This document shows, piece by piece, positions 1 through 46,409 of a stretch of 46,409 nucleotides of DNA (positions within the stretch are counted from its first letter, which is position 1; each line of letters begins with the position of its first letter). The DNA comes from Sulfurimonas sp. (GTDB lineage: Bacteria; Campylobacterota; Campylobacteria; Campylobacterales; Sulfurimonadaceae): assembly GCA_027063745.1 (NCBI GenBank), contig JAMORG010000029.1:1-46409 (forward strand). Reading direction: 5' to 3'. The notes under the pieces are model-generated. The model did no database searches. It had not been told where the DNA came from and saw only the letters and a program-made list of their open reading frames with translations. The translations under genes were made by a program, and so were the position numbers.

Positions 1-1025
1 ATAAGCTCACTCATAGAGACTATTCCACTTTTAACAAGCTTCGTATAGTAGAGTGGCAGAGCATCACTTAAAGCCTCACACCCATAGGCAGCGTCATAAA
101 ATGCCACCTCTTTGTTTACAGGTGAATTTGGTTGATGCAGAGTTGTAAGTACATCAATATCACCATTTTTAAAAGCCTCCAAGAGTAGCTCTTTGCTCTC
201 TGTTGATGCGAGCGGCGGGTTGAGTTTTGCTGTGGTGTTAAAGCCTTCACACGCTTCATCTGAGTGTAAAAGGTGGTGAATAGAGACCTCACAGCTCACG
301 CGCACTCCCTCTTTTTTTGCTTTTGCAATGAGCTCGACCGAGCGAGGAGAGGCGATGGATTTAAAGAGTATCTTTATGCCAAAGTGGCGAGCAATTTCTA
401 TCATACGAGAGACATGCAGTACTTCACTAAGTTCAGGTATGCCTGCAAGTCCTAAGCGTGAGCTTACATCACCATCAAGCATCACACCTGCATTTATCAG
501 TGAGTTATCCTCTGCCTTACAAAAGAGTGTCACATCATACATCTGTACATACTCTGCTATTTTGATGGCGAGGTTGTTCTTTGCAGTTGTACTCATATAA
601 GGGGCAATGACACCTTTTTTAAGCAGTATGGCGATGTTTGAGAGCGTCATATCACTCTTTAGGGTATTAAGCATCACATCGATTGTAACATCATCTATGC
701 CTTTGATGCCGTTTTGTGCAAACTCCAAGACCACCTCATCATCAATGGCAGGCTGGCTATCAGCATTGAGCACAATATGCCCTACTCCACCGCAAGCGGC
801 CTCTTTTGCAATCTTATGAATGTTTTTTGAGTTAAGCTGTGCATCTTTTAAACGCACATTAAGGTCAATGAGCGCTGGCATGACATAGGCACCATTTGCA
901 TCAACTACTTCATGGTTAACAGCTTCAATACTTGGCGCAATCTTGCTTACCTTACCATCTTCTATGAGCAGATCAACTCTTCTCTCTCCATCAACATCAC
1001 AAACAACTGCATTTGATATAAGCAT
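1..1025 (-). CDS. Dihydroorotase-family protein (PyrC-like, probably non-catalytic); C-terminus runs off the left edge
   Basis: Not in the ORF track because it is truncated. Translated by hand from ATG at 1025: MLISNAVVCDVDGERRVDLLIEDGKVSKIAPSIEAVNHEVVDANGAYVMPALIDLNVRLKDA...EVSIHHLLHSDE...KLNPPLAS...GDIDVLTTLHQPNSPVNKE. Overall DHOase/amidohydrolase pattern, with catalytic motifs altered. Confidence 0.85.
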   Translation of the reverse strand, partial: MLISNAVVCDVDGERRVDLLIEDGKVSKIAPSIEAVNHEVVDANGAYVMPALIDLNVRLKDAQLNSKNIHKIAKEAACGGVGHIVLNADSQPAIDDEVVLEFAQNGIKGIDDVTIDVMLNTLKSDMTLSNIAILLKKGVIAPYMSTTAKNNLAIKIAEYVQMYDVTLFCKAEDNSLINAGVMLDGDVSSRLGLAGIPELSEVLHVSRMIEIARHFGIKILFKSIASPRSVELIAKAKKEGVRVSCEVSIHHLLHSDEACEGFNTTAKLNPPLASTESKELLLEAFKNGDIDVLTTLHQPNSPVNKEVAFYDAAYGCEALSDALPLYYTKLVKSGIVSMSEL

Positions 1026-1080
1026 TTTAGACCACCTTTGATATAATGGTGATATTATAAGAAAAGAAGGCTTAAAACTG

Positions 1081-2127
1081 ATGAAAATCCTCGTCTGCGC
1101 ACTCGAACACTCTGCAAATATCCACCTTGCATCCCTTAAAAAAGAGCTGGGGGATGATGTCGAGCTTGTCGGTATCTTTAACAAAGAGTTAGGAAACAGC
1201 ATAGTTGATCTGCGCTCTTTGGCGATAATGGGCATTGTCGATGCACTCAAAAAACTGCGTTTTTTCTTTAAACTTGCCGATGAGATGGTAGAGCTCTCAC
1301 AAGAGGCAGATAAAGTTCTACTTATCGACTCATCAGGCTTTAACCTGCCACTGGCAAAAAAAATAAAGAAAAAATACCCTGACAAAGAGATTATCTACTA
1401 CATTTTACCCCAGGCCTGGGCATGGAAGAAAAAACGTATCCCTGTTCTTGCTCGTACCATTGACCATCTCTGCTCCATTTTGCCTTTTGAGCCTGCCTAC
1501 TATCCAAAAGATGCACCCATTGAGTATGTAGGACACCCTCTGCTAGACCAGATAAAGCAGTTTAAAACTGAGCTGCGTGAGGATATACAACACATTACCT
1601 TTATGCCAGGAAGTCGAAAAGGAGAGATAAAACGACTTATGCCTGTCTTTCGGGAGGTGCGTGAGGCTTTAGAGATTGAAAGAGCTACCATCATCGTACC
1701 AAAATACTTCACGCAAGAGAGCATCGATGAGCTCTATGGAGACTTGAGTAGTTTTGAAGTGGTACATGATGCTCACGCAACACTCTACGATGCTGATTTT
1801 GCCTTTATCTGCAGTGGTACGGCAACACTTGAAGCAGCACTTATTGGAACGCCTTTTGTGCTTGCATACAAAGCAAAGGCCTTTGATTATTTCATAGGGC
1901 GTATGCTGATAAAGCTCAACTATGTTGGACTTGCAAATATTATGTTTGAGAAGTTTAAAGGAGAAGCGATTCATCCTGAATTTTTACAGCATGAAGTAAC
2001 AAAAGAAAATCTCTTAGAGGCATATAAGAGCTATAAAAAAGAGGCATTTATCACTCATGCAAAAGAGCTGCGTGAGTACCTTGGCTCTGGGAGTTCTAAA
2101 AAAGTAGCACAGATTATAAAATCTTAG
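1081..2127 (+). CDS. lpxB: Lipid-A-disaccharide synthase
   Basis: 348 aa; ...YYILPQAWAWKKKRIP...YVGHPLLDQI...LPGSRKGEIKR-like (FMPGSRKGEIKRLMPVF)...CSGTATLEAAL; LpxB family motifs. Confidence 0.95.
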   Translation: MKILVCALEHSANIHLASLKKELGDDVELVGIFNKELGNSIVDLRSLAIMGIVDALKKLRFFFKLADEMVELSQEADKVLLIDSSGFNLPLAKKIKKKYPDKEIIYYILPQAWAWKKKRIPVLARTIDHLCSILPFEPAYYPKDAPIEYVGHPLLDQIKQFKTELREDIQHITFMPGSRKGEIKRLMPVFREVREALEIERATIIVPKYFTQESIDELYGDLSSFEVVHDAHATLYDADFAFICSGTATLEAALIGTPFVLAYKAKAFDYFIGRMLIKLNYVGLANIMFEKFKGEAIHPEFLQHEVTKENLLEAYKSYKKEAFITHAKELREYLGSGSSKKVAQIIKS

Positions 2128-2798
2128 CGCTTCTCTTTTTTGACTTTATTCATAAAGATCTTTTTACCTGTAGTTTTTGGTGCTCTTTTTGGTTTATCAT
2201 CTTTTTTGTCACCTTTTTTGAACTCTTTTTTAAAGTCACCCTTAGGCTTTTTGTCATCTCGTCTCTCTGATTTTTCTTTGTCAAACTTTGGAGCTTCGCG
2301 AGTAGAGTCTTCATAGCGTTTTTTTGCTACCTCTTTTATCTCCTCTTTTGAGAGTTTTTTTCTTGTTGGTCTGCTGTCTGTTTTTTTTGCTTTTTGCGGA
2401 TACTCAAAGCCTTCTACTTTTTCTTGTTTTATAGCACGACCTAAAAGCATCTCTATCTTGTAAAGAACTCTTTGTTCCTCTTCATTGACAAGCATCACAG
2501 CCATCTCTTGTGCGCGGCCTACACGCTCTACATAGACAATAGGCTCTACTGGCATATCGTAACTGATGATAAGTGCAGCTCTGAGTGACTTGTTTTGAAC
2601 AAGCTCTTTATCTTCTACAACTTTTACATCATACTTGGCAAGACTTTCTTGCAGTTGTGCTACATCTTTTGAACATACTACTACTGTCTCTTGCGTGCTG
2701 TTTTGGTCTATGATTTTTTCTAAAAGTTCTACTTTTTTCTCTTGCGGGCATGGGTGTATTTTGTGGTTTGCGGGTTTTACTGTAATTGTCGCAGGCAT
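2124..2798 (-). CDS. Stand-alone degenerate DEAD-box helicase C-terminal (RecA2-like) domain with Lys-rich tail
   Basis: 224 aa; ITVKPANHKIHPCPQEKKVELLEKII...VVVCSKDVAQLQESL...ALIISYDMPVEPIVYVERVGR resembles RhlE-type helicase C domain motifs IV-VI; no P-loop or DEAD motif; about 90 aa basic C-terminal tail. Confidence 0.65.
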   Translation of the reverse strand: MPATITVKPANHKIHPCPQEKKVELLEKIIDQNSTQETVVVCSKDVAQLQESLAKYDVKVVEDKELVQNKSLRAALIISYDMPVEPIVYVERVGRAQEMAVMLVNEEEQRVLYKIEMLLGRAIKQEKVEGFEYPQKAKKTDSRPTRKKLSKEEIKEVAKKRYEDSTREAPKFDKEKSERRDDKKPKGDFKKEFKKGDKKDDKPKRAPKTTGKKIFMNKVKKEKR

Positions 2799-2866
2799 TT
2801 GTTGGCATCCTATATGGGTATTATTACTGTAATTATACCCATTTATGCCAAAAAGAAGAGAAAGTT

Positions 2867-4609
2867 TTAAAAATCAACTCTCTGTAAAAAAAGTTCCGGT
2901 TCTACAAAACCAACAATACGTTTTGATTCAAGCAGTTTCCCGCTCTTATCAAAGAGTAAAATCACAGGAGGTCCAAAGACACCATAGGCTTTTGCGAGTT
3001 CTTTTTGTTCTTTTGAGTTCTCTGTCAAGTCTGCACGAATGAGTACAAACTCACGCATCTTCTTTTGTACAGCAGGGTCTTTAAAAGTTACCTCTTCTAG
3101 CTCTTTACATGCTGTACACCATGCAGCTGAGAAGTCAAGCAGTACCTTTTTTCCTCTGTTTGCATCAAGCAGCTTTTGCAGCTCTTCTTTGTTTTTTACA
3201 ACTTGAAATTCTAAAGCATTTGCATTTTGAGCACTTACATGGCTTTTCTCTTTGGCTGTTAAAAATCCCAACGGTTTTGTCATACTCGCATTCCCTGCAA
3301 GCACACCTACAAATAGAGCTACTGAGTAGATAAAGAGCAAGAAGGCAACTGTACGTTTAAAGATATGCCCCTCTTGCGTGAGCGCTCCAAGATAAAGCCC
3401 AAAACCAATACCCAAGAAACTATACAGCAGTACAATCACTTCATACGATACTACTTTCTCAAGCATCCAGATAGCAACACCCAGCATAAGCACACCAAAG
3501 ATGGCATTAACCAATGTCATCCAAGCTCCCGGTTTTGGCATGAATTTACCGGCACTCACACCTACGACAATGAGCGGCAGTCCCATACCAAGACTCATCG
3601 TAAAAAGAGCCGCTCCACCTAAAAGTGCATCACCTGTTTGACCGATGTAAACAAGTGCACCTGCCAATGGTGCTGCAACACACGGTCCAACAATTAAAGC
3701 AGATAAAAAGCCCATAATTGCCACACCGACAAATCCGCTTCTGTTTGAGTTTTGACTTACCTTGCTTACAAGAGCATCTGGAAGTTTAAGCTCATAGTAA
3801 CCAAACATAGAAAGAGCAAGTGCTACAAATACAGCGGCAAAGGAGTAAACCACCCATGGATTTTGCAGTGCTGCTTGCAGGTTTGCACCAAAGAGTCCGG
3901 CAAGAACTCCGGCTATTGTATAGGCCAGTGCCATGGCAAGCACATAGACAAGAGAGAGGAAAAATGCTTTTTTGGTAGTAAGTCCTTCACCTTGTGATAC
4001 GATGAGCCCTGAGATAATAGGTATCATAGGAAAGACACATGGTGTGAGTGAGAGCAGTACGCCAAAGACAAAAAATGTCGCAAGGACAACAAAAAATGAG
4101 CTCGATTTGATGGTATCTGCTATCATATCCGTCTCAGACTTTTGTGCTGTAGTTTGTTCTTTTGACTCTTTTGCATTACCAAGTTTTGATACATCTATCT
4201 TTACACTCAAGACTTTTTCACTTGGCTCATAACACAATCCTTCTTCCGAACACCCCTGATAAACGATCTTTACCTTTGCATCAACAATACCGCTAAGAGA
4301 ATCATCTTTACCTAAAGTAAGTACAAACTCAGGTGTCTGTAAAAAGACCTTTTCACCTTCATGCTCAACTGCTGTCGGTGCCTCTATAGACTTTATATAG
4401 AGCCCTTTTGGCTCAAGAAGCTCGATCTTTAGCTCTTTTTCATAAAGGTAGATACTTTTTGCAATCTTTACACCTGTAATTATCTGTTGTCTATCATTAA
4501 CTTTGGCATAAGGTTTAAAAGCCTGATTGGGCATTAAGAAGTCTGCATTTAAAGTAATAGCTCCAAAGAGCCAGATACCCATAAACACATAGAAAATATT
4601 TTTTTTCAT
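2867..4609 (-). CDS. dsbD: Protein-disulfide reductase DsbD (thiol:disulfide interchange)
   Basis: 580 aa; N-terminal DsbD domain (GCSEEGLCYEPSEK), multi-TM core (LTPCVFPMIPII ... GPCVAAPLAGAL), C-terminal thioredoxin WCTACK. Confidence 0.95.
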   Translation of the reverse strand: MKKNIFYVFMGIWLFGAITLNADFLMPNQAFKPYAKVNDRQQIITGVKIAKSIYLYEKELKIELLEPKGLYIKSIEAPTAVEHEGEKVFLQTPEFVLTLGKDDSLSGIVDAKVKIVYQGCSEEGLCYEPSEKVLSVKIDVSKLGNAKESKEQTTAQKSETDMIADTIKSSSFFVVLATFFVFGVLLSLTPCVFPMIPIISGLIVSQGEGLTTKKAFFLSLVYVLAMALAYTIAGVLAGLFGANLQAALQNPWVVYSFAAVFVALALSMFGYYELKLPDALVSKVSQNSNRSGFVGVAIMGFLSALIVGPCVAAPLAGALVYIGQTGDALLGGAALFTMSLGMGLPLIVVGVSAGKFMPKPGAWMTLVNAIFGVLMLGVAIWMLEKVVSYEVIVLLYSFLGIGFGLYLGALTQEGHIFKRTVAFLLFIYSVALFVGVLAGNASMTKPLGFLTAKEKSHVSAQNANALEFQVVKNKEELQKLLDANRGKKVLLDFSAAWCTACKELEEVTFKDPAVQKKMREFVLIRADLTENSKEQKELAKAYGVFGPPVILLFDKSGKLLESKRIVGFVEPELFLQRVDF

Positions 4610-4704
4610 TTATAAGCCTTTTTAATAGTAAAAATATAGCACTATCTTACACATTTTTTTTTAAACTTGTATTATAATACCCAAAAAGAAAATAAGAGTA
4701 AAAA

Positions 4705-4929
4705 ATGAACATAGAGCCAGATACAGAAATATGCGTGTGTAATTCACTCAGCGTTGCAGATATTGCCAAACTTATTAAAGAGAAAAACCTTAAAACTCTT
4801 GAAGATATTTTAGAAAATAATGAAACGCCAATAGGAGATAAATGCGAGGCATGCCATGATGAAGGCTACCATAATGACGGACTAAACATTCCTATGGTAC
4901 TTTCCATGGTTAAGAGTGGACGTTTGTAG
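4705..4929 (+). CDS. BFD-like [2Fe-2S]-binding small protein
   Basis: 74 aa; CVCNSLSVADIAKLI...GDKCEACHDEGY: CxC...CxxC arrangement like the Fer2_BFD family. TATAAT-like box about 30 nt upstream. Confidence 0.7.
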   Translation: MNIEPDTEICVCNSLSVADIAKLIKEKNLKTLEDILENNETPIGDKCEACHDEGYHNDGLNIPMVLSMVKSGRL

Positions 4930-7486
4930 GAATCTCTACTACAAACTCCGTTCCTCCATCTCTGACATTTACTTTGATATCCCCGCCAAAATGTTTTTCG
5001 ACAATCATTTTTGACATATACAGACCAAGCCCTGTACCATTTTTGCCTTTTGTACTGAAGTACGGCTCAAAAAGTCTTTTGAGATACTCTTGTTTGATAC
5101 CACCTGCTTTATCACAAATAGAAATAAAAAGTTTTTCATCTTCTTTATTTACTGTAATAATGATCTCTTTTTTATCAAGATCACTTTTTTCATAAGCATC
5201 AATTGCATTGTTAATGATATTTAAAAGCACCTGTATTAACTCATTTACATAGACCTTGGCTTCTATATCTTTTGCACCTCTTACATAAATGCGGATATTT
5301 GATTTTTTTGCACGTGGTTCTATAAAGCCTAAGACCTTATCCAATAGATCTTTTACTTTAATGGTTGAGAGCTCTTTATTTGGATGAAAATAAGTTTTGA
5401 AGTCATCAATTGTATTAGAGAGATAAACAATGGAATTACTGATATTTTGTAATGTCTCAGATATCTCTTTTTGGCTGATATCTTCACCCATCATCTCTTT
5501 GAGTTGCAGGTTTGATATTTGCAGTGTTATAGTATTGAGAGGTTGTCTCCACTGATGCGCTATCATAGATATCATCTCACCCATTACTGCCTGTTTTGAC
5601 TGTGTTGTAAGGAGTTCATCTTTTTGAATAAGCTCTGCAACCTTTTCTTTTACAGTGGCTTCTAGTGACTCATTTATCTCACGAAGCTCTTTAGTCTTTT
5701 CATTTACCTGCTTTTCCAACTCTTTGTTGAAGTTTTTGAGTTTTCTCTGATAATAGACCATAATAAAAAAGATAATCAGCATCACAAAGATGACTTTAAA
5801 TGTCAAAGAGTAATCAAGCGTACTTTCATATCTGTTGATACGCCATGAATTAATGATATTTTCTATTTTTTGATTAGGAATCTTGTCTAATGCTTTTTGA
5901 ATGATACTCTGTAAAACAGCTTCATTTTTTTGAACCCCTATAGAGCCGTGAATAGGGTGTTTTTTTGCTAAAAATCCATTTATTTTCAGTTTTCCATAAC
6001 CATATTGGTCAATAATATAATCGGCCTGTTCATCTATAGCTATAATTGCATATGCCTTACCATATAGAACATCTCGAACCATTTTATTTTTATCATACTC
6101 GACTTTTATCGTTAAATAAGGATAAAGATATTTCAGATAATCACGCAGTGACTCCTTTTGAATCAAAAGAACCTTTCCTTGTAAGTTCTGAGGATCATCA
6201 ACAAAAGAGTTTTCAAGCTTACTAAGCAGTGCAAAACTTGTTGCACTAAATGGTTTTGTCTTGTTAAGCATAGGAAAATTATGCGCCTCGCTCACAACAA
6301 CTGAGAGCATCTGACATCTCTTCTTTTGAAGGTTTTCATGAAGCTCTTTTTCAGATCTTGCAGGAACACCTTCAAAATTCAGACCAGTCATTTCAGAAAT
6401 GACTTGATACACAGAAGCCATCTCTCCTGTCATATGGCCATTTTTATATCCATCAATCGGAAAAAGATCATAATTCGTACATACTTTTATATTTTGATGT
6501 TCTTGTATATATTTTTGCTCTTCTTCGGTTAATTTCAGATTTTTCAATTTTGCCGGTTCATAGACATACTCATCAAGTTCTCTACCAAAAAGGCCATATT
6601 TCTTTTCAAACAGCTCTTTTTGTTTTTTTAAAAAGTTTGTATCAATAGAACCTATTTCATACGTATATGGAAGAATAAGATGCTGAATTCCATCTGCTTC
6701 TTTTTCAAGGTCATCAATCGAAATATCTGAATTATATTTATCGTGAATAATACGTGCCAACTCTTTTTTATGCGTGAGTGCATACTCCCAGCCACGTTTT
6801 GATGCATCAATAAAAGCCTGTGTTCGTTTAGCATGTTTTACAAGCTCTTTTTGAGAGGTAAACAACTCCAACTGCATAATAAAGAGATTATCATCACTGG
6901 GATCGAGCAAATTGTATTTGACACCCATTCTATCAAGTATATAGGGCTGATTCGATATAAAAGCGGTCATGGCTGAGACTTCACCATTTACAAACTTGTC
7001 AACTTTATAGGTGTGTGGTACCAAGATAATATCATCAACATTGACACCATAGCCTTTAAAGTATTCACCAAAGTTCAACTCAAAGTCCTCTTTTGTAGAG
7101 GCCATCACTTTTTTACCGATAAGATCTTGTGGGGAGTGAATATCCGGAGTAGTAATAAGCACAAGTGCTGCGCGTTTAAAATATGATGCCAGCAGAACAA
7201 TCTCTTTACCCTTGAGGTAATCAATTAGCGTCAATGAGTTATAGATTCCATAGTTGGCACGACCCGAGAGTACCTCATTTTCTATATCCAGACCATAAGT
7301 GTACTCACGCAGCTCTACATCAAGCCCGGCACCTTTATAAAAACCCTTCTCTTTTGCTGCTATAAAACCTGCAAACTCAAACTGGTACTTCCAGTGCAGC
7401 TGCAGCGATACTTTTTCCAACTTGTTCTCTGCTGCGTGAGCAAAGAAGGTAACAGAGAGTAAAAAAAGTATAAAAACATATCTCAT
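4910..7486 (-). CDS. Sensor histidine kinase with N-terminal NMT1/THI5-like solute-binding domain and a second periplasmic binding domain
   Basis: 858 aa; signal peptide; VSLQLHWKYQFEFAGFIAAKEKGFYKGAGLDVELRE (THI5/NMT1-like); second SBP-like module around IKVCTNYDLFPIDGYKNGHMTGEMASVY; TM; HQWRQPLNTI H-box; GTGLGLYMSKMIVEKHFGG ATPase motif. No receiver domain. Confidence 0.88.
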   Translation of the reverse strand: MRYVFILFLLSVTFFAHAAENKLEKVSLQLHWKYQFEFAGFIAAKEKGFYKGAGLDVELREYTYGLDIENEVLSGRANYGIYNSLTLIDYLKGKEIVLLASYFKRAALVLITTPDIHSPQDLIGKKVMASTKEDFELNFGEYFKGYGVNVDDIILVPHTYKVDKFVNGEVSAMTAFISNQPYILDRMGVKYNLLDPSDDNLFIMQLELFTSQKELVKHAKRTQAFIDASKRGWEYALTHKKELARIIHDKYNSDISIDDLEKEADGIQHLILPYTYEIGSIDTNFLKKQKELFEKKYGLFGRELDEYVYEPAKLKNLKLTEEEQKYIQEHQNIKVCTNYDLFPIDGYKNGHMTGEMASVYQVISEMTGLNFEGVPARSEKELHENLQKKRCQMLSVVVSEAHNFPMLNKTKPFSATSFALLSKLENSFVDDPQNLQGKVLLIQKESLRDYLKYLYPYLTIKVEYDKNKMVRDVLYGKAYAIIAIDEQADYIIDQYGYGKLKINGFLAKKHPIHGSIGVQKNEAVLQSIIQKALDKIPNQKIENIINSWRINRYESTLDYSLTFKVIFVMLIIFFIMVYYQRKLKNFNKELEKQVNEKTKELREINESLEATVKEKVAELIQKDELLTTQSKQAVMGEMISMIAHQWRQPLNTITLQISNLQLKEMMGEDISQKEISETLQNISNSIVYLSNTIDDFKTYFHPNKELSTIKVKDLLDKVLGFIEPRAKKSNIRIYVRGAKDIEAKVYVNELIQVLLNIINNAIDAYEKSDLDKKEIIITVNKEDEKLFISICDKAGGIKQEYLKRLFEPYFSTKGKNGTGLGLYMSKMIVEKHFGGDIKVNVRDGGTEFVVEIPTNVHS

Positions 7487-7996
7487 CTATAATCTTTTAA
7501 GTACATCTTCAAAGCCACCTTTGACAATCTCTTTTACACAACAGGCTATCATTAGATTAACAGGATGTGCAAAGTCCTCTATCAGACGCTCTTTATCATC
7601 AACAAAATAGCCCTCACGTTCAAACTTTTCATCCTCTGCAAAATTTTCTATATATGCTTTTGTCTCCTGCATATATCCATAGACCTCTTTACCAAGTCCA
7701 TAAGCAAAGCCACACTCCCAAACAGTTCCACTGTCTGCTTCTTTTCCACGAAAAGGATTCAAATTAGCTATAACAATGTCTGCTTTTTGTATCATTGCAA
7801 CATTCGCATCAAATATATCTTTGGCAATTTTGTGTTTACTCTGAGAAAAATCAACTACATTATCAAGTGGATACAGGCCCTCATAACCATACTTTTTACA
7901 TAAAGCCACAAGCTCTTTCCCGATTTCAATAGAGTTTTCCTCAAAAACATCCGGACCGGCAATATATATCTTTTTCACGTACTTCCTCTTTTTCAT
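7487..7996 (-). CDS. Nucleoside 2-deoxyribosyltransferase family protein
   Basis: 169 aa; KKIYIAGPDVFEEN...ADIVIANLNPFRGKEADSGTVWECGFAYGLGKEVYGY; family motifs. Directly abuts the kinase gene. Confidence 0.88.
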   Translation of the reverse strand: MKKRKYVKKIYIAGPDVFEENSIEIGKELVALCKKYGYEGLYPLDNVVDFSQSKHKIAKDIFDANVAMIQKADIVIANLNPFRGKEADSGTVWECGFAYGLGKEVYGYMQETKAYIENFAEDEKFEREGYFVDDKERLIEDFAHPVNLMIACCVKEIVKGGFEDVLKRL

Positions 7997-8132
7997 AATG
8001 AGTCATAAATATAAACGATTTTATCATAAACTTACTAAATTGTAAAAATTAAAAAATATTTCTCCTTCTTTACTTAAGCAGTTTATTAGTTGCTATTGCT
8101 TATTCTACAAAGAAAAAAGTAAAGAGAGTATT

Positions 8133-10067
8133 ATGCCCAACAGATTAGCAAATGCAGACTCCCCATATCTCCAACAACACAAAGATAATCCAGTTGACTG
8201 GTGGCCATGGTGCGATGAGGCCTTTGAGAGAGCAAAAGAAGAGAACAAAGCCATTTTTATCAGTATCGGTTACTCCTCATGTCACTGGTGTCATGTTATG
8301 GAAGAGAGAGTCTTTGAAAATGAGGAGTGCGCAAAGATCTTAAATGAAAACTTCATCTCCATCAAAGTCGATCGTGAAGAGCGTCCGGACATTGATAAGT
8401 TCTATCAAGAGGTATATATGTTACTCAATCGCAGAGCCGGTGGATGGCCGACATCTATCTTTTGTACACCGGACAACAAACCTTTTTATGCAGGAACATA
8501 CATCCCACCTGAGTCCGAGCAAGGCAGTATTGAGGGTATGGGCTTTATAGAACTTACAAAACTCATAGCACGAAAAGTCAAAGAAAATGACCCTAAACTC
8601 TTTGAAAATGCAGATGAGATCGAGAGTTTTATAAAACAGGTTGAGCATCCAAAAGAAGCAACGGTTCTCAAAGAGGATTTTTACAAGGTCTTTTTACGAC
8701 AGGCAAAAAACAACTATGACACACGTAACGGTGGTTTTTCTGACAGACCGAAGTTCCCTCACGCATCAACACTCCATGCACTTTTAGTTATAGACAGGCT
8801 CTATAATGACAAGAGTGCAAAAGCAATGATTACCAACACACTTGATAATATGAAAAAAGGCGGTATGTACGATCTTGTTGATGGTGGATTTTGTCGCTAC
8901 AGTGTCGATGAAAAGTGGCTTGTACCGCACTTTGAGAAGATGCTTTATGACAATGCCCTTTTATGTGGTGTGTATAGTGATGCCTATCTGCTTTATGAAG
9001 AGAACAGCTACTTAAAAACAGCGCGTGAGATAGCAGACTTTATACACAACTATATGAGCGAAGAGGGTCTTTTTTACTCTGCAAGTGATGCTGACAGTGA
9101 AGGTGAAGAGGGAACTTACTTTGTCTATAGCTACGAAGAGGTCTATACTGCACTCAAAGAAGCAGGCTATAATGATGCAGATAAAATGTGTGAAGCAATG
9201 AGTGTCACACATCACGGAAACTTTGAAAATGGCAAAAGCATCATCCGTTTTGAAGCTGAGATACCTGAGTGGTTCGATGATGTAAAGATCATCCTCCAAA
9301 ATATTCGCTCAAAACGTGAGTACCCATTTATAGACAAGAAAGTACAAACATCTTGGTCGGCTATGATGATAACAGCCCTTTTTAAACTTGGAACGATTGA
9401 TACTAAATACTATGAATATGCAAAAAAATCTCTTGATAAACTACTTGATACGATGCTTATTGATGATAGACTCTACCATACGACACTTATTCACAAAGAG
9501 CCAAAGGTAGAGGCATTTTTAGAAGATTATGCCTTTTTATCACAAGCACTTCTGGCTGCTTATAAGCAGACGCAAGATGAGCTCTATCTTATCAAAGCAC
9601 ATCAGATGATAAACAAAGCATTGGAGCGATTTTATGACAAAGGCTTATGGAACTTCAGTGATGGTGAGTTTAGTGTAAAAGCAGAAACAACTGACAATAC
9701 CTACACTTCATCTGTATCTGTTATGGTAGAAGTACTACTAAGCATTGCAACTCTTTTAGAAGATGAAAAGTATGCACACTTTGCTTTTAAAACGATGGAG
9801 TACAACTCCTATGATCTTGGTAGAAAAACCATCTACTACCCATATATGCTCACGCAGGTACTTCGTTACCTAAAAGAAGATCGTATCATCAAGACATCTG
9901 TGCAAAATATACGCAATCATGCCTATGAGCTTGCTAAAATTCGCTACCCTTTTGTTCTTTACAAGGCAGATGCAAATGATGGCTATATGGTGTGTGGAAA
10001 AACAAGCTGTTTTGCCAATACAAAAGATGTAAATGAGCTAGATACTCTTGTTTCAAACTCTTTTTAA
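8133..10067 (+). CDS. DUF255 / thioredoxin-domain protein (YyaL/spermatogenesis-associated 20-like)
   Basis: 644 aa; [67 protein letters not shown]-type repeats. Confidence 0.92.
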
Positions 10068-10105
10068 ACTTTAAAGGCTTATAATTATTTTATACAAGGA
10101 TAGTT

Positions 10106-10954
10106 ATGAGTAAAAAGAACAAAGAAAAAAAGATTAAACACACTAAAGGTGACAGAGTAGCTGTCTGGAAAAAGCGTGAGACCATCGAGTATGAGGTCGA
10201 ACTCAAACGCCTCCAGATAGAGCTGCTCAAGATGCAAAACTACATAAAAGAGACAGGTCAAAAGGTTTTGATGATTTTTGAGGGGCGTGATGCAGCAGGA
10301 AAAGGCGGTACCATCAAACGCATCACAGAGCATCTCAACCCCCGTGGTGCCCGTGTCGTTGCACTTGACAAGCCAAGTGACATCGAAAAGACACAGTGGT
10401 ATTTTCAGCGCTATGTTACCCATCTTCCAGCAGCAGGAGAGATAGTTCTTTTTGACAGAAGCTGGTACAACCGTGCCGGTGTTGAGCCTGTTATGGGCTT
10501 TTGCAGCCAAGAGGAGCACAAAGAATTTTTGCATGAAGTACCCGAGTTTGAGAAGATGCTTGTCAACTCTGATATCAAGATATTTAAGTTCTACTTCTCA
10601 GTAAGCAAAGAGGAACAAAAACGCCGCTTTGAAAAACGTAGAACAGATCCGCTCAAACAGTATAAACTCTCTCCTGTCGATGAAAAATCACAGGGACTGT
10701 GGGACAAATATACCATAGCAAAATACTCTATGCTTTTAGCATCGCATACAGACCATGCTCCATGGACCATTATCCGCTCAGATGACAAGAAGAAAGCACG
10801 TATCAACACCATAAAACATATCTTAAACCACTTCGACTATCCAGACAAAATAGATGCAAAAAAACTCAAAGCTGATGACAATATTCGCATTTCTGCTGAT
10901 GATGAGATACGCATTATGGAGACGGAAATGAGTCTTAAAAAGACAAAAAGCTAG
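10106..10954 (+). CDS. ppk2: Polyphosphate kinase 2
   Basis: 282 aa; FEGRDAAGKGGTIKRITEHLNPRGARVVALDKPSDIEKTQWYFQRYVTHLPAAGEIVLFDRSWYNRAGVEPVMGF. Confidence 0.95.
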   Translation: MSKKNKEKKIKHTKGDRVAVWKKRETIEYEVELKRLQIELLKMQNYIKETGQKVLMIFEGRDAAGKGGTIKRITEHLNPRGARVVALDKPSDIEKTQWYFQRYVTHLPAAGEIVLFDRSWYNRAGVEPVMGFCSQEEHKEFLHEVPEFEKMLVNSDIKIFKFYFSVSKEEQKRRFEKRRTDPLKQYKLSPVDEKSQGLWDKYTIAKYSMLLASHTDHAPWTIIRSDDKKKARINTIKHILNHFDYPDKIDAKKLKADDNIRISADDEIRIMETEMSLKKTKS

Positions 10955-10981
10955 CTCTTTGTTAAAGATATTTGGCTATAA

Positions 10982-11008
10982 TCCTCTTTTTAATTAAAGA
11001 GGTTTTTC
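10982..11008 (+). promoter_or_regulatory. TATAAT box followed by a dyad (CCTCTTT-TTAATT-AAAGAGG-TTTTT) abutting the plsC-like start codon
   Basis: TATAAT at 10977-10982; 7-bp inverted repeat arms 10983-10989 / 10996-11002; T-run; ATG at 11009. Confidence 0.5.
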
Positions 11009-11710
11009 ATGTTTAAAAATATAGGTAAATTTATATATATGATTGAGCTTGGGCTCAAATATAAAAAAATCTTCAAAGAGATTTACTTTCATCCTTTTTT
11101 AACGATGAAGTACCGCTATCAAAAGCTCTCACGTGCTCGTGGTGAGTACTCCAATAAAGTGCTTGATTTTTTAAATATTGAAGTAAAACTCATAGGCGAA
11201 CTGCCAAAAAAAGACAGAATTCTCTACGCTATGAATCACCGCTCCCTGCTTGACATCTTGGTTATGGAAAATATCTTTATGCGTGAGAGTAAAAACGGGA
11301 CATGGATAGCAAAACAGGAGCTCTTTGAAGACCCTATATATGGAGAGTTTTTCAAATACAGCGGATGTATCAGTGTTGATCTGGAGAACAAACGCGGTCT
11401 GCTTAACTTCTTCAAAACCATCAAAAAGGTTTTTTCAAAAGTAGATGATATGAACCTCTACATCTTCCCAGAGGGTGAACGCTTTAAAGGTGAAGGTATC
11501 CACAAGTTTCAAGGTGGTGCACAAAAGATTGCCAAAGCAAACAACTTAAATGTTGTACCGGTATACCTTAAAGGTAAAATGGAAGAGGTCTTTAAAAATG
11601 CTCCTTATAAAGAGAAGTATGTCGTTGAAGTCTATATGGGTGAAGTGATGGGATATGAAAATATCGAAGAGAACTACTTAGAGTTTTATAACAGCGTAAA
11701 GGATAAATAG
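11009..11710 (+). CDS. plsC: 1-acyl-sn-glycerol-3-phosphate acyltransferase family protein
   Basis: 233 aa; AMNHRSLLDILVME (HX4D) ... FPEGERFKGEGIHKFQGGAQKIAKANNLNVVPVYLKG. Confidence 0.85.
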   Translation: MFKNIGKFIYMIELGLKYKKIFKEIYFHPFLTMKYRYQKLSRARGEYSNKVLDFLNIEVKLIGELPKKDRILYAMNHRSLLDILVMENIFMRESKNGTWIAKQELFEDPIYGEFFKYSGCISVDLENKRGLLNFFKTIKKVFSKVDDMNLYIFPEGERFKGEGIHKFQGGAQKIAKANNLNVVPVYLKGKMEEVFKNAPYKEKYVVEVYMGEVMGYENIEENYLEFYNSVKDK

Positions 11711-12501
11711 TGCAAAAACTGACTTTAGGGGTAAATATTGACCATGTTGCAGTATTGCGTGAGGCAAGACGTGTCAATGACCCGGATATTCTTGAAGCGC
11801 TCTTTGTAGCCTGTGCCAATGGAGCTGACCAGATTACAATTCATTTGCGTGAGGACCGTCGTCACATTCAAGACAGTGATGTTACAAACATCATCAGACA
11901 CTCAAAACTTCCGGTAAATCTCGAGTGTTCCATAAACAAAGAGATATTGGAAATCGTTGCTTATGAACGCCCGCACCGCGCTACACTTGTTCCTGAAAAG
12001 CGCCAAGAGGTAACAACAGAGGGCGGGCTTGATGTTTTTGGCTATGAAGACGAGATTGGCTACGCAATAGAGCGTCTGCACGATGCACTCATTCCGGTCT
12101 CTCTTTTTGTAGATCCAAGCATAGAGGCTATGGAGAAGTCAAAGGAGCTTGGAGCTGAGATGGTAGAGCTGCATACCGGTCTTTATGCCAACCTCTTTGC
12201 AATGCTGCACTCAAACCTCCCCTACTCAAACCACTCTGTAAAAGAACTTGAATTTCCTCGCAACGAACTTGAAGTTCGCCTTGAAAAATCACTCTCAGAG
12301 ATCAAGATGGCAGCACTCCATGCAAAAAAAATTGGTCTTGAAGTAGCAGCCGGTCATGGACTTAACTACCATAATGTAAGCGATATTGTAGCCATCGATG
12401 CCATATCCGAGCTCAACATTGGTCAAAGCATCGTTGCTCGCTCTGTCTTTAGCGGACTTGCAGATGCTGTGGCAGAGATGAAGCGCCTTACAACACGATG
12501 A
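11710..12501 (+). CDS. pdxJ: Pyridoxine 5'-phosphate synthase
   Basis: 263 aa; LGVNIDHVAVLREARRVNDPDILEA...GADQITIHLREDRRHIQDSD; GTG start overlapping the upstream stop by 1 nt. Confidence 0.96.
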   Translation: MQKLTLGVNIDHVAVLREARRVNDPDILEALFVACANGADQITIHLREDRRHIQDSDVTNIIRHSKLPVNLECSINKEILEIVAYERPHRATLVPEKRQEVTTEGGLDVFGYEDEIGYAIERLHDALIPVSLFVDPSIEAMEKSKELGAEMVELHTGLYANLFAMLHSNLPYSNHSVKELEFPRNELEVRLEKSLSEIKMAALHAKKIGLEVAAGHGLNYHNVSDIVAIDAISELNIGQSIVARSVFSGLADAVAEMKRLTTR

Positions 12502-13421
12502 GTCCTCTTCCTACCATTGCCATCAGTGTCGGTGACCTCAACGGTGTCGGTATTGAGATAGCCCTAAACTCTCACGCAGCAGTCACAAAACTCTGCACTC
12601 CCATCTACTGCATAAACAAAACTATGCTCACGCAGGCTGCAAAAAAACTGGGTATGCAAGTTCCACAAGATATGCAACTAGCCTCTGTTGATGGTGAATT
12701 TAGCATCAAAGAAGGAAGTGTAACAAAAGAGAGTGGCAAGTACTCGTATGATTCTTTTATGAAAGCCATAGAATTATGTGAAAACAAAGAGGCTGTCGCT
12801 GTTGTAACCATGCCTATACATAAAGAGGCATGGATGAAAGCAGGACTAAAGTATAAAGGTCATACTGATCTGCTTCGCAAACACTTTAATAAAGAAGCCA
12901 TCATGATGCTAGGCTGCCCTTCTATGTTTGTAGCACTCTTTACAGAACATATGCCGCTAAAAGATGTAGCAGCTGCACTTACATACAAAGATCTCAAAAG
13001 ATTTCTACTCGATCTACACAATTCACTACCGAAAGAAAAAGTGGCAGTACTGGGACTTAACCCTCACGCAGGTGATAACGGTGTACTGGGAGATGAAGAA
13101 AAGATAATCACAGCAGCCATAGAAGATGTCAATAAAGAGGTAGGTTTTGAGCAGTTTATAGGTCCTGTTGTACCTGATGTCGCTTTTGCACCCTACTTTC
13201 GAAAGAACTATAACTACTATGTTGCGATGTACCATGACCAAGGACTAGCCCCTCTCAAAGCGCTCTACTTTGATAAGAGTGTCAATATTTCACTCAATCT
13301 GCCTATTATTCGTACATCAGTTGACCATGGAACAGCCTTTGATATTGCCTATAAGCATCAAGCGAACAACCTTAGTTACATCAATGCCATAAAGAGTGCT
13401 ATTGAATTTATAAATAACTAA
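12498..13421 (+). CDS. pdxA: 4-hydroxythreonine-4-phosphate dehydrogenase
   Basis: 307 aa; SVGDLNGVGIEIAL ... GHTDLLRKHF ... LGLNPHAGDNGVLGDEE ... YHDQGLAPLKALYFDKSVNISLNLPIIRTSVDHGTAFDIA; ATGA overlap with pdxJ. Confidence 0.96.
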   Translation: MSPLPTIAISVGDLNGVGIEIALNSHAAVTKLCTPIYCINKTMLTQAAKKLGMQVPQDMQLASVDGEFSIKEGSVTKESGKYSYDSFMKAIELCENKEAVAVVTMPIHKEAWMKAGLKYKGHTDLLRKHFNKEAIMMLGCPSMFVALFTEHMPLKDVAAALTYKDLKRFLLDLHNSLPKEKVAVLGLNPHAGDNGVLGDEEKIITAAIEDVNKEVGFEQFIGPVVPDVAFAPYFRKNYNYYVAMYHDQGLAPLKALYFDKSVNISLNLPIIRTSVDHGTAFDIAYKHQANNLSYINAIKSAIEFINN

Positions 13422-13513
13422 AAGATAATTATTTTCCTTTAAGAATTTTTTGCTATACTTTTGCCAACAAAAGGCTATAGTAGTCTTAATTATTTCATCT
13501 GAAGGAAAATAAA

Positions 13514-14527
13514 ATGAAAAAAATCATCACACTTGCACTTACAGCTGCATCATTAATGGCTGGCTCACTGGTACAAGAGGCAAAGAATGCAGGAATGGCT
13601 GCTATTCCAGAATCTCAAACTGAGCTTTTAAAGCTTATTGACAATCCTAAAAACCCTATTACAAAAGCAAAAGTAGAACTTGGTAAAAAACTCTATTTCG
13701 ATCCACGTCTTTCAAAGAGTGGTCTTATCTCTTGTAATACGTGCCACAACCTCTCTAAAGGTGGAGACGACGGTATGGAAGCGGCAATCGGTCACAAATG
13801 GAGAGCAAACCCACATCATCTAAGCTCTCCTACAGTTTATAATGCTGTATTTAATGACAAACAGTTCTGGGATGGTAGAAGTCCAGACTTAGAAGACCAA
13901 GCACAAGGTCCTATCCAGGCAGCTCCAGAAATGGCAGCAACACCTGAGCATGTTGTAGCTGTTGTTACTTCTATGCCTGAGTATATAAAAGAGTTCAAAA
14001 AAGCATATGGAAAAGATGTAAAGATCGACTTCAAAAAAGTAGCTGATACTATTGGTATTTTTGAGCGTACACTTGTTACTCCATCTGCCTATGACAAGTT
14101 TATGAACGGATGCCCAAGTGCCATGACAAAAGAGCAAAAAGAGGGTCTTAAAACTTTCATTCAAGTTGGATGTGCTTCATGTCACAATGGTGTAGGTATC
14201 GGTGGTGGTATGGCTCCGATGAACGTTGCGGCTGAGTACAAATATATGAACGTTGGTGATTTCAAAGGTGATAAAAATGGTATGGTTAAAGTACCAACAC
14301 TTAGAAATGTAACAGAGACTGCACCATATTTTCACAACGGTATGGTAAAAACACTTCGTGGTGCGATCAAAGAGATGGCTCGTGTACAACTTGGTACAAA
14401 ACTTACTGAGAAACAAGTTAGCTCAATCGAAGCATTCTTGGGTGCACTTGATGGTAAAAAACCATACATGAAAGTTCCAATGCTTCCTGCATCAAATGCA
14501 AAAACTCCAAGACCGGACGTAAAGTAA
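13514..14527 (+). CDS. Di-haem cytochrome-c peroxidase (CcpA/MauG family)
   Basis: 337 aa; signal peptide, two CxxCH (CNTCH, CASCH), LGKKLYFDPRLSKSGLISCNTCHNL, KVPTLRNVTETAPYFHNG. Confidence 0.95.
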   Translation: MKKIITLALTAASLMAGSLVQEAKNAGMAAIPESQTELLKLIDNPKNPITKAKVELGKKLYFDPRLSKSGLISCNTCHNLSKGGDDGMEAAIGHKWRANPHHLSSPTVYNAVFNDKQFWDGRSPDLEDQAQGPIQAAPEMAATPEHVVAVVTSMPEYIKEFKKAYGKDVKIDFKKVADTIGIFERTLVTPSAYDKFMNGCPSAMTKEQKEGLKTFIQVGCASCHNGVGIGGGMAPMNVAAEYKYMNVGDFKGDKNGMVKVPTLRNVTETAPYFHNGMVKTLRGAIKEMARVQLGTKLTEKQVSSIEAFLGALDGKKPYMKVPMLPASNAKTPRPDVK

Positions 14528-14545
14528 GTTTTACGCCCTCTCTAT

Positions 14546-14573
14546 AACTCCCCTATACTAAGGGGAGTTTTTC
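14546..14573 (+). terminator. Rho-independent terminator downstream of cytochrome-c peroxidase
   Basis: AACTCCCC-TATACTAA-GGGGAGTT followed by TTTC; perfect 8-bp stem. Confidence 0.8.
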
Positions 14574-14608
14574 TCTCTCAGCAAACTTCAAACTTCTCTG
14601 CTCTATAA

Positions 14609-16078
14609 TTGAGAATGATACGAACAATATTATTTTTTATAGGGATGGTGATTATGATGCAAACAACAGTAGATGCAGCACGTCCATGTGCAGTCTGTGG
14701 TACTTTCTACCCAGCAGACAAAGAAGAACTCCAAACAATGATTCAAACTTATCTTACAGAAGCAAAGAGTGTAGAGCCAAAAGAGCAAAAAGCACTGATT
14801 GTGCCTCACGCAGGTTATGTTTACTCTGCACCTGTTGCAGCAGTAGCCTATAAAACACTCCATAAAAAGTATAAAAATATCTTTTTGCTCGGCTCATCAC
14901 ACCATGTTAATTTTGATGGCGTATCGCTCTATAACCAAGGGGACTATGTTACACCTCTTGGCAAGGTTCATGTAAACCAGAGCATAGTGCAAAAACTCAT
15001 TGATGAAAACGAGTTTATCACATACAAACCTGAAGCGCACACAAAAGAACATACCCTCGAGGTACAACTTCCTTTTTTACAAAGTATCTATAAAGAAGAT
15101 GAACTCAGCATCGTGCCTATTCTTATGGCGACATCAAACATTGAGACCATCAGTAAGATGGCAACGGTATTAGCACCCTACTTTGAAGATGATGCAAACC
15201 TCTTTATCATCTCAACTGACCTCTCCCACTATCCGGCTTATGAAGATGCAAAGCGTGTAGATATTGAGACACTCAAAGCCATAGAGTCTAACTCTGTAGA
15301 GCGCTTCATCGAAACTATCATCAAACATGAACAAGAGGGCATTGCAAACCTTGGAACTTCTGCTTGTGGTTGGGCACCGCTCATTACACTGCTTACGCTC
15401 ACGCAGAACAAAGATTACACTTATGAACTTCTTGAGTACAAAAACTCTGGCGATACGCCTTATGGCGACAGAGAGAGAGTTGTAGGCTATGGAGCTATGC
15501 GCGTCTATAAAAGTGATACAAACAGCGATGAGAAAGAGTTTACACTCAATGATGAGGAAAAAGCTATCTTAAAAGAGATAGCAAAGCTAGCCCTTTATGA
15601 AGCAGTTGAGAAAAATCAACGTATAAGCATCGATGCAAGTAAGATTCCACAAAAGCTCAAACGCCATCTTGGTGCGTTTGTAACACTTCATAAGCATGGA
15701 AAACTACGCGGTTGCATCGGTCGTTTTGAACCAGATCAGCCGCTTTATGAAGTCATAATCGACATGGCTATCTCTGCTTCTCGCTATGATAACCGCTTCA
15801 ATCCCGTAACACCGGATGAGCTAAAAGATATTGACATAGAGATATCGGTCCTCACACCAAGAAAAAAAATCAACTCTATTGATGATGTCATCGTTGGAAA
15901 ACATGGTATCTATGTAGAATATAATGGTAAAAGTGGAACATATCTACCACAGGTCGCTACTGATATGGGATGGAGTGCTGAGGAGTTTGTAAGAAGTTGC
16001 TGTGTGGAAAAAGCAGGCATACCGCCTGAGCATTGCAAAGATGCAACACTCTATGTATATGAAGCGATAGTTTTTTAA
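14609..16078 (+). CDS. AmmeMemoRadiSam protein B (Memo) - protein A (AMMECR1) fusion with N-terminal hydrophobic leader
   Basis: 489 aa; RPCAVCGTFYPADKEEL...VPHAGYVYSAPVAAVAY...LLGSSHHVNFDG...STDLSHYPAYEDA...TSACGWAPL (Memo) then LRGCIGRFEPDQPLYEVIIDMAISASRYDNRFNPVT (AMMECR1). TTG at 14609 or ATG at 14615 start. Confidence 0.93.
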   Translation: MRMIRTILFFIGMVIMMQTTVDAARPCAVCGTFYPADKEELQTMIQTYLTEAKSVEPKEQKALIVPHAGYVYSAPVAAVAYKTLHKKYKNIFLLGSSHHVNFDGVSLYNQGDYVTPLGKVHVNQSIVQKLIDENEFITYKPEAHTKEHTLEVQLPFLQSIYKEDELSIVPILMATSNIETISKMATVLAPYFEDDANLFIISTDLSHYPAYEDAKRVDIETLKAIESNSVERFIETIIKHEQEGIANLGTSACGWAPLITLLTLTQNKDYTYELLEYKNSGDTPYGDRERVVGYGAMRVYKSDTNSDEKEFTLNDEEKAILKEIAKLALYEAVEKNQRISIDASKIPQKLKRHLGAFVTLHKHGKLRGCIGRFEPDQPLYEVIIDMAISASRYDNRFNPVTPDELKDIDIEISVLTPRKKINSIDDVIVGKHGIYVEYNGKSGTYLPQVATDMGWSAEEFVRSCCVEKAGIPPEHCKDATLYVYEAIVF

Positions 16079-16081
16079 GAC

Positions 16082-16345
16082 TTAGTCCAGTTTATCTGGA
16101 GTAAGTCCTGCTTTTTCTAAGAAGTGACGAAGTTCAATTACAATCTCTTTTGGAAGAACAGGCTCTTTATGTGGTAAAGGCATGATATATTCATGACCAT
16201 TTAAAAAGATCTTTGCATGATGTTTTTTAGTCATGTCAACCTCTGCACCATAGTGCTCTAATGCATGAATCAACTTTTTATAGTCGATATTTGCTGATGT
16301 CGGGTGTTCAAAAACTTTCTGTATTTTTGCTTTGTGTTTACTCAT
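16082..16345 (-). CDS. HicA-like small protein (no adjacent HicB)
   Basis: 87 aa; IDYKKLIHALEHYGAEVDMTKKHHAKIFLNGHEYIMPLPHKEPVLPKEIVIELRHFLEKAGL resembles the HicA/YcfA dsRBD-like pattern. Confidence 0.6.
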   Translation of the reverse strand: MSKHKAKIQKVFEHPTSANIDYKKLIHALEHYGAEVDMTKKHHAKIFLNGHEYIMPLPHKEPVLPKEIVIELRHFLEKAGLTPDKLD

Positions 16346-16416
16346 TTGTAAGTTCCTTTTTTAATTTTTGTAATAGTAGCATCTTTTCTCTTGAGAATGA
16401 GCTACTTTTGTTGCAT

Positions 16417-17103
16417 TTATTTGCGTTTTTTAAAGATAAACAGCGTTTTATCTTCTGTATCATAAAGAGAAAAATTTTGCTTATCTATAAGTTCCAGACC
16501 TTTGAGCTTTTTAAAGAGCTCAATTTTATGAAAATACTGTACTATGGTGTCTTGGTATTTTACATAACGACCATCAGCTTCTTTTTCAAAGAGTGTAAAT
16601 GTTGTGTGGAGTTCATTCTCTTTAAAAACAGCATCGACATTTAAAAACTCATCACCACTCTCATTGCTCATTGTACCCTCAGCGACATCTTTAAAACCAT
16701 AAAGAGTGTTAATATCGGCAATGAAGATACCATCATCATTGAGTTTTTCAGCCATTGCCTCTAAAAACTCAAAAAGCTCTTCTTTGTCCATAAAGTTAAG
16801 CACATCAAAGATGCTCACTATGGCATCATATTTGCCATCTACATCTTTTGCTTCAATACACTCTGCATCAAGTCCCTGAGCCTTACACTCTTCTACCATT
16901 ACAGAGCTAAGATCAACACCTTTACACTTTACACCGTCACTGATCATTCGACGCATAAAGCCACCACGCCCACAACCGACATCAAGCAGTGTCTTTACAT
17001 TGTACTCATCGAGTTCTGAACGATAAAGGTCATAGAGTGCTTCTGTTGCCTCTTCAATGCCTAGAAGATGCTCTGCTTTTGCATAGAGATCCAAGTTAGT
17101 CAT
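16417..17103 (-). CDS. Class I SAM-dependent methyltransferase
   Basis: 228 aa; VKTLLDVGCGRGGFMRRMISDGVKCKGVDLS...YDAIVSIFDVLNFM. Confidence 0.9.
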   Translation of the reverse strand: MTNLDLYAKAEHLLGIEEATEALYDLYRSELDEYNVKTLLDVGCGRGGFMRRMISDGVKCKGVDLSSVMVEECKAQGLDAECIEAKDVDGKYDAIVSIFDVLNFMDKEELFEFLEAMAEKLNDDGIFIADINTLYGFKDVAEGTMSNESGDEFLNVDAVFKENELHTTFTLFEKEADGRYVKYQDTIVQYFHKIELFKKLKGLELIDKQNFSLYDTEDKTLFIFKKRK

Positions 17104-17729
17104 TAGTTCTTTTGCTCTGCGTTGATTACATCACGGATTTTTTCATAGATATCAAGTACCTCATCTTTTTTCGAAATATAAGAGTTTTTATTGGCTATAA
17201 GATATGTAGAACTTGTCATAATATCCTCTACAACTTCAAGCCCGTTTTGCTTCATTGTCGTACCCGTTTCAACAATATCAACTATCATATCTGCAAGGCC
17301 GATAAGCGGAGCAAGCTCGATAGAGCCATAAAGCTTGATAATCTCAACACTCACTGCTCGCTCTTCAAAGTAGCGCTTAGTAATGTTTACCATCTTTGAT
17401 GCAACTTTGAGTTCTGGTTTTGTCAGATCGAGCTTCTCACCCTTTTTCATCCCAATAGCCACTTTACAGACACCACGACGAAGATCAAGCAGACGCATGA
17501 CATCGAGTCCCTGCTCTTCTAGTGTATCAAGACCTACTACACCGATATCTGCTGCTTGATGATAAACATAGGTTGCGACATCTTGGTTTCTTACAAGTAA
17601 AAAACGAAACTTTGGTGTCTCTAGAATGAGTTTTCTGTCATCAAACTTGAAATCTTCACCAAAAATAGTCTCAAAAATCTCAAGTGTCTCTTTTGCTATA
17701 CGCCCTTTTGGAAGTGCTACTGTTAGCAT
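17103..17729 (-). CDS. hisG: ATP phosphoribosyltransferase (short form HisG)
   Basis: 208 aa; LTVALPKGRIAKETLEIFE...GVVGLDTLEEQGLDVMRLLDLRRGVCKVAIG...IVDIVETGTTMKQNGLE. Confidence 0.95.
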   Translation of the reverse strand: MLTVALPKGRIAKETLEIFETIFGEDFKFDDRKLILETPKFRFLLVRNQDVATYVYHQAADIGVVGLDTLEEQGLDVMRLLDLRRGVCKVAIGMKKGEKLDLTKPELKVASKMVNITKRYFEERAVSVEIIKLYGSIELAPLIGLADMIVDIVETGTTMKQNGLEVVEDIMTSSTYLIANKNSYISKKDEVLDIYEKIRDVINAEQKN

Positions 17730-18340
17730 ATATTTGCCTTTTTCATAATCTTTTTCATTGCATTAAACAAAAGTCGCTCTTCTACTTTCGCATCTCTAAA
17801 GAGCTTTTTAAACTTTTGTGCATCCCCACCGGTAAGAGTGATATCAAGTCCATATGACATCACTTCATGATAGAGTGTCCCAAGATACCCATAACTGATG
17901 GCATCTTTGGAATTTTTCGGCATTATATCCAACTCAAGGTCAAAGTTAAATGAATATGCCAGTGCCGGTGAGATATTTTCATAACTTTTTTGCATAGCTG
18001 TAATACCAGGAACAATAAAACCACCCTCAAACTTGCCATTACGAACGACATCAACCGTTACTGCACTTCCAGCATCAATGACAATACCATTGCCAATAGC
18101 CTCAAGCGCAACAATTCGGTCAATTCCCATCGTTTCATAATAAGATGCTCTGTCAATATAATCTTCAAGATCTATCCAGTTTTCTAAAAAAGCCAACTGT
18201 TCATTGACTTTTTTGTTTACAGAGATATAGTAAACCTTCTCCTCAATCACTGCTGGATTAAAGGAGTTGACACTCTTTTTAAAGCTCTCATCACCCTCTA
18301 AAAAGTGGTATGAAGTATTGCCTATGTCACATAAGAGCAT
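17723..18340 (-). CDS. coaX: Type III pantothenate kinase
   Basis: 205 aa; MLLCDIGNTSYHF...MGIDRIVALEAIGNGIVIDAGSAVTVDVV...GGFIVPGITAM...LTGGDA. Confidence 0.92.
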   Translation of the reverse strand: MLLCDIGNTSYHFLEGDESFKKSVNSFNPAVIEEKVYYISVNKKVNEQLAFLENWIDLEDYIDRASYYETMGIDRIVALEAIGNGIVIDAGSAVTVDVVRNGKFEGGFIVPGITAMQKSYENISPALAYSFNFDLELDIMPKNSKDAISYGYLGTLYHEVMSYGLDITLTGGDAQKFKKLFRDAKVEERLLFNAMKKIMKKANIC

Positions 18341-18660
18341 TACTGAATCTTCCAGCCAGCTTCAATAAAAGCTTTTTTGGCTTTAGAACATAAAGGAGCA
18401 TCAATAAAAAGGATTTTATATTTAAAGTTATGATCACAATAAAGAGTAAGTTTCATATAGATCTCTTCAAACTTGTGAACATCTTTCATTAAGATTCTAC
18501 TCTTTTGACTCACGGCAAAAATAGCCCAAAAATAGCCATTGAGATCTGTTGCCTTGTAGATTTTTATCTTATTTCTTATGCCAAGTTCTTTAGGCAAAAC
18601 CTCTTGCATCTTTTTAAAGATCTTACCTTTTTGTCGAAACGACTCTACTACCATTTGCAT
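18340..18660 (-). CDS. Conserved-looking hypothetical protein, translationally coupled to coaX
   Basis: 106 aa ORF; TAATG-type overlap with coaX; no family recognised. Confidence 0.65.
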   Translation of the reverse strand: MQMVVESFRQKGKIFKKMQEVLPKELGIRNKIKIYKATDLNGYFWAIFAVSQKSRILMKDVHKFEEIYMKLTLYCDHNFKYKILFIDAPLCSKAKKAFIEAGWKIQ

Positions 18661-18669
18661 ATCTATTTT

Positions 18670-21003
18670 TTATCCTTTAGAATACTTTTGTATAAATGCT
18701 TCACAATCTTTTAATGATAATGGTTTGGAATAATAATAGCCTTGTATATTGCTACAACCTGCTGCAAGCAGAAAATCCACATGTGCTTTTGTCTCAACAC
18801 CCTCAGCTATTATCTCCAAACCGAGATTTTTTCCAAGAACAATTATAGTTCGAATTATAGCAGCATCATCTTCATTTTCCAGTACATCGACAACAAAACT
18901 TCTGTCAATTTTTAGTTTTGTAACCGGTAGTTTTTTAAGATATGACAAGGAAGAGTATCCTGTTCCAAAGTCATCGATAGCTACAGATATACCCATACTG
19001 CGAATCGAATTTAAAATCCCAATGGAATATTTAGGATTTTTCATAATCTGTCCTTCTAAAATCTCAAGCTCTACTGTGCCAGGATCAACAGGATAATGTT
19101 CCAAAAGCGAATAAAGCTCACTTCTAAAATCTTCACTTTCAAGTTTTTTTGTTGAAATGTTAATAGAGAGTTGCCCGTAATCAACACCTCTGTTTCTCCA
19201 TGCTCTCATCTGCATAAAAGCATGTCGCAACATATAGCTGTCAAGTTGAACAATAAGTCCGACTTCCTCACAAAAAGGTATAAAATCATTAGGATAGATT
19301 ATACCCTTGACAGGATGATTCCAACGTACAAGAGCTTCCAGTCCAATAAGTTTGTCTTTTTTTGCATCTACTTTGGGTTGATAATAGACTTCAAACTCTT
19401 CTCTTTGAAGTCCCAGGCGTATATCGTTGTCAAGTTCTATACGTTGACGAATAAGTGATGTCATCTCTTCATTATAAAACTGATAGGAGTTATGACCGTT
19501 GTCTTTGGCTTTATACATAGCTGTATCTGCATTTCTTAGCAAAATTTCCGCTGTATCACCATCTTGATCATACAAACTGATACCAATACTAAATGTTGCA
19601 TAAATATCTATCTCATTTACAACAAAAGGAGTCTTCATCGCTTTAAAAATCTTTTCAAGTACCACCAATACATCAACTTGTGTTGTTTGTGGTAAAAGCA
19701 ATATAAACTCATCACCACCGATACGAGCCAGTGTATCCTCTCCTCTAACATAGGAACTTAATCTTTTTGCTATTTGACATAAGAGTTCATCACCGACATT
19801 ATGTCCATACATATCGTTTATCTCTTTAAAACGATCTAGGTCCAAAAAGAGCACAGCTATAGACTCATGTTCTCTTTTCGCATGTTTAATTGCCTGATTC
19901 AACCTGTCCATAAAAAGATTTTTATTTGGCAAACCGGTTAAAAGGTCATGATGCGCCAAATAAGCCAGTCTATGACTCTGTTCTTGTAACTCCTGTGTTT
20001 TTTCTTCTACTGCTATGTTGAGTTTTTCATTCTGTTTTTCGACAAATTTTTTATAGTTTGTTACATATATGATATAGATAAAAATTACAAAAGCTATAAA
20101 AAAGAGTATAAGGTCCTGAACGAGGTTGTCTCTCTCTTTTTCAACACTTTTCATATCTAACATTGATAATGGTTTAAAGACACAAAAATAAGCCATAGCT
20201 TCACCGTCCAAACCATTTTTTTTCATTATAGTGATAAAATATCCATGTTTTTTATCAACCATATATTCTCTGTTATGCTCTAGAAGTCTGTTGACTCCTT
20301 CTTTTTGTAACATATCAATGATATCTTCATTACCCTCTGAATTAACAATACAATAATCATCTATAAAGAGTTTGTTCTTTGCATGAACAAGTTGTTGTTT
20401 ATAGTGTTTATCGACAATAATAATCGTCTTATAATCCTTTTGTGCCAGTTTATGAGTAATTGAGTCAAACTTTGCAATCACTTCCACAATTCCTAGAAAT
20501 CTGCCATACTTGTCTGTAACTGGAACCATTGATTTAAATGAAAGGTCAAATTTTCCGACGCTGATTGTTGACATTATCTTATGCAGTGCCAATATTTTAG
20601 ACACATCCATACGCACAATTGATATATCATCACCTTTTTTAGCTACCCAACTACGATAAAGACTTCTCCCCTCTTTATCAATAAATTGAAACCAGACATT
20701 TTTTAAAGAAGTATACGTTTGTAATCGTGCAGAGAGTTCTTCTAACTGGAGAGATTTATAATTATGATTTTGAAATGTTTTTTGAATGGATTCATCATGT
20801 GAAAGTGTAAGAGCTACCAGTAAAATGGCTTCTGATTTCTCAGAAATCAGAAGCTCAAGTTCATTTTTTATCTCTCTTGCAAGTTCAGTATACGCTTCAG
20901 TACGTAGTGAGTCAATTTTGCTAGAAGTATATATGGAGCCTATACTCAGTAAGATTAAAAAAACTATAATAGATATAGCTGTTGCTCTTACACTTTTAGA
21001 CAT
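18670..21003 (-). CDS. GGDEF-EAL bifunctional c-di-GMP protein with extracytoplasmic sensor domain
   Basis: 777 aa; two TM segments flanking a periplasmic domain; ARIGGDEFILLLP; LEALVRWNHP, IDDFGTGYSSLSYLKKLPVTKLKIDRSFV, AEGVET. Confidence 0.95.
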   Translation of the reverse strand: MSKSVRATAISIIVFLILLSIGSIYTSSKIDSLRTEAYTELAREIKNELELLISEKSEAILLVALTLSHDESIQKTFQNHNYKSLQLEELSARLQTYTSLKNVWFQFIDKEGRSLYRSWVAKKGDDISIVRMDVSKILALHKIMSTISVGKFDLSFKSMVPVTDKYGRFLGIVEVIAKFDSITHKLAQKDYKTIIIVDKHYKQQLVHAKNKLFIDDYCIVNSEGNEDIIDMLQKEGVNRLLEHNREYMVDKKHGYFITIMKKNGLDGEAMAYFCVFKPLSMLDMKSVEKERDNLVQDLILFFIAFVIFIYIIYVTNYKKFVEKQNEKLNIAVEEKTQELQEQSHRLAYLAHHDLLTGLPNKNLFMDRLNQAIKHAKREHESIAVLFLDLDRFKEINDMYGHNVGDELLCQIAKRLSSYVRGEDTLARIGGDEFILLLPQTTQVDVLVVLEKIFKAMKTPFVVNEIDIYATFSIGISLYDQDGDTAEILLRNADTAMYKAKDNGHNSYQFYNEEMTSLIRQRIELDNDIRLGLQREEFEVYYQPKVDAKKDKLIGLEALVRWNHPVKGIIYPNDFIPFCEEVGLIVQLDSYMLRHAFMQMRAWRNRGVDYGQLSINISTKKLESEDFRSELYSLLEHYPVDPGTVELEILEGQIMKNPKYSIGILNSIRSMGISVAIDDFGTGYSSLSYLKKLPVTKLKIDRSFVVDVLENEDDAAIIRTIIVLGKNLGLEIIAEGVETKAHVDFLLAAGCSNIQGYYYSKPLSLKDCEAFIQKYSKG
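20828..20854. repeat. 27-bp near-perfect palindrome inside the GGDEF/EAL gene
   Basis: GCTTCTGATTTCT-C-AGAAATCAGAAGC: 13-bp arms, 1-nt centre. Confidence 0.9.
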
Positions 21004-21015
21004 ATATCTATTTAC

Positions 21016-21228
21016 TTACTTGCTAAGCCCAAGTTCAGCAAAAAGGACCTCGAAATATTCGCTCAACTCCAAAAGTTCTTCAAGCAAAGTTCCAAAAGCC
21101 TTATCTTCTGTAACCCACTCTTCGATTCTTTTAATTGTTTCACTTTTTTGCTCTTCGCTCAACTCTTTTGAATTAACAACAGCATCTTTAATACGTTCTA
21201 AATGTTCTTTATGTTTATGTGCACTCAT
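21016..21228 (-). CDS. Small hypothetical protein (70 aa, acidic helical)
   Basis: Good ORF in a tight same-strand cluster upstream of GGDEF/EAL; AAGGAT-like RBS upstream. Confidence 0.7.
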   Translation of the reverse strand: MSAHKHKEHLERIKDAVVNSKELSEEQKSETIKRIEEWVTEDKAFGTLLEELLELSEYFEVLFAELGLSK

Positions 21229-21247
21229 CTTTTTTTATCCTTTGATT

Positions 21248-21457
21248 TTAATAGTTTTTAAATTTTCCCTCAGCTACATCAGTACGCAATGCATCAATTT
21301 TCTCTTGCATAATGTCAAGTAGTATATTTGCTGCTTTTGTATCATCTGCTTCAGGTACATCCCAGTCAGTAATTTTCATGTTCGCTTTAAAAAGCAGTTC
21401 TAACTCTTTTTGAATCTCTTCTTTTCGTGAAAGTAACTCTTTTTCAATTGCATCCAT
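21248..21457 (-). CDS. Small hypothetical protein (69 aa)
   Basis: Start overlaps the stop of the upstream ORF; no family recognised. Confidence 0.7.
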   Translation of the reverse strand: MDAIEKELLSRKEEIQKELELLFKANMKITDWDVPEADDTKAANILLDIMQEKIDALRTDVAEGKFKNY

Positions 21458-21699
21458 TATTTTGACTCCTTTTGTTCATTTTGACAACGTAGTGTCTCTA
21501 TGTTTTTGATCTTTTCAAGTCGTTCTAAAACAGAGTCCAACTCAGATATTGCCTCTTCATACTCTTTTGTAATTTTCTCTTTTTGTGCTTTTACCTTAGC
21601 TATTTGGTACTCTATCTCTTCCATAGGAACAGCACATTTTTTTGCCATCTCCTCCTCTTTTTCCAAAAGCCACTCTGTTAATTTTTTTACAAAACTCAT
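21457..21699 (-). CDS. Small coiled-coil hypothetical protein (80 aa)
   Basis: Heptad-like charged helices (EYEEAISELDSVLERLEKIKNIETL); AAAGGAA RBS upstream of ATG. Confidence 0.7.
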   Translation of the reverse strand: MSFVKKLTEWLLEKEEEMAKKCAVPMEEIEYQIAKVKAQKEKITKEYEEAISELDSVLERLEKIKNIETLRCQNEQKESK

Positions 21700-21737
21700 T
21701 TATATTCCTTTCTAAATAAAGTAGTTACTACTATCAT
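21696..21737 (-). CDS. Putative 13-aa leader peptide MIVVTTLFRKEYK, stop overlapping the next start (ATGA)
   Basis: Minus strand: AAAGGAGTACAATTAA-ATG ATA GTA GTA ACT ACT TTA TTT AGA AAG GAA TAT AAA TGA; SD-like AAGGAG 9 nt upstream; TGA overlaps ATG at 21699. Confidence 0.35.
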   Translation of the reverse strand: MIVVTTLFRKEYK

Positions 21738-21764
21738 TTAATTGTACTCCTTTATTATAAAAAA

Positions 21765-22937
21765 CTACTTAATATCCGAAGTTTTCAAAGCCTCACGCAA
21801 GAGTTTTACAAGTAACAACAAGCTCACGCAGAGCGATCCCAAAAAAGAGAAAAGAAAAGCACTCTCAAAACCAAAAACAGTCCACAATTTTCCAATCACA
21901 ATAGCACCGATAGCTGTTGCAAATGCAACACCGGCATAAAAGACTCCATAGATAAAACCTTGAGAGCGTGCATTTTTGGAGATATAACTACGCATAGCAT
22001 TAAGAGATACCACAGTAAAAGCACCCAAACCAACAAAGCCAAGCCATATAAAATCATAATGCATAAAAACCAGTGAAAGCAAAGCAAAAAGGTAAGAAAG
22101 AAATAGTAAAAATTTCGCACCAAACCTGTCAATCAAGGCTCCGCTGTAATAACTCAAAAGTGCTTGCGTGAGCGTTGCTACAATGGCCAGCAGAGGAAGT
22201 TGTGCTAAAGTAAAGCCCAACTCTTTTGCACGCAGTAAAAAGTACTGATCGCTCATAAAAAAGAGTAAAAAAAGAAAATAACTCCCCAATATCCAAAAGA
22301 GTCGATAATCATCTCTGTTTATATCTATCTTTGTCTCTTTTTTCACACGCTCTTTTTTACTGATATCTTTTACAAAAAACACAACAACACCAACTGCTAC
22401 AAGACCCGGCAAAAGTGTCCAGTAAAACACCTCACGAATAAGCAGCTCATCTTGCATAGAGCTGTATGCGAAAATAAAGACTATGATGACAGACCCAAGC
22501 ATCTCTCCTGAGACATCCATCATCTTATGAAAACCAAAGCTTTTTCCCTCTTTGTTCTTTTTACTGTAAGCGGAGATAAGAGCATCCTTTGGAGCACTAC
22601 GTACCGCTTTTCCTACACGCTCTAAAGCACGAAGCAGTGCTACACTCTCGTAAGAGTGAGAAAAACCTATAAGTGGTTTGGTAAGGGCTGAGAGAAGATA
22701 ACCAAAGATCAAAAAGGGTTTTACCCGCTGGTATCTGTCACTCAAGTACCCAAAAAGAATTCTCAAAAGATAAGAGACAAAAGTAGCAAGCGCTATAATA
22801 TAGCCAAGTTTATCCACACTCTCATCAAGTACATAAACAACGAAGACCGGAAGCAGAGTTGTTATCATGGCAGATGCCATATCTGTAAAAAAACTGACCC
22901 AGCCGATAGCTATAATATTTTTATCTATCTCACGCAA
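21765..22937 (-). CDS. MFS transporter
   Basis: 390 aa; 12 hydrophobic segments; LFGYLSDRYQRVKPFLIFGY, ALERVGKAVRSAPKDALIS. Confidence 0.9.
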   Translation of the reverse strand: MREIDKNIIAIGWVSFFTDMASAMITTLLPVFVVYVLDESVDKLGYIIALATFVSYLLRILFGYLSDRYQRVKPFLIFGYLLSALTKPLIGFSHSYESVALLRALERVGKAVRSAPKDALISAYSKKNKEGKSFGFHKMMDVSGEMLGSVIIVFIFAYSSMQDELLIREVFYWTLLPGLVAVGVVVFFVKDISKKERVKKETKIDINRDDYRLFWILGSYFLFLLFFMSDQYFLLRAKELGFTLAQLPLLAIVATLTQALLSYYSGALIDRFGAKFLLFLSYLFALLSLVFMHYDFIWLGFVGLGAFTVVSLNAMRSYISKNARSQGFIYGVFYAGVAFATAIGAIVIGKLWTVFGFESAFLFSFLGSLCVSLLLLVKLLREALKTSDIK

Positions 22938-23009
22938 AGTATAAACTCCTTTTTAATATTCTATCACAAAATAGAAGTATACTCGCATCATATGCCACAA
23001 TAATTACAG

Positions 23010-24308
23010 CTACTTTTTTATATGATACTTTCGAGAGAATATCTCCCCTCTGACATAACGCCCATAGATAAGTTCAAAAAGCATCGATGTAATAATAAAA
23101 CTCATAAAAATCATAATCGCATTTGGATTGGAGCTGTATGTATGATAGAGCAGTGTAATAAGTGCAAGTGCGGAAAAAATCGAAGAGATTAGCAAAACAA
23201 ATCGATTAGCTTCTATGGTTTTATAGAGCTTGAGAGCACTGATGTTTACAAGAAAAAAGATAAGTAAAAAACCTGCACTGCCGATGATAGCTATCGCTGT
23301 TAAGTCAATAGAGTTTGCAAGTATCAAGCTCAGCAGTGTCGTATATAAAACACCTTTAAAAGGAACACCACTTCCTTTTTCCTCATCCATCAAAGAGCGT
23401 GGCAGTTTTCCGTCTTTTGCGATGATGTAACCTAGTCTTGCATTCCCATAAATAGTCGCATTGATAGCAGAAAAAGTAGATAAAAGTGCAGCAAAAGCGA
23501 CAATAACAAAACCGGTATGTCCAAGAGATGGTTTTGCAGCTTCTGCCAAGGCATAATCTTTTGCTTTCATCAGTGTTGCTTCATCAACATTTCCAACAGT
23601 TATAACAGCGATAAGAACATAAAGAAAAATCACAATAAGTACAGAAGCATAAAATGCCCGAGGAAGATTTTTCTTTGGCTCTTTTATCTCTTCTGCTGCA
23701 TTGGCAATGAGCTCAAAACCTTCATAGGCAACAAAGATAATCATTCCGGCAACGACAATGGAAAGAGGTGTTCCCCAGTTTGCAGGAGAGAGTCTCGATG
23801 TATCAACATAAGAAGCCCCGGCAACAATGACCAAGATGAGTAAAGTAACTTTTATCACAACAATAAGTGTTTCACTTTTACTGACAAAAGAGGCACTGAC
23901 AAGATTAATGATTGCAGGCAGAATGATAGCAATACTTATAAGTCCGTGATGCAGCCACAAAGATTTATGTGAAAAAAATGTCTCTCCATAAGAAGCAAAA
24001 GCTGTCGCATATAAAGAGATAGTAACCAAATAGCTAAGCCACAGCATCAGATTTACACTTCCAGAGAGGATGTTGTCTCCAAATGCCCTATCGATAAAAG
24101 TAACCGTACCTCCTTCACTCTGATAAACAACTGAAAGTTTTGCATAGGAGTATGCAGTAAGCAGTGCCACTAAACCTGCTACAAAAAAAGCAACGGCAGT
24201 TGCTCCGTGAGCCAAGGAGACAGCTTCACCCAAAACAGCGAAAATCCCTCCGCCTACCATACCGCCGATACCAATGGATATCGCACCAATTAGTCCAATT
24301 GTTCTCAT
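23010..24308 (-). CDS. APC-family amino acid permease
   Basis: 432 aa; IGAISIGIGGMVGGGIFAVLGEAVSLAHGATAVAFFVAGLVALLTAYSYAKLS ... FVAYEGFELIANAAEEIKEPKKNLPRA. Confidence 0.92.
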   Translation of the reverse strand: MRTIGLIGAISIGIGGMVGGGIFAVLGEAVSLAHGATAVAFFVAGLVALLTAYSYAKLSVVYQSEGGTVTFIDRAFGDNILSGSVNLMLWLSYLVTISLYATAFASYGETFFSHKSLWLHHGLISIAIILPAIINLVSASFVSKSETLIVVIKVTLLILVIVAGASYVDTSRLSPANWGTPLSIVVAGMIIFVAYEGFELIANAAEEIKEPKKNLPRAFYASVLIVIFLYVLIAVITVGNVDEATLMKAKDYALAEAAKPSLGHTGFVIVAFAALLSTFSAINATIYGNARLGYIIAKDGKLPRSLMDEEKGSGVPFKGVLYTTLLSLILANSIDLTAIAIIGSAGFLLIFFLVNISALKLYKTIEANRFVLLISSIFSALALITLLYHTYSSNPNAIMIFMSFIITSMLFELIYGRYVRGEIFSRKYHIKK

Positions 24309-24338
24309 TATAAGCCTTTGATTACAAAGCCAAACTCT

Positions 24339-24788
24339 TTAGAGATTATTCATAAAGTTTGGATATATTTTTTTAATTATATAGTAAATTTTGCAACCTA
24401 TACAAAAATTAAAAAATACATCCAGTAAAGAACAACTTAAAAATACACCTGCAACAGCAAGTGTGAGCGTATAGTTATCGATATAATGAGATAGTATGAG
24501 CAACAGAACAAAAAGTAGTCCAAAATAAGCGGCCAAACGTTTTGCACCGCCATCTGTGTAGCTCTCACCAATACCAAAAACATTTTTAAAAAAAGTAGCC
24601 AAAAGGTTAATAGGTGAGAGTCCTGCATTACAAAAAAGACGCATCACAAAATCAAATGCCAAGAAAAAGAGTATAAAAACCAAACCACTGTAGAGATAAA
24701 CAAGAACACTCAAAGCAACAAACAAAGAGTTAAAGCGTGCTATATTTGCATCGACTTTTTCAAAGTTAAGTGGACATGAGACTGACAT
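24339..24788 (-). CDS. DUF4395-like membrane protein
   Basis: Probable start MSVSCPL (about 24788) rather than the ORF-track MIIILQ start, since AAAAAGG lies just upstream of it; SCPLNFEKVDANIARFNSLFVAL, DFVMRLFCNAGLSPIN. Confidence 0.7.
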   Translation of the reverse strand: MSVSCPLNFEKVDANIARFNSLFVALSVLVYLYSGLVFILFFLAFDFVMRLFCNAGLSPINLLATFFKNVFGIGESYTDGGAKRLAAYFGLLFVLLLILSHYIDNYTLTLAVAGVFLSCSLLDVFFNFCIGCKIYYIIKKIYPNFMNNL

Positions 24789-25061
24789 AAAAATACCTTT
24801 TTGTAAAATAATAATCAAATTTTAGTGATATTTTCTTAAAGTTAAACTATATTTTTTTCTTATATTTAAAACTTATCTCTATAGGCATCGATTTTTCTTA
24901 TATTGTCTTAATATCTTCCTCTTTTACTATTACATAGTACCACTCATAAAAATTATTCTATCCCTTTTTCATAAAATTTGATGCAAATGTGATATAGAGA
25001 ATTGAAATATGTGTTATAATTTAAACTTAAATCTATAAACTTTAAAAAAGGAAATAAAACG

Positions 25062-26420
25062 ATGAAAAAAATCATGAGTGTACTCTCTTTTGCACTGCTT
25101 TTAAGTGCAAATGACACCAGTACAACAAATGCACTCTCGTTAAATGAAGCTTTGACACTTTTAGATGCTCAAAACCTTGAGATAAAAGCTGCCAAACTTG
25201 ATGTAAAGAGTGCACAAGAGCAGATACAGACTGTTTCGGGAATGAATTGGGGAAAACTTACTTTTACACAGGATGTTGCACGTTCTAATGATGCAGGTAA
25301 TGTTTTTGGATTTAAGCTCACCTCACGTGAGGCAACTTTTGGTGACTTTGGATTTTCAGAATTCAGTATGACAAATCCTAATATTTTAAAAGTACAACCA
25401 AAAGACCTAAACTATCCAGGATACAGAAATCTCTACCAAAGCAAACTCAAATATGAAGTGCCTCTTTTTACAGGCTTTGCTATCAGTAGTTATACAAACA
25501 TTATGAAAGAGATGAAAAAGATAAAATCTCTTGATAAAGATAAAATCATGACTGAAAAGTCATATGAACTTCGTAAGAGTTTTTACGACATGGCACTTTT
25601 GGATTCAAGTATAAAAAATCTTGAAAAGATTTTACATAACATTGAAACTTTGGAAAATACTACACAGGAGATGATAAACGTAGGTTATGCCAAACATGTT
25701 GACCTTCTTGAAGTCAAAGCAAAAAAGGGAAATGTTGAGAGACTTTTAGTAGAGATGAGAGCCAACAAAAAACTTCTCTATCACTACATCAGCTTTCTAC
25801 TCAACAAAAAAGTTGACAAAATCATACCTCCCGTCTCGGAAGTACCAATGCCTAACTTCACTGATGATGAAGTTCTCTCACGCAACATCGACATACAAAA
25901 AGCAACAACAGCTTTAGAGATTCGTAAAAGTATGCTCGATGCAAATGAGGCTGCATACTACCCTACTGTAGGTGCTTTTGGAGAAGTTGCAACTGCTGAT
26001 GACACCTTCTTGGGTGACGCAAGTGACCATAAAGCATACACTATAGGCGCAAGACTTAGCTGGAATCTCTTCAACGGTGGTATTGATAGTGCAAAAATAG
26101 AACAGGCAAAAATCGAAAAGATGAAAATGCGTACACAAGTTGAACTTGCAAAAAAAGGTATAGCACTAAAACTTGCAAAAATTCATACAGAGCTAGAGAG
26201 TCAAAATGCTCAAATCGCATCTTTAGAAAAAGAGCTTGAACTTGCAAATGCCATCTATGAAAATTATGAAGGCAGATACAAAGAAAAGATTGTCTCTATG
26301 AGTGATGTCATCATCAAACAATCAGCTCAGATAGAGAAAATTCTGCAACTACAAATTGCAAAAAATAAAAGAATAGAAAAAATATTCGCATTAGAAAAAT
26401 TAGCAAATGGAGATAAATAG
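25062..26420 (+). CDS. TolC-family outer membrane efflux protein
   Basis: 452 aa; signal peptide; LSLNEALTLLDAQNLEIKAAKLDVKSAQEQI...GARLSWNLFNGGIDSAKIEQAK. Confidence 0.92.
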   Translation: MKKIMSVLSFALLLSANDTSTTNALSLNEALTLLDAQNLEIKAAKLDVKSAQEQIQTVSGMNWGKLTFTQDVARSNDAGNVFGFKLTSREATFGDFGFSEFSMTNPNILKVQPKDLNYPGYRNLYQSKLKYEVPLFTGFAISSYTNIMKEMKKIKSLDKDKIMTEKSYELRKSFYDMALLDSSIKNLEKILHNIETLENTTQEMINVGYAKHVDLLEVKAKKGNVERLLVEMRANKKLLYHYISFLLNKKVDKIIPPVSEVPMPNFTDDEVLSRNIDIQKATTALEIRKSMLDANEAAYYPTVGAFGEVATADDTFLGDASDHKAYTIGARLSWNLFNGGIDSAKIEQAKIEKMKMRTQVELAKKGIALKLAKIHTELESQNAQIASLEKELELANAIYENYEGRYKEKIVSMSDVIIKQSAQIEKILQLQIAKNKRIEKIFALEKLANGDK

Positions 26421-27176
26421 ATGAAAAAACTACTACTAATACTGGCTCTTGGAGCTTCACTTATGGCAGAAGTCCTAACACTTTCAGGAAGCGTAATATC
26501 AGATAATGAAAAGATGATAACAAGCCGTTTTATGGGCTTTGTAACAAAAGTAAATGTGAGTGAAGGCGAAAAAGTAAAGCGTGGTGATATTTTATACACG
26601 ATTGACTCACGTGAGATAGACTCGGCAAAACGTCAGGCTGAACTCTCACTGCAAATGTATCAAAACCAGTACAATAATGTAAAAATCAATCTTGAGCGTC
26701 ACAGACGCCTCCTTGCAAAAGATATGGTTTCAAAGTATGAAGTAGAAAATCTTGAACTGGCAGAAAAAAACCTTAAAGATATGATAAATATCGCAAAAGC
26801 AAGACTCCATGAAGTAGAAAACCAGTACAAATATCTTGTCATCAAAGCACCAAATGATGGTGTCATTGTAAGAAAAAGCATAAAAGTCGGTGAGATGGCG
26901 ATGCCAGGTATGCCGGCTATTATCCTTTCAGACCTCTCAGACCTTAAAATTTTTGCTGAGATTAGTGAAAGTAATCTGAACAACATTGAATATGACAAAA
27001 AAGTTGTTGTTAAAATCCCATCTATCGGCTTTAAAACAATAGGTAAAATCAATGCGATTATTCCAAGTTCAAACCCTATGACACACACATTTAAAATAAA
27101 AGTCAGTTTTGATAAAAATCATAACAATAAAATCTTTCCTGGAATGTATGCAACTGTTGACATAAAGGCAGACTAA
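26421..27176 (+). CDS. RND efflux periplasmic adaptor subunit (membrane fusion protein)
   Basis: 251 aa; GSVISDNEKMITSRFMGFVTKVNVSEGEKVKRGDILYTID...IKAPNDGVIVRKSIKVGEMAMPGMPAIILSDLSDL. Confidence 0.92.
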   Translation: MKKLLLILALGASLMAEVLTLSGSVISDNEKMITSRFMGFVTKVNVSEGEKVKRGDILYTIDSREIDSAKRQAELSLQMYQNQYNNVKINLERHRRLLAKDMVSKYEVENLELAEKNLKDMINIAKARLHEVENQYKYLVIKAPNDGVIVRKSIKVGEMAMPGMPAIILSDLSDLKIFAEISESNLNNIEYDKKVVVKIPSIGFKTIGKINAIIPSSNPMTHTFKIKVSFDKNHNNKIFPGMYATVDIKAD

Positions 27177-27177
27177 A

Positions 27178-28797
27178 ATGAAAGAAAAAGATTTATCACA
27201 TATAAAAGTTACCGACTATGCAGGAAAGCTGGCCAAAGGGTTTCTATACAACCCTTTAACAGCTCTGCTTGCTGTATTTCTTCTTGTTTTGGGATATATT
27301 TCACTTGAAGTTATGCCGCGTGAGGAAGATCCACAAATTGCCATAAGTGGTGGTAGTGTTATCGTTGTCGCACCTGGCATGAGCCCAAAACAGGTGGAGA
27401 AGGTCATCGTAGATCCACTTGAGCAAAAACTGCGTGAGATTAAAGGGGTTGAGCATATCTACTCTATGAGCATGGAGAATGTAGCTGTTGTTAATGTAAT
27501 GTACTACATTGGACAAAACCGTGAGATATCAAACCTAAAACTCTATGACAAAGTGATGCAAAATATGGATAAGATGCCAAAAAGCATTATGCAGCCACTT
27601 GTCAAACCTTTTGATATTGATATTGATATTCCTATCGTTACTATTGCTTTTTACAGAGATCAAAACTCTCAGATTCCTTATGTAAAGTTTCTTGAAACTG
27701 TAGAAAACCTCAAACGTGATATCAGCCAGATTGAGAATGTTTCTAAAACAACACTCAAAGGTGCCCATAAAGAACAGTACAATGTAGAAGTAGATCTTGC
27801 AAAACTTAAAGGCTATCACATCTCACTCGGACAAATTATGCAAGGTATTCAAGCCATCGCAAAAATTGCTCCTGCTGTTGATACAGCTACAAAAGAGAAC
27901 AAACTAGTAGTCTTTGGTGTTAAAAATGCCATTGAAAGTGTAGAAGATGTTCAAAGTATCATTATCGCTCAGTATATGGGAAGTCCAATCTACCTGCGTG
28001 ATGTTGCAACAGTAACAGACGGCATAGATTTTCAAAATAAACAGAGTGCACTGCTTACTATGAAAGAAAACGATAAAATCCTCCAAACGAAGCAGATGAC
28101 ACTGACAGTATCAAAGCTTGCAGGGTCAAATGCTGTATTTGTCTCTGATGATGTAAAAGCAATGCTTCAAAAAAACAAAAAATATTTAGAGAATCTGGGT
28201 ATTCATTACAAAATCACCAGAGACTATGGTGTACGTGCTGATGATGCCGTAAATGAACTTGTGCATCACCTTGTCATTACCATTGCCATTATTGCTGTAA
28301 TGCTCATCTTTTTCCTTGGATGGAAAGAGTCTCTCATTGTTACCTTTACAGTACCTGCAATTTTAGCAATCACTCTTTTTGTGGCATATATGACGGGACA
28401 AACTATCAATCGTATTACACTTTTTGCATTCCTGCTATCCCTTGGACTGCTTGTTGATGCTGCGATTATTGTTATAGAAAATATTCACAGACATCTTCAT
28501 GATCATAACAGTGTACACAAAGATATGGATACGCTACTTATAAAAGCTACAGATGAGATTGGACGTCCTACAAACATTGCAACACTTGCTATCATCTTAA
28601 CAATGGTACCGATGCTGTTTGTTGGGGGAATGATGGGAGAGTTTATGAAACCTATCCCACAAAATGTCCCTGTGGCACTTCTAGCATCTTTAATAGTTGC
28701 TTATATCTTTACACCATACTTAAGTAGAAAACTACTCAAACGAAAAGAAGATGGCGCACATAAACATACACACCATACCAACAAGGAGGAGAAATAA
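27178..28797 (+). CDS. RND efflux transporter, N-terminal half (split subunit)
   Basis: 539 aa; YISLEVMPREEDPQIAISGGSVIVVAPGMSPKQVEKVIVDPLEQKLREIKGV...LLSLGLLVDAAIIVIENIHRHL; ends GAHKHTHHTNKEEK. Confidence 0.92.
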   Translation: MKEKDLSHIKVTDYAGKLAKGFLYNPLTALLAVFLLVLGYISLEVMPREEDPQIAISGGSVIVVAPGMSPKQVEKVIVDPLEQKLREIKGVEHIYSMSMENVAVVNVMYYIGQNREISNLKLYDKVMQNMDKMPKSIMQPLVKPFDIDIDIPIVTIAFYRDQNSQIPYVKFLETVENLKRDISQIENVSKTTLKGAHKEQYNVEVDLAKLKGYHISLGQIMQGIQAIAKIAPAVDTATKENKLVVFGVKNAIESVEDVQSIIIAQYMGSPIYLRDVATVTDGIDFQNKQSALLTMKENDKILQTKQMTLTVSKLAGSNAVFVSDDVKAMLQKNKKYLENLGIHYKITRDYGVRADDAVNELVHHLVITIAIIAVMLIFFLGWKESLIVTFTVPAILAITLFVAYMTGQTINRITLFAFLLSLGLLVDAAIIVIENIHRHLHDHNSVHKDMDTLLIKATDEIGRPTNIATLAIILTMVPMLFVGGMMGEFMKPIPQNVPVALLASLIVAYIFTPYLSRKLLKRKEDGAHKHTHHTNKEEK

Positions 28798-30494
28798 TGC
28801 CACACCATCACCACGAAGGTAAAAAGTTTGAAAACTTTGTATTTAATATTTTAAAAACTCCTTCTAAAAAAGTATTTGTAATCATCGCTGTAATTATTGC
28901 GCTTGTCGGAAGTATTATGATGCTGCCTACAAAAGCAGTAATGGCTAGAATGCTGCCTGGAAAAAGTGCAAATACTTTTAATGTCTATGTCACTACACCA
29001 GCTGGTAGTTCCATAGAAGAGACAAAAGCAGTTTCTCAATGTGTTGTTGATCAACTTACAAAAGAAAAAGAGATAACTGACATTGAGACATTTTTGGCAC
29101 AGGGAGCTCCACTTGACTATGCAGGTCTTGTAAAAGGAAGTGCACTTAAACAGGGTGAACGTTTTGCAGAAATCGTAGTCAATCTTACTGACAAACATGA
29201 ACGTGAAGAGAAGTCATTTACCATGGTGCATCGTCTGCGTCCTGAGATTAAAAAAGAGTGTGGAAATATCATAAAAGAGACAACTATTTCATTTATTGAG
29301 ATGCCATCAGGTCCTCCGACTTTAGCTGCAATAGCAGTCGAAGTGTATGGAGACAAAAATTCCGATGTACTTAAAGTTGCCAATGATGTTGCACATATTT
29401 TGAAAAAAACTCCAAAACTTGTTGATGTAGATATTATGAGTGAAACACCTTATGACAGATATCAACTCATACCATTAAAAGATAAAATAGCAAAAAGTGG
29501 ACTAACAGTAGAACAGGTAAACAATATTCTTTATCTTGCTTTTAAAGGGATGGAAGTTGCCGTTAAAAATACCATTGAGATAAATGATCAAGTTGGTATT
29601 TTTGTATCACTAAGCCGTGATTCAAAAAAACTTTCAAACTCTACTTTAAATGCATTAAGTGCAAAACTTTCATCTTTATATCTTATGAACAAAAAAGGTA
29701 TGATGGTTCCGCTTACAGAAATAGTTGATATTGTAAAAATAAAATCAACACCGACTATCTATCATAAAGATTTAAAAACTATGGTAAATGTCATTGCTGA
29801 GACCGATATGGAATCTCAAGTATATCCACTCTTAGAAGCTCGCCAGACAATGATAGAGTACTTCGGTGAGCATGGATATGAAGTTAGCAAAGTACCTGGT
29901 ATCACAACGTTTATGTTTGATTTGAACTTAAAAGACAAACAAACAGGTAAAGAGTATCTTATTCGCTGGGATGGTGAGATGAAAGTAACTCTTGATACTT
30001 TTAGGGACTTGGGAGCTGCATTTATCGCTGCACTGATACTTATCTATCTTTTACTTGTTATTTATTACAAATCATTTGCTATCAGTGGTATAGTTTTAGC
30101 GGGAAGCTTTCTCTCTATTATTGGAGTAATTGTTGGTCACTGGGTGGCAGATCTTGTAACAGTTGATGTTTTCTTTCTGACAGCGACATCTCTTATTGGC
30201 TTTATTGCTCTTATGGGTATTAGCTCACGTAACTCACTCTTACTCATAGACTTTGCAAAGTCACTTATGGAAGAAAAAGGTATAGAGAAGCGTCGTGCTA
30301 TTGCCATAGCAAGTGCTACACGTGCTAAACCTATTATGCTTACAGCGATTGCCATCATCTTAGGTTCTGCCCTTCTTGCAAGTGATCCTATCTTTGGTGG
30401 TCTTGGAGTTGCACTTATCTCTGGTACAGTAGCTGCAGTTATTGTATCGCTTATCTTCATTCCGGTTCTTATGGATAATACAAAAGCTCTTTAG
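28797..30494 (+). CDS. RND efflux transporter, C-terminal half (split subunit)
   Basis: 565 aa; MPHHHHEGKKFENF...MARMLPGKSANTFNVYVTTPAGSSIEETKAV...TATSLIGFIALMGISSRNSLLLIDFAKSLMEEKGIEKRRAIAIASATRAKPIMLTAIAIILG. Confidence 0.92.
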   Translation: MPHHHHEGKKFENFVFNILKTPSKKVFVIIAVIIALVGSIMMLPTKAVMARMLPGKSANTFNVYVTTPAGSSIEETKAVSQCVVDQLTKEKEITDIETFLAQGAPLDYAGLVKGSALKQGERFAEIVVNLTDKHEREEKSFTMVHRLRPEIKKECGNIIKETTISFIEMPSGPPTLAAIAVEVYGDKNSDVLKVANDVAHILKKTPKLVDVDIMSETPYDRYQLIPLKDKIAKSGLTVEQVNNILYLAFKGMEVAVKNTIEINDQVGIFVSLSRDSKKLSNSTLNALSAKLSSLYLMNKKGMMVPLTEIVDIVKIKSTPTIYHKDLKTMVNVIAETDMESQVYPLLEARQTMIEYFGEHGYEVSKVPGITTFMFDLNLKDKQTGKEYLIRWDGEMKVTLDTFRDLGAAFIAALILIYLLLVIYYKSFAISGIVLAGSFLSIIGVIVGHWVADLVTVDVFFLTATSLIGFIALMGISSRNSLLLIDFAKSLMEEKGIEKRRAIAIASATRAKPIMLTAIAIILGSALLASDPIFGGLGVALISGTVAAVIVSLIFIPVLMDNTKAL

Positions 30495-30506
30495 TAGCTT
30501 TTGTAT
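30478..30506 (+). terminator. Hairpin overlapping the end of the RND C-half gene, stop codon in the loop
   Basis: ATACAAAAGCT-CTTTAGT-AGCTTTTGTAT: 11-bp perfect stem; T-tract weak, so termination is not certain. Confidence 0.5.
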
Positions 30507-30672
30507 CTCACCCTACCCTTATCATCATAAAGACTCTCCAGCTTTAGCTATCATGCTTTCAATAAGCACTTTTATTTAGATAGAAATAAATGTAAAGAAT
30601 AGCTACTAAAAACTAATTTGTAATAACTGTATAAATAGAAAAAAGATTAAAAAGAGAAGTAAGTTAAAATAG

Positions 30673-30695
30673 ACTACCCTCAAAAAGAGAGTAGT
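30673..30695 (-). terminator. Possible terminator downstream of serA (minus strand)
   Basis: Minus strand: ACTACTCTC-TTTTT-GAGGGTAGT then CTATTTTAA; 8 of 9 bp stem. Confidence 0.5.
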
Positions 30696-30707
30696 TATAA
30701 AGAGGGA

Positions 30708-32294
30708 TTATAAACGAGCGTAGCTAACGCTTTTACAAGCTTCTAGTGATGCCAACTCTTCAAGAGCCTTATCACTTACCGGACTATCTATCAAGATAAC
30801 AGCAAGTGCCTCTTTTTGATCGTTACGAGCAAGTGAGAAGTCTGAGATATTTACATTATTCTCTGCAAGGATTGTCCCTACTTTACCAATAACACCTGGT
30901 ACATCAGAATTTTTGAAAAGAATCATATCACCTTTGATCGCTACTTCATTATCAAAACCATCAATAGATACAATTCTTTGAACACCATCGTCAAAGATAG
31001 TAGCAGAGATTGTAGTTGTACCCTCGTTTGTTGTCAGTTTTACTGTGATTAGGTTTTTATATACTTGAGAATCACCAAGATTTTCAGCTTCTATCTCGAT
31101 ACCTTTTTCTTTCGCAACAAAATCAGCATTTACATAGTTAATAGTTTCACTTGAGTGGTTCATTGCCCCTACAGTTACAAAAGTAGCAAGTGAATCAACA
31201 TAGTTACCAATCTCACCGTTTCCACTTACTTTAATAGATACAATTTTAGATTTATTGATCTGAGATGCCAAGAAACCTATCTTTTGACCCATCTCCAAAA
31301 ATGGTTTTACAAATGCTGGAATTTTGCTCTCATCAATAGGTAAGTTCATAGCATTTGGATATGCTATGCCTTTAGCTGCTGCAATTGCATTCTCAGCTGC
31401 TTGTGTACCGATGTTATACTGAGACTCATATGTATTTGCCCCTAAGTGAGGAGATACTACGATGTTGTCAAGGTCAAGCAGTTTGTTGTCCGTTGCAGGC
31501 TCTTTTACAAATACATCAATACCTGCAAAACGAATCTTACCGCTTTTAAGACCGTTGTAAAGTGCATCTTCATTGTAAAGACCACCACGCGCACAGTTAA
31601 CAAGAACAACACCATCTTTCATCTTAGCAATCTCTTCTTCACCAATGATATCAATAGTCTCTTTGTTTTTTGGTGTATGGATTGTAATAACATCACAAGC
31701 CAAGATATCATCAAAGTTCTTTGTGTATGTCATATCAAGATCAGTTACTTTTGAAGGGTTGATATATGGATCGTATGCAACGATGTCCATCTCAAAAGCA
31801 CGTGCTCGTTTTGCAACACGACTACCAATGTTACCAAAACCGATAACACCAAGTTTTTTACCTTTGAGCTCATACCCGTACCACTTCTCACGTTTCCAGA
31901 TTCTCTGGTTTTTAAGATGATCATGAGAGTATGGAAACATTCTCATACAAGAAAGCATATGTGTCATAGTAAGCTCAACTGCAGCAATAGTATTTGCAGT
32001 TGGTACATTCATAACAATAATACCTTTTTTAGAACATCCAGGAATATCAACATTGTCAACACCCACACCGGCACGAACAATCGCTTTTAATCTGTCTGCG
32101 TGAGCTAAAAAGAACTCATCAACATCAGTAGAACTTCTTGTGATCGCAACATCTGCAGTAGGAATAATCTTCTCTACAAGCTCTTTTTTATCAACATCAG
32201 CTGCCATTACAAAGTTAATGGCTTCATCTTCCTCTAGCATTTTCAGACCAGCTTCATGAATATGGTCACATACTACTACTGTATATTTTTGCAT
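30708..32294 (-). CDS. serA: D-3-phosphoglycerate dehydrogenase (long form with ASB and ACT domains)
   Basis: 528 aa; KKLGVIGFGNIGSRVAKRARAFEMDIVAYDPY...NCARGGLYNEDALYNGLKSGKIRFAGIDVF...C-terminal ACT DVPGVIGKVGTILAENNVNISDFSLAR. Confidence 0.97.
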   Translation of the reverse strand: MQKYTVVVCDHIHEAGLKMLEEDEAINFVMAADVDKKELVEKIIPTADVAITRSSTDVDEFFLAHADRLKAIVRAGVGVDNVDIPGCSKKGIIVMNVPTANTIAAVELTMTHMLSCMRMFPYSHDHLKNQRIWKREKWYGYELKGKKLGVIGFGNIGSRVAKRARAFEMDIVAYDPYINPSKVTDLDMTYTKNFDDILACDVITIHTPKNKETIDIIGEEEIAKMKDGVVLVNCARGGLYNEDALYNGLKSGKIRFAGIDVFVKEPATDNKLLDLDNIVVSPHLGANTYESQYNIGTQAAENAIAAAKGIAYPNAMNLPIDESKIPAFVKPFLEMGQKIGFLASQINKSKIVSIKVSGNGEIGNYVDSLATFVTVGAMNHSSETINYVNADFVAKEKGIEIEAENLGDSQVYKNLITVKLTTNEGTTTISATIFDDGVQRIVSIDGFDNEVAIKGDMILFKNSDVPGVIGKVGTILAENNVNISDFSLARNDQKEALAVILIDSPVSDKALEELASLEACKSVSYARL

Positions 32295-32295
32295 T

Positions 32296-32775
32296 TTAAT
32301 CCTCTTTATATGGCTTAATTTGAGCCGAAATTTTGTAGTTTTTCAACACTCGAACAAGAGAGTGTAATTTATCAACATTTTGTGAATAAATAAGTAATTC
32401 TAAACCGCTTCTGTCTTTTTTTAAGAAATATTTCAGACCATGATTTTTCAGCTCTTCTTTTAAACAGAAAAGTTGATAAGGATCTTTAATAAAAGCTGAC
32501 AGTTTGTAGGTTATAGTTTTAGTTATTTTTTCATCTAAATCTACTTTAAGATAAATCTCATTAACAGGATAGAAGTAGCCCTCTTTTTTTGTTTTATAGA
32601 GATGGTTTAACCAAAGTTTTTCTGGTTGATTTGAATGTTTTTGTTTCTCTAACTCAAGGGGTTTGTTTTCAGTAACTATATCTTCATCTGAATTTATAGA
32701 GACTAGAAAAATGACAATGAAGAGTAACACTCCCAATGTAAAAAGAGGAGCGAACCACTTCATTATCTTTTGCAT
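32296..32775 (-). CDS. Hypothetical membrane-anchored protein (single N-terminal TM)
   Basis: 159 aa; N-terminal TM (APLFTLGVLLFIVIFLVSI), soluble C-terminal domain; located between rpsA and serA. Confidence 0.7.
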   Translation of the reverse strand: MQKIMKWFAPLFTLGVLLFIVIFLVSINSDEDIVTENKPLELEKQKHSNQPEKLWLNHLYKTKKEGYFYPVNEIYLKVDLDEKITKTITYKLSAFIKDPYQLFCLKEELKNHGLKYFLKKDRSGLELLIYSQNVDKLHSLVRVLKNYKISAQIKPYKED

Positions 32776-32787
32776 CTACAAAGAGAC

Positions 32788-34446
32788 TTACTTCAATTTG
32801 TCTTTAATTAAGTCACCTAGAGAGTGTGACTCATTATCATTAATTTCTTCAAGCATTGCTTGATTTTTAATGTAATCTAATTTTTTAACAGAAAGGCGAA
32901 TACGGTCACGACGAGTATCAATGTTTGCAACTGCTGCTTCAATCTCTTGACCAATCTCTAACTCTTCTTTGTTAAGTGGAGCTAAATCTTCATCACGGAT
33001 AAGTGCATCAACACCATCTTCTAAAGAAACAAATACTCCGAAATCTTTGATGTCACGGATAGTACCTTTAACAACAGAGTTTACTTTGTGAGTCTTAGCA
33101 AATTTATCTACTGGAGACTCTAAAAGAGTTTTTCTGTTAAGAGAGATCTTTTGATCTTGCTCATTGATTTTAGCGATTTTCACTTCTACTTCATCACCAG
33201 ATTTAAAAGTCTCTTTTGCTTTTGTGTTTTTATCCCATGAGATATCTTGGTTATGTAAAAGACCTTCAACATCATCAATACGAACAAATGCACCAAAGTC
33301 AGTAAGTGAAGTGATAACACCAGTTACAACATCACCTTCTCTGTAGTTTTTAACGAACTCATCAAATGGTTTTGGAAGAAGACGTTTAAGTGATACACGA
33401 AGTTTATGAGTCTCAGGATTGATCTCAATTACTTCAACATCAATCTCTTGACCTACTTCTAAGTAGTCTGCAGGGTTTTTAACATTTTTATTCCAACTGA
33501 TCTCTGAAATATGTAAGAAACCTTCAATGTCATTTCCAAGGTCAACAAATACACCGTAGTTTTCAATATTTGAAACTGTTACAGTGATAGTATCACCTTC
33601 GTCAAGTTCTTGCTCTACTTCAGCCCATGGATCTGGGTGAACAGCTTTGATCGAAAGTGAAAGATGACGCTTGTCTTTGTCATAGTTGATAGCTTTAACA
33701 GTTACCGTATCACCCTCTTTGTAAAGTTTAGATGGGTTAACCGGCCCTTTGTAAGAGATCTCGTTATAGTGAACAAGACCATCAACACCACCAACATCAA
33801 CAAACATACCGTATGAAGTGATTTTTTTGATAGTACCTTCAACTACAACATCTTCTGCCATAAGTTGATCAATGATCTCTTTTTTCTTCTTACGCTCTTC
33901 GTTGAAAAGTTTTCTACGAGATACAATGATAGAGTTTTCTTCTGGATCGATTTTAACTACCTGTGCTTTGATCTTACGACCAACAACATCATCACTCTCT
34001 TTAAAAGCAGCGAGTGAACGTGGCATAAAGAAAGATACTGCATCAGACTCTACTACATAACCACCACGATTTTTCTTAGTGATTACACCTTCGATTACTA
34101 GATCTTCATAGTCATCTTTGTGAGCATCGATAAACTCGATAGTTTTCTCTTGCTCTAAAACTTTTTTGTAAGAGATCTTAGGACGCTCATTATAGTATCC
34201 CATGATCATTACTTTGATCTTATCACCTACATTGAACTTAAGTTCACCATTCTCATCACGGATCTCATCTAGGTTGATGATACCTTCTAGTTTATCACCA
34301 ACACCTACGAGTGCTCTGTTATCATCCGCTTGGATCTCTACTATCTCACCTTCTACGATGCGACTTGCTTCTTGTTGTTTTTCACTTGCAGCAAACATCT
34401 CTGCAAAATTTTCTTCTTCTTCGAATACTTCGTTATCGAACGCCAT
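32788..34446 (-). CDS. rpsA: 30S ribosomal protein S1
   Basis: 552 aa; repeated S1 domains (GTIKKITSYGMFVDVGGVDGLVHYNEIS, VSNIENYGVFVDLGNDIEGFLHISEISW, GVITSLTDFGAFVRIDDVEGLLHNQDISW). Confidence 0.97.
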   Translation of the reverse strand: MAFDNEVFEEEENFAEMFAASEKQQEASRIVEGEIVEIQADDNRALVGVGDKLEGIINLDEIRDENGELKFNVGDKIKVMIMGYYNERPKISYKKVLEQEKTIEFIDAHKDDYEDLVIEGVITKKNRGGYVVESDAVSFFMPRSLAAFKESDDVVGRKIKAQVVKIDPEENSIIVSRRKLFNEERKKKKEIIDQLMAEDVVVEGTIKKITSYGMFVDVGGVDGLVHYNEISYKGPVNPSKLYKEGDTVTVKAINYDKDKRHLSLSIKAVHPDPWAEVEQELDEGDTITVTVSNIENYGVFVDLGNDIEGFLHISEISWNKNVKNPADYLEVGQEIDVEVIEINPETHKLRVSLKRLLPKPFDEFVKNYREGDVVTGVITSLTDFGAFVRIDDVEGLLHNQDISWDKNTKAKETFKSGDEVEVKIAKINEQDQKISLNRKTLLESPVDKFAKTHKVNSVVKGTIRDIKDFGVFVSLEDGVDALIRDEDLAPLNKEELEIGQEIEAAVANIDTRRDRIRLSVKKLDYIKNQAMLEEINDNESHSLGDLIKDKLK

Positions 34447-34553
34447 TACCTATTTCCTCTGTTACATAAAAATTGCGTGATTATAACGAAATAATGATTA
34501 TATAGGTATTAAAGACGAAAGAAAGTTAAGAAAAAGTGAAAAGTATCAAAAGT

Positions 34554-35390
34554 CTATGACTTATTGATACCTTTTTGTATGGCATCTACCACATTTTGAA
34601 TGATCCAGTCAGGAGTCGATGCCCCTGCCGAGATACCGCAGAGCTCTTTACCTTCAAACCATGAAAAATCCAACTCTTTTTCATCTTCGATATGGTAAGA
34701 GTCTTTGCAGTTCTCATAGGCAATATTAAAAAGCTGTTTTGTATTTGATGAGTTTTTCCCACCAATGATAATCATCACATCAGCCTCTTTAGAGAGCTTG
34801 CGAACGGCATCTTGATTCTCAAATGTCGCATTACAGATAGTATTAAAGACACGCACCTCTTTATAACGAGGTATAAGGTAGTTTGCAATTTCAAGATAAT
34901 CTTCGACTTTACGTGTGGTTTGAGCAATCAGAGCTATACGTTCATGCAGTTTTAAATCTTGTAAATCTTTTACATCTGTAACAACATAGGCACCGTGAGT
35001 AGCATATGACTTTACCCCTTTTATCTCGGGGTGTTTTTCATCTCCAAAGATGACCACATCATAACCCGCTTCACTCATCTCTTGTGCAATCTCTTGAGGT
35101 TTTGTAACAAACGGACAGGTTGCATCAACGACATCCACTCCGCTCTCTTTAAGTGCTTTAAGTTCATCTTTTACTATTCCGTGTGTTCTAACAATCGCTT
35201 TGTCACCCGGCTTAAATGTTTTAAAATCTTCAACAAGTCCTACTTTAAAGTCAGTATCGAGTCTTGCTATCTCTTTTGAATTATGAATGAGTGGTCCATA
35301 GGTTGCCGCATTTTGATTCTCTTCTGCTATTTTAATAGCCCGCTTAACACCAAAACAAAAACCATAACTCTCTGCTAATTCTATCTTCAT
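34554..35390 (-). CDS. ispH: 4-hydroxy-3-methylbut-2-enyl diphosphate reductase
   Basis: 278 aa; [24 protein letters not shown]...[15 protein letters not shown]...[15 protein letters not shown]...[15 protein letters not shown]. Confidence 0.97.
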
Positions 35391-36670
35391 AATTGAAATT
35401 CCACACTTGTAATTTTTTCTAAAAGCTCAAAGAAGTTTGGAAAAGAGGTATTTATACACTCCAAGTCAGTCACTTCCATACCACAGCGAAGTCCTGCGAT
35501 GATAAAGCTCATAGCGATTCTATGATCTCCGTCACTGTCTACTTTTGCAGCCTTCAACTCTCCACCGATGATCTTATAACCATCTTTATACTCTTCTACC
35601 TCTATACCACAAGCTCTAAGACCCTCTACAACGGTAGAAATTCTGTCAGACTCTTTTACGCGCAGCTCTTCAGCATTTTTAACAATACTCTCACCTTTGG
35701 CACACGCCATAGCGATGCTTAGTGCCGGCAGTTCGTCAATAAGCCATGAAATATTTTCTTCAACCACTATGCCATGCAATGGTGCATATTTGACTGTAAT
35801 GTTACCTATTGGTTCATACTTGTCATCTGTAAGCTCATAAATAATGTCAGCACCCATTCGCTCGAGTGCTTTAAAAGCCTCTATACGCGTAGGGTTTAGT
35901 GTTACTCCCTCGATGACTACTTCACTACCCGGTGTAATAGCCGCAGCAACTGCAAAGAAAAATGCAGATGATGGGTCAGCCGGTACGCGGATTTTAAGAG
36001 GAGAGAGAAGTTTTTTCATAGGTTTGATTGTCGTAGTAAGTCCATCTACACTAAGCTCTGCACCCATACCCTGCAGCATACGCTCCGTATGATCGCGTGA
36101 GAGCTCAGGCTCACTATACTTACACTCACCATCAGCCCGAAGGGCTGCTAATATCATACAAGACTTTACTTGTGCAGAGGCAATTTTACTCTCATAGTCA
36201 AAAGCTTTGAGTGATGCTCCACGAATACTAAGCGGTGCTAAATCACCATGCTCACGCCCGTCAATTTTTGCACCAATGCTTATTAGTGGTGCAGTCACAC
36301 GTTTCATAGGACGACGACGCAGGTACTTGTCACCTGTTAAGACGAAATGCCCCTCTGCAGAGCTGAGTAGCCCACAAAAAAGGCGCATTCCAGTTCCAGA
36401 GTTTCCACAATCAAGAATCTCAAATGGCTCTTTTATGCCATCACTAGATATCTTAATGACTTCACCGTCATCTTCAATATTTGCACCAAGATTTTTAACA
36501 ATTTCCAAAGAGTTGAGTGTATCTTCAGCACGTAAAAAGTTACGTACTTCACTCACCCCATCAGCTAGCATTGCAAACATCACACTTCTGTGTGAGATCG
36601 ACTTATCAGGTGCAATCTTGTCTGTTTTAAATGAAAAACTCTTCGCAGGAGCAACCACTACACTTTGCAT
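35387..36670 (-). CDS. aroA: 3-phosphoshikimate 1-carboxyvinyltransferase
   Basis: 427 aa; [17 protein letters not shown]...[17 protein letters not shown]...[20 protein letters not shown]...[15 protein letters not shown]. Confidence 0.97.
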
Positions 36671-39006
36671 TATCTTAGTCCTATTCCTAACTTTTCTTGT
36701 AAAGACTCTAAGATTGTATCCATGGCTTTTGTGATATCCTCTTCTTCTAAAGTCTTCTCATCAGACTGAAGTACAAAACGGATAGAGAGACTCATATTCT
36801 CACCAAGGCTCTCATCTTCATACGTATCTACCGGATAAAAACGAATAAGCTCACAAATATCACTTTCATCAATAACCTCTTTTATCTTCTCATAAGAGAG
36901 CCCTTTAGGTACTAATAAGCTTAAGTCTCTAAATGATGCCTGATATTTTGAACGTTTTTTAGCAGTTTTGAGATCAAACAGAAGTTTAGAGAAGTCAAGT
37001 TCACACATAAAAGTAGTATCTAGGTCATACTCTTTTTCTACTTCTGGATGCACTCTAAAGAGCTCACCTATCACTTCACCGTTTTGCAAAACCTCTGCTG
37101 TCTGGTACGGGTGTGAGAGTTTATGAGAAGTTTCATACTCACGCAACTCAACATCACCGACAACATCAGCTATTTTTTGAACAAAAGAAGCAAAGTCAAC
37201 TTTTGCAGGTCTTCCGGCATTTGCCAAAGACTCTTTCTCTTTCTCACCGCTAAAAAGGAATGAAAGACGTAAAGACTCCTCACGCAAAGGATTAAAGACA
37301 GAACCAAGTTCAAAAAGTTTTACAGAGTTATATCCGTTTTTAACATTATGTGAAGCTGCTTTTAAAAGTCCTGTTAAAAGTGTCGGACGAAGTGTATCAA
37401 GCGTTTGAACAATAGGGTTTAAAAGCTCTAACTCTTCTTGGGTAACACTAAAACCATACTTCTCTAAAACAGACTTCTCATCAAAAACAAAGTGAATAGA
37501 CTCAAAGAAACCACTCTGCGCTGCTTTTTGACGATAGCGTGAGCGTTTTTTATACTCAAAGTAGTTATCTTCTAAACGATTTGCCTCTTTAAGTAAGAAT
37601 GGTTTAGCAGGAATGTTGTCAATACCTACCATTCTTACAATCTCTTCTACAATATCTTGTTTGTTCACAATATCATGACGATACTGTGGAACAGTAATAA
37701 CAAACTTATCTGTTGAAGATTTTGATGTATCAAAACCAAGATTTTTAAGTATTTTTGCAATTACTGTCTTATCAATCTCTGCACCAATAATCTCATCGAT
37801 CTCCTGTTTTGAGACAATTACGATCTTCTCTTTAAAAGTTTTAGAGAGCTCTATAGAACCACTAAAAGTTGTTGATTTTGAAAAAGATTCAATCAAATCG
37901 ATACAGTACGAAAGACCACCTTCAAGTTCTGGTTCACTACCACGAGAAGTCTTATAAAACATCGGTCCTGCTTCTATCTTTGACTCTGCCATTTTTTTGG
38001 AGATAAGGTCAGGCGGAATATAAGAAGCTTCAAGAACAACCGTCCCTTCATTTTCTTTCATTTTAGAGGATTCATATTGAATTATACCAATAACAGAAGC
38101 AACTTCATCTGTATCATTTTTGATAACTGCAAAGCCATTCTCATCCTCACTTAAAATGATTTTACCTATTTTCTCATCTTGTTTTGTAAAAAAGTCATGA
38201 CGATAAGCACGTAGTATCACCCCTGTAGAGTGTGTTACATAAAGCATAATCGATTCAACATCACATGAACGGCTCTCTTCAATCTGTGCCAAACGAAGAT
38301 GTACAATAAACGGTATTCGTAAATCTTTTAAATCTACTGCTTTATAGCGAAGATTTACATCATAATCTTTCTCATGCACCAAAGAGAGTATGCGCCCTAT
38401 CCCTCTTTTTTCATCATTGTCAGTCACTACATACTCTTTTAGAGGACGATCAAGTGCCGCGGAGAGATCACGTGCAACACCTCGAATACTCAGGCAGTCA
38501 CCTCTGTTTGCAGTAAGTTCAATCTCTATAAGGTCATCATTAAAGATTGGGTTTTGTGATACTTCTTGACCAAGTTCTATCTCACCAATACTCTCATCAA
38601 GCTCCATAATTCCTTTACCCATCTCAGGAAGACCGATCTCACCTGCAGAACATATCATTCCTTCAGAGTCAACACCACGAAGTTTTACAGGTTTAATAAC
38701 CATACCGTTAGGCATAACAGCACCAACAGTAGCTACAACAACTGTAAGTCCTGCACGTACATTGGCAGCACCACAAACGATCTGACGGGTTGCACTTCCA
38801 AGATCTACTTTACAGATATTGAGTTTATCTGCATCAGGATGTTTTTGGCACTCCAAAACTTTTCCAAATACAATCTTTTGAGGAACTCTGTACTCATGAA
38901 TACGATCAACTTCAAGACCTATAGAGTTAAAAGTTTCTGCAAGTTTTTGTGTTGAAATGCCCTTTAAATCTATCCACTCATTTAACCACGATTTTGTAAC
39001 GATCAT
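36670..39006 (-). CDS. pheT: Phenylalanine--tRNA ligase beta subunit
   Basis: 778 aa; N-terminal tRNA-binding domain ([24 protein letters not shown]), B3/B5, FDX-ACB C-terminus. Confidence 0.97.
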
Positions 39007-40019
39007 TGAAATTGCTCCAGTAACTTAATATCTCCCTCAAAGAGTGAACGAAGGTCTCCAATTTGATGAATAAGCATTGCAAAACGCTCAACACCAAGAC
39101 CAAAAGCATATCCGCTTACATTTTTGTAATCAACTGCTTCAAAAACATTTGGATCAACAATACCACAGCCAAGAACTTCAAGCCATCCTGTATGTGAACA
39201 TACACGACAACCCTCACCTTTACAAAAAACACAAGAGATATCCACTTCGGCAGAAGGTTCGGTAAATGGGAAAAACGATGGACGGAAACGTACATCAACA
39301 TCACCAAACATATACTTCAAAAAGTCTTCTAAAATGAACTTGAGATTTGCAAAAGAGACTCTACCCTCTTCATCTACAAGCAGTCCTTCTACCTGATGAA
39401 ACATCGGTGTATGTGTGAGGTCATAGTCACGACGAAACACAGCACCCGGTGCAATCATACGAATAGGCGGTTTACTCTCAAGCATAGTACGGATCTGTAC
39501 CGGAGAAGTGTGTGTACGAAGAAGCATCTCATCTTTAAAGTAGAATGTATCTTGCATATCACGTGCCGGATGATATTTTGGAAGATTGAGCGCTTCAAAG
39601 TTATGAAAATCATCCTCAACCATTTTTCCTGTTTTTACTGCAAAGTTCATTGACGAAAAGTACTCTACTATTCGATCCATAGTCTCCATTACAGGGTGAA
39701 GTGCTCCTGCTGATGACTCAGTAGAGAACATTGAAACGTCAATCGCCTCTGCCTTCATAGCCTCACGCAATGCTTCTGTCTCAAGAACTATCTTCTTGGC
39801 AGTAAATTCATTCATAAGGTTCTGTTTGTGTGCATTTAAATCTTTGGCAAATTGTGCTTTTTGCTCATTTGGAACCTGTTTCATCTTAGCAAATTCAGCT
39901 GCCAAGACACCTTTTTTCCCAAACAAGGCTATACGAATCTCTTCTAAAGCTTCGACACTTGTTGCCTCTTTTATTTTATCGTACCACTCTTTCAATGTCA
40001 GAGTCTCCATATTTTTCAA
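39003..40019 (-). CDS. pheS: Phenylalanine--tRNA ligase alpha subunit
   Basis: 338 aa; [22 protein letters not shown]...[14 protein letters not shown]...[18 protein letters not shown]...[16 protein letters not shown]. Confidence 0.98.
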
Positions 40020-40110
40020 ATTTTTAAAGAGATTATACTCAAAAATTGATTATATGCAGCTTGACATCTAAATTTATATGCTACAATAACCAAAAAACAA
40101 GGAAAATATT

Positions 40111-40467
40111 ATGTGTCTATTTTGTAAAATTGTAAATAAAGAGATTCCATCAAATGTTGTTTTGGAAAATGATCATTTCCTCGCTTTTCACGACATCAAT
40201 CCAAAAGCACCTGTACATATTTTGGCCATACCAAAAGTACATGTTGAGAGCTTTCATGAAGTCTCACCGGAAATTATGGCCGGTATGACACCCTTTATCC
40301 AAGAAATTGCGCGTGAGACAGGAATTGACAAAAGTGGTTACCGTGTTATTACAAACATTGGTGAAGACGGTGGTCAAGAGGTAAAACATCTCCACTTCCA
40401 TATTTTAGGTGGTGCAAAACTCAAATGGGAACACTTTAGTGATGCTGATCCAAAAGACTTTATCTAG
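40111..40467 (+). CDS. HIT-family (HINT-like) protein
   Basis: 118 aa; MCLFCKIVNKEIPSNVVLENDHFLAFHDINPKAPVHILAIPKVH...HLHFHILGG. Confidence 0.95.
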   Translation: MCLFCKIVNKEIPSNVVLENDHFLAFHDINPKAPVHILAIPKVHVESFHEVSPEIMAGMTPFIQEIARETGIDKSGYRVITNIGEDGGQEVKHLHFHILGGAKLKWEHFSDADPKDFI

Positions 40468-41647
40468 CTCTCTTTGTGCAGTAGCACTTCTTGTAAGTGC
40501 TGCTGATATAAAAGCAGACTCTTTTACTGATTATAAACAGACTCAACAACAAAACTTTCAAGCAGATACACAAAAATTTATTTACTATAAAAACTCACTC
40601 AATCAAGATTTTCTCAACTATAAAAAAGCACAGCAAAAAGCATACAACGAGTATAAAGAAGCGTTAAAAAAGTACTGGGACAAGCCTGAGCTCAGTACAA
40701 AAAAGAGACTTGTTCACTATACTCAAGACAAACAGACAAAGACAGCTATTGATTTTGAAAAACAAAAAATTGAGATACAAACTATTGCCAAAAATAAAAA
40801 AGAAGCAAAACAAAAACTTGCTCACGCACTTTTAAAAGCTACACTTATTGATACAAAACAACTCTACAAAGAGGATGAACTACTACAAAAAATAGCCCAT
40901 ATAAAAACACCTTCAAGCATTATAAAAGCAGATGTAGATGCAAAACCCATACTAGCACCTGTTGTTTTTGACAAAAAGCCATCTACAGATGAGCTTATCA
41001 ACTACACAAAAAAGACTCTAGCGAAAAACCCTATACAAGAGCGTGTAAACTCAAAACAAAAGCATGTCTATACACTTAATGTCACACTTCCAAGTGATAC
41101 AACCATCAAGCGCTCACGCACATACTATCAAGAGGTACAAACTGCAGCAAAAAAAGAGAAACTCACACCTGCTCTTATCTTTGCAATTATGCATACTGAG
41201 AGTAGTTTTAACCCCTATGCGCGCTCTTATGTTCCGGCGTATGGTCTTATGCAGATTGTTCCCAAGAGTGCCGGTATAGATGCTTATTACTATCTCTACA
41301 AAAAGAAGCGTCTTGTAAGTGGCAGCTATCTCTACAACTCACGCAACAACATCCGTATGGGAAGTGCCTATCTGCATATCCTCTACTACAGCTACCTGCG
41401 TTACATTAAAGACCCACAAAGTCGTCTTTACTGCACTATTGCCGCCTACAATACAGGAGCTGGAAATGTTGCACGTGCTTTTGTCTCAAGTAACAGTGTA
41501 AAGTATGCAGCACAAAAGATAAATGCAATGAGTTCAGATGATGTCTATGCACATCTAAGAAGAAATTTACGTTATAAAGAGGCTAGAGATTATCTACTAA
41601 AAGTAGAAAAAAGAAGAAGAATGTATAAAAAGATATACGGTAGTTAG
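40442..41647 (+). CDS. MltC-like lytic transglycosylase (DUF3393 + SLT domain)
   Basis: Preferred ATG at 40442 (MLIQKTLSSSLCAVALLVSAADIKADSF signal peptide) rather than the ORF-track GTG at 40409; ALIFAIMHTESSFNPYARSYVPAYGLMQIVPKSAG...AAYNTGAGNVARAF. Confidence 0.9.
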   Translation: MLIQKTLSSSLCAVALLVSAADIKADSFTDYKQTQQQNFQADTQKFIYYKNSLNQDFLNYKKAQQKAYNEYKEALKKYWDKPELSTKKRLVHYTQDKQTKTAIDFEKQKIEIQTIAKNKKEAKQKLAHALLKATLIDTKQLYKEDELLQKIAHIKTPSSIIKADVDAKPILAPVVFDKKPSTDELINYTKKTLAKNPIQERVNSKQKHVYTLNVTLPSDTTIKRSRTYYQEVQTAAKKEKLTPALIFAIMHTESSFNPYARSYVPAYGLMQIVPKSAGIDAYYYLYKKKRLVSGSYLYNSRNNIRMGSAYLHILYYSYLRYIKDPQSRLYCTIAAYNTGAGNVARAFVSSNSVKYAAQKINAMSSDDVYAHLRRNLRYKEARDYLLKVEKRRRMYKKIYGS

Positions 41648-41656
41648 GAGAACTTC

Positions 41657-42121
41657 CTAACTACAACATGCATCGATCTCACCAAGATCGATCTTAGAAC
41701 CGCCACCACTGATGACTTTTTCATTTTCACGAATCATTTTACCGTTGTGTTTTACAGAGTAGCTTATCTCTGTTGTATCACGGATAGTATTTAGCGTTGA
41801 GCAGTATGTCTCAACAGAGGCTGCAACCCAGCGAGCTGCTTGAATATCATCACCATCTGAGTTAAATGAGTAGTCAAGATGAAGTTTTACAAACTTTCTT
41901 GGGTGATCTTCAGCACGCGTTGCATCACCGTCAACCACCAAGTCTGTCACTGTAAAGCCCTGATTTTTAGGAAGAAGTACAATGTCTGTTGCACTACAGG
42001 TGATGATACCTGCAAGAAAATACTCTACAGGTGAGATAGTCGGACAATCAATAACAAAGCTAGACTTTTCAGTCTTTGCTTCAAACTTCATACCCTCTTG
42101 ATGTGAAATACTTACTTTCAT
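41657..42121 (-). CDS. OsmC family protein
   Basis: 154 aa; SPVEYFLAGIITCSATDIVLLPKNQGF...YCSTLNTIRDTTEISYSV. Confidence 0.88.
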   Translation of the reverse strand: MKVSISHQEGMKFEAKTEKSSFVIDCPTISPVEYFLAGIITCSATDIVLLPKNQGFTVTDLVVDGDATRAEDHPRKFVKLHLDYSFNSDGDDIQAARWVAASVETYCSTLNTIRDTTEISYSVKHNGKMIRENEKVISGGGSKIDLGEIDACCS

Positions 42122-43504
42122 CTATGCTCCTTTGAGATAGTTTTTAAAGTACTCAAGTTGTTCCTTAGTACGCTCTTGCGCTGTTCCACCCTCTGATGTT
42201 CTTGCATTCATAGAAGCTCTCAAACCAAGATACTCCATCACATCTTCACCGATGCGCTCATCGATCTCTTTGAGATCTTTGTACTCCATCTTAGAGAGAT
42301 CAACACCTATCTCTTCACCTTTTGCAACAGCGCGACCAGTAATGAAGTGTGCCTCACGGAAAGGTATACCACACTTCTCAACAAGATAATCAGCCAAATC
42401 AGTAGCACTCAAATGCCCAACTGCACAGGCACTCTCCATGTTCTCTTTTTTAACTTCCATAGTACGAAGTGCCTCACGCAAAATCTCTAAAGAGAGTTCA
42501 GCGGTCTCAACTGCATCAAAGACACCCTCTTTATCCTCTTGTGTATCTTTATTATATGCAAGCGGCAGCCCTTTCATTACAGTTAAAAGACCAACTAATG
42601 CACCATAGACACGACCTGTCTTTCCACGAAGCAGCTCTGGAACATCAGGATTTTTCTTCTGTGGCATAATAGAGCTTCCTGTAGAGTACTCATCTGATAG
42701 CTCTACAAAACCAAACTCATAGCTTGACCATAAGATAAGCTCTTCAGAGAGACGTGAGATATGCATCATCATTGTAGAGATATTAAAAAGGATTTCAAGT
42801 GCAAAATCACGATCACTTACCGTATCTAAACAGTTTACACTCACACTGTCAAAACCAAGAAGCTCTGCTGTATATGCACGATCTACATTGTGTGGTGTTC
42901 CCGCAAGTGCAGCACAACCAAGTGGCGAGATATTGTTACGCTCATACGAGCTTTGAAATCTTTCAATATCACGCTTGAACATCGAAAGGTATGCACCCAT
43001 ATGAAAACCGAAGTTGATCGGTTGTGCATGTTGAAGGTGTGTCATACCTGGAATAAGTGTATCTGTATGCTTCTCGGCAAGCTCTACTATCACTTCCATC
43101 AAAGACCTGATAGCTTCACTGATCTCTTTGTTCTTTCTAAGAACATAACGACGAAAATCAACTGCTACTTGGTCATTACGACTTCTTGCCGTGTGAAGCT
43201 TTTTACCGGTATCACCAATGATTTGTGTAAGACGCTTCTCTATACCCATATGCAGATCTTCATCAGAGATATTCCACTCAAACTTACCTGATTCTATCTC
43301 CTCTTTTACCTGAGCAAGACCATCTTGGATCTGTTTGAGTTCATCCTCTGTTAAGATTCCCTGCTTTGCAAGCATCTGTGCATGAGCTAAAGAGCCTTCT
43401 ATATCTTCACGATAGAGTTTTCTGTCAAACATAATTGAAGCATTAAACTCATCTAAAAGGTTTGATGCGCCTGCAGTGAAGCGACCTGACCACATTTTTT
43501 CCAT
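42122..43504 (-). CDS. argH: Argininosuccinate lyase
   Basis: 460 aa; [21 protein letters not shown]...[31 protein letters not shown]. Confidence 0.98.
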
Positions 43505-43605
43505 ACGAAATCCTTGTTGTGCATATTAAAAAGTTTGTTATTTTATCTAAAAAGAGAGATTTTATAAAGGGAGAGAGAAAAAGTACTATACTTTCTTAAA
43601 AAATT

Positions 43606-43938
43606 TTAGTTACAAGCCGGAACATTTCCGCTGTCTTTTGCATACTCAATCAAAAACTGTTTAAGATGTTTTGATTTTTTAGCATATTTTTTACTCTGAA
43701 AATATTTCCAAGACTCTTTTGCCTTTTCACTCTTAAGATGAATTTCTGCAAGTGGCTTACCTTTTTTCTTAAGTAATTTTTTCCACTTCTTCATCTTATA
43801 TTTAGCAATGAAATTTTGACCTTCTTTATGACATTTAAGACATTTTTTTATAAAAACTCGTTGTCCTTTATAAATAGCAGCTTCACTTGAAAGTGAAAAG
43901 AAAAATAGAAAGAAAAAGACGAACAACAATTTAATCAT
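43606..43938 (-). CDS. Small Lys-rich monohaem c-type cytochrome-like protein
   Basis: 110 aa; signal peptide; CLKCHKEG haem motif; extremely Lys-rich. Confidence 0.75.
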   Translation of the reverse strand: MIKLLFVFFFLFFFSLSSEAAIYKGQRVFIKKCLKCHKEGQNFIAKYKMKKWKKLLKKKGKPLAEIHLKSEKAKESWKYFQSKKYAKKSKHLKQFLIEYAKDSGNVPACN

Positions 43939-44032
43939 ATAAAAGTCCTACTAAAGATAATCCTCATATTACATTAGAAATAATTATATTTAGCTTATAT
44001 CGGCAAAGTTTGATTTTCAAATCTCAAAAAGC

Positions 44033-45847
44033 CTATAATTGAAACTTTTTATAGAGTGTATCATCAAAATCCCATACACCTTTTTCTTTTAATTTTTCAA
44101 TAACACTATGGGTACAATCAACATCATCAGGCCACTCACGGGTAAAACCATCAAGTGCATTTTTGTTCGTTCCGTCAATTCCAACCATAAGTCCTGAAAC
44201 AAAAATATCCCGTTGTGCATCAATATTATTTGTCACTCTCCAGACAAGCATATATCCATTACGAACATCATTTTTTGCTGCATCTACAAAAACAACAATC
44301 CTCAAATGAGGAGAGAGTGAGATAAGTGCATCAAAATACTCTCTTACATTTTTCTTCTTCTCTACAGCGATCACAGTGATAGGGTTGGCACTTCTTCTCA
44401 TAAACTGATGCAGATCAACAGTATCTTCTATAAGCTCTTTTACTTGTTCTAGCAGTTCTGCATCTCCCAGAAGTTGTGGTGGTTCTACTCTGTTTGCTGC
44501 AGTTGCATCAATACCCAGCTTTCCACCAACAAGTGTCTCGGGTGAAGAGTGATCTAGCGCATCTAAAATACCTTCTGTGATAAACATAGACTTTGGAGTA
44601 AATCTATCAAGTACATACTGTGCAAATGCTTCATAGTTTTCAAGCTTTGGTGCTTTTTCATCTACAAATATGGCATGCTTTACAAAACTCATCTGTCCCG
44701 CACCCCAAAATGCATGCATAAACTGTTTTGCATGCCCTTTATAGAGTGGTTGCATCTTCGCTAAAATAAGATTATGAAAACCTGCATTCTCCGGCATATG
44801 ATAATCAAGCAGATCCGGTGTTGTGGTCTTTAAGAGTGGAAAGAATATCTTGCCCGTAGCCCAACCCATATACTTATCTTCAAGTGGTGGCTTTCCAACA
44901 ACGGTAGCTAAAAATGTACGCTCACGCTGCATGGTAATTGCACTTACTTCCATAACCGGGTATGGCTCTTCGAGTGTATAGTAGCCTGTATGGTCTCCAA
45001 AAGGACCTTCTATTTTCATCTCAGCCGGATCTACCCAACCTTCAATGACATAATCAACATCACGAGGAATATAAAGTGGTGTTGTGAGAGATTTTACAAG
45101 TTGTGCAGGCTCTTTTTTGATAAGCCCGTACATAAGCAGTTCATTGACACCATATGGCAGTGGTGCCGTAGCACACCAAGTATAGAGCGGATCACCACCA
45201 ATAGCAATAGAGACTGGCATCTTTTTACCTGCTTTTTGATACTGATCGTAAAAGTGTGAACTATCTTTGTGAATCTGCCAGTGCATTCCCAGATGATTTT
45301 TATCATAAACCTGAAGACGATACATACCAAGGTTTACCATCTCACCATCAAGACTCTGTGTATAGACCTGTCCCATTGTGATAAACGGTCCGCCATCTTG
45401 CTCCCATGTTGTAAGCACAGGAAGTTTATAAAGATCTATGTCATCATCAAGATACTTTATCTGCTGACAAGCACCCTCGCCTTTAAGTCTTTTAGGAAAG
45501 ATATTTTTGAGTGAAAAGAGCTCACTTGCCATTGAAAGTTTCTCTTTAAAACTTGCAGGTGGTTTCATATGTAAAAGTTTTGTTATCTCATCTGCCACAG
45601 ACTCTATAGTTCTGCCAAAAAGCAGTTCACAACGTCTGTATGAACCAAAGACATTCATAAGCACCGGCTCTTCAAACTTCACACCGCTTTTACTATCGAC
45701 TATATTTGTAAAGAGCAGTGCCTTACCGCCATCCTCTTTTTTTACCTCTGCATAAGCAATATGAGGAATCTCAAGATAGATATCAAGCTCTGTATCTATC
45801 GTTTTTAGTTCGTCATGTTTTTCTAAAAGTTTTATTGTCTTTTTCAT
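44033..45847 (-). CDS. UbiD-family (menaquinone biosynthesis) decarboxylase
   Basis: 604 aa; EGPFGDHTGYYTLEEPYPVMEVSAITMQRERTFLATVVGKPPLEDKYMGWATGKIFFPLLK; UbiD family. Confidence 0.9.
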   Translation of the reverse strand: MKKTIKLLEKHDELKTIDTELDIYLEIPHIAYAEVKKEDGGKALLFTNIVDSKSGVKFEEPVLMNVFGSYRRCELLFGRTIESVADEITKLLHMKPPASFKEKLSMASELFSLKNIFPKRLKGEGACQQIKYLDDDIDLYKLPVLTTWEQDGGPFITMGQVYTQSLDGEMVNLGMYRLQVYDKNHLGMHWQIHKDSSHFYDQYQKAGKKMPVSIAIGGDPLYTWCATAPLPYGVNELLMYGLIKKEPAQLVKSLTTPLYIPRDVDYVIEGWVDPAEMKIEGPFGDHTGYYTLEEPYPVMEVSAITMQRERTFLATVVGKPPLEDKYMGWATGKIFFPLLKTTTPDLLDYHMPENAGFHNLILAKMQPLYKGHAKQFMHAFWGAGQMSFVKHAIFVDEKAPKLENYEAFAQYVLDRFTPKSMFITEGILDALDHSSPETLVGGKLGIDATAANRVEPPQLLGDAELLEQVKELIEDTVDLHQFMRRSANPITVIAVEKKKNVREYFDALISLSPHLRIVVFVDAAKNDVRNGYMLVWRVTNNIDAQRDIFVSGLMVGIDGTNKNALDGFTREWPDDVDCTHSVIEKLKEKGVWDFDDTLYKKFQL

Positions 45848-46409
45848 CTATAACCTTTGTGGCATCTCTTCTTTAAAGGCACTCTCTTCTGCCTCACGCA
45901 ACAGTTCCAGCGCTCCATTTGCTATCATTAACTCTGCCATTTCAACACCAAGATTTTTGCTCTCATCTACACTTACGACAGCTCTCTCTTGCATAATCTT
46001 CGATGCATCAGGATAGCCCAGCATTGTACGAAAAACAATATTGTCACCCTCTTTTACAGCATTACAGGCAACCGGTGCAGAACATCCCGCTCCAATCTTT
46101 GCGATAAAGTCACGCTCTATCTGTGTACAAAGATAAGTTGTCTCATCGTTAAGCATCGCTGCTATCTCACGCAGCTTCTCATTGCCCTGCACTATCTCAA
46201 TACCCAAAGCAGCCTGCCCCATAGGCGGTATCATCATATCTAGTGAGAGTTTTTGCACGTGAGGAATATCTTTTAAAAGGTCAAGTCTGTGCAGACCGAT
46301 ATAAGCCAAAATAATAGCATCATACTGCCCTTCTGCAAGTTTTCTCAGACGTGTGTTTACATTACCGCGTAAGTCTTTAAGTACCAAATCAGGACGCACT
46401 TTTAAAAGC
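45848..46409 (-). CDS. hemC: Hydroxymethylbilane synthase (porphobilinogen deaminase), N-terminus off right edge
   Basis: LKDLRGNVNTRLRKLAEGQYDAIILAYIGLHRL...IPPMGQAALGIE...FIAKIGAGCSAPVACNA. Confidence 0.96.
   Translation of the reverse strand, partial: LLKVRPDLVLKDLRGNVNTRLRKLAEGQYDAIILAYIGLHRLDLLKDIPHVQKLSLDMMIPPMGQAALGIEIVQGNEKLREIAAMLNDETTYLCTQIERDFIAKIGAGCSAPVACNAVKEGDNIVFRTMLGYPDASKIMQERAVVSVDESKNLGVEMAELMIANGALELLREAEESAFKEEMPQRL

Follow-up and report, generated by a model that had tools for sequence, protein, structure and literature searches.

RND permeases usually consist of one long chain with two fused repeats, and the proton relay of AcrB comprises Asp407/408, Lys940, Arg971, and Thr978. 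MdtBC constitutes a heteromeric RND permease and forms a heterotrimer (PMC8277102). For SecD/SecF, both separate and fused forms have been described, and a later fusion of originally separate genes is favored (PMC4139356), which is the reverse of the direction that the split pump considered here would have taken. In the window (i.e., the whole 46,409-nucleotide stretch of Sulfurimonas sp. DNA that was analyzed, one contig of an assembly comprising 131 contigs and 82% complete), an RND permease is encoded by two ORFs. The N half (27178-28797, + strand, 539 aa) contains TM1, a periplasmic domain, and TM2-TM6, while the C half (28797-30494, + strand, 565 aa) contains an amphipathic helix, TM7, a periplasmic domain, and TM8-TM12. 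HAE-type RND permeases are single polypeptides of about 1030 aa; the locus encodes 539 and 565 aa instead.

The Pfam ACR_tran profile (PF00873) is divided between both ORFs: the N half corresponds to profile positions 7-499 and the C half to positions 515-820 (best stretch) and a further stretch, with scores that greatly exceed the gathering score for either ORF. Because these profile parts are complementary, the two halves together correspond to one full permease. The first-pass annotation had described an RND transporter in two polypeptides, and the ORFs were recovered exactly where it had placed them. The window genome contains one copy of the split permease, and its nearest named relatives are Sulfurimonas indica and Sulfurimonas MAGs (86-87% identity in the C half); the split operon is also present in S. 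indica (locus L033). Matches to each half of another RND are located at or near contig ends of the same genome (loci L141 and L142 on contigs C30 and C82); they probably constitute one single-chain gene broken by the assembly.

The two ORFs meet in a TAATG junction (28795-28799, + strand), in which the TAA of the N half (28795-28797) and the ATG of the C half (starting at 28797) share one base. A Shine-Dalgarno sequence for the C half, AAGGAGG (28783-28789, + strand), lies 7 nt before the ATG; the overlap and the strong ribosome-binding site were thus found exactly as the first reading had given them. The N half ends with GAHKHTHHTNKEEK, and the C half starts with MPHHHHEGKK. Among 111 distinct junctions read from the split branch, the C start is offset from the N stop by -1 in 46, -4 in 34, and 0 in 13, so that an overlap of -1 or -4 occurs in 80. 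A start codon with an SD-like sequence is located at the junction in nearly all split relatives, although this statistic is slightly biased, as the start was chosen partly by its SD. The relative reading frames of the halves are distributed 85/14/12 over the 111 junctions. This variation in frame, together with the start codon and the SD-like sequence, points to coupled re-initiation rather than a conserved frameshift, in agreement with the independent, coupled initiation proposed before. A programmed frameshift or stop read-through that fuses both ORFs, making the split merely apparent, would be compatible with ORFs that overlap or abut, with the -1 frame of the window's C half, and with the 13 relatives in which the stop is followed directly by an ATG in the same frame. 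However, such a fusion is very improbable and was rejected mainly on the variable junction frame; besides, no heptameric slippery site was seen on reading the ~33-nt ORF overlap of the window, and the start codons at nearly all junctions have their own SD-like sequences.

The arrangement is common among relatives. Two hundred genomes of the order were sampled, and split loci were counted by eye among the C-half matches listed. About 131 of these matches are split loci with a half-length open frame (a few of them cut by contig ends), while 18 are single-chain loci (38-43% C-half identity, frame of about 1090-1180 codons), eight of which were read. All 111 distinct junctions of the split branch are split, many of them from single-contig genomes, which answers positively the question of whether close relatives share the division. 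The split pair is also present on two annotated plasmids (from Sulfurovum mangrovi and pSULKU01 from Sulfuricurvum kujiense). In RefSeq, the halves from S. mangrovi and S. kujiense are separate intact genes, both named 'efflux RND transporter permease subunit'. A sequencing indel, an assembly error, or a decaying pseudogene might come to mind, given the incomplete source assembly of 131 contigs, but it has a negligible probability: the same split at 111 distinct junctions, single-contig genomes included, led to its rejection, and functional residues are invariant in both halves. Nearly all other RND paralogs encoded by these genomes consist of one chain (about 1020-1060 aa); therefore, the split is specific to one family and does not reflect a habit of the phylum.

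Several loci deviate in their surroundings or in their records. L131 and L132 (genomes G016 and G141) represent a second, diverged split copy, with the adaptor gene after the permease or on the opposite strand. The pair on pSULKU01 (L146) is strongly diverged and located behind a TetR regulator, with TolC and adaptor genes nearby on the other strand. Two records that contain this Campylobacterota locus (L044 and L051) bear the titles Helicobacter pylori PMSS1 MAG and Desulfosporosinus MAG; probably these titles are wrong or the bins are contaminated.

In a 70-row phylogenetic tree rooted on single-chain RNDs, all split rows form one clade (SH-aLRT 100), and the single-chain Campylobacterota rows all fall into its sister clade (SH-aLRT 98). 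The split clade was likewise obtained with a mixture model for 35 rows (100/100, in 100% of bootstraps), where support for the single-chain sister clade is weaker (86/81). No single-chain member occurs inside the split clade in either tree, i.e., no re-fusion was seen. As all outgroups are single-chain, the simplest history would be one ancient break in the cytoplasmic loop that joins TM6 and TM7, without re-fusion and retained in all descendants examined. The age of the split is suggested by members of the clade that share only 45% identity with the window. Judged from these sequences, the split permease is a real, ancient, clade-wide variant across Campylobacterota relatives. The view of the first-pass annotation is supported in this respect: the split is genuine, old, and maintained, with independent, coupled initiation and no recent frameshift.

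The permease genes belong to an operon with almost no spacing between its members. The first gene encodes a TolC-family outer membrane channel (25062-26420, + strand; Pfam OEP, 7.2e-31), present in 60 of 65 related loci checked. It is followed by a gene for a periplasmic adaptor, or membrane fusion protein, of 251 aa (26421-27176, + strand; TIGR01730 RND_mfp above cut-off, HlyD_D23), present in 63 of the 65. The order TolC-adaptor-N-C is kept in most of these loci, and the adaptor and the channel are co-encoded as expected for HAE-type RND systems. The operon is often located beside serA-rpsA (serA adjoins it in 34/65 loci). A clue to function was sought by following the window's own neighbors through the 65 loci and was rejected, since the neighbors in common are the housekeeping genes serA and rpsA. 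A gene for a DUF4395 membrane protein (24339-24818, - strand) is divergent from the operon; it adjoins the operon in just 2/65 loci and probably lies outside the split-pump system.

The alignment with AcrB and CusA places the fission site in the cytoplasmic loop that connects TM6 to the amphipathic helix in front of TM7, i.e., at the seam of the two repeats. The relay residues are divided between the halves: Asp427 in TM4 of the N half corresponds to AcrB Asp407, while Arg478, Arg509, and Thr516 of the C half correspond to AcrB Lys940, Arg971, and Thr978. All four are invariant over 49-51 family rows. The equivalent of AcrB Asp408 is Ala in the window and Ser or Asp in relatives, and Arg takes the place of Lys940; having one relay Asp in TM4, where AcrB has two, counts against the pump model given below. 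AlphaFold2 models of each half folded singly (from alignments without the two plasmid rows) have a moderate mean pLDDT (75.6 for N and 76.0 for C), with values below 50 at the last 15 residues of the N half (525-539) and the first seven of the C half. In Foldseek searches, each model matches AcrB/AcrD/CmeB-type chains over about half the length of the target, with E values of about 1e-26 to 1e-19 and TMq of about 0.64-0.74.

Two conserved features were noted beside the relay. Cys82 and Cys155 in the periplasmic domain of the C half are both present in 50/51 rows and both missing in L123, while the single-chain sister L117 has neither equivalent; they behave like a disulfide pair of Campylobacterota members. 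After TM4, residues 434-441 of the N half form an invariant ENIHR..H motif (IENIHRHLH), common to the single-chain sisters and, in part, to distant plasmid-borne relatives.

As the relay is divided, and given the established mechanism of AcrB, neither half should pump alone. Half-size RND proteins occur in some prokaryotes, and each half keeps a full structural repeat; the halves might accordingly be independent 6-TM half-transporters working apart, e.g., as homo-oligomers. This is highly unlikely, however, with the Asp of the relay only in the N half and the Arg, Arg, and Thr only in the C half, and with the two halves side by side and coupled in every split locus read. The locus very probably encodes a tripartite TolC-adaptor-RND pump with the permease as an obligate two-subunit protein, derived from one ancient fission. 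In this pump, an ancestral 12-TM permease would have been broken once, in the cytoplasmic loop that follows TM6 and ends at the amphipathic helix leading into TM7, at the seam of its two 6-TM repeats. Both halves would be made from one mRNA by coupled translation, using the overlapping stop and start with their own ribosome-binding site, and would re-associate so that an N.C pair takes the place of one AcrB protomer. Three such pairs would most likely form a trimer. Protons would pass through the shared relay (Asp427 in TM4 of N and Arg478, Arg509, and Thr516 in TM10/TM11 of C), and the proton flow (presumably by antiport) would drive the export of a substrate that is probably HAE-type, i.e., amphiphilic or envelope-toxic, by family resemblance.

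The assignment to the HAE type is based on drug-type profile models and structures, which are the nearest matches to the split permease. With the HAE subfamily model NF033617, the halves reached 242.5 and 122 bits, compared with a cut-off of 1250, a full-length threshold beyond the reach of halves. TIGR00914 (CusA/CzcA) scored 152.9 and 61.1 bits against 701.45, below the HAE models. The residues aligned with the CusA Met triad (Met573, Met623, and Met672) are not Met in any member shown, the alignment being loose, most of all near Met672. The TM4 of the N half (GLLVDAAIIVIEN) contains VDAA, i.e., the single TM4 acid typical of HME members, from which the first-pass annotation had derived a resemblance to heavy-metal pumps. 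That assignment was rejected as non-diagnostic, since family members differ at the position of the second acid (besides VDAA, the sisters show VDSA, and L123 and L131 show VDDA); the missing Met triad and the TIGR00914 score far below its cut-off also speak against it.

The N half terminates in a charged, His-containing, disordered cytoplasmic tail (28738-28794, + strand; approximately KRKEDGAHKHTHHTNKEEK), characterized by low pLDDT and by His enrichment in relatives. His accounts for 16% of the tail vs 2% of the rest of the N half. In the genome-contig set, at least three His within the last 20 residues are present in 48/68 N-half tails vs 5/360 other C-termini. The YGICExC motif (CxxC), resembling a zinc-finger knuckle, replaces or accompanies the His cluster in five Sulfurovum-like N-half tails (L052, L059, L070, L076, and L098). 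C halves with a His-rich start occur mainly in Sulfurimonas-like members, and 82/111 sequences contain no His in their first eight residues; L146 has a short His-rich start of its own (MHHHKP). Single-chain sisters have short linkers (EHKNEHKEPFD and similar) in which a His cluster is lacking, and the N tails of the deepest split branch (L121, L122, L124, and L146) are devoid of His. The His tail, absent from both, therefore arose after the fission. An ancestral His-rich linker was rejected on the same grounds, and the idea that the fission occurred inside a metal-binding linker is not supported. Of the His clusters reported for both new termini, the enrichment of the N tail stands, while that of the C-half start is mainly a Sulfurimonas-like trait.

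Cytoplasmic metal binding by the His-rich tail is, at most, a fair hypothesis as far as the sequence goes. The enrichment of the tails (48/68 vs 5/360), the CxxC motif, and record titles that place several hosts at sulfidic or vent-like sites would suit a CusA/CzcA-type heavy-metal pump with His-rich tails that bind or sense metal in the cytoplasm and regulate its assembly or activity. Such a pump is nevertheless unlikely: the drug-RND models score higher than TIGR00914, no Met occupies the CusA 573/623/672 positions, the His-rich tail is missing from the single-chain sisters as well as from the deepest split branch, and those of the window's own neighbors that recur in relatives are housekeeping genes. 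In Nitratiruptor, a related vent bacterium, transcriptomics revealed a Cd-induced cluster with a probable RND gene (PMC10092412). A quite doubtful extension of the two-subunit pump is that the freed termini serve as a regulatory device, with His-rich (in some species CxxC) tails binding metal and controlling the joining or activity of the halves; if true, a metal signal from the cytoplasm would govern the assembly or the gating of an RND pump.

The halves are already listed in databases; no description of a split drug-type (HAE-type) RND permease was found in the open-access literature. The phylum-wide split branch amounts to a natural experiment, in which the importance of the covalent link for the proton-driven conformational cycle can be judged, and it offers a ready-made system for changing or labeling one half independently of the other. 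As both halves carry the RefSeq name of a complete subunit, annotators may mistake them for fragments or count them as two pumps.

Compared with known systems, the split permease shares its fold, operon partners, and relay positions with HAE-type RND proteins (AcrB, MdtB, CmeB, and TriC), from which it differs by its two polypeptides, the replacement of the second TM4 Asp by Ala, the Arg in place of AcrB Lys940, and the disordered His-rich tail. The single-chain Campylobacterota sisters (families f13, f16, and f17; loci L113-L120) are 46-49% (N) and 38-41% (C) identical to the split form; they have the same gene order TolC-adaptor-permease, the IENIHRH motif, and, in most cases, the Cys pair, but each is encoded as a single frame of about 1090-1180 codons, and the short linker (EHK..EPFDIKKTKTY) has no His cluster. 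CusA/CzcA (HME) share the single TM4 acid (VDAA) and the overall fold, whereas the split permease fails TIGR00914, contains no Met triad, and is nearer to HAE proteins in sequence. In MdtBC, either partner is a full 12-TM protein, unlike the half-proteins of the split pump, where each ORF spans one half of the profile only. Within the RND superfamily, the precedent is SecD/SecF vs fused SecDF, where some bacteria have two 6-TM halves and others a single chain; yet SecD/SecF is a protein-export accessory with different periplasmic domains, and the best SecDF match of the split permease reaches 30.9 bits against a threshold of 500.
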